Made by a program: the position numbers and the translations under genes. Of a stretch of 64,000 nt of DNA, positions 1-64,000 are shown in pieces (the first letter of the stretch is position 1; every line of letters starts with the position of its first letter). Origin of the DNA: Roseobacter cerasinus. Lineage in GTDB: Bacteria > Pseudomonadota > Alphaproteobacteria > Rhodobacterales > Rhodobacteraceae. Below the pieces are notes generated by a model. That model ran no database searches. It was not told the origin of the DNA and saw only the letters and a program-made list of their open reading frames with translations. The stretch spans positions 310,001 to 374,000 of the forward strand of contig NZ_BLIV01000001.1 in NCBI RefSeq assembly GCF_009811755.1, in the 5' to 3' direction.

Positions 1-498
1 GACCACGCGCTTTTGCGCCTCGTCATAGCGCACCTCGGTATAGCCCGTGGTCGGGAAATCCTTGCGCAGCGGATAGCCGCGGAAGCCGTAGTCCGTCAGG
101 ATGCGCCGCAGGTCCGGGTGGCCCGAGAAGAGGATGCCGAACATATCGAATACTTCACGCTCAAACCAGTTGGCCGAGGGGTGCACCGAGACAATCGAGG
201 GTACCATAGCCTCTTCGCGGATGCTGACCCGCAGGCGAATACGGTGGTTCTGGTACATCGACAGCAGGTGATAGACCACGTCGAAGCGCTTGGCGCGGCC
301 CGTATAATCCACCGCCGTGATATCCACGAGCGAGGAGAACTGGCAGGTCGCGTCACTCTTCAGGAATTCCACCAACCCCACGATGTTCGAGGGCGTCACG
401 TCAAGGTTCAGCTCATCATGGGTCACATCCCAGGCCAGCACACAGTCGGTGCGTTTGGCTTCGATGTAAGCGCCCAGCTCTTTCAATGCGTCAGACAT
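1..498 (-). CDS. nuoC: NADH-quinone oxidoreductase subunit C (3' end outside window)
   Basis: This is the 30-kDa peripheral-arm subunit of respiratory complex I, which helps support the electron path from NADH to quinone on the cytoplasmic face of the membrane. The frame reads [16 protein letters not shown], and further on [18 protein letters not shown] and [15 protein letters not shown], which is the NuoC signature region around the conserved ERE(V)xDM(F)G block. The ATG at 498 is preceded by GAGGAGG-like sequence. About 166 codons are visible and the gene runs off the left edge without a stop. It begins 9 nt after the nuoB stop, in the order nuoA-nuoB-nuoC. Confidence 0.95.
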
Positions 499-507
499 GC
501 GGCCTCC

Positions 508-1397
<890 letters not shown>

Positions 1398-1732
1398 GGC
1401 TTGGCTCCTTTTCTGTGGCACCGGTGCATTTCACACCATGCTGCCCCGCGGCGAACAGGGTTTATGCGGGTTTACGCCGGTCCCCCCTTAGGGTCAACAG
1501 AGGCCGCGCTCGAAAACCCCTTGATTAGATCAATAGGATTTACTCTCGGTTAGCGCTCTCAACATGGGAGCAAATGGCGCAGAACGCCAGCATTTCCAGC
1601 CATGTGTGATCCCGTGTCACACCCGGTACGGCGCGTTGACCCAAAGATCTTGGCGGTCACAGAGGCGCAAACTGCCCCTTGGAAAAGACGCCGCTCAGGG
1701 GGCTTCTGGTGGATCGCTTTGATGGGCCGCCG
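1398..1732. other. nuoA upstream / glcB downstream gap
   Basis: There are 335 bases without a supportable gene. The stretch should hold the promoter of the minus-strand nuo operon and the 3' end of glcB transcription. A 7-bp perfect inverted repeat (GGCCGCC, 7-nt loop, GGCGGCC) at 1725-1745 spans the glcB stop codon but has no T-run, so it is at best a weak terminator-like structure. I see no other clear motif. Confidence 0.5.
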
Positions 1733-3874
1733 TTAGAGGGCGGCCTTCAACTCCAACCGGCGAGCATGCAGCACCGGTTCTGTATAACCAGACGGCTGCA
1801 CCCGACCCTTGAACACCAGATCGCAGGCCGCCTGAAAGGCGATCCCGTCGAAGCCCGGCGCCATGGGCTGATAGAGCGGATCACCTGCATTCTGCTCATC
1901 GACCACTGCCGCCATCTTTCGCATGACACCCATGACCTGCTGTGCGTCAACCACACCGTGATGCAGCCAGTTCGCGATATGCTGCGCCGAGATCCGGCAG
2001 GTCGCGCGGTCTTCCATCAGACCCACATCGTTCATGTCCGGCACTTTTGAGCAACCCACACCCTGATCGACCCAGCGCACCACATAGCCCAGGATACCCT
2101 GCGCGTTGTTCTCCACCTCGCGGGTTTTCTGCGCGTCGGTCCACTTCTGATAAGTCGCCAGCGGGATATCCAGAACTGTATCCACATAGGCCCGCCGCCC
2201 ACCAGCGCGCAGCTTTTCCTGCACGGCAAAGACGTCCACCTTGTGATAATGCAGGCTGTGCAGCGTCGCGGCCGTGGGGCTGGGCACCCAGGCGCAGTTG
2301 GCCCCCGACTTCGGATGCTCGATCTTCTGTTCCAGCATCGCGGCCATCATATCGGGCATCGCCCACATGCCCTTGCCGATCTGCGCTTTGCCGCTGAGGC
2401 CGCACTCCAGCCCAATATCTACATTCTGGTTCTCGTAGGCTCCGATCCAGGCCTTGCGCTTGATGAAATCCTTGCGGCTGAAGGGCCCCGCCTCCATCGA
2501 GGTGTGGATCTCGTCGCCCGTGCGGTCCAGAAACCCGGTGTTGATGAAGGCCACTCGGCTCTTCGCCGCGCGGATGCACTCCTTGAGATTCACCGAGGTG
2601 CGCCGCTCCTCATCCATGATCCCCAGCTTGACAGTATATTGCGGCAATCCGAGGATTTGCTCAACGCGGGTGAAGATGCGATCCGCAAAAGCCACCTCGT
2701 CCGGCCCATGCATCTTGGGTTTCACCACATAGACCGAGCCTGTTAGCGAATTGCCGCCCTCGCGCTGCAGGTCATGCATCGCAATCAGAGTGGTGACCAG
2801 CGCATCCATCACGCCTTCAAATATCTCGTTGCCATCCTTGTCCAGAATGGCCGGATTGGTCATCAGATGACCCACATTCCGCACCAGCATCAACGCACAC
2901 CCCTTGAGCTTTAGCTTGGTGCCATCGGGGGCAATGAGTTCACGATCAGGGTTCAACGCCCGGGTGACGGGTTTGCCGCCCTTCTCAAACGTCTCCTGCA
3001 GATCGCCCTTCATCAACCCCAGCCAATTTGCGTAGGCAACGACCTTGTCTTCGGCATCCACACAAGCCACCGAATCCTCGCAATCCATGATCGCGGAGAC
3101 GGCACTCTCCATGCGCACATCGGCGAGGCCCGCCTGATCGCGGCTGCCAATCGCATGGGTGCGGTCAAAGACCAGCTCCACATGCAGCCCATTGTTGCGC
3201 AGCATCACCGTATCCGGCGCCTTTGGGTGCCCGGTGTAACCTACAAATTTCTCCGGCTGCGCCAGAAACTGGTCGTCCACCAACAGCGCGCCCTTGTGCA
3301 CGTAGTAGCGTTTCGCATCCGCGTGGGACGTGCGCGTGATCGGAAAGGCCTCATCCAGAAACACGCGCGCGCGGGCTACGACCCGTGCGCCTCGCCCCTG
3401 GTCATAGCCGCCCTTGGGTGGCGCGCTGCCCATGGCGTCGGTGCCGTAGAAACCGTCATAGAGGCTGCCCCAGCGCGCATTCGCGGCATTCAGCGCATAG
3501 CGTGCGTTGGTGATCGGCACCACCAGCTGTGGCCCGGGCACGGATGCGATCTCCGGGTCGACATTGGCGGTGTCGATCTCGAAGTCTTCTCCTTCCTCCA
3601 CAAGATACCCGATCTCGCGCAGAAAGGCGCAATACGCCTCATGATCATGCGGCTGCCCACGCTGCTCCAGATGCCAGGCGTCGATCTGCGCCTGCAAATC
3701 CTCCCGCTTGGCCAGCAGGTCTCGGTTCTCCTGCACTGTCTCGGTCACCAGATCGGAAAATCCCTGCCAAAAAGCAGCCGGGTCCACGCCGGTGCCGGGC
3801 AATGCCTGCTCCTCCAGAAAGGCCGCAAGCGCATCCGCCACCTGCAAATCGTTTTTCTGTTGGTAACCGGCCAT
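1733..3874 (-). CDS. glcB: Malate synthase G
   Basis: It condenses glyoxylate with acetyl-CoA to malate and CoA, feeding C2 compounds or glycolate-derived glyoxylate into central metabolism. At 713 residues it has the normal length of the monomeric G isoform. Visible landmarks are [23 protein letters not shown] in the barrel core, [44 protein letters not shown], and [11 protein letters not shown], in which the Asp near residue 622 corresponds to the catalytic base of the family. The start ATG at 3874 has GAGGAG 8 nt upstream. No isocitrate lyase gene is nearby, so context does not say whether it serves the glyoxylate shunt or glycolate use. Confidence 0.97.
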
Positions 3875-3972
3875 CGCAAACGCTCCTCAGTCTCAGCCAT
3901 CCGGGCAATTGCACGAAGGTTTAGGAGGAAAGTTTCCGATAGGCAACAAAATTGGTAATATTGCCTTACCAA

Positions 3973-4122
3973 TCAATTGGTGCCGCCGCCCTTCCTGTTG
4001 CGGCGGCACCGTTCCGAGCAATAGCGCACCTCTGCCCAGACCTTTTCCCATTTCTTGCGCCAGCTGAACGGACGCCCGCAGACCACACAAGGCTTCTGCG
4101 GCAAATCCCCTTTCCGGCGCAT
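3973..4122 (-). CDS. DUF2256 family small zinc-ribbon-like protein
   Basis: This is a 49-residue protein beginning [19 protein letters not shown] and continuing [21 protein letters not shown], so it has two cysteine pairs, CVVC and CSERC, around a conserved WRKKW stretch. That pattern is the DUF2256 family as I know it. Its function is not established; the cysteines suggest a zinc-binding fold. The ATG at 4122 lies 4 nt after the stop of the upstream small membrane gene on the same strand, so the pair is likely co-transcribed. No strong ribosome site precedes it, which fits translational coupling. It is short enough to be missed by automatic gene callers. Confidence 0.85.
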
Positions 4123-4126
4123 GTGA

Positions 4127-4315
4127 TCAGTCGCCCGATGTTACTGTGCCATTGATCTGCGCGTCTGTTGCGCTGACCTGGGGCCCGTTCAGATCGATCA
4201 CCGACGCAAGGCCCAGGCCAATCACGACCCCGAGGGTCAGAGCCACGCAGATGCCTGTGATGGAAACCCAGTGACGTTCCGCCTGACGTTCAATGTTCGT
4301 ATCGGGTGCTGACAT
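4127..4315 (-). CDS. Small single-pass membrane protein of unknown function
   Basis: This 62-residue protein starts [16 protein letters not shown], has one clear membrane helix ([22 protein letters not shown]) and ends in a short polar tail, [23 protein letters not shown] do not recognise a family. The ATG at 4315 has AAAGG about 7 nt upstream; a longer start at 4330 is possible but less likely. It precedes the DUF2256 gene by 4 nt and is divergent from pepN, so the gap 4316-4420 probably contains two promoters. Confidence 0.6.
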
Positions 4316-4420
4316 GATCATACCTTTCATCTAGTGCGTGTAAGCCGGGTTGCGAGCCGGCACTTCGCTGATTAACGTCCACATCATCTCTCCGGTTCCA
4401 TGACCCAAGCAGGTGATCTG

Positions 4421-6970
4421 ATGCGTGACGCGGCTCCAACGACCATTTTTCTTAAGGATTACAAACCTTTCGGCTTTGACGTCACCTCCGTAGCGCTGAC
4501 GTTTGACCTCAACCCGCATGCCACCCGCGTGAAAAGCCGGATTGCCTTTGCACCGACCTCAGACGCGGAGGAGGAGATCTTCCTGCATGGCGAAAACCTG
4601 ACCCTGATCTCCGCACGCATCGATGGCCAACCGGTGGCGCCCGAGATCACCGACCAGGGCCTGACATGCAAGGTGCCCGCGACCCCCTTCGTCTGGGAGG
4701 CGGAGGTGGAGATCGATCCCGCCAACAACACAGCACTCGAAGGCTTGTATATGTCGAACGGCATGTACTGTACCCAATGCGAGGCCGAGGGCTTTCGCAA
4801 GATCACCTACTACCCCGACCGCCCGGATGTGATGAGCGTCTTCACCGTCACGATCAACGGCCCGCACCCGGTGCTGCTGTCAAACGGCAACCCGGTGAAT
4901 GCCTCCGAGGGGCGCGCTGAATGGCACGACCCCTGGCCCAAGCCCGCCTATCTCTTCGCCCTTGTCGCCGGAGACCTTGTGGCGCACTCCGACAGTTTCA
5001 CCACGAGGTCCGGGCAGGAGGTCGATCTGAATCTCTACGTCCGTCCGGGTGATGAGGGCAAATGCGCCTTTGGCATGCAGGCGCTGAAAGACTCCATGAA
5101 ATGGGATGAGGACGTTTATGGCCGGGAATACGACCTGGATGTCTTCAATATCGTGGCCGTGGACGATTTCAACATGGGCGCGATGGAAAACAAGGGCTTG
5201 AACATTTTCAACTCTTCCGCCGTGCTGGCCAGCCCGGAGACGGCCACGGATAGCAATTTTGAGCGGATTGAGGCGATCATCGCCCATGAATACTTCCACA
5301 ACTGGACGGGCAATCGCATCACCTGCCGTGACTGGTTCCAGCTGTGCCTGAAAGAGGGTCTGACGGTCTTTCGCGACAGCCAGTTTACCTCTGACATGCG
5401 CTCTGCCCCGGTAAAACGCATCTCGGATGTGATTGAGCTGCGCGCCCGCCAGTTCCCCGAGGATCAGGGGCCACTGGCGCACCCGGTTCGGCCAGAAAGC
5501 TTTCAGGAAATCAATAACTTCTACACGGCAACGGTCTATGAAAAAGGCGCGGAGGTCATTGGCATGTTGCGCCGTCTTGTCGGCGCTGAGGCTTACAGCA
5601 AAGCGCTGGATCTCTATTTCGACCGGCACGACGGGCAAGCCTGCACTATCGAGGACTGGCTGAAGGTCTTTGAAGACACAACAGGCCGCGACCTCAGCCA
5701 GTTCAAGCGCTGGTACTCGCAGGCTGGCACACCCACGGTGACAGTCAAAGATGCTTGGTATGCAGGAACTTATATCCTGACCTTCACGCAAGACTTGAAG
5801 CCATCAGCGACGACAGCTGACCCGCAGCCGCAAGTCATCCCCATCGTGACGGGACTCTTGTCGCCGAGCGGTGAGGAACTGGTGCCCAGCCAGGTGCTGG
5901 AGTTGACCGAGGCGTCGCAGTCCTTCACCTTCGAGGGCCTGTCCGAACGCCCGATCCCCTCAGTGCTGCGCGGCTTCTCCGCACCGGTGGTCTTGCAACG
6001 CGATTTGCCCGAGGAGCACACCGCCTTTCTCTTGGCCCATGACACGGACCCGTTCAACCGATGGGAAGCCGGGCGCGATCTGGCCCGCAAAAGCCTACTC
6101 GGAATGATCCGCGAGGGGGCCGCACCCGATGCAAAATATCTCGACGGGCTGCGGGCCGTCTTCGCCGACGACAGTCTAGACCCTGCGTACCGCGCCCTGA
6201 TGCTGGGGGTGCCGGGCCAGTCCGACCTGGCGCGAACGCTGCATGAACTGGGCGAAGTGCCGGATCCGCAGGCAATCTGGGACAACGCCGAAGGGATGGG
6301 CCGTGCGCAGGCAGACAAGCTGGGCGATCTGCTGCCCGGCATTTATGATCAGCATCAGGTCCGCGAGCCGTATCAACCCAATGCCGAGCAATCGGGCCGC
6401 CGCAGCCTCGCCAATGCCGCTCTCCGGCTGATGTCGCTGACCGACGGCCCGGACCGCGCGCAAGCCCAATACGATGCGGCGGACAACATGACCCAGCAAC
6501 TGACCGCGCTGTCGGTCTTGCTGCGCCAGAAGGCGGGCGACGACGCGCTGCGCGCCTTTGAACAACAATGGTCTCACGACCGATTGGTGATGGACAAATG
6601 GTTCGGCCTGCAAGTCATGCAAGCGGAGCCAAACCAGGTGGCATCGACGGCACAGCGCCTGACCGAACACGCCGACTTCAACTGGAAGAACCCCAACCGT
6701 TTCCGAGCGGTCATAGGCGCGATGGCCAGTCACCACGCGGGCTTTCATCACGAAAGTGGCGCGGCCTATACGTTGCTCGCCGATTGGCTGATCAAGCTCG
6801 ATCCGGTCAACCCGCAGACCACCGCGCGCATGTGCTCCGTCTTTCAGACGTGGAAACGCTATGACGAGAGCCGCCAGGCCAAGATCGCGGCGGAGCTTGA
6901 CCGCATTCTCGCGCTGCCCGATCTGTCGCGTGATACCACCGAAATGCTCACCCGTATCCGAGGAACCTGA
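4421..6970 (+). CDS. pepN: Aminopeptidase N (M1 family)
   Basis: This 849-residue zinc metallopeptidase removes N-terminal amino acids from peptides in the cytoplasm. The exopeptidase signature GAMENKGLN is present around residue 252, and the zinc motif reads HEYFHNWTGNRITCRDWF with the first His at residue 289, followed by CLKEGLTVFRD carrying the third zinc ligand. The N-terminal FLKDYKPFGF is typical of the bacterial PepN subfamily. I prefer the ATG at 4421 because AGGTGA sits just upstream; an ATG at 4400 would add 7 residues. The SDR gene follows after 3 nt, and the two are probably transcribed together. Confidence 0.96.
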   Translation: MRDAAPTTIFLKDYKPFGFDVTSVALTFDLNPHATRVKSRIAFAPTSDAEEEIFLHGENLTLISARIDGQPVAPEITDQGLTCKVPATPFVWEAEVEIDPANNTALEGLYMSNGMYCTQCEAEGFRKITYYPDRPDVMSVFTVTINGPHPVLLSNGNPVNASEGRAEWHDPWPKPAYLFALVAGDLVAHSDSFTTRSGQEVDLNLYVRPGDEGKCAFGMQALKDSMKWDEDVYGREYDLDVFNIVAVDDFNMGAMENKGLNIFNSSAVLASPETATDSNFERIEAIIAHEYFHNWTGNRITCRDWFQLCLKEGLTVFRDSQFTSDMRSAPVKRISDVIELRARQFPEDQGPLAHPVRPESFQEINNFYTATVYEKGAEVIGMLRRLVGAEAYSKALDLYFDRHDGQACTIEDWLKVFEDTTGRDLSQFKRWYSQAGTPTVTVKDAWYAGTYILTFTQDLKPSATTADPQPQVIPIVTGLLSPSGEELVPSQVLELTEASQSFTFEGLSERPIPSVLRGFSAPVVLQRDLPEEHTAFLLAHDTDPFNRWEAGRDLARKSLLGMIREGAAPDAKYLDGLRAVFADDSLDPAYRALMLGVPGQSDLARTLHELGEVPDPQAIWDNAEGMGRAQADKLGDLLPGIYDQHQVREPYQPNAEQSGRRSLANAALRLMSLTDGPDRAQAQYDAADNMTQQLTALSVLLRQKAGDDALRAFEQQWSHDRLVMDKWFGLQVMQAEPNQVASTAQRLTEHADFNWKNPNRFRAVIGAMASHHAGFHHESGAAYTLLADWLIKLDPVNPQTTARMCSVFQTWKRYDESRQAKIAAELDRILALPDLSRDTTEMLTRIRGT

Positions 6971-6973
6971 CCC

Positions 6974-7714
6974 ATGAAACCTGTTCTGCTCATCACCGGC
7001 GGCTCTGCCGGCATTGGGGCGGCCTGCGCACGCATTGCCGCCACCCAAGGCTATGATCTCGCGCTGAATTACCGCTCCGACACTTCTGCTGCCGAGGCCG
7101 TCGCCGCAGACTGCCGCGCCGCAGGCGCAAAGGTCGTGCTTTGCCAGGGCGATGTGGCTGATCCCGGTGCAATTGCTGCGGTCTATGCCAAGATCGACAC
7201 GGAATTTGGCCGGGTCGACGCGCTGATCAACAATGCGGGCGTCGTGGATCAGACCGCCAAACTTACGGATATGGACCACGCCCGCCTGCGCCGCATGTTT
7301 GACATCAACGTGATCGGCGCGATGCTTGTCGCGAAGAAGGCTGTGGTGCGCATGCAGGCGCAGGGAGACGGCGGGGTCATAGTGAATATCTCCTCAGCCG
7401 CAGCGCGCCTCGGCTCGGGCAATCAATACCTTGACTATGCTGCGTCCAAGGCGGCAATTGATTGCTTTACCAAAGGGTTGTCGGACGAAGTTGCAGCGGA
7501 TAATATCCGTGTCATGGCGCTGCGCCCCGGGCTGATCGAGACAGAGATACACGCCAAGGGCGGCGAGCCGGGCCGCGCAGACCGCCTTGCGCATATGGTG
7601 CCGATGAAGCGCAAAGGCTCAGCCGAGGAGGTCGCCCGGCCGATCATCTGGCTGCTGTCTGACGACGCAAGCTATGTGACCGGCTCGACGCTGGACGTCA
7701 CGGGTGGCCGCTGA
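6974..7714 (+). CDS. SDR family oxidoreductase
   Basis: This is a 246-residue classical short-chain dehydrogenase/reductase. The nucleotide-binding TGGSAGIG motif is at residues 8-15, NNAG follows FGRVDALI, and the catalytic set is visible as the Ser of NISSAAARLG and YAASK. An Arg in NYRSDTSAAEA after the second strand is consistent with NADP(H) preference. The substrate cannot be told from sequence. The C terminus (ASYVTGSTLDVTGGR) is complete. It starts 3 nt after pepN and overlaps the next gene by 11 nt. Confidence 0.92.
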   Translation: MKPVLLITGGSAGIGAACARIAATQGYDLALNYRSDTSAAEAVAADCRAAGAKVVLCQGDVADPGAIAAVYAKIDTEFGRVDALINNAGVVDQTAKLTDMDHARLRRMFDINVIGAMLVAKKAVVRMQAQGDGGVIVNISSAAARLGSGNQYLDYAASKAAIDCFTKGLSDEVAADNIRVMALRPGLIETEIHAKGGEPGRADRLAHMVPMKRKGSAEEVARPIIWLLSDDASYVTGSTLDVTGGR

Positions 7715-8141
7715 GCCATTTGTCTATCACCGGCAGGGCCGCAGCCGGGCCACCATTGGCGTCGTGCTCGCAGTTTGGATCGCTGCGATCCTTGCAATCC
7801 TCCTTGTGCAGGCGTCGCCTTGGCTGATGGCGGCGCTGGTACTCTTTACACTCCCCGCGCTCTGGGAGGTTTGGGCCAACCCTTCGGCGGGCCTGCGCAT
7901 GGACCGCGATGGCATTCACTGGTTCACGGGCAAACGCGCCGCAACCCTCAAATGGACAGAGGTCGATCATATGCGTCTCGATACGCGTATTGACCTCTCG
8001 GTGCGCATCTCTGCTGTTTTGCTCAGCGGGCGCAAGCTGCGCCTGCCTTATGAGGCGACACCTCCGCACAAGGCCTTCGAAGCCGCGCTGCACCACCTGG
8101 GCGTTCGCACCGAACGGCATCACTTCTCATGGATCGGCTAG
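7704..8141 (+). CDS. Two-helix membrane protein of unknown function
   Basis: This 145-residue protein starts from a GTG at 7704 inside the end of the SDR gene. It has two adjacent hydrophobic helices near residues 17-60 (TIGVVLAVWIAAILAILLVQ and WLMAALVLFTLPALWEVW), then a soluble C-terminal part rich in beta-type sequence (GLRMDRDGIHWFTGKR, LRLPYEATPPHKAFEAAL). The pattern resembles small PH-like membrane proteins, but I cannot assign a family. The overlap implies coupling to the SDR. Confidence 0.75.
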   Translation: MAAEPFVYHRQGRSRATIGVVLAVWIAAILAILLVQASPWLMAALVLFTLPALWEVWANPSAGLRMDRDGIHWFTGKRAATLKWTEVDHMRLDTRIDLSVRISAVLLSGRKLRLPYEATPPHKAFEAALHHLGVRTERHHFSWIG

Positions 8142-8142
8142 T

Positions 8143-8796
8143 CTAGCGTTCTTCACGGTGCTCGCGCTTCCGGCGCTTGCGCTCCGGTTCGGGAGGTGCG
8201 GCACAATACGGCTGCGCGCTGACCCAGCCTGCGATGTCGCGCCGCTTTGAGGCCACGCGCATTGGCCCCCAATCCGCCGCCACACCGCGCCATTTGCTGT
8301 CACGCCCCGAAATCACCCCATCACGGGGCACGGTCACCGCCATGATGCGGATTGCGCAACTGAGATTATCGCCACCATCTTTCAGCGCCTCACCGCTTCC
8401 AGCCCGGCAGCCATAGCCGCGCGCCGTAGCGGGCAGGATCTGCAAAAGGCCGTACCAGCGGCCCCCGCCACCCACAGCCCAGGGTTTGTAAGTGCTTTCA
8501 TGCTTGGCCAGCGCCGACATGAACCCGACCCAGAAGGCTTCACGCCCCACCTGCCCCGCCGCCTCATAGTAAGGGCACCACTCGGTGATATCACCGGGCA
8601 CCGTCTCCACCAGCGCACGCCCATGGGTGCGCAACGCCTGCAGGGCCGCAGCATGCCACAGCCTGTGGTTTTCCATGTGGCTCCACCGCATGCGCGGAAA
8701 GAGCTGCGGCGTCTCAGGCGAATCGTTGGCCTGCGTCAATGTGGGGGCGGCGACGGCCACCACAGCGGCGAAGAGGAGCGTGGACAGTCTCATCAT
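8143..8796 (-). CDS. Exported lytic transglycosylase-like (SLT) protein
   Basis: This 217-residue protein has a signal peptide (MMRLSTLLFAAVVAVAAPTLTQA) and an SLT/goose-lysozyme-like domain. The candidate catalytic Glu lies in ALAKHESTYKPWAVG, and the following GRWYGLLQILPATARGYGC is the typical substrate-groove block (GLLQ-P-TA). It should cleave peptidoglycan glycan strands in the periplasm. The C terminus is strongly basic (PERKRRKREHREER). I start it at the ATG at 8796, with AGAGG upstream; the next ATG is immediately adjacent. A longer frame to 8952 lacks a ribosome site and would bury the signal peptide. It converges with the gene to its left by 1 nt. Confidence 0.85.
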   Translation of the reverse strand: MMRLSTLLFAAVVAVAAPTLTQANDSPETPQLFPRMRWSHMENHRLWHAAALQALRTHGRALVETVPGDITEWCPYYEAAGQVGREAFWVGFMSALAKHESTYKPWAVGGGGRWYGLLQILPATARGYGCRAGSGEALKDGGDNLSCAIRIMAVTVPRDGVISGRDSKWRGVAADWGPMRVASKRRDIAGWVSAQPYCAAPPEPERKRRKREHREER

Positions 8797-9159
8797 CCGG
8801 CCTCTATGCGCCGACTCACTTGGTCTGTGCAAGGGCGGGCCAAGCGGTTGCGCGGGCCTTGGCGCAACCTTCGCGGGAAGTATCTGACCGTCCTGCCTGA
8901 ATATCAGTACGTGCGTCATCCTGTCTTCCCGCAGGGCGGGAAACAATGACATATTTTCGTGCTGGCGTCATTTTTTAGCCTTAAAACCCGGGCAATAAGC
9001 ACAAGTAGCGGGGCCAACAAACGTTTGAGCAATCACTTGCGCGCAGACAGCGCCACAAGGCGGCGATTGTAACCTGTCTGTGGTCTTGCAGCGCGGTCGG
9101 GTCGAAAGCGGCACCGGATGGCTGTGAGGGAAGGGTATCGACATGGGAGACGAGGCATC
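8797..9159. other. Divergent intergenic region, no gene supported
   Basis: These 363 bases separate the minus-strand lytic transglycosylase from the plus-strand gene at 9160 and should carry both promoters. A minus-strand frame ending at 8977 contains CAYCPGFKAKK and several cysteines, but it lacks a ribosome site and family support, so I leave it out. GGGAGACGAGG just before 9160 is the ribosome site of the right-hand gene. Confidence 0.4.
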
Positions 9160-9651
9160 ATGAGCAATATTCCAGCAGACGCAGCACATTGGGACAGCGG
9201 CGATTGGATCGACTGGCATCGGCAAGCTGCCCCACCGCAGCACACAAGCGCGCCCTGTGCGGCTCCATCCGACGACCCGCAGGCACGGTTGCACAGCCTT
9301 CATCTGCGGATGATCCAATGCGCGCGCGCCTATCATGAGCTGACAGGGCTGCACCTGCCCATCTATGAAGGGATCGCCCGCATTCACGCGGCCATCGCCT
9401 TTGACCTTCCGGCATCAGACCCGGTGCAGGGAGAGTATGATCTGGACGCCGCCCAGATCATCACACTGGCGCCCGGCGGGCCGCATGACATTATCACCGT
9501 CGATCTGTCGCAACCCTTCTGCTGCCTCATCGTCGTGCGGATCAACGAGGACTTCAGCAGCGAGGCCCGCATGATGCCGCGCAAACGCTTGCCCGATCAG
9601 GCAGATCGCAGCATCGACCTGCGCTGGCGCGACATGCCGACCGCCCGCTAA
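9160..9651 (+). CDS. Conserved-looking protein of unknown function
   Basis: This 163-residue soluble protein starts [22 protein letters not shown] with GGAGACGAGG 5-11 nt upstream of the ATG. The central helix [38 protein letters not shown] is followed by a beta-rich part, [20 protein letters not shown] and [13 protein letters not shown] do not recognise the family. There is no signal peptide or membrane segment. It is followed by a strong hairpin at 9664, so it appears to be a single-gene unit before gatB. Confidence 0.65.
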
Positions 9652-9663
9652 AGCGCTCAAGCG

Positions 9664-9686
9664 GCAGGGCTTGCAGCAAGCCCTGC
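9664..9686 (+). terminator. Hairpin downstream of the 9160 gene
   Basis: A perfect 10-bp stem (GCAGGGCTTG, loop CAG, CAAGCCCTGC) begins 12 nt after the stop codon. There is no T-run after it, so it may be a Rho-assisted or mRNA-stabilising structure rather than a classical terminator. Confidence 0.5.
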
Positions 9687-9734
9687 GCTGCCCTAAACCC
9701 CTCGGACACGCCGACCTGCCTGACGAGGGACCCG

Positions 9735-11246
9735 ATGCTTGACCTGACCTACGACACCCCCGAGCCCAAAGTGATTGCGGGCGCCAAACATGACTGGGAA
9801 CTGGTTATCGGCATGGAGGTGCACGCGCAGGTCACGTCAAAGGCGAAACTCTTCTCTGCCGCCTCCACCAAATTCGGGGCTGAACCCAACAATAACGTCT
9901 CTTTCGTGGATGCGGCGATGCCCGGCATGTTGCCCACGATCAATGAATTCTGCGTGGAACAGGCCGTGCGCACCGGTCTGGGGCTGAAGGCGGCGATCAA
10001 CCTGACCTCCGCCTTCGACCGCAAGAATTATTTCTACCCCGACTTGCCGCAGGGCTATCAGATTTCGCAGCTCTACCACCCCATCGTCGGCGAGGGTGAG
10101 GTGCTGGTTGAGATGGGCGACGGGACGGCGCGGCTCGTGCGGGTCGAACGCATTCACCTGGAACAGGACGCGGGGAAGAGCATCCACGACATGGACCCGA
10201 ACATGTCCTTCGTGGACCTCAACCGCACCGGCGTGGCGCTGATGGAGATTGTCAGCCGCCCCGACATTCGCGGCCCCGAAGAAGCCGCCGCCTATGTGGC
10301 CAAGCTGCGCCAGATCCTGCGGTACTTGGGCACCTGCGACGGCAATATGCAGAACGGCAACCTGCGCGCCGACGTAAACGTCTCAATCTGTCGCCCCGGC
10401 GACTACGAGAAGTATCAGGCAACGCAGGATTTCAGCCATCTGGGCACCCGCTGCGAAATCAAGAACATGAACTCCATGCGGTTCATCCAACAAGCCATCG
10501 ACGTCGAGGCGCGGCGGCAAATCGCCATTGTTGAGGCAGGCGGCACAGTTGATCAGGAAACCCGGCTCTACGACCCGGACAAGAACGAGACTCGCTCCAT
10601 GCGCTCCAAGGAAGAGGCGCATGACTATCGCTACTTCCCCGATCCCGACCTTCTGCCGCTGGAAATCGAGCAGGCCTGGGTTGATGACATCGGGGCCAAC
10701 TTGCCCGAACTGCCCGATGCCAAGAAGGCACGATTCATCGCGGATTTCGGCTTGAGCGATTATGACGCGAGCGTCCTGACCGCCGATTTGGACAGCGCCG
10801 GGTACTTCGAAGCGGTGGCCAAGGGCCGCGACGGCAAGATGGCCGCGAACTGGGTGATCAATGAGCTGTTTGGGCGTCTGAAAAAGGACGACACCGACAT
10901 CACCGACAGCCCCGTCTCACCGGCACAACTGGGTGGTGTGATTGATCTGATCGCCTCCGATGCCATCTCCGGCAAAATCGCCAAGGAGCTCTTCGAGATC
11001 GTCTACACCGAAGGCGGGGACCCGGCCGAGATCGTCGAGGCGCGCGGCATGAAGCAGGTCACCGACACCGGCGCCATCGAGGCCGCTGTCGATGAAATCA
11101 TCGCCGCGAACCCCGATCAGGTGGCCAAGGCGCAAGAGAACCCCAAGCTGGCAGGCTGGTTCGTCGGTCAGGTGATGAAGGCCACGGGCGGCAAAGCCAA
11201 TCCGAAAGTCGTGAACCAGCTGGTGTCGCAAAAGCTTAAAGGCTGA
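9735..11246 (+). CDS. gatB: Aspartyl/glutamyl-tRNA amidotransferase subunit B
   Basis: This 503-residue subunit of GatCAB amidates Glu-tRNA(Gln) and Asp-tRNA(Asn). GatB-typical blocks are visible: [13 protein letters not shown] near the N terminus, [47 protein letters not shown], and [13 protein letters not shown]. The C-terminal YqeY-like tail that binds tRNA ends in [18 protein letters not shown]. The start ATG has GAGGGAC upstream. gatA and gatC are not in the window, so the genes are dispersed here. Confidence 0.97.
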
Positions 11247-11271
11247 CGCCCCTCACAGCGGAGGCCGAGCC

Positions 11272-11691
11272 ATGGCCAAATATCAATACAGGGTGATCCC
11301 CGCCCCCAATCGTGGCATCAAGGCCAAGGGCCTAAAGACGCCCGAAGCACGCTTTGCCCACACCGTCGAAGGCCTGATGAATGAGATGGCCGCGGACGGC
11401 TGGGAGTACCAGCGCGCCGAGGCGTTACCATCTGTCGAGCGCTCTGGTTTGACCTCAACGACAACCACGTGGCGCAACCTGCTGGTGTTTCGCAAACCTG
11501 TGAGCGACGAGCCCTCGGATAGTTTCATGCCCGACGCAACCACCCTCCGCGCCGAGCCTCAACTGACAACGTCGGACCCGGCAAGCAAAGATGCCGCCAC
11601 GCGGCCCTCCGAAGTCCCGGACGGCGCCAAGACACCTCCTGCGCCCGAAGAGCTGTCTGACACGCCAAAAAACGAAAAATCCGAATCCTAG
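11272..11691 (+). CDS. DUF4177 domain-containing protein
   Basis: This is a 139-residue protein. The N-terminal half (MAKYQYRVIPAPNRG and then GLMNEMAADGWEYQRAEAL, NLLVFRKPV) has the short beta-alpha-beta pattern of DUF4177, with the typical N-A-DGWEY motif. The C-terminal 55 residues are low in hydrophobics and rich in Pro, Ser, Asp and Lys, so probably disordered. The molecular role is unknown. It follows gatB by 25 nt on the same strand and may be co-transcribed. Confidence 0.75.
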   Translation: MAKYQYRVIPAPNRGIKAKGLKTPEARFAHTVEGLMNEMAADGWEYQRAEALPSVERSGLTSTTTTWRNLLVFRKPVSDEPSDSFMPDATTLRAEPQLTTSDPASKDAATRPSEVPDGAKTPPAPEELSDTPKNEKSES

Positions 11692-11700
11692 GCCAGCGGT

Positions 11701-11958
11701 CTAAGCGTCCACATCCAGCGCCAAGGCGTGGATGTCCGCGATCAGTTTCGGCCCCAGGGCCGCGTGGATCGCACGATGTCGCGCAACGCGGTTCATGTCC
11801 TTGAACTCCGCTGCGCGGATGGCCACGTTGAAGTGGCTTTCGCCGCCCTCCGGATAGCCCGCGTGGCCACGATGACTTTCGCTATCGTCCACGACCTGAA
11901 GTTCACGCGGTGAAAACGCTTCGCGCAACCGGTCCTCAATCTGCTGACGTTTAGACAT
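11701..11958 (-). CDS. bolA: BolA family protein
   Basis: This 85-residue BolA protein begins MSKRQQIEDRLREAFSPRELQVVDDS. The loop (SHRGHAGYPEGGESHFNVAI) carries the conserved His expected to bind a [2Fe-2S] cluster together with a monothiol glutaredoxin, and the helix-turn-helix-like end RVARHRAIHAALGPKLIADIHALAL is typical. It likely acts in iron-sulfur or iron homeostasis. No glutaredoxin gene adjoins it here. It is divergent from the J-domain gene at 12033, an adjacency I believe is common in Rhodobacterales. Confidence 0.92.
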   Translation of the reverse strand: MSKRQQIEDRLREAFSPRELQVVDDSESHRGHAGYPEGGESHFNVAIRAAEFKDMNRVARHRAIHAALGPKLIADIHALALDVDA

Positions 11959-12032
11959 TTTTTTGCTGATGCCTCTTTCCTCTTTCAGCCTGCAGTTTAA
12001 ACTAGGCCGCCTCAACTCGTATAGGTGTCAAT

Positions 12033-12659
12033 ATGTCCAAACCTGATCCTTTCGGATTCGATATGTCTGTTTCTTCGTCCAAGAAGAAGAATCCGCGCGG
12101 TCGGCGCGGGATGTCCGGTGCGTCCGAGACATCGACACGGATCTGCGACAAGGACGGGTGCAACAAGCCGGGCAAATACCGCGCACCGAAGGCACCGGAC
12201 GTGCTGGATGACTTCTATTGGTTCTGTCAGGAGCATGTGCGCGAGTATAATCTGAAGTGGAATTTCTTCGACGGCACCACCGAGGCAGAGTTGAACGCCC
12301 AGATGTCGAAAGACAAGGTGTGGGAGCGCGCGACAAAACCGCTCGGCGACCCCGAAGCGCGTGCCTGGGCGCGTCTGGGCATCGAGGACCCGCATCAGGT
12401 GCTGGGCGCCAATGCCACGCAGAACCCCGGGCGGGGCGGTGGCGCGGGCCGACGCCTGCCCCCAACCGAGCGCCGCGCGCTGGAGATCCTAGAGGCCAAG
12501 GACACATGGACCAAGCCCGAGGTGCGCAAGGCTTACAAGGCGCTGATCAAGGTGCTGCACCCCGACATGAACGGCGGAGACCGCAGCCAGGAAGAGCAAC
12601 TGCAGGAGGTTGTCTGGGCCTGGGATCAGATCAAGGGCAGCCGCAATTTCAAGGACTGA
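12033..12659 (+). CDS. J-domain (DnaJ-like) protein with C-terminal J domain
   Basis: This 208-residue protein has its J domain at the C terminus: ERRALEILEAKDTWTKPEVRKAYKALIKVLHPD, with the HPD motif near residue 180 that is needed to stimulate Hsp70 ATPase, then the helix EEQLQEVVWAWDQIKGS. The N-terminal half has a cysteine-containing segment (ICDKDGCNKPGKYRAPKAP and WFCQEHVREYN) that may bind zinc. It lacks the Gly/Phe and zinc-finger regions of true DnaJ, so it is a specialised co-chaperone of unknown client. TAGGTGTCAAT precedes the start. Confidence 0.85.
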   Translation: MSKPDPFGFDMSVSSSKKKNPRGRRGMSGASETSTRICDKDGCNKPGKYRAPKAPDVLDDFYWFCQEHVREYNLKWNFFDGTTEAELNAQMSKDKVWERATKPLGDPEARAWARLGIEDPHQVLGANATQNPGRGGGAGRRLPPTERRALEILEAKDTWTKPEVRKAYKALIKVLHPDMNGGDRSQEEQLQEVVWAWDQIKGSRNFKD

Positions 12660-12782
12660 TGGCTTACGCTTTTGTCCAACTGGACCGCCCCCTTTCCCTT
12701 GCGCCTGCTCCATATATGTTGCACCAGAAGGGCCGGGCCTAGGCGGGTCCCATTTCTCAGTTTTGTATAGGGGTGACACCTC

Positions 12783-13769
12783 ATGGCCGACGGCGCATTG
12801 GACATCAACATGAAGCCCACCGAAGAGATCCACGTCCGCGACGTCTTTGGCATCGACACGGATATGGTTGTGAAGGGCTTCGCTGACCGCAGCGACCGCG
12901 TGCCCGAGCTGGACACCACCTATAAGTTCGACCCGGACACGACCCTCGCGATCCTGGCGGGCTTTGCGCATAACCGCCGCGTGATGATCCAGGGCTATCA
13001 CGGCACGGGCAAATCGACGCACATCGAACAGGTGGCCAGCCGTCTGAACTGGCCCGCCGTGCGTGTGAACCTCGACAGCCACATCAGCCGGATCGACCTG
13101 ATCGGCAAAGATGCAATCAAGCTGAAAGACGGCAAGCAGGTCACCGATTTTCAGGAAGGCATCCTGCCCTGGGCGCTGCGCAACCCCACGGCTATTGTCT
13201 TTGACGAATACGACGCGGGCCGCGCGGATGTGATGTTCGTGATCCAGCGCGTGCTGGAGGTGGACGGCAAGCTGACCCTGCTCGACCAGAACCAGGTGAT
13301 CACACCGCACCCCTACTTCCGCATCTTCGCCACGGCCAACACCGTGGGCCTGGGCGACACAACGGGCCTCTACCACGGCACCCAACAGATCAACCAGGGT
13401 CAGATGGACCGCTGGTCGCTGGTCGCGACGCTGAACTATCTCAGCATCGATGCGGAAACCGCGATCGTCCTGTCCAAGAACCCGCACTACAACACCGAAA
13501 AAGGCCGCAAGATCGTCAAGCAGATGGTAACCGTGGCCGACCTCACCCGCACGGCCTTCATGAACGGCGACCTGTCAACGGTGATGTCGCCCCGAACGGT
13601 CATCGCCTGGGCGCAGAACGCCGAGATCTTCCGCAACGTGGGCTACGCCTTCCGCCTGTCCTTCCTCAACAAATGCGACGAGCTGGAGCGGCAGACGGTC
13701 GCCGAATTCTACCAGCGCCTGTTCGACGAGGAACTCCCAGAGAGTGCCGCGAGTGTGAGCTTGGGGTAA
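12783..13769 (+). CDS. cobS: Cobaltochelatase subunit CobS
   Basis: This 328-residue AAA+ ATPase is the motor subunit of the aerobic cobaltochelatase (CobN-CobS-CobT), which inserts Co2+ into hydrogenobyrinate a,c-diamide for vitamin B12. Walker [10 protein letters not shown] is near residue 71, Walker B IVFDEYD near residue 140, and the AAA+ sensor region [11 protein letters not shown] follows. MoxR-like proteins are the alternative, but the N terminus ([18 protein letters not shown]) and the neighbouring cobT fix the assignment. CobN is not in the window. A lipoprotein gene interrupts the usual cobS-cobT adjacency. Confidence 0.96.
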
Positions 13770-13770
13770 G

Positions 13771-14286
13771 TTGGTGCGCTCGAAGTGTTCTTTGGCGACA
13801 GCCGCTGCAATGGTGTTATTAACAACCGCCTGCACACCAACGCCTCCTCCGGTCGAACCCAAAATAGTTGTACGGCCTCTAAAGGAAGATATGAATGAAG
13901 GGCGGCTCAACGACTACGAGCAGTTTTCCCGTTGCGCAGGGCTGTATCGCTTTCACTCGTGGTTGACCTCGGGAGAGGCTGCGAGGCTGCAACCAGAACT
14001 CATGAATGTGACGGTTGTAAATGCGCAGGCATCGCAACACGCTCAAACCTTGGCGGCCCATGAGCTAGTCGACACCGATGCTCAAAAAAAAGACATTGAA
14101 CTAGCAAATCGCACGGCTGATCGAAATACTGACGCGTATTTCCATAGTTACTTGGTGTTCGTAGGTGTACACGCAGCAGCGCGTGAAAAGGCCGGCAAAA
14201 CTGTAGTAGCGCCCGCTATATTGGAACAAGATGCCAAAACCTGCCGAAATGTCTTGTCGAAGGGAACCAAAAAACGTGCAAGTTAG
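13771..14286 (+). CDS. Predicted lipoprotein inserted between cobS and cobT
   Basis: This 171-residue protein starts from TTG at 13771 or GTG at 13774, right after the cobS stop. The N terminus MVRSKCSLATAAAMVLLTTAC is a lipoprotein signal, with the lipidated Cys in LTTAC. The mature part begins with a Pro-rich spacer (TPTPPPVEPK), then a mainly helical region with conserved-looking Cys residues (FSRCAGLYRFHSW and AKTCRNVL). I do not recognise a family. Its DNA is visibly richer in A and T than cobS and cobT, which suggests a later insertion. Confidence 0.7.
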   Translation: MVRSKCSLATAAAMVLLTTACTPTPPPVEPKIVVRPLKEDMNEGRLNDYEQFSRCAGLYRFHSWLTSGEAARLQPELMNVTVVNAQASQHAQTLAAHELVDTDAQKKDIELANRTADRNTDAYFHSYLVFVGVHAAAREKAGKTVVAPAILEQDAKTCRNVLSKGTKKRAS

Positions 14287-14301
14287 ACTTCCACTGACGT
14301 C

Positions 14302-14323
14302 TGGAAACAGTCCGCTGTTTCCA
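14302..14323 (+). terminator. Strong hairpin after the lipoprotein gene
   Basis: A perfect 9-bp stem (TGGAAACAG, loop TCCG, CTGTTTCCA) starts 15 nt after the lipoprotein stop. The stem contains an AAACAG/CTGTTT core but no T-run follows. It could end or stabilise the cobS-lipoprotein transcript and would separate it from cobT. Confidence 0.5.
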
Positions 14324-14435
14324 TAAACTGACAAGGAACCGCGACAAGCAAAGCGGTCTTCACCGATCTAGCAAACGTAGGCAACAAACAGCACTCGCCC
14401 AAAAGCAACCACCGACGATCTAAACAAGGCGGCTC

Positions 14436-16313
14436 ATGAGCAAACCTTCCGACAACCCCGCAGACGCCTTCAAAAAAGCCCTTGGTGAGGCCACCAAAGT
14501 GATGGCCAATGACCCGGAGCTGTCGGTCTCCTATTCGGTCGATCCGGCAGGGCTGTCGGGGGATGCAATGCGCTTGCCGCAGGTCAGCCGTAGGATGACG
14601 CGGGATGAGGTGCTGCTGGCGCGTGGCACAGCGGACGCGCTGGCGCTCAACCGCCGCTATCACAACGGGCAAACGCACGCGAAGTACCAGCCGCAGGGCG
14701 ATATGGCGCGGGACCTCTATGAGGCGATGGAGACCGCGCGCTGCGAGGCTATGGGCGCGCGAGACATGCCCGGCACCGCCGGCAACATCGACGCCAAGAT
14801 TGCCCATGAGGCGATGCGCAAGGGCTATGACCAGGTCACACAGGCCGCCGACGCACCGCTGGCCACGGCCGCGGGCTATCTGATCCGCCATCTGGCCACC
14901 GGTCGCGATCTGCCCTCCGGGGCACAGAACGTGATGGAGCTCTGGCGCGGGTTCATCGAAGAGCAATGCGGCGGCACGCTGGACAATCTGGACGAAACGC
15001 TGAGTGATCAGGCTTCTTTTGCTAAACTGGCGCGGCAGTTGATTTCCGACCTTGGGTACGGCGATCAGCTGGGCGACGACCCCGACCAGATCGAAGAGGA
15101 TCAGGAAGACGAGGCTGAAGAGGGCTCTGACGACGAGTCCGAACCCGACAGCACCGGTCAAGACGATCAGGACGAGGAAGAGGCGGAGGGCTCGCCAGAG
15201 CAGTCTCAGGAAGAGCAGCAGGACGCGAGCCAGGCCCAGGTCTCCATGGACGACATGGCCGATCAGGAGATGGGCGACGAGGCTGAGATGCCCGAGGGTG
15301 AGGCGCCGATGGAGCCGCCTGCCCCGCCGCAAGCTTCGGATGCGGATCCGAATTATCTGGTCTATATGTCCGACCATGATGAGGAGATCGGCGCCGAGGA
15401 ATTGGCGGAACCGATTGAGCTGGAGCGCCTGCGCGCCTATCTCGACCAGCAGTTGGAGCCCTTGAAGGGCGCCGTGAGCCGGTTGGCGAACAAGCTGCAG
15501 CGGCGGTTGCAGGCGCAGCAGAACCGATCCTGGGAATTCGATCTGGAGGAGGGCATGCTCGATGCGGGCCGTCTGGCGCGGGTTGTGGCCAACCCGACGA
15601 CGCCGCTGTCTTTCAAGGTCGAGAAAGACACTGATTTTCGGGATACGGTGGTGACACTGCTGCTCGACAACTCTGGGTCCATGCGCGGGCGACCGATTTC
15701 GATTGCGGCGATCTGCGCGGATGTGTTGGCCCGCACGCTGGAGCGGTGCAACGTGAAGGTCGAGATTCTCGGCTTCACCACGCGGGCCTGGAAGGGTGGG
15801 CAGGCGCGGGAGGCCTGGCTCAATGACGGGCGACCACAACAGCCCGGGCGGCTGAATGATCTGCGCCACATCATCTACAAGTCCGCTGATGCGCCCTGGC
15901 GACGGACCCGGCCCAATCTGGGGCTGATGATGAAGGAAGGCCTGCTGAAAGAAAACATCGACGGTGAGGCGCTGGAATGGGCGCACCGGCGCATGCTGAT
16001 GCGCGGTGAGGCGCGCAAGATCCTGATGGTGATTTCCGATGGGGCGCCGGTGGATGACAGCACGCTGTCAGTCAACCCGGCGAACTATCTGGAGAAGCAC
16101 CTGCGCGATGTGATCGCTATGGTCGAGAAACGCCGGGCGGTCGAGCTGCTGGCCATTGGGATCGGGCATGATGTGACGCGGTACTATGATCGGGCGGTCA
16201 CGATCACGGATGTGGACCAGCTGGCGGGTGCGATGACCGAACAGCTGGCTGCGCTTTTTGACAGTGATCCGCGGGCGCGGGCGCGGGTTATGGGCATGAA
16301 GCGCGCAGGCTGA
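14436..16313 (+). CDS. cobT: Cobaltochelatase subunit CobT
   Basis: This 625-residue partner of CobS is in the aerobic B12 pathway. A helical N-terminal part is followed by a long acidic stretch (roughly residues 208-300, very rich in Glu, Asp and Gln), as seen in CobT and BchD-type subunits. The C terminus is a von Willebrand A domain whose metal site reads [14 protein letters not shown] near residue 411, with TRAWKGG and [14 protein letters not shown] further on. CobT and CobS form stacked hexameric rings that drive CobN. Its separation from cobS by a lipoprotein gene is unusual. Confidence 0.96.
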
Positions 16314-16320
16314 GAGCGAC

Positions 16321-16353
16321 CCTCCGGGGGGCATATTTGTCGGAACAATGAAG
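16321..16353 (+). repeat. Intergenic terminator-like motif, copy A
   Basis: Starting 8 nt after cobT, CCTCC-GGGGGG can fold into a short stem followed by ATATTT and then GGAACAATGAAG. The same layout, CCTCC-GGC-GGGAG, TATTTT, GGAAGGATGAAG, occurs downstream of murD at 35707-35739 on the minus strand. Both copies lie just 3' of a gene and read in its direction. Confidence 0.55.
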
Positions 16354-16363
16354 GGGGCCGGAC

Positions 16364-18154
16364 ATGTTTCAATCCTTTGAGGTGACGGCACGGCCTGAAC
16401 AGGGGCCGCCCCGGCTGAAAGCCCTACGCGAGGCCATGCAGGCCGAGGGGCTCGACGGGTTTCTCGTGCCACGCGCCGATGCACATCAGGGGGAGTATGT
16501 GGCGCCGCGCGATGAGCGTTTGGCCTGGCTCACCGGGTTTACCGGCTCAGCCGGGTTCTGTGCCGTGCTGTCGCAGGTTGCAGGCGTGTTCATTGACGGG
16601 CGCTACCGGACGCAGGTCAAGGCGCAGGTCGCAGATGTCTATACGCCGGTCGCCTGGCCCGAGACCGGGCTTGGACCGTGGTTGATCGAACAGTTGCCGG
16701 ATGGCGGCACGGTCGGCTTTGACCCCTGGCTCTACAGCGCGGGGCAAATTCAGGCGCTGCAAAAGGCGCTGGAGGGCAGCGGTGTTGTGCTGCGGGTTTC
16801 GGACAATCTGGTGGATCGGGTCTGGAGCGACCAACCGGACCCGCCAATGGGGGCTGTAAAGGTCCATCCGCTGGAGTTCGCCGGTGAGCCGCACGCGGCC
16901 AAGCGGGCCCGGTTGGCGGAGACGCTGAAACAGGAGGGGCAGCGGTCTGCCCTGATCACCCTGCCGGATTCGCTCTGTTGGCTTCTGAACATCCGCGGCT
17001 CCGACATTCCGCGTAACCCGGTGGCACATGGGTTTGCCATTCTGCATGACATCGGCACCGTCGATCTTTTCATGGATGCAGCGAAGCTGATAGACGTGGG
17101 CGACCATCTCGGTCCGGATGTGACGGTGCACGACCCCGATGCGCTTGGCGGCACGGTCGACCAATTGGCGGGACCCGTGCGCGTGGACCGGGACACGGTG
17201 CCCTATGTTCTGGCCGAGCGATTGGGGGACCGGGCTGCCTTTGGCAGTGATCCCTGCGCGGTGCCCAAAGCCTGCAAGAACCCGGCAGAGATTGCGGGGG
17301 CTGCGGCCGCACATCTGCGGGACGGGGCCGCTGTGGTGGAACTGCTGGCCTGGCTTGATGCCCAGCCCATCGGAAGTCTGAAGGAGACGCAGGTGGTGAC
17401 CCGGCTGGAGCAGTTGCGCCGTTTCGACAACGCGCTGCAGGGCATCAGCTTCGAGACCATTGCAGGCACCGGCCCAAACGGTGCGATCATGCACTATCGC
17501 GTGACCGAAGAGACCGACAGCACGCTCGAAGATGGGCAGCTGATCGTGCTCGACAGTGGCGGCCAATACCTTGACGGCACCACCGATATCACCCGCACCA
17601 TCGCCATCGGGACACCACCCCAAGAGGCCTGCGCGGCGTTCACGCGGGTGTTGCAGGGCATGATCGCGATGAGCCGCCTGCGCTGGCCGCAGGGGCTGGC
17701 CGGGCGCGACATCGAGGCCATCGGGCGCATGCCGCTCTGGCTGGCGGGGCAGGACTTTGACCATGGGTTGGGGCATGGGGTCGGTGCTTATCTGAGCGTG
17801 CATGAGGGGCCGCAACGGCTGAGCCGGGCGAGCCATGTGCCGATCAAGCCCGGCATGATCCTGTCGAATGAACCGGGGTATTACCGCGAGGGCGCCTTCG
17901 GCATTCGCATTGAAAACCTGATTGTGGCACAGGAGGCGCCGCCGCTGCCGGGCGGCGATGATCACCGCAAGATGCTCAATTGGCGCACGCTGACCTTTGC
18001 GCCCATTGACCAGCGGCTGATCGTGACGGACATGCTCACTCCAGCAGAGCGCGACTGGTTGAACAGCTACCACGCTGAGGTTGCAGAAAAAATCGGCCCG
18101 CGCCTATCGTCCGGCGCAAAAACATGGTTGGATGCCGCGGTGGCGCCGATCTGA
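16364..18154 (+). CDS. Xaa-Pro aminopeptidase (M24B family)
   Basis: This 596-residue metallopeptidase removes an N-terminal residue before proline. It has the long three-domain form: two creatinase-like N-terminal domains (ERLAWLTGFTGSAGF, SLCWLLNIRGSDIP) and a C-terminal pita-bread domain with the dimetal ligands in VLDSGGQYLDGTTDITRT, GLGHGVGAYLSVHEGP, ILSNEPGYYREG and GIRIENLIV. It matches the eukaryote-like APP1 layout rather than E. coli PepP. The ATG at 16364 has GGGGGCC upstream. Confidence 0.93.
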   Translation: MFQSFEVTARPEQGPPRLKALREAMQAEGLDGFLVPRADAHQGEYVAPRDERLAWLTGFTGSAGFCAVLSQVAGVFIDGRYRTQVKAQVADVYTPVAWPETGLGPWLIEQLPDGGTVGFDPWLYSAGQIQALQKALEGSGVVLRVSDNLVDRVWSDQPDPPMGAVKVHPLEFAGEPHAAKRARLAETLKQEGQRSALITLPDSLCWLLNIRGSDIPRNPVAHGFAILHDIGTVDLFMDAAKLIDVGDHLGPDVTVHDPDALGGTVDQLAGPVRVDRDTVPYVLAERLGDRAAFGSDPCAVPKACKNPAEIAGAAAAHLRDGAAVVELLAWLDAQPIGSLKETQVVTRLEQLRRFDNALQGISFETIAGTGPNGAIMHYRVTEETDSTLEDGQLIVLDSGGQYLDGTTDITRTIAIGTPPQEACAAFTRVLQGMIAMSRLRWPQGLAGRDIEAIGRMPLWLAGQDFDHGLGHGVGAYLSVHEGPQRLSRASHVPIKPGMILSNEPGYYREGAFGIRIENLIVAQEAPPLPGGDDHRKMLNWRTLTFAPIDQRLIVTDMLTPAERDWLNSYHAEVAEKIGPRLSSGAKTWLDAAVAPI

Positions 18155-18220
18155 CAGCGGATCGGCGTTGTCGTTCTGTTACACGCAGGGCGGATAGAGA
18201 CACCAGGGGGAAACGCAACC

Positions 18221-18565
18221 ATGGCAGATCACATCACAATCCGGAAGGCGGATGGCACATGGAGCGTGCGCGCAGGCGGTGCCGTCCTGGGCGAAAGCTC
18301 GGACGCGCTGGAGTTGACCGAAGGTGACTATCCGCCGGTGATCTACTTCCCCCGCAGTGACATCGCGATGGCGTTTCTGGACCAGACGGAGAAACGCTCG
18401 CACTGCCCACATAAGGGCGACGCCAGTTATTTCTCGGTTGTGACCAAAAGCCAGACGCTGGTTGATGTGGCCTGGTCTTATGAGACCCCGAAAGAAGGTG
18501 TTGCGCGCATCAAGGACCATCTGGCCTTCTACACGACCGGCGATGTTACGGTGGAGCAGCTGTAG
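18221..18565 (+). CDS. DUF427 domain-containing protein
   Basis: This 114-residue protein contains the DUF427 core: GGAVLGESSDALELTEGDYPPVIYFP, then DIAMAFLDQTEKRSHCPHKGDASYFS with the conserved CPHKG motif, then ARIKDHLAFY. The biochemical function of the family is not settled. It is complete, begins with ATG after a GGGGGAAACGC leader, and converges with the ClC gene 52 nt away. Confidence 0.9.
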   Translation: MADHITIRKADGTWSVRAGGAVLGESSDALELTEGDYPPVIYFPRSDIAMAFLDQTEKRSHCPHKGDASYFSVVTKSQTLVDVAWSYETPKEGVARIKDHLAFYTTGDVTVEQL

Positions 18566-18617
18566 GTCGAGCCACGCCGGGGGCCACCTTGCGAGCACGG
18601 AGAGGTGCAGGTGCTGT

Positions 18618-20303
18618 TCAGGAGTGCTCTTCAGCCGCCGTTGCAGCCAGCGCGCGATTGTAAACCTTCAGCGCATCCACATGGAACAAGGCCCCTTGCA
18701 GCTCGGGCGGTGCGGCGTCGGTGCTCAGGGTGACAACGGGGATGAAGCGCACGCCGGTCTCAAACATCGGCATGGCCGATTCCAGTGTTGCGTTGCTGTC
18801 GATGTAGACGCCCTCTTTGATCATCTCCCAGCACAGATGTTCCTGCGCGGCCTGCTCATGATCCATGGGGCGCATAACCGGCCCCACCCGGAACATGGCC
18901 AGAAGGTAGGCCTGCGGCCCGGCAGCAAGGTGAATGCCCCGACGCTCCAGCTGGGTGAGGAAAAAGCTGCGATCCACCAGCCGGGAAGCCAGAGCCGTCG
19001 ACATCGACACTGCGACCATCACCGCCAGCCCGGTCTGCCAGTCGCCGGTCAGTTCAAAGACAATCAGAGTGGTGGAGATCGGCGCCCCCAACACTGCCGC
19101 CGCCACCGCCCCTGTACCCGCCAGCGCATAAAGCGAGATCGATCCTGATACATCCGGGAAAATACCCGTGGCGATCAGCCCGAAGCTCAGCCCCGTCAGC
19201 GCGCCCACCATCAGTGACGGCGAAAACACCCCGCCTCCCATACGGCCCGCCATGGTGATGGCCACAGCGATGGCCTTGAGCACGGCAAAGATGACTGCCT
19301 CATGCAGCATCAACTGGCCGTCCATGGCCAGGAACGTCGTCTCGTAACCCACACCAATGATATGCGGGAACCAGATCGCGATGGTGCCCAGCATGGCACC
19401 TGCGATGGCCGGACGCAGCCAGCGGGGTATGCCCGTCTGGCGCTGCACCCTGGTGCCGAAATCATCCGCCCAGAAGATCGCCTTCATGAAGGCCACGGCG
19501 ACCAAGCCACAGACCAGACCGAGGAGGAGATAGGCGGGCATTTCCTGATAGAACTGCACCTCGTTCACGGTGGTCAGGCTAAACTCGGTCACCCCGCCGA
19601 ACTCCAGCCGGTTGATCACGGTGCCCGCCGCACTGGCGATCACGATGGGGGCGAAGGCGTGCACCGCAAAGTGGCGCAACACCACCTCCAGAGCAAAGAG
19701 CGCGCCCGCAATCGGCGCGTTGAAGCTGGCCGAGACAGCAGCAGCCACAGCACAGCCCAGAAGGTCGCGCCCGGTGATCCCATCCGCATGGATGCGGCGG
19801 TTGACCCAGGTGGAGATCACCGCGGCCAGGTGCACAACCGGCCCCTCTCGACCCGTTGATCCGCCCGTGCCCAGCGTGATCATCGACGCCAGCGCCGAGG
19901 CCAGCCCCGCCCGCGTCTCAACCCGCCCGTCGTGCATGGCGGCCCCGTGGATCACATCGGCCACCGAGCGAGCACGCGCATCCTTGGTGAAAAAGTGCAG
20001 GATCAGGCCAACCACAAGCCCGCCACAGATCGGGATGATCAGCACCAGATACCACGGCAGGGATTCCGCAAAGCTGTGCAACAGCCGCACGTCCTCGGTG
20101 CCGTAGAGGTAGGTCTGCAGCGCATTCACACCCTTGCGGAAGAACAGCGCTGCAAAACCCGCTGCGATCCCGATCAGAAGCGCAATGAACCAGAACTGGA
20201 TCTGTGTCGGCCCCCGGTGCCGCACCAGCCGCAGCCCATCCCGGCATCTGGTCAACGCCACATCAACTTGGTGGGAAAGGCGGGATCGGGGTGGGCGGGA
20301 CAT
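18618..20303 (-). CDS. ClC family chloride channel/antiporter with CBS-like tail
   Basis: This 561-residue membrane protein has about 10-12 hydrophobic helices. The selectivity segment GTGGSTGREGPVVHLAA carries the gating Glu in the GREGP motif, and AGRMGGGVFSPSLMVGA with GAVAAAVLGAPISTTLIVFELTGDW matches the later ClC signature. The C-terminal 100 residues (VGPVMRPMDHEQAAQEHL and the rest) resemble a CBS regulatory domain. Whether it is a channel or a proton antiporter cannot be read with confidence. I use the ATG at 20303; an in-frame TTG lies three codons earlier. It ends convergently with the DUF427 gene. Confidence 0.93.
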   Translation of the reverse strand: MSRPPRSRLSHQVDVALTRCRDGLRLVRHRGPTQIQFWFIALLIGIAAGFAALFFRKGVNALQTYLYGTEDVRLLHSFAESLPWYLVLIIPICGGLVVGLILHFFTKDARARSVADVIHGAAMHDGRVETRAGLASALASMITLGTGGSTGREGPVVHLAAVISTWVNRRIHADGITGRDLLGCAVAAAVSASFNAPIAGALFALEVVLRHFAVHAFAPIVIASAAGTVINRLEFGGVTEFSLTTVNEVQFYQEMPAYLLLGLVCGLVAVAFMKAIFWADDFGTRVQRQTGIPRWLRPAIAGAMLGTIAIWFPHIIGVGYETTFLAMDGQLMLHEAVIFAVLKAIAVAITMAGRMGGGVFSPSLMVGALTGLSFGLIATGIFPDVSGSISLYALAGTGAVAAAVLGAPISTTLIVFELTGDWQTGLAVMVAVSMSTALASRLVDRSFFLTQLERRGIHLAAGPQAYLLAMFRVGPVMRPMDHEQAAQEHLCWEMIKEGVYIDSNATLESAMPMFETGVRFIPVVTLSTDAAPPELQGALFHVDALKVYNRALAATAAEEHS

Positions 20304-20370
20304 GCGGCTCAAACTCTGGCTACTATTGGTCTAGGTCAAGCGGCGCCGGGGGGAAAGGTCTTTGCGCCCC

Positions 20371-22023
20371 TCATCCGGCCAAGAGCGCGCGTGCAGCGCC
20401 GCGTGCCTCTTCGGTGATCGTATCGCCCGACAGCATCCGTGCGATTTCATCCACGCGATCGGGTTGGGGCAGAGGCACGACGGTCGAGGTGGTCATACCG
20501 TCGTTGACGTGCTTCTCAACGCGCCAATGATGCGCGCCAAGGGCGGCGACCTGTGGGGAATGGGTCACGACCAGCACCTGGCCCTCCGCTGCGATAGCCG
20601 ACAGCCTGCGCCCCACCGCATCCGCCGTGGCGCCTCCGACCCCCCGGTCGATTTCATCGAAGATCATGGTGAGGCCGGATTGGTCCTTGGTCAGGCAGAC
20701 CTTGAGCGCCAGCAAAAAGCGGCTGAGCTCGCCGCCCGAGGCGATCTTGTTCAACGGCCCGGCAGGTGCGCCGGGGTTTGTGGCCACGGTGAAAGCCACG
20801 GCATCCGTGCCGTCCGGGCCCGATGTGTCAGGTGTGATGCGGGTCTCGAAAACCGCCCGTTCCATCTTGAGCGGCGCAAGCTCGGTGGTCACGGCCCTGT
20901 CGAGACGTGTTGCCGCTTCGCAGCGGGCGGCGGTCAGATCCGCCGCAGCAGTGGTATAAGCCGCCCGCGCCACCTTGAGATCACTCCGCAACGCCGCCAC
21001 ATCTGCCGCGCCCGCATCAAGTGCTGCGAGTTTGCCGCGCAGCGTGTCCGCAAACCCGGCCAGGTCATCCGGCAGCACATCGTGTTTGCGCGCCAGCGCC
21101 CGGATCGCAAAAAGCCGCTCTTCAGTCTCTTCCAATTCCGTCGGGTCAAACGACAGGCCTTCGATGGCCGTGGACAACCCCGAGGTCGCCTCGTCCAGCT
21201 CCACCATCGCCCGCGAGAGGGCGGCCATGGGCGCCTCAAGGGTCCCCTCCGCCTGCTCAGCCGCCCCGTCCAGCCAACGCAGGGCCTCTCCCAAGGCTGT
21301 CTCTGCGCCTTGCTGGCCACCAAGGATCTCATAGGCGCGGATCACGTCGCTACGGATCCGCTCGGCCCCCTGCATGGCACGGCGACGTACGTCGAGCGCT
21401 GCCTCTTCGCCCGGCTCAGGCGAAAGATCATCCAGTTCCGCAACCGCGTGGCGCAGATAGTCCTCTTCCTCGCGGATCGCCGCCACGCGAGCCTCTGCCG
21501 CAGCCAGGGCCTTGGCCGCGCGCCCCTGCGCAGACCAGGCCGCGCGACAGGCAGAGCGCAAGTCGTCCAACCCACCAAAGGCGTCAAGGATCGCACGATG
21601 GCCACGCGTATTCAAAAGGCCCCGATCATCATGCTGGCCATGCAGCTCTACCAAGGTCTCGGACAACTGCCGCAACACCTCGCCGGAACAACGCCGGTCG
21701 TTGACCCAGGCGGTCTTGCGGCCATCGGCCGTGTTGACGCGCCGCAAGATCAACTCGTCATCAACGGGCAACCCGGCCTCTTCCAGAACGGCCCGCGCGG
21801 GGTGGCCTTCGGGCAGGTCGAACCAAGCGGTCACCTCCCCCTGCGCGGCCCCCTGCCGGACAAGATCCGCCCGTCCGCGCCAGCCCAGAACAAACCCCAG
21901 CGAATCCAATAAGATAGACTTGCCTGCACCGGTTTCTCCTGTCAGTACGTTGAGACCCGGCTGAAAGCTCAGCTCCAGCCGGTCGATGATCAGCATGTCC
22001 GTGATATCAAGCCCGCGCAGCAT
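20371..22023 (-). CDS. recN: DNA repair protein RecN
   Basis: This 550-residue SMC-like ATPase acts in double-strand-break repair. The Walker A region GLNVLTGETGAGKSILLDSLGF is near the N terminus. A central coiled-coil region follows, and the C terminus holds the ABC signature ASGGELSRFLLALK and Walker B LTMIFDEIDRGVGG, then VVTHSPQVAALG. The ATG at 22023 (MLRGLDITDMLIIDRLEL) is preferred; a GTG three codons upstream is possible. It is the last gene of the long minus-strand block, 26 nt after bamD. Confidence 0.95.
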   Translation of the reverse strand: MLRGLDITDMLIIDRLELSFQPGLNVLTGETGAGKSILLDSLGFVLGWRGRADLVRQGAAQGEVTAWFDLPEGHPARAVLEEAGLPVDDELILRRVNTADGRKTAWVNDRRCSGEVLRQLSETLVELHGQHDDRGLLNTRGHRAILDAFGGLDDLRSACRAAWSAQGRAAKALAAAEARVAAIREEEDYLRHAVAELDDLSPEPGEEAALDVRRRAMQGAERIRSDVIRAYEILGGQQGAETALGEALRWLDGAAEQAEGTLEAPMAALSRAMVELDEATSGLSTAIEGLSFDPTELEETEERLFAIRALARKHDVLPDDLAGFADTLRGKLAALDAGAADVAALRSDLKVARAAYTTAAADLTAARCEAATRLDRAVTTELAPLKMERAVFETRITPDTSGPDGTDAVAFTVATNPGAPAGPLNKIASGGELSRFLLALKVCLTKDQSGLTMIFDEIDRGVGGATADAVGRRLSAIAAEGQVLVVTHSPQVAALGAHHWRVEKHVNDGMTTSTVVPLPQPDRVDEIARMLSGDTITEEARGAARALLAG

Positions 22024-22049
22024 GACCGCCACCCGTCATGAGCATGGGA

Positions 22050-22907
22050 TCAGAGCCATTCGCCCTTCACCGTCTGGCGATAGACCTGCCGCAACCAGCC
22101 GTCCCCCGCCGCCTCCAGCGTCAGCCCCTGACCGGTCAAAAGCGCAAAGCTGTCCTCATACCAATCGGTCGAGCGGTAGTTGAACCCAAGGATCGCACCC
22201 GCTGTCCGTGCTTCATCGGTCAGGCCCAGAGACAGGTAGGCTTCCACAAGCCGGTGCAGCGCCTCCGGCGTGTGAGTCGTGGTCTGGAAATCCTCCACCA
22301 CCACGCGAAAGCGGTTGATCGCGGCGGTGTAGTGCCCGCGACGCAGGTAGTATCGCCCGATCTCCATCTCCTTGGCCGCGAGATGGTCGAAGGCCAGATC
22401 AAACTTGAGAATGGAGGAGCGTGCATAATCGCTCTCTGGATAGCGCTCGATCACTTCGCGCAGCGCTTGAAGCGCCTGGAAGGTCAGACCCTGATCGCGG
22501 CCCACCTCGTCAATCTGGTCATAATAGCTCAGCGCCAGAAGATATTGTGCGTAAGCCGCATCATCATCCTGCGGGTAAAAATCGATGAACCGCTGTGCGG
22601 CAGACCGGCTGTTTGGGTAATCCTGGTCCCGATGATAGGAAAACGCCTGCATGATCAGCGCGCGCCGCGCCCAATCGGAATAGGGGTAGAGACGCTCGAT
22701 CTCCGAGAAAAAGAACGCAGCCTCTTCGGGCCGGCTGCGGTTCAATTCAAACTCGCCACGCTCGAAGATCTGTTCGGGCGAGAAAGTTTCAAGCGCGGCA
22801 TCTTCAGGATTCAGAAACCCGCGATTGCCGCCGTTACCACAGCCCGCCAAAATCGCGGCCACCACAACTGCCATAACCACTGGTTTTCGCGACCCAGGCT
22901 TACTCAT
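22050..22907 (-). CDS. bamD: Outer membrane assembly lipoprotein BamD
   Basis: This 285-residue lipoprotein component of the BAM complex folds beta-barrel proteins into the outer membrane. The signal MSKPGSRKPVVMAVVVAAILAGC ends in the lipobox LAGC, and the mature part is a series of TPR-like helices, for example EQIFERGEFELNRSRPEEAAFFFSEIERLYPYSDWA and AQRFIDFYPQDDDAAYAQYL. The start ATG at 22907 has GAGGGTGGC upstream; a longer frame to 22952 would displace the signal peptide. It lies between lpxC and recN, the usual alphaproteobacterial context. Confidence 0.94.
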   Translation of the reverse strand: MSKPGSRKPVVMAVVVAAILAGCGNGGNRGFLNPEDAALETFSPEQIFERGEFELNRSRPEEAAFFFSEIERLYPYSDWARRALIMQAFSYHRDQDYPNSRSAAQRFIDFYPQDDDAAYAQYLLALSYYDQIDEVGRDQGLTFQALQALREVIERYPESDYARSSILKFDLAFDHLAAKEMEIGRYYLRRGHYTAAINRFRVVVEDFQTTTHTPEALHRLVEAYLSLGLTDEARTAGAILGFNYRSTDWYEDSFALLTGQGLTLEAAGDGWLRQVYRQTVKGEWL

Positions 22908-23074
22908 GCTCTGCCACCCTCGTTCCGTACCCCGACGCAGTGTCTTGACCACGCTTGAGTGGTCCTAGCACAGAAATCTGACATGCAAAACGCCCATTGC
23001 GCGCATTGTGAAGATCGGTGTTTGGGGTGGGCCACGTCACGTCGCGTGCGGCTAAATCGCGCGCAGCATTCGGG

Positions 23075-24040
23075 TCAGGCGACAGCCGGAATTTCATCCC
23101 AGACAAGGCCATAGCCCGGCAGCCGACCGGCTGTATTGCTGTCGCAGACAATCATGCGCGCCGCGCCTGGTGTCGCAAAAAGCTGCCGCAGCAAGGTGTT
23201 TGTCATCGAATGCCCCGCCCGAACACCGGTGTAATGACCGATGAGAGGTGCCCCCGCCAAGGCCAGATCGCCAAGCGCATCCAACATCTTGTGACGCACG
23301 GGCTCGTCCTGGTGGCGCAGACCACCCGGGCTGACCACGCGGTCGCCGTCGAAAACAACGGCATTTTCGCCCGATGCGCCACCCAAGGCCAGACCGTTGG
23401 CGCGCATCGCATCCACATCCGATTGACGGCAGAACGTCCGGCTATCGCAGAGTTCGCGTGCAAAGCTGCCGTTGTTCATAACCAGCGACTTTTTTTGGTG
23501 ACCAATTGCGGTATCGGCAAAATCGATCTCGAAATCGATGCGGAGTGTATCCGCAGGCGCCAGCGTCGCACTTGCCTGACCATCGGTCACAGTGACCGGC
23601 TTCAACACTTCAAAGGCTCGAACGGGGGCCGCCAAAGTGCGCAGGCCACGCTGCATGATGCCACGCACAAAAGGTGCTGCGGATCCGTCGAGGATCGGAA
23701 CTTCCGGCCCATCGATCTCAACCAGCGCGTTGTGCACGCCGCACCCTGCCAGCGCCGCCATGATGTGCTCCACCGTGGAGACTTGCAGACCAGCCGCGTT
23801 TTCAATCTTGGTGCATAGCGGGGAGCGCAATACCGCGTCCCAGCGCGCGGGGATCAGGCGATCACCGACAGCAATGTCCACGCGCGAGAACCAAATGCCG
23901 TGCTCCGCAGTTGCGGGCCGGATGGTGACCGTGGCCTTGTGACCCGTATGGAGACCGCAGCCGGAAAAGCTGATCGGCGATTTGATCGTTGTCTGCACAA
24001 TTGCCCCACAAACCTCAGGACCTTTGGTCCCTGTTGGCAT
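23075..24040 (-). CDS. lpxC: UDP-3-O-acyl-N-acetylglucosamine deacetylase
   Basis: This 321-residue zinc amidase performs the committed step of lipid A synthesis. Zinc ligands are visible as His92 in STVEHIMAAL and His250/Asp254 in RHKMLDALGD, with the catalytic-region His277 in RAGHSMTN. The N-terminal TIKSPISFSGCGLHTG is the substrate-binding start of the fold. I choose the ATG at 24040; a TTG eight codons upstream has a better-placed GAGGGGG region, so the true start could differ slightly. It lies downstream of ftsZ, separated by a terminator, so it probably has its own promoter. Confidence 0.95.
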   Translation of the reverse strand: MPTGTKGPEVCGAIVQTTIKSPISFSGCGLHTGHKATVTIRPATAEHGIWFSRVDIAVGDRLIPARWDAVLRSPLCTKIENAAGLQVSTVEHIMAALAGCGVHNALVEIDGPEVPILDGSAAPFVRGIMQRGLRTLAAPVRAFEVLKPVTVTDGQASATLAPADTLRIDFEIDFADTAIGHQKKSLVMNNGSFARELCDSRTFCRQSDVDAMRANGLALGGASGENAVVFDGDRVVSPGGLRHQDEPVRHKMLDALGDLALAGAPLIGHYTGVRAGHSMTNTLLRQLFATPGAARMIVCDSNTAGRLPGYGLVWDEIPAVA

Positions 24041-24156
24041 CCTAACTATGGACTGCCCCCTCAACCCTCAACTCAATCTTTGCAACGGTCTGAAACACTC
24101 CTGTTACATTTGAGCGCAAAGGCGCCGAAGTTACCCTAACTATTTGGCGCTAAAAC

Positions 24157-24187
24157 AAAAAAGGGCCACAAGATTGCGGCCCTTTTT
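24157..24187 (-). terminator. Rho-independent terminator after ftsZ
   Basis: Read on the minus strand, AAAAAGGGCC, a 10-nt loop and GGCCCTTTTT form a 10-bp stem and run into TTTTTTG. It starts 18 nt after the ftsZ stop codon. A and T runs on both sides mean it could work in either direction. Confidence 0.85.
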
Positions 24188-24205
24188 CGGCATTTCGTGA
24201 AGATA

Positions 24206-25807
24206 TCAGTTCGCCTGACGCCGCAAAAATGCGGGAATTTCGATGCGATCCTGATCGGGGTCAGCCTGTTCCTGTGGTGCCTGCGCGGTCCGCTGTTGCT
24301 GAACCGGCGGCTGCTGGCGCGTTGCCGAGGGCGCACCGCCTTCGGCCTGACCGGTCATGCGGTTGATCAAGGAGTTGATCCCGAACCGCGGGCGCTCCCC
24401 CTGATCGGCCGGTGCCACCGCGGCGCGCTGCACAGGCTGCGGCGCGGCTTTTTGCGCAGCGGTCCGGAGACGTGCCATGGCTTCGGGCGACGGTGTGCCC
24501 GGTGCTGGCGCACGCGGCGCAACAAAGGCCTCAGGCTCGGCGGGTGCATCGACACGCGTCGGCTCGAAGGCCGCTACCTGAGGTTGATAGGCCGGCGCGG
24601 GCAGATCATCCTCAACCTCCGTTGGCGTCTCAAAGGCCACCTCGTCAGACTGGAACGGCTGATCCGCTTCCAGATCGCCAAAAAGGGAGGGTTCATCCGT
24701 CGTCTCTGCTGCGGCGTGGACCGGCTCCGCCTCATGCAGCGCGGCAACAGCGTTTTCAGGCTGCTCATCCTCAACTGCGGCGACGGGCGTCAACGGCTGC
24801 GACAGCGACCGGCGCGGCACCGGAATGTCCGTGTTCACATCCATGGCGTCGATGCCAGTCGCAACGACACTGACCCGCATGGTGCCGCCCATGTCCGTGT
24901 CGAGCGTCGAGCCCACAATGATGTTGGCATCCGGGTCCACCTCTTCGCGAATGCGGTTGGCCGCCTCGTCGAGTTCAAAGAGCGTGAGGTCGTGCCCACC
25001 GGTGATGTTGATCAGCACGCCTTTGGCGCCGCGCAGGCTGATTTCGTCCAGCAGCGGATTGGCAATCGCCTTCTCGGCAGCTTGAATGGCGCGATCTTCG
25101 CCGTCGGACTCGCCTGTGCCCATCATCGCCTTGCCCATTTCGTCCATCACGGCGCGCACGTCGGCAAAGTCGAGGTTGATCAGGCCGGGGCGCACCATCA
25201 GGTCGGTCACGCCTTTCACACCCTGATAGAGCACGTCATCCGCCATGGAGAAAGCTTCGGTGAAGGTGGTTTTTTCATTCGCCAGTCGGAAGAGGTTCTG
25301 GTTGGGGATGATGATCAGCGTGTCGACCACCTTTTGCAGCGACTCCACGCCATCCTCGGCCTGGCGCATCCGCTTGGCGCCTTCGAACTGGAAAGGTTTG
25401 GTCACAACGCCTACGGTCAGAACGCCCAACTCGCGTGCGGCCTGCGCGATGATCGGCGCAGCCCCTGTGCCCGTACCACCGCCCATCCCGGCGGTGATAA
25501 AGCACATGTGCGCGCCCGCAAGGTGATCGACAATCTGCTCGATGCTCTCTTCCGCCGCCGCCGCGCCCACGCTGGCCCGCGCCCCGGCGCCCAGCCCTTC
25601 GGTGACCTTGATGCCAAGCTGCACACGGTTGTCGGATTTGGCCTGCTGCAACGCCTGCGCATCGGTGTTCGCCACGACGAACTCAACCCCGTCGAGCTCT
25701 TTCTCGATCATGTTGTTGACCGCGTTGCCCCCGGCGCCCCCCACACCGAACACAGTGATCCGTGGTCTGAGGTCAGTTTGTCCGGGCATGGAAAGAGTAA
25801 GGGTCAT
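24206..25807 (-). CDS. ftsZ: Cell division protein FtsZ
   Basis: This 533-residue tubulin-like GTPase forms the Z ring. The tubulin signature GGGTGTG is at residues 109-115, with [17 protein letters not shown] at the N terminus and NTDAQAL after it. The polymerising core ends near residue 325. A long Pro/Ala/Gln-rich linker follows, then a conserved-looking C-terminal peptide, [14 protein letters not shown], expected to bind FtsA and other partners. At 533 residues it is much longer than E. coli FtsZ because of the linker. It is followed by a strong terminator and preceded by a 356-nt gap, so it is likely regulated separately from ftsA. Confidence 0.98.
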
Positions 25808-26163
25808 TGGTATATCCGCCTGTGTTTTTGTCCCGCATTCGCGGGCTTTTTTGGGTGCCTATTCCGCCCCAAGACTACCTGCTGCATGCCGAAGCGTCAC
25901 GCAAAAAACACACATCCACCACAAAATGTGGGTTGAAACGGCCTAAATACCCCTGAAGGCGGGGGGTATTGGCAAGATGTCGCGCAACCCTGCGCAGTGG
26001 ACACAATGCAGCGCACAGCACTATGGGTCGCGGGCCAGGCCCGCGGCGCGCGAGTCGCGCTGAAATCTCGATATGCGGACGACTGCTCGACCGCCGTTGG
26101 GCCTCTGACGGGCCTTGAGAATTGAGTACCACGCCGAGCGCGGCGCGTCACCCCGTGATTCGT
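25808..26163. other. ftsA-ftsZ intergenic region (ftsZ promoter/leader)
   Basis: The 356 bases hold no supportable gene. A hairpin CCCGC-ATTC-GCGGG at 25831-25844, followed by CTTTTTT on the plus strand, lies in the leader of ftsZ and reads as a terminator only in the antisense direction. A second hairpin, CGCGGGC-CAG-GCCCGCG, is at about 26029-26045. Two GANTC sites occur (GAGTC near 26050 and GATTC near 26158), the target of the cell-cycle methylase CcrM in alphaproteobacteria, but two in 356 bp is close to chance. Confidence 0.5.
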
Positions 26164-27498
26164 CTACCAGTTGTCGCGAAACCAGCGCACTGCGCGCTTG
26201 AGCGACCGGCTGGGGTAGCGTTCCGCCGGGATGTCGAAATCCCACCATTCGTCCTGTGGATGCGCGGCGAAGAGCGTCAGCCCCACCACCGAAGCAAAGC
26301 TCGGGCCTGTGGCCACCTGTGGCAAGCCATGCACCCGCAGGGGGCGCCCAAGCCGCACCTGCTGGCCCAGGATCTTGCTGGCCAGCCCATCCAACCCAGG
26401 GATCTGGCTGCCGCCACCCGTCAGCACGATCTGCTGGCTGGGCAGGTGGTCAAACCCGGCGGCGTCGAGCCGCGCGCGCACCTCTTCGAGGATCTCTTCG
26501 ACACGCGGGCGCATGATGCCAATGACTTCCGCCCGGCTGGCAGTTCGGCGGTCATGCTCAAAATCGCCTGTGTCGCCGCCGATCTCGATCATCTCGCGGT
26601 CGTCCATACCGGTGGCGTGCACACCGCCGTGCATGGTCTTGATCCGTTCAGCCATGGCCATGGGCACCTGCAGGCCCATGGAAATGTCGCCTGTCACATG
26701 ATCACCACCCATGCGCACAGAGTCCGCGTAGATCATGTGTTTCTTGATGAAGATCGACACGCTGGTCGCCCCGCCGCCAAGGTCGATGCAGGCCGCGCCC
26801 AGCTCCTGTTCATCCTCCACCAACGCCGCGATGCCGCTGACATAGGCCGAGGAGGCGATGCCCGCCAGCTCCAGATCGCAGCGCTTGATGCAATGCGCCA
26901 GATGTTGAATTGCGGCGCCATCAATCGTCAGCATATGCATATCGACCGAGAGCGCGTTGCCCAGTTGCCCACGTGGGTCACTGAGGCCAGAGCGGTGATC
27001 GAGCGCAAAATTCACCGGCTGCGCGTGCAGCACCTCACGCCCCGGGCCATAGTCGGGCACGTCACAGGCGGCCAGCACACGCGCCACATCCTGTTCATCG
27101 ACGGCCTGCCCCTCAAGCGGGATCTGCGCATCCAGCCCGTAAGAGCGCGGGTCAGCGCCCGAAAAACAGGCAATGACGTGATCGACCCGGATATTGGCCA
27201 TTTTCTGCGCGGCTTGCAGCGCGGTGCGGATCGCGCGCTCCGTCTCCTGCATGGCGCAGATCTCGCCAAAACGCACGCCGCGCGAGCGCGTCGTGGCAGC
27301 ACCAATCACACGGAACTGCGACTGCCCGGCGAGCGAGCCAATCTCGCCCTCATCGCTCAGATCGCCCATGCCGTCAAAGCGCAGCACAAGACAGGAGATT
27401 TTCGAGCTGCCCACATCCAGAATCGCCACCACACCGCGTTGCATGGCCGCCTTGCGCATGTTCCGCATCTGGCGTTGGCGTTCGTATAAATCCATCAT
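26164..27498 (-). CDS. ftsA: Cell division protein FtsA
   Basis: This 444-residue actin-like ATPase tethers FtsZ to the membrane. Actin-fold motifs are visible: VVAILDVGSSKISCLVL (phosphate 1), AACIDLGGGATSVSIF (phosphate 2) and IVLTGGGSQIPGLDG (adenosine). The C terminus, SLKRAVRWFRDNW, is a short amphipathic helix of the kind used as the membrane-targeting sequence. The ATG at 27498 directly abuts the ftsQ stop codon, so translation is probably coupled. It has a 356-nt gap before ftsZ. Confidence 0.97.
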   Translation of the reverse strand: MMDLYERQRQMRNMRKAAMQRGVVAILDVGSSKISCLVLRFDGMGDLSDEGEIGSLAGQSQFRVIGAATTRSRGVRFGEICAMQETERAIRTALQAAQKMANIRVDHVIACFSGADPRSYGLDAQIPLEGQAVDEQDVARVLAACDVPDYGPGREVLHAQPVNFALDHRSGLSDPRGQLGNALSVDMHMLTIDGAAIQHLAHCIKRCDLELAGIASSAYVSGIAALVEDEQELGAACIDLGGGATSVSIFIKKHMIYADSVRMGGDHVTGDISMGLQVPMAMAERIKTMHGGVHATGMDDREMIEIGGDTGDFEHDRRTASRAEVIGIMRPRVEEILEEVRARLDAAGFDHLPSQQIVLTGGGSQIPGLDGLASKILGQQVRLGRPLRVHGLPQVATGPSFASVVGLTLFAAHPQDEWWDFDIPAERYPSRSLKRAVRWFRDNW

Positions 27499-28374
27499 TT
27501 ACTGCCCCGAGGTCTTTCTTATTTCCCACCACAGCGTGGCGGCCTGTTCACTCATCTGCACGGTCGGGCGCGCGCCCAGCCGCAAATCCACCCGCACCAG
27601 ATCGCGCGCCAGCATGTCTTGTGCCGCATCCAGCGCGATCACCCGGTCCAGCGCCTCCACGGCGCCTTCCTCGGGCAGCAGGATGCGCTGCTGACGGTCG
27701 AGCACCACGTCCCACCGCCGTTCGCCCATGCGCACCAACCCGCGCAGGCGATCCCCCAGCGGGGCCGCCGCGCGGTAGAGATCCAGCGCCTCTTTCACCT
27801 GCGCCTCGGCACCCTTGCCCGCGATCACCATCAGGTCCGCCCGGTCGAGGCGTTTGTTGATCTTTCCCAGGTGCGCGCCGGTGATGTCGATCAAGGTCAG
27901 GCCTTTGGGGCTGCGCCAGATGGCCACCGGCGTGCGCGGCGTGACGTCGACCTGCAGGATGCCGCCCGGGCGAACCCGCACGCCCACCGATTTCACAGGC
28001 GGCAGCGCGGCAACCGTGTCGCGGATCTGCTGAAGGTTCAGATCAAAGGAGCTGACCGGGAAGTTCAGCGGCACCACTTCACGGATATCATCCGCCAGAT
28101 CATCATCGTCGCCATCGATGCTCATCAGATGCACCATGAACTCGGGCCGCGTCTCGAAACTGGCGCGGGCTTCCGACACGGCCTCCCAGATGGTGTTGCG
28201 ATTGCCCTCATCCGACAACCACCAGGTCGCCCCCCCCGCGATCAGCACCAACGGCAGGCCCGTGCGCAGCAAAAGCAGGAAAGCCGGCGTCAGCATCAAT
28301 CGCTGCATGCGCCAGGCCCAGCGGGAGGGCGCAGGGTCGGAATAGGCCGGGGTGTGACGTCTCAGCGACCGCAT
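27499..28374 (-). CDS. ftsQ: Cell division protein FtsQ
   Basis: This 291-residue bitopic membrane protein of the divisome links early and late division proteins. A short cytoplasmic part is followed by one membrane helix (LRTGLPLVLIAGGATWWL), then the POTRA region (PEFMVHLMSIDG, DIREVVPLNFPVSSFDLNLQQIRDTVAALPPVKSVGVRVRPGG) and the beta domain. I choose the ATG at 28374, which has GGAGG 8 nt upstream; it overlaps the end of ddl by 13 nt. An upstream frame start at 28425 lies deep inside ddl. Confidence 0.94.
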   Translation of the reverse strand: MRSLRRHTPAYSDPAPSRWAWRMQRLMLTPAFLLLLRTGLPLVLIAGGATWWLSDEGNRNTIWEAVSEARASFETRPEFMVHLMSIDGDDDDLADDIREVVPLNFPVSSFDLNLQQIRDTVAALPPVKSVGVRVRPGGILQVDVTPRTPVAIWRSPKGLTLIDITGAHLGKINKRLDRADLMVIAGKGAEAQVKEALDLYRAAAPLGDRLRGLVRMGERRWDVVLDRQQRILLPEEGAVEALDRVIALDAAQDMLARDLVRVDLRLGARPTVQMSEQAATLWWEIRKTSGQ

Positions 28375-29282
28375 AAGGCATCCTCCACCATCCAGGCGCA
28401 GAGCTGGCCAAAGCTCATCCCGCAAGCCTGTGCCTGTTCAGGGGTGAGCGAGGTTTCGGTCATGCCGGGTTGCGTGTTGGTCTCAAGCAGGATCAAGCCA
28501 GCGGCACCGCGTGTCTCGTCCCAGCGGAAGTCCGTGCGGCTGACCCCGCGACACCCCAGCGCCTGATGCGCGCGCAGCGCATAGTCCATGCAAAGGTCAA
28601 AGATGTCCTGCGGCACGTCGGCAGGGACCACGTGGCGCGAGCCGCCCGGCTTGTACTTGGCGTCGTAATCATACCAGCCGTCGGTGAGAATATCCGTCAC
28701 GGTCAGCGCCCGGTCACCCAACACGGTCGTGGTCAACTCGCGCCCCGGCGCGAAGGTCTCGACCATGACTTCCTTGGGCATATCGGCAGAGAGCTGCGGC
28801 GGCCCATTCGCGCCGTCATGCACCAGATAGACGCCGACGGAGGAGCCTTCGTTGTTGGGTTTCACCACATAGGGCGGCGCCATCACGTGCCGCGTCCGCA
28901 CCTCTGTCGACGCGGCAATCACGCTCTCCACCGTCGGCAACCCCGCCGCAGCGAAGGCCGCCTTGCTGCGCTGTTTGTCCATGGCGAGGGCGGAGGCCAG
29001 CACGCCGGAATGCGAATAGGGAATGCGCATCCATTCCAGCAACCCCTGTACGCAGCCATCCTCGCCCCAGCGGCCGTGCAGGCAGTTCAGCACCGCGTCG
29101 GGTTTCAGATCAGTCAGCACGGCGCAAAGGTCCGGGCCGGCATCAACCTCGGTGACCTCAAATCCTTCCCCGCGCAACGCGGCAGCACAGGCTCGCCCGC
29201 TCGACAGCGACACATCGCGCTCAGCCGAAGGGCCGCCCATCAATACCGCCACACGCTGGGGTGTCCTGCTCGACTGACCCAC
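28362..29282 (-). CDS. ddl: D-alanine--D-alanine ligase
   Basis: This 306-residue ATP-grasp enzyme makes the D-Ala-D-Ala end of the peptidoglycan stem peptide. Landmarks are VLMGGPSAERDVSLSSG at the N terminus, PYVVKPNNEGSSVGVYLV for nucleotide binding, FAPGRELTTTVLGD, and the C-terminal RTDFRWDE and LLETNTQPGMTETSLTPEQA. The start is a GTG at 29282 with GAGGCACC upstream. The 3' end overlaps ftsQ. Confidence 0.96.
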   Translation of the reverse strand: MGQSSRTPQRVAVLMGGPSAERDVSLSSGRACAAALRGEGFEVTEVDAGPDLCAVLTDLKPDAVLNCLHGRWGEDGCVQGLLEWMRIPYSHSGVLASALAMDKQRSKAAFAAAGLPTVESVIAASTEVRTRHVMAPPYVVKPNNEGSSVGVYLVHDGANGPPQLSADMPKEVMVETFAPGRELTTTVLGDRALTVTDILTDGWYDYDAKYKPGGSRHVVPADVPQDIFDLCMDYALRAHQALGCRGVSRTDFRWDETRGAAGLILLETNTQPGMTETSLTPEQAQACGMSFGQLCAWMVEDALCGR

Positions 29283-29403
29283 GCTGGTGCCTCATCTATC
29301 AGGCCGTTCCGGCCCTTGTTGTCTTGTTTGGGTCCGGCTGTTGCCGCCAGATCACCGCCTGTATCCTCGCCCGCAGTCTGCGGACACCATGGTTAACCGT
29401 GGG

Positions 29404-30333
29404 TTAGTCCGGCAGGGTCCTGTCACCGACGCGCTTGATTTCCCATTCTAGCGTGATCCCACTTTGAGCGTAAACCTTTTTTCGAACCTGCTCACCCAAT
29501 CCTTCGAGATCGGCGGCGGTGGCATCGCCAGTGTTGATCAGGAAGTTGGGGTGTTTCTCGCTCATCTGCGCCCCGCCCTGCCGCGCGCCGCGCAAGCCCG
29601 CGTCGTCGATCACCTTCCAGGCCTTGAGGTCGTGCACATCGTCGCTGCGTCCGGTGGAGGAAAACCCCGCCGGGTTGCGAAAGGTGGAGCCTGCGCTGCG
29701 GTCCTTGGTGGGCTGCGTGGCGTCACGCTTGGCCAACTGCTCCTCCATCCGCGCATGCAGCGCCTGCGGGTCGCCCTGCGGCGCCTCGAAGGTCGCAGAG
29801 GTCAGCACCCAGCCCTCGGGCAACGTGCTGTGGCGGTAGGCAAAGGTCAGATCCTCCGGCGTCAGCGTCACCATGTCGCCCGCGCGCGTCACGGCCTGCG
29901 CCTCGACCAGCACATCCGCCGTATAGCTGCCATAGCAGCCCGCGTTCATGCGGATCGCGCCGCCTATGCTGCCCGGAATGGTGCGCAAAAAGGTCAGATC
30001 CAGCCCCGCATCAGCCGCTTTCCGGGCCACATGCGCATCCAGCGCCGCCGCTCCGGCGACGACCCGCGCTCCGTCAATCTCAATGCCATTGAACCCGCGC
30101 CCCAGGCGGATCACCACGGCGCGCAGCCCGCCATCGCGCACAATCAGGTTGGAGCCCACCCCCATCGGGAATACGGCGATATCAGAGGGCAAACCGGCGA
30201 GAAACTTTTGCAGATCCTGCAGATCAGCGGGCTGGAACAGCCAATCCGCCGGGCCGCCGACGCGCAGCCAGGTCAGATCGCTCAAGCTGCGGTTGGGCGT
30301 CAGGCGGCCACGGACATCCGGCAGGCTGCTCAT
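29404..30333 (-). CDS. murB: UDP-N-acetylenolpyruvoylglucosamine reductase
   Basis: This 309-residue flavoprotein reduces the enolpyruvyl group to make UDP-MurNAc. FAD-binding motifs are visible as [16 protein letters not shown] and [21 protein letters not shown], and the catalytic Ser region as [12 protein letters not shown], with the late [17 protein letters not shown] typical of the short class. The ATG at 30333 overlaps the DUF2484 stop as ATGA and is preferred over a much longer frame to 30444. A 121-nt gap precedes ddl. Confidence 0.96.
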
Positions 30334-30581
30334 CGGTGTAGCGTGCGGCTCTTGATCCAGCGGCCCAGATAGATAACCGGCCAGCGCAGCATCGAGACAC
30401 CCGCCGCCATCACAAGAATGCCCACCCAGGGCCCGTGCAGCCACGTGACATAGCCCACAATGGGAATGCCGACGGCAATCAGCGCATAGGCGCTGCGCCA
30501 GTGGTTGTCCTTGCTGGGCGCCATGGCCAGCACATTGGCCACCACCGCCCAGAGGGCTGCGAGGATCAGCGGCAGGCTCAT
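30330..30581 (-). CDS. DUF2484 family membrane protein
   Basis: This 83-residue protein has two or three hydrophobic segments: [38 protein letters not shown] and [16 protein letters not shown]. It ends in a basic tail, [14 protein letters not shown] recognise it as DUF2484, which in Rhodobacterales sits between murC and murB. The ATG at 30581 has GGAGCGCG upstream, and it shares an ATGA overlap with murB. Its function is unknown; position suggests an envelope-related accessory role. A much longer in-frame extension upstream is an artefact of reading through the murC 3' end. Confidence 0.85.
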
Positions 30582-30615
30582 TGCTCGCGCTCCGGTGTGT
30601 CGCAGGTCTGCGGCA

Positions 30616-32022
30616 TCACGCGGCCCCCTTGCGCAGCCGATCCGGCAGGCCATTGGCCCATGTGCTGATCGTCCCCGCGCCCAAGCAGACAACCATATCG
30701 CCCGGGCGCGTCTGTTCACGCACGAGACGCTCCAGATCATCCTCGCCCACGACCGCGCGGGCGTGGCGGTGGCCATGACGGATGAGACCTGCGACCAGAT
30801 CATCGCGGCTGGCGCCTTCGATGGGGTCTTCTCCCGCCGCATAGACCTCGGCGATGCCAACCACATCCGCATCGTTGAAACAGGCGCAGAAATCGTCAAA
30901 CAGGCTTGAGAGGCGCGTAAAGCGATGCGGCTGGTGCACAGCGATCACGCGGCCCTCGGTTGCCTGCCGCGCGGCTTTCAGCACGGCGGCAATTTCCACC
31001 GGGTGGTGGCCGTAATCATCAATGATCGTCACGCCATCGACATCGCCGACCCGCGTGAACCGCCGGTTCACCCCGCCGAACGCCGCGAGGGCCGCGCGGA
31101 TCTGCTCTGCCTTCATGCCCAGATGCCGGGCCACAGCCACCGCAGACAACGCGTTCGAGACGTTGTGATCGCCCGGCATCGGCAGCGAACAGTCTTCGAT
31201 CACGATACCTTCGGCCTGCAAAGCCACGTCGAAATGCGCCACGCCATTCTTGTAGGTCAGGTTCACCGCGCGCACATCGGCCTGGGCATTGAACCCGTAG
31301 GTGATCACGCGGCGGTCGGTGATCTTGCCCACCAGCGCCTGTACCTCCGGATGATCGGTGCAGCAGACCGCGACGCCGTAGAACGGAATGTTCGAGACAA
31401 AATCCAGAAAGCCTTGCCGCAACGTGTCGAAATCGCCCCAATGCTCCATATGCTCGGGGTCTATGTTGGTCACAATCGCAATGGTCGCGGGCAGGCGGTT
31501 GAAAGTGCCGTCGCTCTCATCGGCCTCAACCACCATCCACTCCCCCTCACCCGCGCGGGCGTTCGAGCCGTAAGCGTGAATGATGCCGCCGTTCACAACC
31601 GTGGGGTCGAAATCGCCCGCATCGAGCAGCGTCGCCACCATCGTGGTGGTTGTGGTCTTTCCGTGAGTGCCCGCCACGGCGATGTTGGATTTGAGACGCA
31701 TGAGCTCTGCCAGCATCTCGGCCCGGCGCACGATGGGCAAACCTTGGGCGCGGGCGGCATCCAGCTCCGCATTGCCGCGCTTGATCGCGGAGGAGATCAC
31801 CACGACCTCGGCGTTGGCGATGTTCTCTGCACTTTGACCTTCGAAAACATGCGCGCCCAGCTCTTCGAGGCGGCGGGTGATCGGCGTCGATTTCAGATCA
31901 GACCCCTGCACCGTATAGCCGTGATTGAGCAACACCTCAGCAATGCCCGACATGCCGATGCCGCCGATACCAACAAAATGAATGGGCCCGACGTCGCCGG
32001 GCAGTTTGGTCGCTGCGCTCAT
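30616..32022 (-). CDS. murC: UDP-N-acetylmuramate--L-alanine ligase
   Basis: This 468-residue Mur ligase adds L-Ala to UDP-MurNAc. The Rossmann start [17 protein letters not shown] and the ATP loop GTHGKTT (residues 118-124) are clear, as are [11 protein letters not shown] and the C-terminal [13 protein letters not shown] and YAAGEDPI. It overlaps murG by the ATGA junction and precedes DUF2484 by 34 nt. Confidence 0.97.
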
Positions 32023-33122
32023 GTCTCTTGCCCCTTTGCTGCCAGATGCTCGACCATGCTCACCAAAGCCTCGGTCGCGTCCGGTTTGCCGAATTTTGCC
32101 GCTGAGCGGGCCATCTGCATCGCCCCGTCCGGATTGTCCAGAACCGAAAGGATCTGTTCCGTCACGGCAGCCACTTCAAGACGGCTTTCGGGGATCATGA
32201 TCGCGCCACCCGCCTCGACCAGCCCGCGCGCATTGGCGGTCTGGTGGTCTCCTGCCGCTGCGGCAAAGGGGATCAGGATCGACGGGCGGCCAATCACCGT
32301 CAGATCCGCAACCGACGACGCGCCCGACCGGCTGATCACCAGTTGCGCCTCGGTCATGCGGCGCGGCACATCGTGAAAGAATGGCTGTACCTCGGCCCGA
32401 ATGCCGCTCTCCTTGTAGAACGCGGCCACCCGCTCACCATCTTCCTCGCGGGCCTGATGGCTCACGCGGATGTTTTTCAGCAGTCGCATGGGCAAGGCCG
32501 CGATGGCCGGCGGGATCACATCACTAAGGATACGCGCGCCCTGGCTGCCGCCGATCACCAGCAGCTCCATCGGGTAGTCACCGGGCGAGATGTAGCCTGC
32601 CTCGACCCGTTCCAGAATGGCACGGCGCACCGGGTTGCCGGTGTGATAGCCCTCAACCCCCTCCGGCAGATCGGTGGGCCAGGTGCCACAGGCCACCGCA
32701 TCAACGCGCGAGGCAAAGATCTGATTGACCCGGCCTAGAATACCGTTTTGCTCGTGGATCATCCGCGGCAGCTTCAACAGGTGCGCCGCCGCCAGTGCCG
32801 GGATCGTCGGGTAGCCGCCGAAGCCCACCACGACATCAGGCCGGTCGCGCCGCAGGCTCCAGAGCGCCCCGAGCACCCCGCCCGCAATCTGGAATGGCAC
32901 CGCCAGCTTGGCCAGAACATTGCCGCGCGCGAAGGTCCCGCTCTTGATCTGGGTGATCTCGGTGCTGTGGGGAAAGCCGCCCGTGTACCGCGCGCCGCGC
33001 GCATCCGTGCTGAGCTTGACGCGCCAGCCACGGTGCAGCATCGCCTCGGCCAGCGCCTGCGCGGGGAACATATGCCCACCCGTGCCGCCCGCAGCAATCA
33101 TGAGAAGCGGTTGCGTGCTCAT
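32019..33122 (-). CDS. murG: Lipid II synthase MurG (N-acetylglucosaminyltransferase)
   Basis: This 367-residue GT-B glycosyltransferase adds GlcNAc to lipid I at the inner face of the membrane. The Gly-rich loop [13 protein letters not shown] is at residues 10-20, with [24 protein letters not shown] and the donor-site segment [15 protein letters not shown], then [24 protein letters not shown]. The gene is joined by ATGA overlaps to ftsW upstream and murC downstream. Confidence 0.97.
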
Positions 33123-34288
33123 CGCGCACGGCCCCGCAGCAACAAATCACTGATGCCCCCCTGCGGACGGGTGCGTGTGAAAGCCAAAAGCATCCCCACG
33201 GCCAATCCGCTGGCGATCACCGAGGAGCCACCGTAGCTCACAAACGGAAGCGTCATGCCCTTGGCGGGCAACAGGCGCACGGCAACGCCCATATTGATCA
33301 TCGCCTGTACGCCAAGGGTACAGGCCAGCCCCGTGCCGGCCAGCCGAATAAAGGGATCGCGCTCGCGCATCAGGCGCATGAGCGACCGCACGACCACCGT
33401 GGAGTAGAGCGCGATGATCACCAGCACGAGGATCAGCCCGTATTCCTCAGCCGCCACAGCAATGATGAAATCTGTATGCGCATCCGGCAGCGACCATTTC
33501 ACTTGCCCCTCGCCGACACCGACCCCAAAGAAGCCGCCCTCCTGAATGGCATTGGTGGCATAGCCCAGCTGCGTCCGCGGGTCGATGTCCGGGTTCAGAA
33601 AGCCATCAATGCGCCGGGCAAAGTGCTCCGAGTTGGAATAGGCCACCGTGCCAGCCAAGACAGCCAACCCTGCCATGCCAACCAGCAGGATCATCGGCGC
33701 GCCCGCCACAAAATACATCACGCCCCAGGAGAACAGAACCAGACAAGCCTGACCAAAGTCCGGCTGCAGGATCAGCATCGCCACAATCGCAAGACACAGC
33801 GCAAAGGACCAGCTGCGCCCCGGCGGGCCATTCAACTCCATCGAGGCGGCCATCATCCAGGCGCCGACAATCACAAACCCGGGCTTAAGAAACTCCGACG
33901 GCTGGATTGCCGCAAAGCCCAGGCCGTACCAGCGCACCGCCCCCTTGCCAAAGTCGGTGCCGAGGACGGGCAGCAGAGCCAACGCCACAAAAGACACCAG
34001 AAACCCCAGTACAGCCAAACGCCGCACCAGCACCGGCGACATCATCGAGGTGATGACCATCACAATCAGCGCAAGGCTGCCGAAAACCGCCTGCCGCTGA
34101 ACATAATGGAACGGCTCGAACCCGTTGCGCTCTGCCAGCGGCGGCGACGCGGCCAGCCCAAGCAGCAGGCCCACGGCAAAAAGAATAAGAACGCAGGACA
34201 TGGCCCACTTGTCGATCGTGCGCCACCACTTCGGCAGGATCGGCTCGCCATCGCGAACCGGCACTGCGCCATAGACCATTTCCGTCAT
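33119..34288 (-). CDS. ftsW: Peptidoglycan glycosyltransferase FtsW
   Basis: This 389-residue polytopic SEDS protein polymerises glycan strands at the septum together with FtsI. Around ten hydrophobic helices are visible. The signature block is [41 protein letters not shown] near the C terminus, and [17 protein letters not shown] lies earlier. The ATG is at 34288. The opposite-strand flavoprotein gene sits immediately upstream, so the ftsW promoter must lie in the 136-nt divergent gap unless transcripts cross from murD. Confidence 0.96.
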
Positions 34289-34424
34289 GGGGTCTGCCTT
34301 GAACCGTTACACTGCCTCATGCGTCCCGTTATTCGGGATCTGCTGCAGACACAGTAGCGTCATTTTGTCCACTGCACCAGCCTCAAGACTTGCCAAACTG
34401 TGGTTTTCACGCCAGTTGGCGCCG

Positions 34425-35600
34425 ATGCAGGTCGATACAGCGATCATAGGTGCCGGTGCCGCCGGGATGATGTGCGCAGCCCACACCATCGGCCGCGTGC
34501 TACTGGTCGATCACGCGCGCGCACCCGGCGAGAAAATCCGCATTTCAGGCGGCGGGCGGTGCAATTTCACCAACCTGCACTGCGGGCCCCACGCCTTCCT
34601 GTCAGCGAACCCGCATTTCGCGAAATCTGCTTTAGCCCGCTACACGCAGTGGGACTTCATCGACCTTGTGGATCGCCACAGGATCACCTGGCACGAAAAG
34701 ACCCTGGGCCAGCTTTTTTGCGACACCTCCGCCAAAGAGATTATCGCCATGCTGCGGGAGCTATTGCAGCAAAACGGCGTTGACCTGAGTTTGCAAACAA
34801 CTGCAAGCGACTTTGCAAAGACCCCGGACGGCTTCGAATTCACCCTGACACGAGATAGTGTCACACAACAGGTGTGCGCCCGCAGGCTGGTCATGGCAAC
34901 TGGGGGCAAATCCATCCCCAAGATGGGGGCCACGGGCCTGGCCTATGACGTCGCCACCCAATTTGGCCTGCCCGTCACCGACACACGGCCCGCGCTGGTC
35001 CCCTTCACCTTCCCACAAGAGCGCTTTGCCGGTCTTGCGGGCGTCTCCGTTCCCGCGCGCGTCACAGCAGGCGGGCAAAGCTTTGACGAAGCCCTGCTCT
35101 TCACCCACCGCGGTCTCTCCGGCCCGGCCGTCTTGCAAGCGTCCTCCTACTGGCGGGAAAGCGAGGCCGTCACAGTCAACCTCATTCCACACATCGATCT
35201 GCTGGGCGACCTCAGGACCCGACGCGCGGCTTCGGGCCGCCGAAACCTCACCACAGAAATGGCCACAGCACTCCCGACCCGATTGGTAGACCATCTCGCA
35301 TCAGACCTGAACCTGACCGGCAATCTGGCTGATCAATCCGACAAACGTCTCAGCGACGTTTGCACTCAACTGTCAGACTGGCATCTCACCCCAAGCGGCA
35401 CCGAAGGCTACCGAACTGCGGAAGTCACCTTGGGCGGCGTCGACACCAATGCGCTCTCCGCCAAGACCATGGAAGCCAAAAACGTCCCCGGCCTCTTCTT
35501 CATCGGCGAAGCCGTGGACGTAACCGGCTGGCTTGGCGGCTACAACTTCCAATGGGCCTGGTCCTCCGCCATGGCCGCCGCCCGCAGTTTGAGCACCTAG
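34425..35600 (+). CDS. BaiN/HI0933-type FAD-dependent oxidoreductase
   Basis: This 391-residue flavoprotein has an N-terminal FAD motif TAIIGAGAAGMM and the family hallmark KIRISGGGRCNFTNL, plus GGKSIPKMGATGLAYDVA and FTHRGLSGPAVLQ in the middle. The C-terminal GLFFIGEAVDVTGWLGGYNFQWAWSSAMAA is diagnostic of the YhiN/HI0933/BaiN family. The physiological substrate is unknown. I use the ATG at 34425; upstream in-frame codons add an unlikely N terminus. It lies on the opposite strand inside the division cluster, between ftsW and murD, and its stop codon abuts a palindromic repeat. Confidence 0.9.
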   Translation: MQVDTAIIGAGAAGMMCAAHTIGRVLLVDHARAPGEKIRISGGGRCNFTNLHCGPHAFLSANPHFAKSALARYTQWDFIDLVDRHRITWHEKTLGQLFCDTSAKEIIAMLRELLQQNGVDLSLQTTASDFAKTPDGFEFTLTRDSVTQQVCARRLVMATGGKSIPKMGATGLAYDVATQFGLPVTDTRPALVPFTFPQERFAGLAGVSVPARVTAGGQSFDEALLFTHRGLSGPAVLQASSYWRESEAVTVNLIPHIDLLGDLRTRRAASGRRNLTTEMATALPTRLVDHLASDLNLTGNLADQSDKRLSDVCTQLSDWHLTPSGTEGYRTAEVTLGGVDTNALSAKTMEAKNVPGLFFIGEAVDVTGWLGGYNFQWAWSSAMAAARSLST

Positions 35601-35702
35601 AGCGTCTGACGAAATACCTGAGATATCAAACATCACATATCGCGTTGAAATCTTTGATTTCAGGCAGCGATATGTGATTCAGGTTTTTCGCATGACGCTT
35701 TA
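35601..35702 (+). repeat. Palindromic element copy 1 (downstream side of murD)
   Basis: This roughly 100-bp element starts directly after the TAG of the flavoprotein gene. Its ends are AGCGTC...CGAAA and TTTCG...GACGCT. Inside are perfect 12-bp arms, ATCACATATCGC and GCGATATGTGAT, and a central GAAATC-TTT-GATTTC hairpin. A diverged copy in the opposite orientation is at 37221-37321. By eye the two are about four-fifths identical. The element could fold into one long hairpin. Confidence 0.85.
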
Positions 35703-35706
35703 ACCC

Positions 35707-35739
35707 CTTCATCCTTCCCAAAATACTCCCGCCGGAGGC
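35707..35739 (-). repeat. Intergenic terminator-like motif, copy B (after murD)
   Basis: On the minus strand, 28 nt after the murD stop, CCTCC-GGC-GGGAG is followed by TATTTT and GGAAGGATGAAG. The hairpin and T-rich tail fit a terminator for murD. The motif matches copy A after cobT (16321-16353). Confidence 0.6.
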
Positions 35740-35766
35740 ACGACCGACCGGTCAAGCGCGGCACCC

Positions 35767-37158
35767 TCAAAGATGACGCGCGACTTCAGCCATAAAATCC
35801 TCGCCGCGCTGCTCGAAGTTGTCGTATTGATCAAAACTCGCCGCAGCCGGTGCCAGCAGGATCACATCACCGGCCTCCGCGTCCCGCATCGCCTGCTCGA
35901 CGGCCCGGGCCATGGTGGTGCACACCTCCGCCGCGACCGGCAGCTTCAACGCAAAGGCAGCCGCCTCGCGCCCAATCACATAGGCCTTGCGCACGGACGC
36001 CGCCGCACCCAGTTCCGCCAGACCACCCTCCTTCTCAAGCCCTCCGCAAATCCAGCGGATGTTTTCAAAGGCCATCAACGCCTTGGCCGCGGCGTCCACA
36101 TTGGTCGCTTTGCTGTCGTTGACAAAGCGCACGCCATTTTTCTCACCCACCAGCTGGCTGCGATGCGGCAAACCAGCAAAGCCGTGAAACGCGCGCTCGA
36201 TCACCTTGGGGGCCAACCCAAGCGACCGGCACACCGCATAAGCAGCACAGGCATTCTGGTGATTATGCGCACCCGGCAGGCCCGGCACCTGGCGCAGATC
36301 GACCGACGCGGTTTGCTTGCCCTTGCGGTACTCCGCCAGAAATCCCTTGCGCGCAAAGACTTGCCAGCCGGGTCCTGTGAGTTTCTGCTCAACCGACATG
36401 CGGATCACCCGGTCATCCGCCCGCCCTTCACTCAGCTGGCCCGCCAGATATCGCCCCTCGGCCTCGTCTACACCAATGATGGCCCTGTCCGGGCCGCCTT
36501 CCGCAAAAAGCCGCCGCTTGGCCGCAAAATACCCTCCCATCCCGCCGTGCCGATCCAGATGATCGGGCGAAAGATTGGTAAACACAGCCACATCCGGCGT
36601 CAGACTGCGCGCGAGTTCGGTCTGGTAACTGGAGAGTTCCAGCACCACCACCTCCCCATCGATGGGCGGCTCCAGATCAAGCACACCGCGCCCGATGTTC
36701 CCGGCCAGCTGGCACGGGCGCCCGACCTCGGAGAGAATGTGATGAATGAGGGCCGAGGTTGTCGACTTCCCATTCGATCCCGTCACCGCCACAACGCGCG
36801 GTGCCACGTCAAAACTGTTCCAGGCCTCCGTGGCGAAGGACTGAAAGAACAACCCGATGTCATTGTCGACAGGCACGCCTGCCTCCAAGGCGGCGGCCAC
36901 AACAGGGTTCGGCTCGGGGTAGAGATGTGGGATTCCGGGGCTCACGATCAACCGCGCAATATCATCAAAGTCGCTTGGGGTTTTCAGAGGCTGGCAGATG
37001 AACCCTTCAGCCTCGGCGCGCGCCTTAGCGGCAGGGTTGTCATCCCAGCAGATCGGAACAGCCCCCCCGGCGGCGAGCGCGCGGGCGGCGCTGAGCCCAG
37101 AGCGACCCAAGCCCAGAATGGCAACCTTTTGCCCTTGCAATCCTCTGACCGGAATCAC
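35767..37158 (-). CDS. murD: UDP-N-acetylmuramoylalanine--D-glutamate ligase
   Basis: This 463-residue Mur ligase adds D-Glu. The N terminus [21 protein letters not shown], the ATP loop [10 protein letters not shown] (residues 127-133), [27 protein letters not shown] and [16 protein letters not shown] are all typical. The start is a GTG at 37158 with AAGAGG 6 nt upstream; the frame is open back to a TTG at 37215 without a ribosome site. Unlike its neighbours it is not overlapped by another cluster gene: a palindromic element lies on each side and a methyltransferase gene sits upstream. Confidence 0.96.
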
Positions 37159-37220
37159 GGGAAACCTCTTCTTGATTGGTTGCGCGACACTGCCGCCCAC
37201 AGCCTCCGGGGGCAAGATAA

Positions 37221-37321
37221 AGCATCATGCGGAAGACGTGAATCACGTAACGCTGCCTGAAATCAAAGATTTCAACGCGGTAAGTGATAGGCGACATTTT
37301 GGGTATTTCGTCAAATGCGCT
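37221..37321 (-). repeat. Palindromic element copy 2 (upstream side of murD)
   Basis: This is the opposite-orientation partner of 35601-35702, located in the 5' leader of murD, 63-163 nt before its start. It shares the core GTTGAAATCTTTGATTTCAG exactly and has imperfect outer arms (ATCACTTACCGC and GCGTTACGTGAT, 10 of 12 paired). Read as codons, most differences from copy 1 fall in third positions. Confidence 0.85.
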
Positions 37322-37367
37322 GGGTCGCGCAAAGTCGGGCCAACCCGGCGGCGGCTATCTTCGATCT

Positions 37368-38522
37368 TTAGAGGGCAAACCTGTGATCGGGGTGCAGCGC
37401 GTTGACTTTGACTGCAATGCGCGCGACGCCCGCGGCCTTGGCGACACAGATGCGATGGCGACCATCTTCGATTGCGATCCGATCTAATCGACCGACGTTG
37501 ACCAGAGGAAGGTCATCTCCGGAGAACCGATACCTGCCGGAGACACAGTCGTCGTAGAGCCCTTCGATAAATCGCAACCGTTTCTGTATCTTTTGCTCGG
37601 TGTTATAGCGGCTTGGCGCGGTCTCGCGCATCCAGGCCAACCAGGCGGTGTCTTCCCACGCCTTGCCCTCGTGGAACCGTTGCTTAAGCGCCGTGAGAAA
37701 GTGGTAGTTGGACAGGCTGATCATGCCAATGTCTTGGCCCCGCCCCCCTTCGTAGCGGGCGCCCCAAAAGCAGTCTTTGTCCAGCACGACATCCCAATCA
37801 CCCGGTGGTGCCTGACCCAACGAGGCCGGCGTGGTGCGGTGCAGCTTGTGGAATTCCGGAAACTGCAGAAATCCGACGCGAGCCGGATCGAGCTCGATCA
37901 CATCACCCGGCCTGAGCCGCAGCGGATCCAGAGCGCGCGACGTCTTGGTGAGGTGAAACAAAATCCTCTGCGGTTCCTTCTTGGTATGCGCAAGGACGTG
38001 TTTGCTTTGCACTGCCCAATCATCGCCCAGAACCTCGCGAAAGAGCTCCTCATGCCAGGCAGTGGCTGCGTCTACATCCTGATCTGCGAAGGACGGCGGC
38101 GGTTGCCCCTGATCGCGATATCTGGCGTGGCGTGTGCTGCCTTCCACAAAGAGCATCGCGGTCTTCTGCCCGCACTGTCGCAGCACGTCGCGCATGCAGG
38201 CCTCGCCGTCGAACGCATAGATGCGATGCAGGACACTGAGCAGCAGGATCGCGCTCCACTCTGGGCTGTTGGCAAAGAACGCGGGCGACACCCCGATGTG
38301 CATGAAGGCCGAAGTTTGGCCCGCGATTCCGCAGGCCGTGGCGTACTCCTTTTCCATCTTCTCGACACCCAGTGCGTAGTGGCCGAGATTGCCGAGAAAC
38401 TGCGTGGTGAACCCGGTGTTCGAGCCCACATCGAGGATCCATGACCCGGCATGCGGCAGCCGGTCAGCGATCAGTTGATTGCGCTGCTCAAAGCTTGCGT
38501 GCTTGCTTTGGAAATTGAGCAT
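37368..38522 (-). CDS. SAM-dependent methyltransferase fused to a ParB-like domain
   Basis: This 384-residue protein is not a normal division-cluster member. The N-terminal half is a class I methyltransferase: WILDVGSNTGFTTQFLG is the SAM-binding motif I, and ILLLSVLHRIYAFDGE resembles the post-motif region. The C-terminal third ends in VNVGRLDRIAIEDGRHRICVAKAAGVARIAVKV, which has the GRHR...A...G-IPV-V pattern of ParB/Srx-type domains found in some glycan-modification proteins. The target is unknown. It lies between mraY and murD on the same strand, with gaps of about 150-210 nt on both sides, so it appears to be a separate transcription unit. Confidence 0.75.
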   Translation of the reverse strand: MLNFQSKHASFEQRNQLIADRLPHAGSWILDVGSNTGFTTQFLGNLGHYALGVEKMEKEYATACGIAGQTSAFMHIGVSPAFFANSPEWSAILLLSVLHRIYAFDGEACMRDVLRQCGQKTAMLFVEGSTRHARYRDQGQPPPSFADQDVDAATAWHEELFREVLGDDWAVQSKHVLAHTKKEPQRILFHLTKTSRALDPLRLRPGDVIELDPARVGFLQFPEFHKLHRTTPASLGQAPPGDWDVVLDKDCFWGARYEGGRGQDIGMISLSNYHFLTALKQRFHEGKAWEDTAWLAWMRETAPSRYNTEQKIQKRLRFIEGLYDDCVSGRYRFSGDDLPLVNVGRLDRIAIEDGRHRICVAKAAGVARIAVKVNALHPDHRFAL

Positions 38523-38670
38523 CAGACGCCCTCGGCCTCTTGCGATGGTGCGCGGCGGGTTTTGTGGTGTGCCAGCCCCGCCGTTGATTAAACGCTACAG
38601 GCCGCGTCGTGGATTTGCCAAGGGTCTTGTCGGGGTCTCTGCCGGACAGTGGGCAGCGGCCCGACCGCCG

Positions 38671-39792
38671 TTACCGGACCTTCAGTGTGGCAAGGCCAAT
38701 CATGGCGAGGATCAGCGAGATGATCCAGAAGCGGATCACGATGGTGCTCTCGGCCCAGCCTTTCTTTTCATAGTGGTGGTGGATCGGAGCCATTAGGAAC
38801 ACCCGCTTGCCGGTGCGCTTGAAATAGAGCACCTGAATGATCACGGAGAGCGCCTCCACCACAAACAGCCCGCCAACAATCGCCAGAACGATCTCGTGTT
38901 TGGTGGACACGGCGATGGCGCCAAGCGCACCGCCCAAAGCCAGCGATCCGGTGTCGCCCATGAAGACAGCTGCCGGAGGGGCGTTGTACCACAAAAATCC
39001 AAGCCCCCCACCAAAGAGCCCTGCACAGAAGATCAGGATTTCACCGGTGCCAGGCACGTAGTGCACGTCGAGATATTCGGTGAAATCCACCCGGCCGACG
39101 GCGTAGGCGATCACGCCCAGCGTGCCTGCGGCGATCATCACCGGCATGATGGCCAGCCCGTCGAGCCCATCTGTCAGGTTCACGGAATTTGCGGCACCCA
39201 CAATCACGATCATGCCAAAGGGGATGAAAAACATGCCCAGGTTCAACAGCACATCCTTGAAGACCGGCAGCGCCAGCCGCCCGGCCAGAGGCTCATAGTT
39301 CTCAACCCGCACGGCAAGATCCAGATCGTTTAGCCCGTGCACATACATCGCCGCGTAGGTCGCAACGCCTGCGATCAAGAACCCAAGTGCCAGACGGACC
39401 TTGCCGGGCACGCCCTTGTGATTTCCCTTCGAGACTTTGGCATAGTCATCGGCAAAGCCAATGGCGGCAAAGCTCAACGTCACCCCCAGCACGATCCACA
39501 CAAACGGGTTATCGAGCCGCGCCCACAGGGCGGTGGAGGTCACAAGTGCGCCCACGATCAGCAGACCACCCATGGTCGGCGTGCCCGCCTTGGCAAAGTG
39601 GCTTTCCGGGCCATCGTCGCGGATCGGCTGGCCCTTGCCTTGCCGTTTGCGCAGCACTGCGATCAACGGACGTCCAAACAGAAACCCGAAGATGAGCGCC
39701 GTCAGAAAGGCCCCCCCTGCCCGGAACGTGATGTAGCGGAAGAGATTGAACGCATCCCCCCCGTCCGACAAGAGCGTGAGCCAATAGAGCAT
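38671..39792 (-). CDS. mraY: Phospho-N-acetylmuramoyl-pentapeptide transferase
   Basis: This 373-residue polytopic enzyme makes lipid I from UDP-MurNAc-pentapeptide and undecaprenyl phosphate. About ten helices are visible, along with the catalytic Asp pair in [14 protein letters not shown], the [14 protein letters not shown] motif, and [14 protein letters not shown] and [13 protein letters not shown] near the C terminus. The start ATG is 3 nt after the murF stop. The reading is complete and of normal length. Confidence 0.97.
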
Positions 39793-39795
39793 GCG

Positions 39796-41232
39796 TTATC
39801 CTTCTTCGACGTCGGGCGGGGCATGCCCCATGTTGCGGATGGCGTCAACGATCAGACCGAGTTTCATGCTGAGCGAGCCCTTGGCCAGCACCACGTCGCC
39901 ACTGTCCAGCCGACGTTTGAGCAGCGGCAAAGCCTCGTCCGAGCTGGCAAACCAGTCGCCACGCTGCGCCTCCGGCAAGACATCATAGAGCGCACGCATC
40001 AGCGGCCCGATGCAGTGCACGACGTCAAGGCGCTGCAAGCTGGGCAGATCCGCGAGCCCGCTGTGCAGCGCAACCTCGTCTGGCCCCAGCTCCTTCATGT
40101 CACCCAGAAAGGCGATGCGCCGCCCGCGCGAGACGCGGCCAATGTCGTTTGTGACCGGCGCTGCGGCCAGCACCTCAAGAGCCGCCGCCATTGACGTCGG
40201 ATTGGCATTGTAGCTGTCGTCGATCAGATCCAGCGTCATGCCGGTTTCAACCACATCCAGATAAATGCGCTCGCGCTGACCCCTCCCTTTATAGGGACGC
40301 CACCGACCAAGCGCGCCCACAGCCAGAGCCACATCCGCCTCAAGGGCCGCAACCACCGCCAGAGCGCCAAGCGCGTTCATGGCAAAGTGCCGTCCCGGCG
40401 AGGCGATCTTGTAAAGCAGCGGCTCTGCCCCCAGCTGCGCGCGAACGACGGTGGTGTCATCCCGCAGGTCAGCAGACAGAAGTTTGAAATCCTGCCCGTC
40501 TGCGCCAAAGCTGATGTCCTTCAGCGCGCAATCCTCTGCCTTGGCTTTCAGAATCTCAGCCGTGTCGATGTCTGCATTCCGGACAGCGGCGCCGCCGGGC
40601 AGAACACCCTCGTAGATCGACGCTTTCTCAACGGCGATACCGGAAATGTCCTCGAACGCCTCCAGATGCGCGGCCGCCACGGTGGTGACCAGCGCCACAT
40701 GCGGTTGCGCCATTTGGGCGAGCGGTGCGATCTCACCGGGGTGGTTCATACCGATCTCGATCACGGCGAACTCGGTGTCGGTTGGCATGCGGGCCAAAGT
40801 AAGCGGCACGCCCCAATGATTGTTATAGCTGGCCACTGAGGCGTGGGTGCGCCCCTGCACGCGCAGCATTTCCAGCAGCATCTCTTTGGTGGAGGTCTTG
40901 CCGACAGAGCCGGTGACTGCAGCAACTTTGCCCTGCATCCGAGCGCGGGCCGCGCGGCCAAGGGCTTCGAGCCCTTGCAGCACGTCGTCGACAATGAGCA
41001 GCGGCGCGTCTTCAGCGACATTCGGCGGACGGTGGCTCACCAATGCCGCAGCCGCGCCTTTCTCAAGCGCCTGGGGCACAAACTCATGCCCATCCCGCTG
41101 GTCTTTCAAGGCCACAAAGAGATCGCCCGGCTCCAACGTGCGGGTGTCGATGGAGACGCCGGTGGCAATCCAGTCTGACGTGGCTTGCCCGCCCGTGGCT
41201 GCGGCAGCCTCTGCGGCGGTCCAAAGGCTCAT
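39796..41232 (-). CDS. murF: UDP-N-acetylmuramoyl-tripeptide--D-Ala-D-Ala ligase
   Basis: This 478-residue Mur ligase adds the D-Ala-D-Ala dipeptide made by Ddl. The ATP loop GSVGKTS is at residues 108-114, NNHWGVPLTLARMP and EIGMNHPGEIAPL are MurF-specific, and DSYNANPTSMAAALEVL follows. It overlaps murE by ATGA and is followed after 3 nt by mraY. Confidence 0.97.
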   Translation of the reverse strand: MSLWTAAEAAAATGGQATSDWIATGVSIDTRTLEPGDLFVALKDQRDGHEFVPQALEKGAAAALVSHRPPNVAEDAPLLIVDDVLQGLEALGRAARARMQGKVAAVTGSVGKTSTKEMLLEMLRVQGRTHASVASYNNHWGVPLTLARMPTDTEFAVIEIGMNHPGEIAPLAQMAQPHVALVTTVAAAHLEAFEDISGIAVEKASIYEGVLPGGAAVRNADIDTAEILKAKAEDCALKDISFGADGQDFKLLSADLRDDTTVVRAQLGAEPLLYKIASPGRHFAMNALGALAVVAALEADVALAVGALGRWRPYKGRGQRERIYLDVVETGMTLDLIDDSYNANPTSMAAALEVLAAAPVTNDIGRVSRGRRIAFLGDMKELGPDEVALHSGLADLPSLQRLDVVHCIGPLMRALYDVLPEAQRGDWFASSDEALPLLKRRLDSGDVVLAKGSLSMKLGLIVDAIRNMGHAPPDVEEG

Positions 41233-42710
41233 GCCATGCGCCCATCAAGCGCGGCCACCGCGACGCTGGCCTGTTCGGCATCGTCAAAGGGCAGCACGTC
41301 ACTGCCAATCGTCTGGCCGGTCTCGTGCCCCTTGCCGGCGATCAGCAGCGCATCACCCGGCCCTAGCGCATCAACGCCGCGCAGGATGGCTTCGGCCCGG
41401 TCGCCGACCTCCTGCGCATCGGGCGCACCCAGCAAGACGGCAGCCCGAATTTCGCCCGGATCCTCGCTGCGCGGGTTGTCGTCGGTCACGATCACCAGAT
41501 CGGCATTCTCGGCTGCCGCCTGCCCCATCAGCGGGCGTTTGGTGACGTCCCGATCCCCGCCCGCGCCGACAATCGCGATCAGACGTCCCACCACGTGGGG
41601 CCGCAGAGCCTTCAGCGCGGTCGAGATCGCGCCGGGCGTGTGGGCATAATCCACAAAGACGGTCGCCCCATTGGCGCGGGTCGCCGCCAGCTGCATCCGC
41701 CCGCGCACCGTCCGCAGGTCTTCGAAGGTGTCAAAGACGACATTGGGCCTTTCCCCACAGGCGATCACAAGCCCGGCAGCCAAAAGCACGTTTTCGGCCT
41801 GAAAATCGCCGATCAGGTTCAGCCGCCGCACGTAAGACTTGCCCAGGTGAAAAAACTGCACGGTCTGACCCGTGGCATCGACCTGAATGCGACCCAGATG
41901 CAAATCCCCGATATCGCGGCCCACCGAGATCACCGGGCAGCCCCGTGCGTTTGCAATGGCTGCCATGTCGACGCCACGTTCTTCTTCGATGTTGATCACC
42001 GCCTTGGCGTCTTCCGGCAGCACCCGAGCGAAGAGCCCGGCCTTGGCGTCAAAATAGGCCTCGAAGGTCTCATGATAATCCAGATGATCCTGCGTGAGGT
42101 TCGTGAAACCCGCGGCCTTCAGGGTCACGCCGTCCAGGCGGCGCTGGTCCAGACCGTGGCTTGAGGCCTCCATGGCGCAGTGGGTCACCTCTGCCTCCGC
42201 CGCCTCCGCCAATGCGCAATGCAGCGTGATGGGTTCGGGCGTGGTATGGGCCAGCGGCGCGGTCCAGGCGCCTTCGATGCCGGTGGTGCCAAGGTTGATC
42301 GCCGCATGGCCCAGGCCTTGCCAGATCTGGCGTACAAATGTGCTGACCGAGGTTTTGCCATTGGTGCCCGTGACGGCGACCATAACCGGCGGTTGACGCT
42401 CGAACCAAAGCGCGGCGGCGCGGGCCAACGCCTCGCGGGGTTCGCTTGTCACGATGAGGGCTGCGTCACTCTCGGCAAGCTCATCCTGTGCCAGCCTAGC
42501 GCCCTCGGCATCGGTGAGGATCGCGGCAGCCCCCATGCGCAGGGCAAAGCGGATGAACTCGCCCCCGTGCATCTTCGCCCCCGGCATGGCGGCAAACAGA
42601 AACCCCTCCTGCACCTCGCGGCTGTCCACAGCCAGACCCGTGATCTGCGGATTGCGCCCGCCTTGGCCCGTCAGCCCCAGGGAGGAAAGGGTTTTTGGTT
42701 CTCCGCTCAT
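41229..42710 (-). CDS. murE: UDP-MurNAc-L-Ala-D-Glu--meso-diaminopimelate ligase
   Basis: This 493-residue Mur ligase adds the third stem residue. The ATP loop GTNGKTS is at residues 115-121; MEASSHGLDQRRLDG and FTNLTQDHLDYH are typical, and VTDDNPRSEDP contains the DNPR motif that selects meso-diaminopimelate. The start ATG at 42710 follows ftsI by 19 nt. It overlaps murF at its 3' end. Confidence 0.97.
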   Translation of the reverse strand: MSGEPKTLSSLGLTGQGGRNPQITGLAVDSREVQEGFLFAAMPGAKMHGGEFIRFALRMGAAAILTDAEGARLAQDELAESDAALIVTSEPREALARAAALWFERQPPVMVAVTGTNGKTSVSTFVRQIWQGLGHAAINLGTTGIEGAWTAPLAHTTPEPITLHCALAEAAEAEVTHCAMEASSHGLDQRRLDGVTLKAAGFTNLTQDHLDYHETFEAYFDAKAGLFARVLPEDAKAVINIEEERGVDMAAIANARGCPVISVGRDIGDLHLGRIQVDATGQTVQFFHLGKSYVRRLNLIGDFQAENVLLAAGLVIACGERPNVVFDTFEDLRTVRGRMQLAATRANGATVFVDYAHTPGAISTALKALRPHVVGRLIAIVGAGGDRDVTKRPLMGQAAAENADLVIVTDDNPRSEDPGEIRAAVLLGAPDAQEVGDRAEAILRGVDALGPGDALLIAGKGHETGQTIGSDVLPFDDAEQASVAVAALDGRMA

Positions 42711-42729
42711 GGCCCCGCTTTCTGCCGGA

Positions 42730-44511
42730 TTAGTTCTTGATCAGCTTTATATCGGTCAATTCCACCGGTTCAACGCCCGGACGCAGCCCAAGAAGAGGGG
42801 CGACGCGCTTGATCATCTCGCCCGCCACAGGTGCAGCCGTCCACCCTGCGGTGCGGCGCGGCTCCTTCCCGATTGTATCGACAGGCTCGTCCAGCGTCAC
42901 GATCACCACATATTTCGGGTCATGCGCGGGGAAGATCGCTGCAAAGGTCGCGATCACCTTATCTTCGTAATAGCCTCCCTGCGGGCGCGGTTTGTCTGCC
43001 GTACCCGTCTTGCCACCCACCGCATAGCCCGGCACCTCGCCAAAGCTTGCGGTACCTTCGGTGACCACCCGTCGCAGCATCTTGCGCGCCGCCCGCGTGG
43101 CGCTGTCCGACATCACCCGCTCGCCCAGCTGCGGGCCGTCCTGTTTCAGGATCGTCGGCTTGACCTTGTAGCCGCCGTTGGCAATCGCCGCGTAGCCCGC
43201 CGCCAGATGCATCGGCGACGTCGACAGCCCATGCCCGTAAGAGATGGTCATGGTGCTGATTTCTGACCAGTTCTTGGGCAGGAGCGGCTTGCCGGTTGCA
43301 GCCTCGACAATCTCGAAACCGGTGGTGTCAAGCATGCCCAGCTCTTTCAGGAAGGCCCGCTGACGCGTCGTGCCAATCTGCTGTGCGATCCGCGCGGTGC
43401 CGATGTTGGAGCTTTTCTCGATCACCTTGGAGACGGTCATCTCATTGCCGTAAAAGCGAAAGTCGCGAATGCGGTGCCTGCCCCAGCGCAACGGGCCTTT
43501 GGTGTCGATGACCGTGCCGGGGTTGACGAGGCCCAGATCCATAGCCTGTGCGACTGTGAAAATCTTGAAGGTGGAGCCCAGCTCATACACCCCCTGGACC
43601 GAGCGGTTGAAGAGCGGGCTGTCGGACTGATCACCGCTGGTCGCGGGGCGCGGGCGATCGTTGGGATCGAAGTTCGGCAGGGAGACCACGCTCACCACCT
43701 CCCCCGTCTGCACATCCATCACAATGGAGGTGGCACCCTTGGCGTTCATCAGCATCATACCACCAGCCAGCACCCGCTCTGCCGCCGCCTGCACGGTCAG
43801 GTCAAGCGACAGCTCAAGCGGCTGGTTGCCATTGGCCGGATCGCTCAAGTACGTGTCGAAATACTTCTCAACCCCGGCGACGCCAATGACCTCCGCCGCA
43901 TGCACCGCCTCGCGACCATAGCTCGCGCCACCCAGCACATGTGCGGCCAGCCGTCCGTTGGGATAGAGCCGCATGTCGCGGCCCCCGAACAGCAGTCCCG
44001 GCTCTCCGATCTCATGCACGGCCTGCATCTGCTCGGGGCTGATCTTGCGCCTGAGCCAGAGGAATTTGCGCTTGCCGGTGAAATCTTCCAGCAGGTCCTC
44101 CTCCTTGAGGTCCGGGAAGATCGCAGCAAGTTCGCGCGCCGCATGAGCCGGATCGATCATCTGAGGGGGCTGCGCATAAAGCGCGTGGGTCTCGAAGTTG
44201 GTGGCCAGCAGCCGACCATGGCGGTCAACGATGTCCGCGCGCCCGGCATGGATCGCAGCGCCCGGTGCTTCAGCCCGTGGCTCCATCGGCTCCGCCGTTG
44301 CCAGCACCCCCATGCGCAACCCGATGACGCTGAAGGCCGCCACAAAAAACATCCCCAGGACCAGAAGCCGCCCTTCAGCCCGCTGCCGTGCCTGATCGCG
44401 CATCTGCTCGTGACGAATGTGGATGTTCTCGCGCTCGATCACATCGGGGTTCTGGCCTTTGGCGCGGGCATCCAGGATGCGGGCCAGCGGACGCAGAGGC
44501 GTTCGGATCAT
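42730..44511 (-). CDS. ftsI: Division-specific transpeptidase FtsI (PBP3)
   Basis: This 593-residue class B penicillin-binding protein crosslinks septal peptidoglycan with FtsW. One membrane helix (LLVLGMFFVAAFSVIGLRMGVL, about residues 49-70) is followed by the pedestal domain and the transpeptidase domain, which has the nucleophile motif STFK at 313-316, SSN at 367-369 and KTGTA at 501-505. All three motifs are intact. It overlaps ftsL by ATGA. Confidence 0.97.
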   Translation of the reverse strand: MIRTPLRPLARILDARAKGQNPDVIERENIHIRHEQMRDQARQRAEGRLLVLGMFFVAAFSVIGLRMGVLATAEPMEPRAEAPGAAIHAGRADIVDRHGRLLATNFETHALYAQPPQMIDPAHAARELAAIFPDLKEEDLLEDFTGKRKFLWLRRKISPEQMQAVHEIGEPGLLFGGRDMRLYPNGRLAAHVLGGASYGREAVHAAEVIGVAGVEKYFDTYLSDPANGNQPLELSLDLTVQAAAERVLAGGMMLMNAKGATSIVMDVQTGEVVSVVSLPNFDPNDRPRPATSGDQSDSPLFNRSVQGVYELGSTFKIFTVAQAMDLGLVNPGTVIDTKGPLRWGRHRIRDFRFYGNEMTVSKVIEKSSNIGTARIAQQIGTTRQRAFLKELGMLDTTGFEIVEAATGKPLLPKNWSEISTMTISYGHGLSTSPMHLAAGYAAIANGGYKVKPTILKQDGPQLGERVMSDSATRAARKMLRRVVTEGTASFGEVPGYAVGGKTGTADKPRPQGGYYEDKVIATFAAIFPAHDPKYVVIVTLDEPVDTIGKEPRRTAGWTAAPVAGEMIKRVAPLLGLRPGVEPVELTDIKLIKN

Positions 44512-44858
44512 GGCCGCGTCTCCTCTTCAAGATGCGCGACATCCACCGGGTTGGTGATCGGCAGCAGCGGATCCGGCGGGTAGGCCACCTGCCCCACCAG
44601 ACCGAATTGCTCGGCGCGCAGATCCAGCAGGCCCAATCGGTCGAAATTGATCTCCGCCAAGTCTCGCAACCGATCTGGCCGGTTCAGATAGGCCCACTCA
44701 GCCCGCAGGACCGCCAATCGTTCATGAGAAGTGCGGATGTCCTGCCGCAACTCGCGGGTCTCAGCCAAGGCTGCCTGCGTGGCATAGTTCTCGCGATAGG
44801 CCCAGAAAGCGAGGCCAATCACTGCCAGAGTGGTCAGAATGTAGAGCACGGCACGCAT
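44508..44858 (-). CDS. ftsL: Cell division protein FtsL
   Basis: This 116-residue bitopic protein has an N-terminal helix (VLYILTTLAVIGLAFWAY) and a periplasmic coiled-coil-like stretch (QAALAETRELRQDIRTSHERLAVLRAEWAYLNRPDRL). The RAEWAYLNRPDRL segment is the alphaproteobacterial FtsL signature. It links FtsI/FtsW to FtsQ in the divisome. It lies between rsmH (3-nt gap) and ftsI (4-nt overlap). Confidence 0.93.
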   Translation of the reverse strand: MRAVLYILTTLAVIGLAFWAYRENYATQAALAETRELRQDIRTSHERLAVLRAEWAYLNRPDRLRDLAEINFDRLGLLDLRAEQFGLVGQVAYPPDPLLPITNPVDVAHLEEETRP

Positions 44859-44861
44859 GGG

Positions 44862-45842
44862 TCAGACCTCTTTCACAATCGGCATATTCAGGGTTTTGGC
44901 ATCCACCGGGGCGGCAGGCGCATCGGTGCGCGTGGCCACGCGCAGCTTGGCCGAGCGCGCCCGGGGGTTGGCCGCGATTTCGTCAGCATCGGGGGCGATG
45001 GCCTTGCGGGAGGCCTGCGTGAAAGCGGGGGCCTCCGCCTCGATCTGTGGGGCATAGCGATTGGCGTTGCCGCCGCTGCCGGATCGCGCCGTCAAGAAGC
45101 GCTTGACCATGCGGTCCTCAACCGAATGGAAGGTAACAACAGCGAGTTGCCCACCGGGCGCCAGCGCCCGTTCAGCCGCCATAAGCCCCTGGAACAGCTC
45201 ACCATATTCGTCGTTCACCGCAATGCGCAGAGCCTGAAAACTGCGTGTGGCCGGGTGCGATTGACCGGGCTTGGCGCGCGGCAGGCAGCCTTCGATGATC
45301 TCGGACAGCTGTAAGGTTGTACGGATGGGTCGCGCCGCCAGGATCGCGCGCGAGATGCGGCGGCTGGCCCGTTCTTCCCCATATTGAAACAGGATGTTGG
45401 CAAGCGTCTCTTCGGAGGCGGTGTTCACGATATCTGCCGCTGTGGGGCCATCCTGGCTCATCCGCATGTCCAGTGGACCGTCGCGCAAAAAAGAGAACCC
45501 GCGCCCCGGCTGATCCAACTGCATGGAGGAGACGCCCAGGTCCAGCACGACGCCGTCAAGTCCGCTGGCATAGCTGTCCATCTGGGAAAACACACCAGGC
45601 TGTTGCACCAACCGGTCGCCGTAAGCGCCTGCCCAATCCGCCGCCATCTCGAATGCCAGCGGGTCGCGATCCACCGCGACGACCGTTTGCGCCCCCGCCT
45701 CCAGCAGCCCGCGCGTGTAGCCGCCCGCACCAAAGGTGCCATCAAGCCAGGTGCCATGAACAGGTGCCACCGCCTTGAGAATGGCGGACAGCAGAACAGG
45801 AACATGAGGGGCAGACATATCGGAGGAGGCCGTTGCAGCCAT
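44862..45842 (-). CDS. rsmH: 16S rRNA (cytosine(1402)-N(4))-methyltransferase
   Basis: This 326-residue methyltransferase modifies C1402 in the ribosomal P site. [13 protein letters not shown] at the N terminus, [19 protein letters not shown] (SAM motif I), [17 protein letters not shown], and [16 protein letters not shown] are the RsmH hallmarks. GGGGGAG just before the ATG at 45842 is a strong ribosome site and overlaps the mraZ stop region. Alternative start: the ATG at 45818. Confidence 0.97.
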
Positions 45843-45845
45843 GGC

Positions 45846-46349
45846 TTACTCCCCCTTTTGCACGTCCAGAAATTCGAGCGGGTCGAAGTCATCCGGCAGA
45901 TCTTCGAGCCAGGCCTCGGTCTTGGCGGACTCCTCAGCCTCGTAGGTCTCGGGCTTCCAGATCTGAAAGGTATCCCCCGCCGCGATAAAGAACGCCTCGC
46001 TCTCCAGCTCGATCTTGCTGCGCAGTTTGGCTGGCAGCACAAGGCGGCCGGTCTCGTCCACGGACGTCGGGAATGACTGACCATGAAAGAGCCGCTGCAA
46101 CATTTTGCGCTGCATCGACCCGCGCGGCAGCGCATCAATCTTGGCGTCGACTTCCTCGATCGCCTCAATTGTGTAGCATTCCAGGTAATTGCGGCGATGA
46201 TCGCCATAGACGATCACCAATTCGGGCGCGTTGCCGGAGGTCCAGTTGGGATCAGCCGCCTCGATCACACGACGAAACGAGGCCGGGATGGACACCCGCC
46301 CTTTTGTATCGACCTTGTGATGGCTTTCGCCTCTGAACCTGCGGCTCAC
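45846..46349 (-). CDS. mraZ: Transcriptional regulator MraZ
   Basis: This 167-residue protein has two AbrB-like SpoVT/MraZ repeats: HKVDTKGRVSIPASFR at the start and SVDETGRLVLPAKLRSK in the middle, each with the DxxGRxxxP core. It ends in an acidic tail, DLPDDFDPLEFLD. MraZ forms rings that bind GGGA-type repeats at its own promoter and represses the division cluster. I choose a GTG at 46349 (MSRRFRGESHHKV) over the ATG at 46373, because the family N terminus starts there and GGGGCAGG lies upstream. It is the first gene of the minus-strand cluster. Confidence 0.93.
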   Translation of the reverse strand: MSRRFRGESHHKVDTKGRVSIPASFRRVIEAADPNWTSGNAPELVIVYGDHRRNYLECYTIEAIEEVDAKIDALPRGSMQRKMLQRLFHGQSFPTSVDETGRLVLPAKLRSKIELESEAFFIAAGDTFQIWKPETYEAEESAKTEAWLEDLPDDFDPLEFLDVQKGE

Positions 46350-46630
46350 TGCCCTGCCCCAATCTTCCAGCATCGCTTTAAGTTCGATGCCTATCCCCCT
46401 GCCTTGAAATGGTAACGGCGGGTTGATCTGCTGCCACTGATCAACCCGCCGCCCTCGTCCCGCAACCTGCGGGGAAGTCCAGCTGCGCGCGCCACCTGGG
46501 GGGATGTCTGCTCGCTCGCGCGCCGGATCTCTTTGGTCTGATGAAAGCGAGGTGCCTGTATGAAACCTGCTAGAGTTCTTGTTTTGCGTGGGGTCGTTGA
46601 CTGCCCCGGCTCGTTCTCATCTGATGTAAA
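46350..46630 (-). other. Long mraZ leader with hairpins
   Basis: This stretch between the mraZ start and the GGGA repeats has no gene that I can support. It is GC-rich and carries inverted repeats: the 13-bp stem at 46416-46451, a CCCGCA-ACC-TGCGGG hairpin at 46459-46473, and alternating GC runs near 46485-46523. I looked for RNase P RNA motifs here and did not find them. Confidence 0.5.
46416..46451 (-). promoter_or_regulatory. 13-bp hairpin in the mraZ leader
   Basis: CGGCGGGTTGATC and GATCAACCCGCCG form a perfect 13-bp stem with a 10-nt loop, 67 nt before the mraZ start. No T-run follows on either strand, so it is not a plain terminator. It could be an attenuator, a protein site or an mRNA stabiliser. 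Confidence 0.6.
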
Positions 46631-46665
46631 AGGGATACACTGGGAAACTATGGGAGAGCAAGGGA
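46631..46665 (-). promoter_or_regulatory. Putative MraZ operator (four GGGA repeats at 10-bp spacing)
   Basis: On the plus strand AGGGA, TGGGA, TGGGA and AGGGA occur at 46631, 46641, 46651 and 46661, each separated by 5 nt. This is the TGGGN-N5 repeat pattern known for MraZ operators. A possible mraZ promoter on the minus strand (TTGCTC, 18 nt, TATCCC) overlaps the repeats. The repeats are read on the strand opposite to mraZ and lie about 280 nt from its start. Confidence 0.6.
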
Positions 46666-47046
46666 TTTTTAGTTACCAACTTCTTAAGTATGTCGGTGAG
46701 AGGTTAATTCATTGCGGAAATCAATGAAGCACACGCCTACGATATCAACATTAAGCGGATTAATCTCAAGCAACTACTATATATAGCCAATGCACTATCG
46801 GCATATTTTTTCCCATCTATTCCCGATTTTCTTTAGAATTGCCTGTATGGCTCCACCATGTTGCGGATTTGTTCGAGAATCTTCGACGTCAATAACCGCA
46901 GCTGCCCACTGAGTCGCCGCCACTCATATCAAATCGTCATACCGTCCCATGATCTCCCATGGTCGCGAGTTAACCAAAATTTTCGCAAAAATTGATACGC
47001 CCGGCCCAAACGCTTAGGGCTGCCACTTTAACAAGTCAGGTGCGTT
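46666..47046. other. AT-rich intergenic region with two further GGGA pairs
   Basis: The 381 bases are clearly richer in A and T than their surroundings and contain no supportable gene. TCCCA-N5-TCCCG at 46811-46825 and TCCCA-N5-TCCCA at 46945-46959 are GGGA pairs with the same 10-bp period on the minus strand. TTCATTG...CAATGAA at 46708-46728 is a 7-bp inverted repeat. The promoter of the plus-strand gene at 47047 should be at the right end. Confidence 0.5.
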
Positions 47047-47817
47047 ATGAACCTTCCCCTTCTTATTCTCGGCCGCGCCTTTCGTCTGATCGTGGCCGAA
47101 CCGCTGAACACGTTGAAAGTGATCGCCCCCGGCACAGTTCTGATCGCCTTGGCTGCGTATATTGTATTGCAGGGATTTGGGGGCGATTTGGCCGCGTCCC
47201 AATCTGCACCAACTGAGATCAACGCCGCACTTGTTATCGTGGGCCTTGTGCTCAGCCTTCTGGGCTGGATGACCTTCGCAATCTTCTGGCATCGACATGC
47301 GCTGCTGCAGGACGAAGCACGCCACGAGGTCATGACCGTCACAGGCCGGATCTACTGGCAGTATTTCAAGGGCGCTCTGATCGTCCTTCTCCTGGCAATG
47401 CTTGCCGCCTTTGCACTTGGCTTTGGCGCCTTCTTTGTCACTGCAGTCTTTTCCGCCGCATCGCCGAGCATTCTTTCAATCGTCACGCTGGGGACCACAC
47501 TTACCATAAATATGGCGATCTCGTGGATCCTACTGCGCAACAGCCTCGTGCTGCCCGCCGCAGCGACCGGCGCCCATCTGACGGTTTCCGAAAGCTGGGC
47601 CGCTACCGCGCCTGTCTCTCGCGATATCTTCTGGACCGCTATCTTGCTGAGTGTGATCAACGTGCTGCTGCAGCAAATGATGATGGCGGTCGCAGCCACT
47701 CAGCCAGGCCTGGTCTTACCCGCTAGCCTTGTTCAGATAATCCTGCAGTCACTGATCTTCATTAGCGTTCTCAGCACGCTTTACGGGCATTTGGTCCAGC
47801 ATCGGCCCCTTGAGTGA
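47047..47817 (+). CDS. Multi-pass membrane protein of unknown function
   Basis: This 256-residue protein has about six hydrophobic helices, among them TLKVIAPGTVLIALAAYIVL, ALVIVGLVLSLLGWMTFAIFWHRHALL, ALIVLLLAMLAAFALGFGAFFV, TTLTINMAISWILLRNSLVLPAAA and a C-terminal pair. The W-RHALL and ISWILLRNSLVLPA-A-G blocks recall a family of uncharacterised Rhodobacterales membrane proteins, but I cannot name it. It converges with the mrp gene 6 nt away. Confidence 0.75.
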   Translation: MNLPLLILGRAFRLIVAEPLNTLKVIAPGTVLIALAAYIVLQGFGGDLAASQSAPTEINAALVIVGLVLSLLGWMTFAIFWHRHALLQDEARHEVMTVTGRIYWQYFKGALIVLLLAMLAAFALGFGAFFVTAVFSAASPSILSIVTLGTTLTINMAISWILLRNSLVLPAAATGAHLTVSESWAATAPVSRDIFWTAILLSVINVLLQQMMMAVAATQPGLVLPASLVQIILQSLIFISVLSTLYGHLVQHRPLE

Positions 47818-47823
47818 TCAGGA

Positions 47824-48897
47824 TCAGGCCATGCCGCCCTTGATCAAGCCTTCGGCGATGCGCCCATACGCCTGCGCCATCGGGCCGTCTCCCACGGCGA
47901 TGGGTGTGCCACCATCCCCGGCAAGGCGCGTCTCAAGATCAATCGGCAAAGCGCCCAGCAACGGCACCCCCAGCTTGTCAGCTTCGGCGGCCACGCCACC
48001 TTGCCCAAAGATCTGATGTTCCGACCCGCAATCCGGGCAGACAAACATCGACATATTCTCGATCAACCCCAGCACCGGCGTTTTCAGCGTGTCGAACATA
48101 TCGAGCGCCTTGCGCGCATCGATCAGCGCCACATCCTGCGGGGTGGAAACAACAATGGCCCCCGTGAGCTCGGATTTGGTACAAAGCGTCAACTGCACAT
48201 CCCCCGTGCCGGGCGGCAGGTCGACCAGCAAGACGTCAAGCTCGCCCCACTCCACCTGGCCCAGCATCTGTTGCAGCGCGCCCATCAGCATCGGCCCGCG
48301 CCAGACCACCGCCTTGCCCTCTTCCAGCATGAAGCCGATGGACATCAGCGTGACCCCATGGGCGTGCAACGGAATGATCGTCTTGCCGTCAGGCGAGGCC
48401 GGGCGCTTGTTCACGCCCATCATGCGCGGCTGAGAGGGACCATATATATCAGCGTCCAGCAGACCGACCTTGCGCCCCGCCCGCGCCAGAGCCACGGCGA
48501 GGTTTGATGAGACCGTGGATTTGCCCACCCCGCCCTTGCCGGACCCGATGGCGAGAATGCGTTTCACACCGGTCGGCTTGGTCGGCCCGGCCTGTGGTTT
48601 GGGGTGGCCGCCGATCTTCAGGCTTGGCGGCTCGGGCTTCTTTTCTGCCGGGCCATGCGCGGTCAGCGCGACGGACGCACTTTCCACGCCTGGCAAGTCA
48701 CGCACGATCTTTTCTGCGGCATCACGCAACGGCCCCATCTGGCGCGCGACCTCGGGGCTCGGCGCCTCGATGACAAAGCGCACGGAGGCCCCATCCACGA
48801 CAAGCGCTCGAATCAAATCATGCGCCAGCAGGCTTTTTCCATCGGGAAGGGCAACCCGGTCCAGCGCCGCCTCAACTTGGGCCTTCGTCACAGACAT
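47824..48897 (-). CDS. apbC: Mrp/ApbC iron-sulfur carrier ATPase
   Basis: This 357-residue P-loop protein carries [4Fe-4S] clusters to apo-enzymes. An N-terminal DUF59/MIP18-like domain (ALDRVALPDGKSLLAHDLIRALVVDG) is followed by a deviant Walker A, GSGKGGVGKSTVSSN, around residue 120, then LLDADIYGPSQPRMMGV, LLVDLPPGTGDVQLT, and the cluster-binding CPDC in MFVCPDCGSEHQIFG. The ATG at 48897 has GAGGAG 9 nt upstream. No partner genes adjoin it. Confidence 0.95.
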   Translation of the reverse strand: MSVTKAQVEAALDRVALPDGKSLLAHDLIRALVVDGASVRFVIEAPSPEVARQMGPLRDAAEKIVRDLPGVESASVALTAHGPAEKKPEPPSLKIGGHPKPQAGPTKPTGVKRILAIGSGKGGVGKSTVSSNLAVALARAGRKVGLLDADIYGPSQPRMMGVNKRPASPDGKTIIPLHAHGVTLMSIGFMLEEGKAVVWRGPMLMGALQQMLGQVEWGELDVLLVDLPPGTGDVQLTLCTKSELTGAIVVSTPQDVALIDARKALDMFDTLKTPVLGLIENMSMFVCPDCGSEHQIFGQGGVAAEADKLGVPLLGALPIDLETRLAGDGGTPIAVGDGPMAQAYGRIAEGLIKGGMA

Positions 48898-49050
48898 GCT
48901 CAAATTCTCCTCAAATGCGCCGCTTTGCTAAGCGCCTGTTTCCGCTAACAGTATTTAGGGTGTCGAACTGCCTAACCCTATAGCACTACGCATAAATTTA
49001 CGCTAGGACGCCCATGCATTCGCTGCATAGCAGCATTGTAAGAGCGTCTA

Positions 49051-49078
49051 TTGTGCACCCGCAGCATTTTCCTACATA
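49051..49078 (+). promoter_or_regulatory. Candidate stress-sigma promoter for the DUF1127-sRNA locus
   Basis: TTGTGC at 49051-49056, a 16-nt spacer and TACATA at 49073-49078 lie about 45 nt before the DUF1127 start. In Rhodobacter the equivalent locus is driven by RpoHI/RpoHII; assigning this box to RpoH is inference. Confidence 0.4.
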
Positions 49079-49122
49079 ACAGTCACAACGAACGCATACG
49101 AGTAAACACGAAGGCATCTGTC

Positions 49123-49359
49123 ATGGCCTATTACACACAGTCACATGTCGCTTCCAGCAGCCTGATCGAACGGGCACTGGCGACAACCGCCCAATTTCTC
49201 GACAAAGCCGCGCAGCGCTATGCCAAGCACCGCGTCTACCGGGAAACCTACAATGAACTGGCCGCACTCGGCGACCGCGATCTGAATGACCTTGGCCTGA
49301 GCCGGGCGATGATCCGCGGCCTTGCACTGGAGGCGGCAGAGAAATTCGCAGAGACCTAA
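49123..49359 (+). CDS. DUF1127 protein, CcaF1-like
   Basis: This 78-residue basic protein ends in the DUF1127 motif YNELAALGDRDLNDLGLSRAMIRGLALEAA, the L-DLGLSR pattern of the family. In Rhodobacter sphaeroides a DUF1127 protein of this type (CcaF1) is encoded directly upstream of the CcsR small RNAs, is co-transcribed with them and acts in RNA maturation. The same layout is visible here, with sRNA hairpins beginning 12 nt after the stop. The ATG at 49123 has AAGG 9 nt upstream. An in-frame upstream extension covers the promoter and is rejected. Confidence 0.9.
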   Translation: MAYYTQSHVASSSLIERALATTAQFLDKAAQRYAKHRVYRETYNELAALGDRDLNDLGLSRAMIRGLALEAAEKFAET

Positions 49360-49370
49360 CTCTGCGTCCC

Positions 49371-49450
49371 GAACAGGCGCTCCTTCCTCCTCCCTGGAAC
49401 GTCTGTACCTTGAGCGGCGGCATCTATCCTCCTCCCGGATGCCGTCGCCA
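49371..49450 (+). ncRNA. CcsR/cuckoo-type small RNA 1
   Basis: Two adjacent hairpins each expose CCTCCTCCC in the loop. The first (49374-49405) has CAGGCG paired with CGTCTG and the motif at 49386-49394. The second (49414-49448) has an 11-bp stem, GCGGCGGCATC with GATGCCGTCGC, and the motif at 49428-49436. The motifs are 42 nt apart. The exact ends are estimates. The loop sequence mimics the anti-Shine-Dalgarno of 16S rRNA. Confidence 0.85.
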
Positions 49451-49514
49451 GAATGCAAGCGCACCCCGCGTGCGCACCCGGTCCGGAGCACGCAGCTCCC
49501 CATCGGGGACACGA

Positions 49515-49598
49515 TATCAGACGCGCCTCTCCTCCTCCCTGGGGCGTCTGTGACCAGGCAGCGGCATTCATCCTCCTCCCGGATGTCGCTGTCCCTAA
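49515..49598 (+). ncRNA. CcsR/cuckoo-type small RNA 2
   Basis: Hairpin 49518-49550 pairs CAGACGC with GCGTCTG around CCTCCTCCC at 49531-49539. Hairpin 49557-49593 pairs CAGCGGCAT with ATGTCGCTG around CCTCCTCCC at 49572-49580. Motif spacing is 41 nt, almost the same as in small RNA 1. Ends are estimates; processing from a longer DUF1127 transcript is expected by analogy with Rhodobacter. Confidence 0.85.
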
Positions 49599-49626
49599 TC
49601 AAGACCAGCTTGGCTGGTTGTAACAC

Positions 49627-49708
49627 GTGGCCAGGGTCTTCCTCCTCCCTGACTTTGGCGACGGACTATGAAGGCGGTGCCCTCCTCCCGGGCGCCGCCT
49701 TTTCCTTT
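49627..49708 (+). ncRNA. CcsR/cuckoo-type small RNA 3, with terminator
   Basis: Hairpin 49630-49659 pairs GCCAGGGTC with GACTTTGGC (G-U pairs allowed) around CCTCCTCCC at 49641-49649. Hairpin 49671-49700 pairs GGCGGTGCCC with GGGCGCCGCC, with the motif at 49681-49689 partly in the stem, and is followed by TTTTCCTTT. That last hairpin is therefore also the Rho-independent terminator of the whole locus. Motif spacing is 40 nt. Confidence 0.85.
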
Positions 49709-49867
49709 GTATCGGACCAAATCGGCGCGCTTCGGCACAGCGTTAAGGGATTTTTTCAACCAGCGTGACACCCGCTGGGTTTCCGATATAATTCGAAAGG
49801 GTTAGGGGCACGGTTGCCTGGCTTGGTTGTGTTGCAAGACCAAGCCATCATGTGAAGAGTGGGTCAA

Positions 49868-51121
49868 ATGCCGGTTTTTCTGAGACTGACAAATGCCGAT
49901 ATCACTGACGCCAGCTTTTGGGCTGGCCTCGATATCAATCGCGACAGCACCATCGACGCGCGCAATATCTCTGACCGTTTTCAGATCACGCTGACCGGCA
50001 ATTCGATCACCTTCACAGACACCAACAGTGGCGCGGTCACGACATACACCGACGCAGACATCGGCTCCGGCTCCTTCAGCGAATTTGTGCAGTTTCGCGG
50101 CAACGACGCCGACAATGATGTCAGCGGATCCGTCGGGCTGAACGCATCCGGTTATCGGGGCGGCAGTGGCGATGATACCTTCACCGACGACGGCAACCTG
50201 GGCGGTACAATGCGTGGTGGGGCTGGCGATGACGTCTTGCAAGGTGGCAGCGGCAACAACAACATCAGCGGCGGCCAGGGCGATGATATCCTGCGCGGCG
50301 GCGGCGGCAACAATAACATCCTGCGTGGGGGCAGCGGCGACGATACGCTCTTTGCCGAGGATGGGGGTGGCAATCTCGAAGGCGGCAGCGGCGACGATGT
50401 GATCTTCGCTGGCCTCAACACCGGCTTTGTGCAGGGCGGCAGCGGCGATGACAGCCTGACTGTGCCGCAAGGCTCGGTGGTGAACCCGTTTTCCTCCACC
50501 GGCGGCAATGTCACGCTGCCGAATGGGCGCACCTTCACCTATCTCAACATCAACAGCGTCACCGTGGCCTGTTTCACCGCAGGCACGCCCTTGCGCACAC
50601 CCGGGGGCGATGTCCCGGTCGAGGCGCTGGCGGTGGGCGATCTGGTCGAGACGCTGGATCATGGCGCGCGCCCGATCCGCTGGATCGGGAAGCGCAGCGT
50701 CCCGGGGCGCGGCGAGCTGGCGCCGGTGACCTTCCTGCCGGGCAGCATCGGGAACCGGTCGCAGCTGCGGGTCTCGCCCCAGCACCGCGTTCTGCTGAAC
50801 GGCTGGCGGTGCGAGCTGATGTTTGAGGCCGAGGAGGTGCTATGCGCCGCGAAGCATCTCTGCGATGGTGATCAGATCTTCAGCGCGCCCTGTGACAGCG
50901 TCACCTATTATCACGTGATGTTCGACGCCCATGAGGTGGTCTTTGCCGATGGCGCGCGGCTCGAGAGCTTCTATGCAGGTGATCACATTCTGGAGGCCGA
51001 CCGAGAGACATATGACGAGATCAGGGCGCTCTTCCCTGAGTTGGATGGCATCACCCTGCCCCGCGCGGCCCGGCCCATCGTGAAAGGGTTCGAGGCGCGC
51101 ACGCTGCTGCCGCTTGACTGA
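49868..51121 (+). CDS. RTX-repeat protein with C-terminal Hint (hedgehog/intein) domain
   Basis: This 417-residue protein has an N-terminal beta-rich region, then a series of glycine-aspartate nonapeptide repeats (GGSGDDTFT, GGAGDDVLQ, GGQGDDILR, GGSGDDTLF, GGSGDDVIF, GGSGDDSLT), a calcium-binding beta-roll of the type exported by type I secretion. From about residue 233 a Hint_2 domain begins with ACFTAGTPLRTPGGDVPVEALAVGDLVETLDHG and continues with SPQHRVLL and AHEVVFADGARLESF. No secretion genes are adjacent. Substrate and role are unknown. The ATG at 49868 is preferred over a GTG three codons upstream. Confidence 0.88.
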   Translation: MPVFLRLTNADITDASFWAGLDINRDSTIDARNISDRFQITLTGNSITFTDTNSGAVTTYTDADIGSGSFSEFVQFRGNDADNDVSGSVGLNASGYRGGSGDDTFTDDGNLGGTMRGGAGDDVLQGGSGNNNISGGQGDDILRGGGGNNNILRGGSGDDTLFAEDGGGNLEGGSGDDVIFAGLNTGFVQGGSGDDSLTVPQGSVVNPFSSTGGNVTLPNGRTFTYLNINSVTVACFTAGTPLRTPGGDVPVEALAVGDLVETLDHGARPIRWIGKRSVPGRGELAPVTFLPGSIGNRSQLRVSPQHRVLLNGWRCELMFEAEEVLCAAKHLCDGDQIFSAPCDSVTYYHVMFDAHEVVFADGARLESFYAGDHILEADRETYDEIRALFPELDGITLPRAARPIVKGFEARTLLPLD

Positions 51122-51400
51122 CCTGAACTGGCTCAAGGCCTGGCCGCCTGTTTTCTGACGTCGGCATGCCTGACAGTTGTCATCACGCTCGGCGCATCGC
51201 ACTGAGGGCAGCGTCCGTTCGCGGGCGTCCCGCTGAAAGCGCCCGCCCCGGGGGGCGGACGGGCGCTGCCCGGTGGTGCTCACCGGGCGGGACGGTTGAC
51301 TGCTCACCTCTCATGACCAGAGTGTGTTTCTCGTAGGATCGGGCGGTAACCTCCGTGCAGACGCAGGAGCGTCTCACATTTTCGGACGCCACTTTACAGA
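51122..51400. other. Intergenic region with GC-rich inverted repeats
   Basis: No gene is supported in these 279 bases. AGCGCCCG and CGGGCGCT flank a CCCCGGGG-rich centre near 51239-51267, and GCCCGGTG-GTGCT-CACCGGGC at 51268-51288 is a perfect 8-bp hairpin that may end RTX/Hint transcription. The right part is unremarkable. Confidence 0.45.
51268..51288 (+). terminator. Hairpin downstream of the RTX/Hint gene
   Basis: An 8-bp perfect stem with a 5-nt loop lies 147 nt after the stop codon. There is no T-run, so Rho-independent termination is uncertain. Confidence 0.35.
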
Positions 51401-51598
51401 CTAGAGCAGCGTCCATAAAATCTGAAACGCTTGGGCTTCAATACAGAGGCCAGCCCCCGACCCTGGGTGGGGGTGAAGCCCCCTCCCGTTTTGCCAAAGG
51501 CAAACCTTCGGTTTGACGAGAGGGTCGGGGGCTGGCCGGCGGTGCCGGCCAAGCGCAGGTTTGATGTTGTGGTGCAGATTTTCTGGACGCTGCTCTAG
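51401..51598. mobile_element. 198-bp MITE-like element with 24-bp terminal inverted repeats
   Basis: The ends CTAGAGCAGCGTCC(A)AAAATCTG are repeated in inverted orientation at 51401-51424 and 51575-51598, 23 of 24 positions identical. A second perfect 17-bp inverted repeat (GGCCAGCCCCCGACCCT and its complement) lies inside. There is no coding frame of note, so it would depend on a transposase elsewhere. The terminal CTAG is palindromic and could be target sequence; CTAG targets are known for some IS5-type elements. It lies between two unrelated genes. Confidence 0.75.
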
Positions 51599-51669
51599 AA
51601 CTCCACTACAGTTTCCGGCTGCTAATCCAGACATCACTGGTTCAGGCTATCCTGATCGCGTCCGAGCCT

Positions 51670-54123
<2,454 letters not shown>

Positions 54124-54271
54124 GACGCCACCCTACAATCCCCCCGCTCCAAGATAAAGACACGTTCTTCTAATGTTCCACCGAAGACCCGCCTTCATTG
54201 TTCCACAAATATGCAGACCCTGACGGGCAGGCCCAATAGACACCGCTCGCATTCTGCGCCACCAAGGCCCC

Positions 54272-55417
54272 ATGGACCTGCACAGCCGATACCCCGCCCT
54301 GAGCGACCTGCGCGCACGGGCCCGCCAACGCCTGCCCCGTTTCGTCTGGGAGTATCTCGACAGCGCCACCGGTGAGGAACGCACAAAGGCCCGCAACCGC
54401 ACGAGCCTCGACCGCATCGGCTTTCCGCCCAGCATCCTGCACGGCGAGTTCACCCCCGACCTGAGCGTGAGCCTCTTCGGCGCGACCCTGCCGCGACCCT
54501 ACGGCATCGCCCCTGTGGGCATGTCAGGCCTGATGTGGCCCGATGCGGAAGGCATTCTGGCGCGCGCCGCCGCCAAGGCGCATATCCCTTACAGCCTTTC
54601 CACCGTCGCAACACAAGCCCCCGAAGACCTCGCGCCGCATCTGGGCCCATATGCGTGGTTTCAGATGTACCCACCGCGCGACGAGAGCATCCGCAGCGAC
54701 ATGCTGGCGCGAGCAAAGGCGGCAGGCTTCAGCACGCTGGTGCTGACAGTGGATGTCCCCGTGGCCTCGCGGCGCGAGCGGCAGACCCGGTCCGGCCTCA
54801 CCCTGCCGCCCCGGCTGACCCCGCGCCTGATGGCGCAGGTGGCTCTGCGGCCAGCCTGGGCGCTTGGCATGGCACGGCGCGGGCTGCCCAAGATGCGTAC
54901 GCTGGAGAAATACGCAAGCGAAGCGGATACAGCGCGCTCTTCAACCGCACATGTAGGCTATCTGCTGCGAACCTCGCCCGACTGGGACTATGTGCGTTGG
55001 CTGCGTGATGCCTGGGATGGGCCGTTTGTGGTCAAAGGCGTGCTGCGCACGCAGGACGCGCCAAAGCTCGAACAAATCGGTGTGGATGGGATCTGGGTGT
55101 CGAACCACGCGGGCCGCCAGTTCGACGCGGCACCTGCTGCAATCGACGTGCTGCCCGGGATCAGAGCCGCCACCCGCCTGCCGCTGATCTTCGATTCCGG
55201 CATCGAAGGTGGCCTCGACATCTTGCGGGCGCTCGCCTCGGGCGCAGATTTTGTGATGCTGGGGCGCGGATTTCACTACGCCTTGGCAGCACTCGGCGCG
55301 CGCGGGCCAGACCACCTGATCGACATGCTCGACAAAGACCTTGTGGCCAACATGGGCCAACTTGGGGCGCGCGGTCTCAAGGATCTGCCAGCGCCCATCA
55401 CCCTGCCTGTCGCGTAA
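54272..55417 (+). CDS. FMN-dependent alpha-hydroxy-acid dehydrogenase
   Basis: This 381-residue member of the lactate dehydrogenase/glycolate oxidase family is a TIM barrel with bound FMN. RARQRLPRFVWEYLDSATGEE opens the fold, PYGIAPVGMSGLMWPDAE follows, TLVLTVDVPVASRRERQ is the mid-barrel block, and GVDGIWVSNHAGRQFD holds the active-site His-x-Gly-Arg pair. LPLIFDSGIEGGLDILRALASGADFVMLGRGFHYALAA is the phosphate-binding end. The exact substrate (L-lactate, glycolate or mandelate) is not resolved. It is divergent from uvrD across 148 nt. Confidence 0.92.
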   Translation: MDLHSRYPALSDLRARARQRLPRFVWEYLDSATGEERTKARNRTSLDRIGFPPSILHGEFTPDLSVSLFGATLPRPYGIAPVGMSGLMWPDAEGILARAAAKAHIPYSLSTVATQAPEDLAPHLGPYAWFQMYPPRDESIRSDMLARAKAAGFSTLVLTVDVPVASRRERQTRSGLTLPPRLTPRLMAQVALRPAWALGMARRGLPKMRTLEKYASEADTARSSTAHVGYLLRTSPDWDYVRWLRDAWDGPFVVKGVLRTQDAPKLEQIGVDGIWVSNHAGRQFDAAPAAIDVLPGIRAATRLPLIFDSGIEGGLDILRALASGADFVMLGRGFHYALAALGARGPDHLIDMLDKDLVANMGQLGARGLKDLPAPITLPVA

Positions 55418-55474
55418 ACAAAGGCTGCTTTACATTTCGCCGCCAAAATGCTGCGTTGCGGCGGAAATTGAAGG

Positions 55475-55494
55475 CGCGTACCCAATAGTACGCG
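55475..55494. promoter_or_regulatory. Inverted repeat upstream of pyc
   Basis: CGCGTAC and GTACGCG form perfect 7-bp arms around a 6-nt centre (CCAATA), about 63 nt before the pyc start. It resembles a dimeric regulator site; the regulator is unknown. Confidence 0.35.
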
Positions 55495-55556
55495 TTTACG
55501 GGCGGGTTAATTCTTCCTAAAGAGACGCACCCGCTCAAGCCAGAGGAGGCCGCCTG

Positions 55557-58500
55557 ATGCCTGAATTCCGCAAGATCCTGATCGCAAACCGCGGTGAGAT
55601 CGCCATCCGCATCATGCGCGCGGCCAATGAGATGGGCAAAAAGACGGTTGCCGTCTACGCTGAAGAAGACAAACTCGGCCTGCACCGTTTTAAGGCGGAC
55701 GAAGCCTACCGGATAGGTGAAGGGCTCGGGCCGGTCGCCGCCTATCTCGCGATTGATGAGATGATCCGGGTGGCCAAAGCCTCTGGCGCCGATGCGATCC
55801 ATCCAGGCTATGGGCTGCTGTCCGAGAACCCCGATTTCGTGGACGCCTGCGAGCAGAACGGGATCACCTTCATCGGCCCCAAGGCAGAAACCATGCGCGC
55901 CCTCGGCGACAAGGCCAGCGCCCGGCGCGTGGCGATGGAGGCGGGTGTGCCGGTGATCCCGGCCACTGAGGTGCTCGGCGACGACATGACAGCGATCAAG
56001 TCAGAGGCCAAGGAGATCGGCTATCCGCTGATGCTCAAGGCGTCCTGGGGCGGCGGCGGGCGCGGGATGCGGCCCATCCATGAGGAAAAAGAGCTGGAAG
56101 ACAAGGTGCTCGAAGGCCGCCGCGAGGCCGAAGCCGCCTTTGGCAATGGCGAGGGCTATCTGGAAAAGATGATCCTGCGTGCCCGCCACGTCGAAGTGCA
56201 GATCCTCGGCGACAAGCACGGCGGCATGTATCACCTCTACGAGCGCGACTGCTCGGTCCAGCGCCGCAACCAGAAGGTGGTCGAGCGCGCGCCCGCCCCC
56301 TATCTCACTGAAAAACAACGGGAAGAAATTTGCAAACTGGGCTACAAAATTTGCAAACACGTCAACTATGAATGCGCGGGCACCGTCGAATTCCTCATGG
56401 ATATGGCGACGGAGGAATTCTACTTCATCGAGGTGAACCCGCGCGTGCAGGTGGAGCATACGGTCACCGAAGAGGTCACCGGCATCGATATCGTGCAGGC
56501 CCAGATCCTCATCGCCGAAGGCAAGACCATCGCGGACGCCACAGGCAAGCCGACGCAGGATGACGTGCAACTGACCGGCCACGCCCTGCAGACCCGGATC
56601 ACCACAGAAGACCCGCAGAACAACTTCATCCCCGACTACGGCCGCATCACCGCCTTCCGCGAAGCCACCGGCATGGGCATCCGCCTAGACGGTGGCACGG
56701 CGTATTCCGGCGGGGTGATCACGCGGTACTACGACAGCCTGCTGGTCAAGGTGACGGCAAAAGCGCAGACCCCGGACCAGGCCATTGCGCGGATGGATCG
56801 GGCTTTGCGCGAGTTCCGCATTCGCGGCGTGAGCACCAACATCGCCTTTGTCGAGAACCTGCTGAAGCACCCGACCTTCCTCGACAACACCTACCACACC
56901 AAGTTCATCGACGAGACGCCCGCGCTCTTCCAGTTCACCCGACGCCGCGACCGGGGCACCAAAGTGCTGACCTACATCGCTGACGTCACTGTGAACGGGC
57001 ATCCGGAGACTAAGGACCATCCGCGCCCCGGCGCGCAGGTGCGCGACCCGCGCCCGCCCAGCCTAAAGGCCGAGCCTTTGATGGGCACGCGCAACCTGCT
57101 GGAGCGGAAAGGCCCGCAGGCGGTCGCCGATTGGATGAAGCAACAGCGCCAACTGCTGATCACCGACACCACGATGCGCGACGGGCACCAATCGCTGCTG
57201 GCCACACGCATGCGGTCAATCGACATGATCCGCGTGGCCCCCGCCTATGCGGCGAACCTGCCGCAGCTCTTCAGCGTGGAGTGCTGGGGCGGGGCCACCT
57301 TCGACGTGGCCTATCGCTTTTTGCAGGAATGCCCCTGGCAGCGCCTGCGGGATTTGCGCGCAGCCATGCCAAACGTGATGACACAGATGCTGCTGCGCGC
57401 CTCGAACGGCGTGGGCTATACTAACTACCCCGACAATGTGGTGCAGGAGTTCGTGCGGGTCGCGGCCAACACCGGCGTCGATGTGTTCCGGGTGTTCGAC
57501 AGCCTCAACTGGGTCGAGAATATGCGCATCGCCATGGACGCGGTGATCGAAAGCGGCAAGATCTGCGAAGGCACGATCTGCTACACCGGCGACATCAACG
57601 ACCCCGACCGCGCGAAGTACAATCTGCACTACTACGTGGATATGGGCAAAGCGCTGCGCGACGCGGGCGCCCATGTGCTGGGCCTCAAGGATATGGCGGG
57701 GCTGCTGAAACCCGCCGCGGCCCGCCAGCTGGTCAAGGCGCTGAAGTCCGAGGTCGGCCTTCCGATCCACTTCCACACCCATGACACCGCTGGGGTGGCC
57801 TGTGCAACGATCCTTGCAGCCAGTGAGGCAGGCGTCGATGCGGTCGACTGCGCGATGGACGCGCTCTCGGGGAACACGAGCCAGGCGACGCTCGGCTCCG
57901 TTGTCGCAGCGCTCAAGCACACCGACCGCGACACCGGGCTCGACACCAAGGCGATCCGTGAAATCTCGGACTATTGGGAAGAGGTGCGCAGCCACTACAA
58001 GGCCTTCGAGACCGGCATGCAGGCCCCCTCCTCCGAGGTCTACCTGCATGAGATGCCGGGCGGGCAGTTCACCAACCTCAAGGCGCAGGCGGCGAGCTTG
58101 GGCCTGGAAGAGCGCTGGCATGAGGTCGCCCAGACCTATGCGGATGTGAACCAGATGTTTGGCGACATCGTGAAGGTCACGCCCTCGTCCAAGGTGGTGG
58201 GCGACATGGCACTGATGATGGTCTCCCAGGGCCTCACGCGCGCCGATGTGGAAGACCCGGGCACAGATGTGGCCTTCCCGGATTCGGTCATCGACATGAT
58301 GCGCGGCAACCTTGGCCAGCCCCCGGGCGGCTTCCCAGACGGCATCGTGAAAAAGGTGCTGAAAGACGAGAAACCCAACATCGAACGTCCTGGCAAACAC
58401 CTGCCGCCCGCTGATCTAGAGGCGCTGCGCAAGGAGGCCTCGGAGGCGATGGAGGGCAAAGAGGTCGATGATGAGGACCTCAGCGGCTACCTCATGTATC

Positions 58501-58997
58501 CCAAGGTTTTCCTCGACTACATGGGCCGGCACCGCACCTATGGCCCGGTGCGCACCCTGCCAACCAAGACCTTCTTCTACGGCATGGAGCCGGGCGAGGA
58601 GATCAGCGCCGAGATCGACCCCGGCAAGACGCTGGAAATCCGCCTGCAGGCGGTGGGTGAAACCACTGAGGACGGCGAGGTGCGCGTGTTCTTCGAGCTC
58701 AACGGCCAGCCCCGTGTGATCCGGGTGCCGAACCGTCTGGTGAAATCCGCCACCGCACAGCGGCCCAAGGCCGAAGCGGGCAATGCCAACCATATCGGTG
58801 CACCGATGCCCGGCGTTGTGGCCTCTGTTGCGGCGCAAGTGGGCAAGAAGGTCAAGGAGGGCGATCTGCTGCTGACCATCGAGGCCATGAAGATGGAGAC
58901 AGGCATCCATGCGGATCGCAATGCCACGATCAAGGCGGTGCATGTCAGCCCGGGCGGCCAGATCGACGCCAAAGACTTGCTGGTCGAATTCGACTGA
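55557..58997 (+). CDS. pyc: Pyruvate carboxylase
   Basis: This 1146-residue biotin enzyme carboxylates pyruvate to oxaloacetate, replenishing the TCA cycle. The biotin carboxylase part (residues 1 to about 450) has the MEAGVPVIPATEV and GGGGRGMRPI nucleotide-binding loop and EFLMDMATEEFYFIEVNPRVQVEHTVTEEVTGID. The carboxyltransferase barrel (about 525-850) begins LLITDTTMRDGHQSLLATRMR and includes IHFHTHDTAG. The C-terminal carrier has EAMKMET, with the biotinylated Lys at residue 1112. All catalytic parts are present in one chain of usual length. The ATG has GGAGG upstream. Confidence 0.98.
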   Translation: MPEFRKILIANRGEIAIRIMRAANEMGKKTVAVYAEEDKLGLHRFKADEAYRIGEGLGPVAAYLAIDEMIRVAKASGADAIHPGYGLLSENPDFVDACEQNGITFIGPKAETMRALGDKASARRVAMEAGVPVIPATEVLGDDMTAIKSEAKEIGYPLMLKASWGGGGRGMRPIHEEKELEDKVLEGRREAEAAFGNGEGYLEKMILRARHVEVQILGDKHGGMYHLYERDCSVQRRNQKVVERAPAPYLTEKQREEICKLGYKICKHVNYECAGTVEFLMDMATEEFYFIEVNPRVQVEHTVTEEVTGIDIVQAQILIAEGKTIADATGKPTQDDVQLTGHALQTRITTEDPQNNFIPDYGRITAFREATGMGIRLDGGTAYSGGVITRYYDSLLVKVTAKAQTPDQAIARMDRALREFRIRGVSTNIAFVENLLKHPTFLDNTYHTKFIDETPALFQFTRRRDRGTKVLTYIADVTVNGHPETKDHPRPGAQVRDPRPPSLKAEPLMGTRNLLERKGPQAVADWMKQQRQLLITDTTMRDGHQSLLATRMRSIDMIRVAPAYAANLPQLFSVECWGGATFDVAYRFLQECPWQRLRDLRAAMPNVMTQMLLRASNGVGYTNYPDNVVQEFVRVAANTGVDVFRVFDSLNWVENMRIAMDAVIESGKICEGTICYTGDINDPDRAKYNLHYYVDMGKALRDAGAHVLGLKDMAGLLKPAAARQLVKALKSEVGLPIHFHTHDTAGVACATILAASEAGVDAVDCAMDALSGNTSQATLGSVVAALKHTDRDTGLDTKAIREISDYWEEVRSHYKAFETGMQAPSSEVYLHEMPGGQFTNLKAQAASLGLEERWHEVAQTYADVNQMFGDIVKVTPSSKVVGDMALMMVSQGLTRADVEDPGTDVAFPDSVIDMMRGNLGQPPGGFPDGIVKKVLKDEKPNIERPGKHLPPADLEALRKEASEAMEGKEVDDEDLSGYLMYPKVFLDYMGRHRTYGPVRTLPTKTFFYGMEPGEEISAEIDPGKTLEIRLQAVGETTEDGEVRVFFELNGQPRVIRVPNRLVKSATAQRPKAEAGNANHIGAPMPGVVASVAAQVGKKVKEGDLLLTIEAMKMETGIHADRNATIKAVHVSPGGQIDAKDLLVEFD

Positions 58998-59056
58998 TCC
59001 CCTTGCACAGGCGCCCTCCTTTGGCGCGCCTGTCGCTTCCCCTCCGGCAGGTGATC

Positions 59057-59086
59057 TGTCAACTTTCATTGACACACGCATCGCGT
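59057..59086 (+). promoter_or_regulatory. TGT-N12-ACA site overlapping a TTGACA -35 box
   Basis: TGT at 59057-59059 and ACA at 59072-59074 are separated by exactly 12 nt, and the arms extend to TGTCA and TGACA. The right half is also a consensus -35 (TTGACA, 59069-59074), with a possible -10 (TTAGGC) 17 nt further, so a bound protein would block RNA polymerase. TGT-N12-ACA is the known site of PpsR/CrtJ repressors. Confidence 0.55.
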
Positions 59087-59156
59087 GTCCGTTAGGCTGA
59101 TCGCAAGACTCACCAAAGACACGAAGGACCGATCAAGCCACGCTCAGGGGGGAGCC

Positions 59157-60017
59157 ATGCCCGAGCCCGACGGAGCGCCAGAGCCTGAGGCTCCGGCGCA
59201 GTATACACAAGTGCAGTCCGATGTTCTGAAGCTCAAGGCAAGGCTGCCCAACGAGGCTGTAAGCGATATCGTGCGAGAGGTGCTGCACCGCGTTGCAGCA
59301 GAGCGCCAGACCAACCGGGACCCGGTGAACCAACCCAGCCGTCGCAAGATCGAAGCGCTGTGCTACGCGCTGATCTCCGATGCGCCGGGCGAGGCTGCAG
59401 CCTTCATCCGCGAGGTGCGGGAGTCGGGCGCGGCGCTCCATGCCATTTACCTGAATTACCTGTCTGAAGCGGCCGTGATCCTTGGAGAATGGTGGGATGA
59501 AGACCACGTCAGCTTCCACGAAGTCACGATTGCCAGCAGCCGCATCTATGCGATCCTGCGCGAATACAGCTACCTCTTTGTGCCCCGGCATCCTGTCGAG
59601 GTGAAATCAGCGATCTTTGCCACGGTACCGGGTGAAATCCATACGCTGGGCGTTCGCATGGCCGCGGATCTTTTTGGCGAGGAAGGCTGGAACATCGAGG
59701 TGAAAACCGGGCGCACGCACGAGGATCTGATGGCAGAGATCGTCGAAAGCCCCATTCGCATCCTGGGCCTATCCGCAGGTGGTGTGCATTCCGCAGCGCC
59801 CCTTGCCCGGCTGGTCATGGCGTTGCGGGTCAGCCGCCCAGATCTGCGCGTCTTTCTGAGTGGGCAGATCACCCAAGTCGCCAAGGATCTGGTGGGTATG
59901 ATGGGTCTGGATGGTGCCACGGCAGACATCGACGAAGCCCGCGTCATGCTCGGGCGGCTCTGGTCTGATCTGAGTGACGCGCGCAGCCAAGCGTGGCGGC
60001 GCGAGCCATCTGCATAA
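59157..60017 (+). CDS. B12-binding-domain protein, PpaA/AerR-like
   Basis: This 286-residue protein has a helical N-terminal half (RRKIEALCYALISDAPGEAAAFIREVRESG, LNYLSEAAVILGEWWDEDHVSFHEVTIASSRIYAILREYSYL) and a C-terminal Rossmann-like cobalamin-binding fold: VPGEIHTLGVRMAADLFGEEGWNIEV, then VESPIRILGLSAGG and DLRVFLSGQI. EIHTLG occupies the place of the usual D-x-H-x-x-G, so the axial His is kept but the Asp is Glu. PpaA/AerR proteins of this layout act with PpsR/CrtJ in light and oxygen control. I start at 59157 with GGGGGGAG upstream, rejecting an earlier GTG. Confidence 0.75.
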   Translation: MPEPDGAPEPEAPAQYTQVQSDVLKLKARLPNEAVSDIVREVLHRVAAERQTNRDPVNQPSRRKIEALCYALISDAPGEAAAFIREVRESGAALHAIYLNYLSEAAVILGEWWDEDHVSFHEVTIASSRIYAILREYSYLFVPRHPVEVKSAIFATVPGEIHTLGVRMAADLFGEEGWNIEVKTGRTHEDLMAEIVESPIRILGLSAGGVHSAAPLARLVMALRVSRPDLRVFLSGQITQVAKDLVGMMGLDGATADIDEARVMLGRLWSDLSDARSQAWRREPSA

Positions 60018-60089
60018 AAATGAGAAGATGGTGCATTTCTCTCTTGCAGGTCGCGGCAGCAATGAGTATTTCACAGCTCACCCAAGGAA

Positions 60090-60164
60090 GCGGGCGTAGC
60101 TCAGGGGTAGAGCATAACCTTGCCAAGGTTAGGGTCGGGCGTTCGAATCGCCTCGCCCGCTCCA
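60090..60164 (+). tRNA. tRNA-Gly (anticodon GCC)
   Basis: The acceptor stem is GCGGGCG with CGCCCGC, the D-arm is AGCTCAGGGGTAGAGC, the anticodon stem-loop is AACCTTGCCAAGGTT with GCC at 60122-60124, and the T-loop is GTTCGAATC. A T discriminator and CCA are encoded at 60161-60164. It marks the left edge of the accessory-looking region. Confidence 0.96.
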
Positions 60165-60196
60165 AAATTCCCAACACACCCAGTTGATTAGAGAGA

Positions 60197-60216
60197 GCCG
60201 CCTAAGGGCGGTTTTT
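60197..60216 (+). terminator. Rho-independent terminator after tRNA-Gly
   Basis: CCGCC-TAAG-GGCGG forms a 5-bp GC stem followed directly by TTTTT, 33 nt after the tRNA end. Confidence 0.85.
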
Positions 60217-60310
60217 CTGTTTTCCGGACACGGGCAGCACCGGGGCGACACCAAATTGCAGTGGTGCTCGTCTACTGATTCAGACCATCAACTCATGAGG
60301 GACAACCAGA

Positions 60311-60664
60311 AACGCGGTGAGCGACCTGTTCATCCTGCGCGGCGTCCCGTCGTTCATTCGTTCCGATAGTGGTCCGGAGTTCGTTGCGCAGGCCGTACAG
60401 GGCTGGATCAAAGCCGTCGGTGCGAAAACGGCATACATCGAACCAGGCAGCCCTTGGGAGAACGGATATTGTGAAAGCTTCAATACCAGGTTTCGGGATG
60501 AGCTGCTCAACGGTGACAACTTCTACAGCCTGCGAAAGGCGCAAATCCTGATCGAAGAATGGAGGATACACTACAACACAAAACGACCACAGAGTGCTCT
60601 GGGTTATCGCCCACCGGCCCCAGAAACCATCGTCCAGATAGATCCAAGGCCAGTCATGCACTAA
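60311..60664 (+). pseudogene. IS3-family transposase (OrfB) remnant, 5' truncated
   Basis: The frame encodes only the C-terminal part of an rve-type integrase core: AVSDLFILRGVPSFIRSDSGPEFVA holds the second catalytic Asp, and GSPWENGYCESFNTRFRDELLNG the catalytic Glu, followed by IEEWRIHYNTKRPQSALGYRPPAPE. The first Asp and the DNA-binding part are missing, so the enzyme is dead. After the stop, GGACCACTCAGGTGGGGCTGG looks like the right end of the element. It sits about 150 nt downstream of tRNA-Gly. Confidence 0.85.
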
Positions 60665-61078
60665 CACTCAAACCGGACCACTCAGGTGGGGCTGGTCAAC
60701 GGTTCGATCTCAGTTGCAAAGCTGCCGCCGTTGGAGCCGATGCAGCAACCCAGTCCAAGCCGTGGGGAACAGCCCATACCGGCCATTCATCGGGTCAAAC
60801 CACGCTGCATTGCGGCTTCACCAAACCGGACTTTCGCCGCATTCGCAAAATCTGGCAGTGACCGAACTTTCAGTCTGCGGGACTCTGCCGACATTCGATT
60901 TCTTAATCACGCTGATGCAGCATTGCCTTGCAGGCGCGGCGTATCATTCTCTGAGTTGCACTCGTTGTCGCCAAAGCGCCCGTTCGCGTGGGTCGTTTTG
61001 ATCGTGATAGATGCCTTACATTCATTGCGGCCTCAAGATGGTCTGAGACGGTTAAGAACAAGACCAGCGGCGGGCTGG
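60665..61078. other. Non-coding stretch after the transposase remnant
   Basis: The 414 bases show no frame with family support. The first 40-50 bases look like an IS terminal repeat region. The rest has features of decayed coding DNA, but I cannot name a source. Confidence 0.4.
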
Positions 61079-61567
61079 TCACGCAGTGTTAAGTCGGAAC
61101 TTCAGGAACCTCTCTCCGTCGTAGTCGACATCTCCGACGTGCTCAGCACCTAGTCTTCCGAGGGCTCCAAGGTTCTTCCTGGAGGGTGGCAGCAGAAACG
61201 TCACAAATGGAATGCGGTCGTCAGCAATGGCGAAATCTATGGCTTTCTTTGAAATGCGCCTACCAAGACCAAACGCAACCGGCCGCAAAACAAGCCCGAA
61301 ATCCCACTCGTCACCTTCTTTCTGAAAGCCGCCCCACCCAACGTAATTGCCGTCGACCAGAACTGCCCAGTGCCCGAGTCCATCCCGTGCCCAGTATTCC
61401 TCTTTCATTTTGACAAACCTGAGTGCCATCTCCGTGTCCCAAGCACCCGTCAAAAGCGGCATGTGTTCGGCAACTCTCGGGTCGGACATGTGCTCGGCAA
61501 TCTCGGAAACCGGCACATCAACCAGCCGCGAAAATGTAATCTCATCTGTCAACGTGTCGTCCCTCAT
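61079..61567 (-). CDS. GNAT family N-acetyltransferase
   Basis: This 162-residue protein has the GNAT fold: an N-terminal strand and helix (EITFSRLVDVPVSEIAEHMSD), WAVLVDGNYVGWGGFQKEGDEWDFGLVL as the central strands, and the acetyl-CoA loop region AFGLGRRISKKAIDFAIAD in place of the more usual R/Q-x-x-G-x-G/A. The end (RKNLGALGRLGAEHVGDVDYDGERFLKFRL) is typical. The substrate is unknown. The start is the ATG at 61567; its 5' end overlaps the 3' end of the EamA gene, so the two are probably co-transcribed. Confidence 0.75.
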   Translation of the reverse strand: MRDDTLTDEITFSRLVDVPVSEIAEHMSDPRVAEHMPLLTGAWDTEMALRFVKMKEEYWARDGLGHWAVLVDGNYVGWGGFQKEGDEWDFGLVLRPVAFGLGRRISKKAIDFAIADDRIPFVTFLLPPSRKNLGALGRLGAEHVGDVDYDGERFLKFRLNTA

Positions 61568-62486
61568 GTCCTTGAGCAACCGTATCCGAGCGGCGCGTTG
61601 GCAGCAGCGCGGCCAATGTTGGCTTAGTCGATGCTGATTTCGATCTTAACGCATATTGGCCAACGAATACGCTCAGAAGGACGACAGTCATTCCGATGCT
61701 TTGCGCAGCACTCAAAGTTTCACCCAGAAAAAACCAACCGAGCAGTGTTGCACTCACAGGGCTGAGAAGGCCCAATATCGAGACAGCAGCGGGTTGGATG
61801 ACGCGGATACCACGCAACCAAATAATGTAGGTCAATGCCGCACCGATAAGTCCCAGATAGGCGAGCCCCAAGACGTTCATTCCGCTGATCGTCGACCAAT
61901 CTGTAGGTGCAAAGGGGGCAAATGGCACCAAGAGCAAGCCGCCTGCCGTCAATTGCCAGCTCGTAAAGGTCAGAGCGCTGACCGGCGGTTGCCATTTTCG
62001 GCTCAACACAGTGCCGAAGGCCATGGACGCCGACCCGGCGATCCCGGCAACAACGCCCCACATATCCAGCTTCGCTTCAGGCGTCAGGACGAGGAGTGCA
62101 ACCCCAGCGGCGCCCGCCGCAACGGCGAACAAGGACAGCACTTTGATGGGGGAGCCAAGCAAGAAGCGCGCTGCAAAGATGACCACAAATGGCTGCAATG
62201 CTCCCATCACGGCTGCGACGCCCCCGGGCAAACGATAGGCGGCAAAGAAGAGCAGCGACCAGAATATCGCGAAATTCAAGGCACCCAGAACGAACATCTT
62301 CCAGACCCATAGGCCATGAGGCACTTGGCGCACCAGGCACAATAGAATCAGGCCAGCAGGCAGAGCGCGCAGGACCGAGACGGTCAGCGGATCAAGGTTG
62401 GGCAGGAACTGTGTCGTGACGATGTAGCTGCTCCCCCACACTATTGGGGCCAGTGCCGTGAGGGCGATGTCATGAGGACGGGACAT
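61542..62486 (-). CDS. EamA/DMT family exporter
   Basis: This 314-residue protein has ten hydrophobic helices arranged as two EamA repeats. It begins MSRPHDIALTALAPIVWGSSYIVTTQFLP, where the W-GSS-I motif is typical, and the second repeat starts MWGVVAGIAGSASMAFGTVLSRKW. It probably exports an amino acid, metabolite or drug. The ATG at 62486 has GGAACG upstream; an extension to 62525 would cover the operator. It is divergent from marR across 80 nt with twin operators, so it is the likely target of that regulator. Confidence 0.9.
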   Translation of the reverse strand: MSRPHDIALTALAPIVWGSSYIVTTQFLPNLDPLTVSVLRALPAGLILLCLVRQVPHGLWVWKMFVLGALNFAIFWSLLFFAAYRLPGGVAAVMGALQPFVVIFAARFLLGSPIKVLSLFAVAAGAAGVALLVLTPEAKLDMWGVVAGIAGSASMAFGTVLSRKWQPPVSALTFTSWQLTAGGLLLVPFAPFAPTDWSTISGMNVLGLAYLGLIGAALTYIIWLRGIRVIQPAAVSILGLLSPVSATLLGWFFLGETLSAAQSIGMTVVLLSVFVGQYALRSKSASTKPTLAALLPTRRSDTVAQGHEGRHVDR

Positions 62487-62498
62487 AGGGCGTTCCAA

Positions 62499-62546
62499 TT
62501 TATCTTGACGTAGAGATAAATGCATTTAGCTTGACGTCAAGATAAA
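62499..62546. promoter_or_regulatory. Twin 22-bp palindromic operators between eamA-like and marR-like genes
   Basis: Operator 1 (62499-62520) has arms TTTATCT and AGATAAA; operator 2 (62525-62546) has the perfect core CTTGACGTCAAG with TTTA and TAAA ends. Their centres are 26 bp apart. On the minus strand TTGACG inside operator 2 and TATCTC inside operator 1 are spaced 16 nt, so they form the exporter promoter. Confidence 0.75.
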
Positions 62547-62566
62547 AATCAATTCTGTGTCACAGC

Positions 62567-63055
62567 ATGTTCGATATTGAAGACATCAGAGCGCAGTGGG
62601 CCAAACAGCGGCCAGACATCGACACCGGGCCAATGGGTGTGATTGGCAGGTTGGTCCGAGTGTCGGCGCTCTACAGCGAAGAGATGGGCAAGACCTTTGC
62701 AAAACATGGGCTGAGTGCGGCGAGTTTTGACGTGCTGGCCACGCTTCTGAGGTCAGGACCGCCCCATGCGCTGTCCCCTAACCAACTTCTTGCGACGATG
62801 ATGGTGACGTCAGGCACAATGACCAACCGCATCGACCAGCTTGAAAAGGACGGTCTTGTAGCGCGCATCCCGAACCCGGAAGACAAGCGCAGTGTCCATG
62901 TGAAGCTCACAGCGGGCGGGATCAGGAAGATCGATGCCGTCGTGTCAGATCACGTCGTTGTTCAGAAACGATTGGTCGAAGGGCTGTCCGAAATGGACCG
63001 GACTGAGTTGAACGCCATTCTGGACAAATGCCTGTCGGCCTTTGGAGACAGGTAA
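62567..63055 (+). CDS. MarR family transcriptional regulator
   Basis: This 162-residue winged-helix protein has the usual MarR layout: GRLVRVSALYSEEMGKTFAKHGLSAASFDVLATLL, the recognition-helix region TSGTMTNRIDQLEKDGLVARIPNPEDKRSVHVKLTAGG with the wing DxRS motif, and a C-terminal dimer helix. It faces the EamA exporter across two palindromes and should repress both genes until a ligand binds. No clear ribosome site precedes the ATG. Confidence 0.9.
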   Translation: MFDIEDIRAQWAKQRPDIDTGPMGVIGRLVRVSALYSEEMGKTFAKHGLSAASFDVLATLLRSGPPHALSPNQLLATMMVTSGTMTNRIDQLEKDGLVARIPNPEDKRSVHVKLTAGGIRKIDAVVSDHVVVQKRLVEGLSEMDRTELNAILDKCLSAFGDR

Positions 63056-63147
63056 AAGCAGACCTTCATGTGCTTTGCATCAAGGTCCGCTTCGCCCTTT
63101 AGGTGTCGGCAAGCAGGAACTACTGCCGCTTACCAACACTAAATGGA

Positions 63148-63456
63148 TTAGATTTTATTGATTGAGTTTCCGCCATCAGCAAGCATGGCGCTACCTGTGA
63201 CAAAAGACGCTGCAACTGACAGAAGGAACAGTGCAGCCTGGGCGATTTCCTCCGGCTCCGCCATTCGTTTGAGCGCATGAAGTCCGCGCACAAACGCATG
63301 GAAATCTGGATCGTTGCCGGCCATTGGTGTGGCTGTGCCACCCGGCAGCAATGCGTTTACTCGAATGTTTTCTGGGCCATGTTCTGCGGCCAGCACTTGT
63401 GTCAGTCCAATAAGGCCCGCCTTTGCCGCGGCATACCTCCGCTCTAGTAGGGACAT
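63148..63456 (-). pseudogene. Short-chain dehydrogenase remnant, 5' truncated
   Basis: About 100 residues match the C-terminal half of an SDR: YAAAKAGLIGLTQVLAAEHG carries the catalytic Tyr-x-x-x-Lys, then NIRVNALLPGGTATPM, EPEEIAQAALFLLS and ASFVTGSAMLADGGNS. The nucleotide-binding half is missing; upstream in frame there is soon a stop (TGA), and the sequence before it is unrelated. It is most likely a broken gene. Confidence 0.75.
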
Positions 63457-64000
63457 CCTTGGAAGATGGTGTGCTCAACAGGTTCATCTCCAAAGCCTCT
63501 CTACGTCCATGTGAGACACTAGCTGGCGCGCCAACAGATTAGTATCTTGCCGGTACCCATCCAGACTCTGCCGTGCCCCATTGTGCGATGCTTGCAGCTC
63601 TTACAGCAAGGAATGCGCATGTTCCAATACGGTCGGGACCGCGCAGGAGCCGTAGCAGCAGAGCTCTCTTTTGTCCTCTCGCAGGCGGGGGGCAGAGTTC
63701 CATCTTTCGCAGCTGCACCAATCCTCGCGACCACCTCCGTCGCATTCTTACCCATGCAGCAAAGCTCTCGGGCGACCGAGAACTAGCTTTCGCGCCAAGG
63801 ATAAGTCGTTGCCGTTTTGCGGGAATCGTCGCTGCCGCGAAAGCGTCGTCACCTACAACATCGGGCCACCTTTCCCAATGCGCTCGTCCCTTTTCAGATA
63901 TGCCAAGAACGCCGTGAAAAGCTGTTTGTCTGGCGTGTGGAAGGCTCATCCAGCATTCGGCAATTCTTTGGGAGATGTTTGAAGCGCCAGAGCAATCAAA
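63457..64000. other. Unassigned right-hand end of the window
   Basis: These 544 bases contain a minus-strand frame (63539-63949, up to 136 residues, starting MSLPHARQTAFHGVLGISEKG) and overlapping plus-strand frames, none with a family I recognise or a clear ribosome site. The composition and the neighbouring remnants suggest decayed or mobile-element DNA. I do not call a gene. Confidence 0.35.

Follow-up and report, generated by a model that had tools for sequence, protein, structure and literature searches.

The locus described here is a CIN1-type locus in which a DUF1127 gene precedes cuckoo (CcsR) small RNAs (sRNAs), a further member of an already known kind. New here is a conserved LysR-type regulator (LTTR) box in its promoter, which is unexpected for a DUF1127-cuckoo operon and absent from the original prediction. 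The locus lies in a 64-kb stretch of the Roseobacter cerasinus genome, hereafter the window. Computation establishes the DUF1127 gene, the hairpins, the terminator, the covariation of the stems, the conservation of the box, and a gene for an LsrB-like LTTR. As a whole, the locus is very probably a CIN1-type stress operon with anti–Shine-Dalgarno (anti-SD) cuckoo RNAs, its promoter being probably under an LsrB/VtlR-type LTTR. As a relative of CcsR/cuckoo operons, the locus itself comes as no surprise; less expected are the box and, with it, a cysteine-less LsrB-like regulator.

The DUF1127 gene (49123..49359, + strand) encodes a small CcaF1-like protein of 78 amino acids, and its PF06568 match at 49123–49356 (49 bits; cut-off 23.3) bears out the DUF1127 gene predicted 5′ of the array. 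Upstream, on the − strand, lies a divergent gene for an mrp/apbC-type P-loop NTPase (47824..48903; PF10609). The DUF1127 stop codon ends at 49359, and the first loop motif begins at 49386. A small hairpin (49347..49366, + strand) spans the stop codon; this inverted repeat was scored as a − strand terminator-like site and is covered by the 5′ portion of an ar14 match. Downstream of the array, positions 49859–51121 encode an RTX-repeat and Hint_2 protein (PF00353, PF13403), and 8 of the 19 genus loci have a relative of it downstream of their array. A sigma-70–like promoter matching at 11/12 (GTGACA-16-TATAAT) is located at 49765–49792, between the terminator and the RTX/Hint gene.

Six exact copies of CCTCCTCCC start at 49386, 49428, 49531, 49572, 49641, and 49681, all on the + strand, and no copy was found in the rest of the 64-kb window outside 49386–49689. 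Dinucleotide shuffles of the window contained 0.75 copies on average and 5 at most, six being reached in 0 of 100. Count and shuffles thus bear out the six identical 9-mers, paired at 42, 41, and 40 nt, that had been reported. Across the whole genome, there are 33 exact 9-mers, 27 of them outside the array, and the reversed control also gave 33. Since the 9-mer is therefore not rare genome-wide, the signal is the paired spacing: the paired pattern occurs in this genome as three pairs on the + strand, compared to 0 in the control.

Each pair corresponds to a two-hairpin unit on the + strand. Hairpins A and B are located at 49373..49406 and 49412..49449 in unit 1 (motifs at 49386–49394 and 49428–49436), at 49518..49550 and 49557..49593 in unit 2 (49531–49539 and 49572–49580), and at 49626..49663 and 49670..49702 in unit 3 (49641–49649 and 49681–49689). 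The folding energies of the six range from −13.2 to −26.0 kcal/mol (z from −2.8 to −6.0). Two motif-free spacer hairpins lie between units 1 and 2 (49459..49507, + strand; −28.7 kcal/mol, z −2.5), and a weak one between units 2 and 3 (49603..49619, + strand) folds no better than shuffles (z −0.4). The full 9-mer is unpaired in five of the six hairpins. In the terminal one, the first two C of the 9-mer are paired and seven nucleotides are looped, so that the claim of a 9-mer in the loop of each separate stem holds for five hairpins and is slightly overstated for the last (7/9 nt exposed). Several hairpins with an exposed CCUCCUCCC loop, as expected of a CIN1/cuckoo locus, are thus present, again with 7/9 nt exposed in the last.

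Hairpin B of unit 3 is an intrinsic terminator with 13 pairs and the tail TCCTTTGTAT after TTT; its detection by a terminator scan confirms the predicted last stem with a T-run. Within 48900–49860, it is the sole + strand terminator-like site, the scan of both strands giving 3 sites compared to 1.0 in shuffles. Units 1 and 2 share a 22-nt repeat at 91% and a 31-nt repeat at 87%, and unit 3 is diverged. The stems had been said to differ in sequence but pair; this agrees with the divergence of unit 3 and with the covariation described below, but not with the likeness of units 1 and 2.

An Rfam search of the window at gathering thresholds returned tRNA only. In a permissive local search, the three pairs matched CcsR1 (RF02791) with 43.5, 38.9, and 23.8 bits (gathering score, 65.3; E from 3.9e-9 to 2.6e-3) and ar14 (RF02344) with 46.8, 40.8, and 34.1 bits (gathering score, 58.8; E from 3e-7 to 2e-4). 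The expectation that covariance models would match every unit is thus borne out for both families, though only below gathering scores, and for this reason, the locus is not filed as a curated RF02791 member. The same hairpins also weakly match Scr3202 (Streptomyces; E 0.31), Ms_IGR-4 (Mycobacterium; E 2), and ar7. As for a second cuckoo locus in the same genome, the best other RF02791 match had an E value of 0.057, and 12 of 14 control genomes also matched (E ≤ 10); this candidate was rejected.

The paired pattern was found in 19 of 19 genus genomes and in 68 of 100 family genomes (one per genus), the R. cerasinus genome being counted in both sets. The reversed control was found in 15 of the 100 family genomes, with never more than 3 matches; genome G050 contains 15 matches of the paired pattern. 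We compared a single locus per genus genome (19 in all) and 30 family loci, taken from 30 of the 68 genomes; two of the latter (L042 and L051), with fewer than two hairpins, were left out, leaving 28. With DUF1127 called by an HMM built from clear matches within the same locus set, 18 of the 19 genus loci and 24 of the 28 family loci sampled have a DUF1127 gene directly upstream of an array of paired CCUCCUCCC hairpins. This layout is typical for Rhodobacteraceae. The mrp gene is divergent upstream of the array in 19/19 genus and 22/28 family loci. Hairpins were counted as motifs with at most one mismatch that passed a fold filter: 10 genus loci have 6, 4 have 5, 4 have 4, and 1 has 3 (n = 19), and sampled family loci have 2 to 14. 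The contrast drawn earlier between three units here and four in Rhodobacter sphaeroides is therefore correct as a count but not distinctive, given 3 to 6 hairpins in the genus and 2 to 14 in the family. In locus L154 (G006:C38, 1636–2244), a DUF1127 gene is followed by 15 exact-motif hairpins.

Without the fold filter, 81 of 82 exact motifs in genus arrays and 178 of 178 in family arrays lie within a hairpin that folds at −10 kcal/mol or better and exposes ≥6 motif bases. Covariation was assessed in 31 distinct genus units, with unit 2 of the window as the reference structure. Double changes were observed in 19 of 22 pairs, and 90.3% of pairing cells could pair, compared to 77.8% in shuffled and 36 to 54% in slid alignments. 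Hairpin A pairs less well (80%) than hairpin B (97%). Since these units were selected for exact motifs, the invariance of their loops carries no weight on its own; loops with a single mismatch do exist. The stems are conserved by pairing rather than by sequence, as in CIN1/cuckoo loci, and the conservation of stems and loops in related genomes, whose absence was to count against the original prediction, is present. Together with the CcsR1 and ar14 matches at the three pairs and the recurrence of DUF1127 with the array, the covariation shows that the earlier parallel to ccaF1-CcsR1-4 was right.

The promoter region contains a distal LTTR-type box, TGCA-N6-GCAT (TGCATTCGCTGCAT; 49015..49028, + strand), which fits the T-N11-A form and was recognized as a block in the genus alignment. 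Overlapping it is a VtlR-like 15-mer, TGCATAGCAGCATTG (49024..49038, + strand), that differs at 2 positions from the VtlR motif published for Brucella, read as its reverse complement (PMC12595884, excerpt). Further downstream, 49051..49067 (+ strand) contains TTGTGCA and a second TGCA-N6-GCAT, TTGTGC being a putative −35 element, and 16 nt after it, conserved alignment columns suggest a putative −10 element, TACATA (49073..49078, + strand). A sigma-70 scan gave no match at this proposed core promoter; the genus alignment has a conserved TTG and an AT-rich −10. The T-N11-A box upstream of the core promoter is the arrangement expected of a VtlR/LsrB promoter. In the NfeR1 promoter, the LsrB site is a TGCA-N6-GCAT fitting T-N11-A at about −72 to −57 (PMC10746234, excerpt), and the box in the window lies at a similar distance from the start suggested by the putative −10.

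In the alignment of the mrp-DUF1127 intergenic region, a block, YATGC....CTGCATRGCAGMAWTG and then ATTGTGCA...GCAGCA, is present in all 19 genus loci. Of the 19 loci, 18 have TGCA-N6-GCAT in the distal position, and all have TTGTGCA before the array; in the 18 with both, TTGTGCA lies 36 to 37 nt further downstream than the distal box. A VtlR motif with ≤3 mismatches was found upstream of the array in 17/19 genus loci, 24/28 family loci, and all 13 named loci, which were chosen by a CcsR1-like pattern and two of which (L143 and L149) share one assembly. Block shuffles reached 3 mismatches in 0.1 to 0.3% of trials, and the reversed motif was never under 4. Every other locus shows 4 or 5 mismatches. 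Of the four family loci in this class, three (L040, L049, and L050) are lone CCTCCTCCC hairpin pairs with neither DUF1127 nor a good box, which may be stand-alone cuckoo-type RNAs or chance occurrences. A genome-wide scan for the 15-mer TGCATRGCAGCATTG gave a single exact site, in the array promoter, and 32 sites at two mismatches but none at one; the reversed control gave three. In the titles and abstract openings searched, there was no mention of such a promoter box in Rhodobacterales; the founding papers might describe it.

The genome's three further DUF1127 genes lack the 15-mer (best, 5 mismatches). One of these paralogues (L099, G000:C6) has a looser TGCA-N6-GCAT, TGCATCCGGCGCAT, 119 nt before its start. 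Its counterpart L133 (G114:C2) has TGCAAAAAACGCAT in matching context, and both share a stretch after the box. A second DUF1127 target of the same LTTR is thus possible. The LysR gene on the opposite strand beside another paralogue, L102 (G000:C1:246421-247381), was rejected as the regulator: it does not resemble LsrB (43.5 bits), and its locus contained no box.

The genome has 32 genes with a LysR substrate domain (E ≤ 1e-10), 30 of which were compared, along with the LysR of L102. The closest to Agrobacterium LsrB is G000:C7:74622-75521 (L162:1459-2358, − strand), with 41% identity and 236 bits; the next has 30% and 134 bits. Its helix-turn-helix is identical to that of Agrobacterium LsrB at 49 of 65 positions, compared to 31 of 61 for the next in the genome. 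Its best match in the PDB, with 239.5 bits (next, 106.6), is 9HH1, which is LsrB (PMC11975290, excerpt). At E ≤ 1e-60, 96 of the 100 family genomes encode an LsrB-like LTTR; some of them lack the paired pattern, so that mere presence does not link the LTTR to the array. The LsrB cysteines C144, C236, C244, and C273 are replaced by V, V, V, and A in six of six distinct genes (seven rows, one gene twice); the redox-sensor cysteines of LsrB are thus missing. By eye, the surrounding 3.6 kb contains no trxB, and a purL-like gene adjoins. Inspected in the same way, the main trxB locus (L136/L152) has no LysR among frames of ≥130 amino acids, its neighbors being Lrp-like and P450-like. A search for ar15 (AbcR) in 142 class genomes gave no matches, and since controls gave none either, it is uninformative. 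Judging by the box and its published counterparts, the promoter is probably bound by an LsrB/VtlR-type LTTR at 49015–49038. Whether, throughout Rhodobacteraceae, the DUF1127-cuckoo operon is a main target of an LsrB/VtlR-type LTTR without a cysteine redox switch is, in our estimate, an even bet.

Co-transcription, processing, anti-SD silencing, and regulator binding are modeled here on relatives. One promoter would give a transcript with the CcaF1-like DUF1127 frame and, in its 3′ part, three CcsR/cuckoo RNAs, ending at the unit 3 terminator. The three RNAs, each of ~80 to 90 nt, would be cut out by RNase E with the participation of the DUF1127 protein. The two unpaired CCUCCUCCC loops of each RNA, which we take to resemble the 3′ tail of 16S rRNA, would pair with GGAGG-type Shine-Dalgarno sequences and block the translation of several mRNAs, and an LsrB/VtlR-type LysR regulator would probably act from 49015–49038, upstream of the core promoter. 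The silencing and maturation steps follow the published behavior of CcsR1-4, the Sinorhizobium hairpins, and NfeR1. In R. sphaeroides, ccaF1 is co-transcribed with CcsR1-4, and CcaF1 binds RNA and joins RNase E in maturation; short DUF1127 genes with CcsR-like sRNAs are termed CIN1 loci, of cuckoo RNAs (PMC10253847, excerpt). Increased CcaF1 is reported to interfere with CcsR maturation (PMC8307010, excerpt), so the processing role of CcaF1 is not simply positive. The literature has yet to settle whether DUF1127 binds chiefly RNA or proteins (PMC12501420, excerpt). The Sinorhizobium CCUCCUCCC hairpins are described as anti-SD motifs (PMC3927594, excerpt), and NfeR1, with three such hairpins, silences ntrB by base pairing, an effect lost on mutating the three loops (PMC10746234, excerpt). 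By analogy, the RNAs of the window probably act by anti-SD pairing.

We scanned the genome for targets among the 27 loop complements outside the array, 24 of which have loci. A start codon 2 to 12 nt downstream with a frame of ≥40 codons was found for 8 of the 24, compared to 22.8% for random positions, which is not a clear enrichment. ATG 3 to 8 nt downstream with ≥100 codons was found for 4 of the 24, compared to 2.5%; the limits were chosen after the start-codon result, and the signal is discounted because it is expected of any SD-like 9-mer. The four candidate targets are genes for a carboxymuconolactone decarboxylase-like protein, a DUF3306 protein, a response regulator, and DctQ.

The absence of clear enrichment at starts would suit RNAs that act as general titrators, their loops competing with the 16S anti-SD tail or sequestering SD-like RNA to tune translation globally. 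The likeness of the loop to that tail and the up to 14 to 15 hairpins in some relatives point the same way. We consider such a role improbable nevertheless, since NfeR1 silences defined mRNAs through its loops and loses this action in the loop mutant (PMC10746234, excerpt) and CcsRs target flhR mRNA (PMC8307010, excerpt). That the last hairpin is a terminator would also fit a mere structured 3′ untranslated region that stabilizes or terminates the DUF1127 mRNA. The recurrence of the same loop while the stems covary, and the retention of the array by two relatives without a DUF1127 gene, make this very hard to believe.

As to the promoter, the ccaF1-CcsR operon of R. sphaeroides is described as driven by RpoHI/RpoHII (PMC10253847, excerpt), and TTG at −35, a feature of RpoHI/RpoHII promoters (PMC10673084, excerpt), is part of the conserved TTGTGCA. 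Control could then be by RpoHI/RpoHII alone, and since mrp is divergent upstream in most loci (the 19/19 and 22/28 given above), the upstream block could be a site serving mrp, if not an unrelated one. Against this, the block is a T-N11-A palindrome at fixed spacing that fits an independently published VtlR motif, and it tracks the array: L052, L056, L058, and L068, with no upstream mrp by tblastn, have ≤2 mismatches, whereas L049, which is linked to mrp but has two hairpins and lacks DUF1127, matches the motif with 4 mismatches at best. We therefore regard sole control by RpoH as rather unlikely. Binding by an LsrB/VtlR-type LTTR is preferred, and LTTR and RpoH inputs could coexist.

The two relatives without an adjacent DUF1127 gene are L084 (same genus; L084/L153, G114) and L057 (another genus; G040). 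In both, the box and TTGTGCA are retained, along with six or four hairpins. The array can thus persist with no DUF1127 gene beside it: the protein is dispensable in cis, though perhaps not in trans, G114 having two DUF1127 genes elsewhere that score above cut-off. These natural variants separate the sRNAs from the protein and bear on the need for a CcaF1-type protein in sRNA maturation.

The box and the LsrB-like LTTR provide a concrete candidate regulator for a widespread sRNA operon and suggest one LTTR-sRNA-DUF1127 circuit across two alphaproteobacterial orders. If the LTTR does act here, the regulator-sRNA-DUF1127 circuit of Rhizobiales would extend to Rhodobacterales, and an operon described as RpoH-driven would gain an LTTR input. 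It would also contradict the view that LsrB appears unique to Rhizobiales, which was drawn from a tree with three LsrB proteins and nine OxyR proteins, R. sphaeroides being one of the species (PMC11975290, 2025, excerpt).

Among known systems, the locus resembles ccaF1-CcsR1-4 of Rhodobacter (Cereibacter) sphaeroides (RF02791) in its DUF1127 gene, tandem two-hairpin CCUCCUCCC RNAs, and end terminator. A VtlR-like site is also found upstream in Cereibacter johrii (L143) and C. changlensis (L146), the 15-mer having 2 mismatches in the Cereibacter loci; R. sphaeroides itself lies outside the loci read. The window differs from ccaF1-CcsR1-4 in having three units instead of four, Rfam scores below gathering, and another core promoter sequence. 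With ar14/NfeR1 of Sinorhizobium (RF02344), it shares successive CCUCCUCCC-loop hairpins and TGCA-N6-GCAT upstream of the core promoter (PMC10746234, excerpt), but NfeR1 is described as one three-hairpin RNA, whereas three pairs follow a DUF1127 gene here. The likeness to the VtlR/LsrB regulon of Rhizobiales, in which VtlR of Brucella activates AbcR2 and three DUF1127 genes, consists of an LTTR box beside a DUF1127 gene and sRNAs, an LsrB-like LTTR encoded in the genome, and a second DUF1127 gene with TGCA-N6-GCAT upstream. Unlike Rhizobiales lsrB, which is in an operon with trxB (PMC11975290, excerpt), the putative regulator found here has no trxB nearby, and all four LsrB cysteines are replaced in it.
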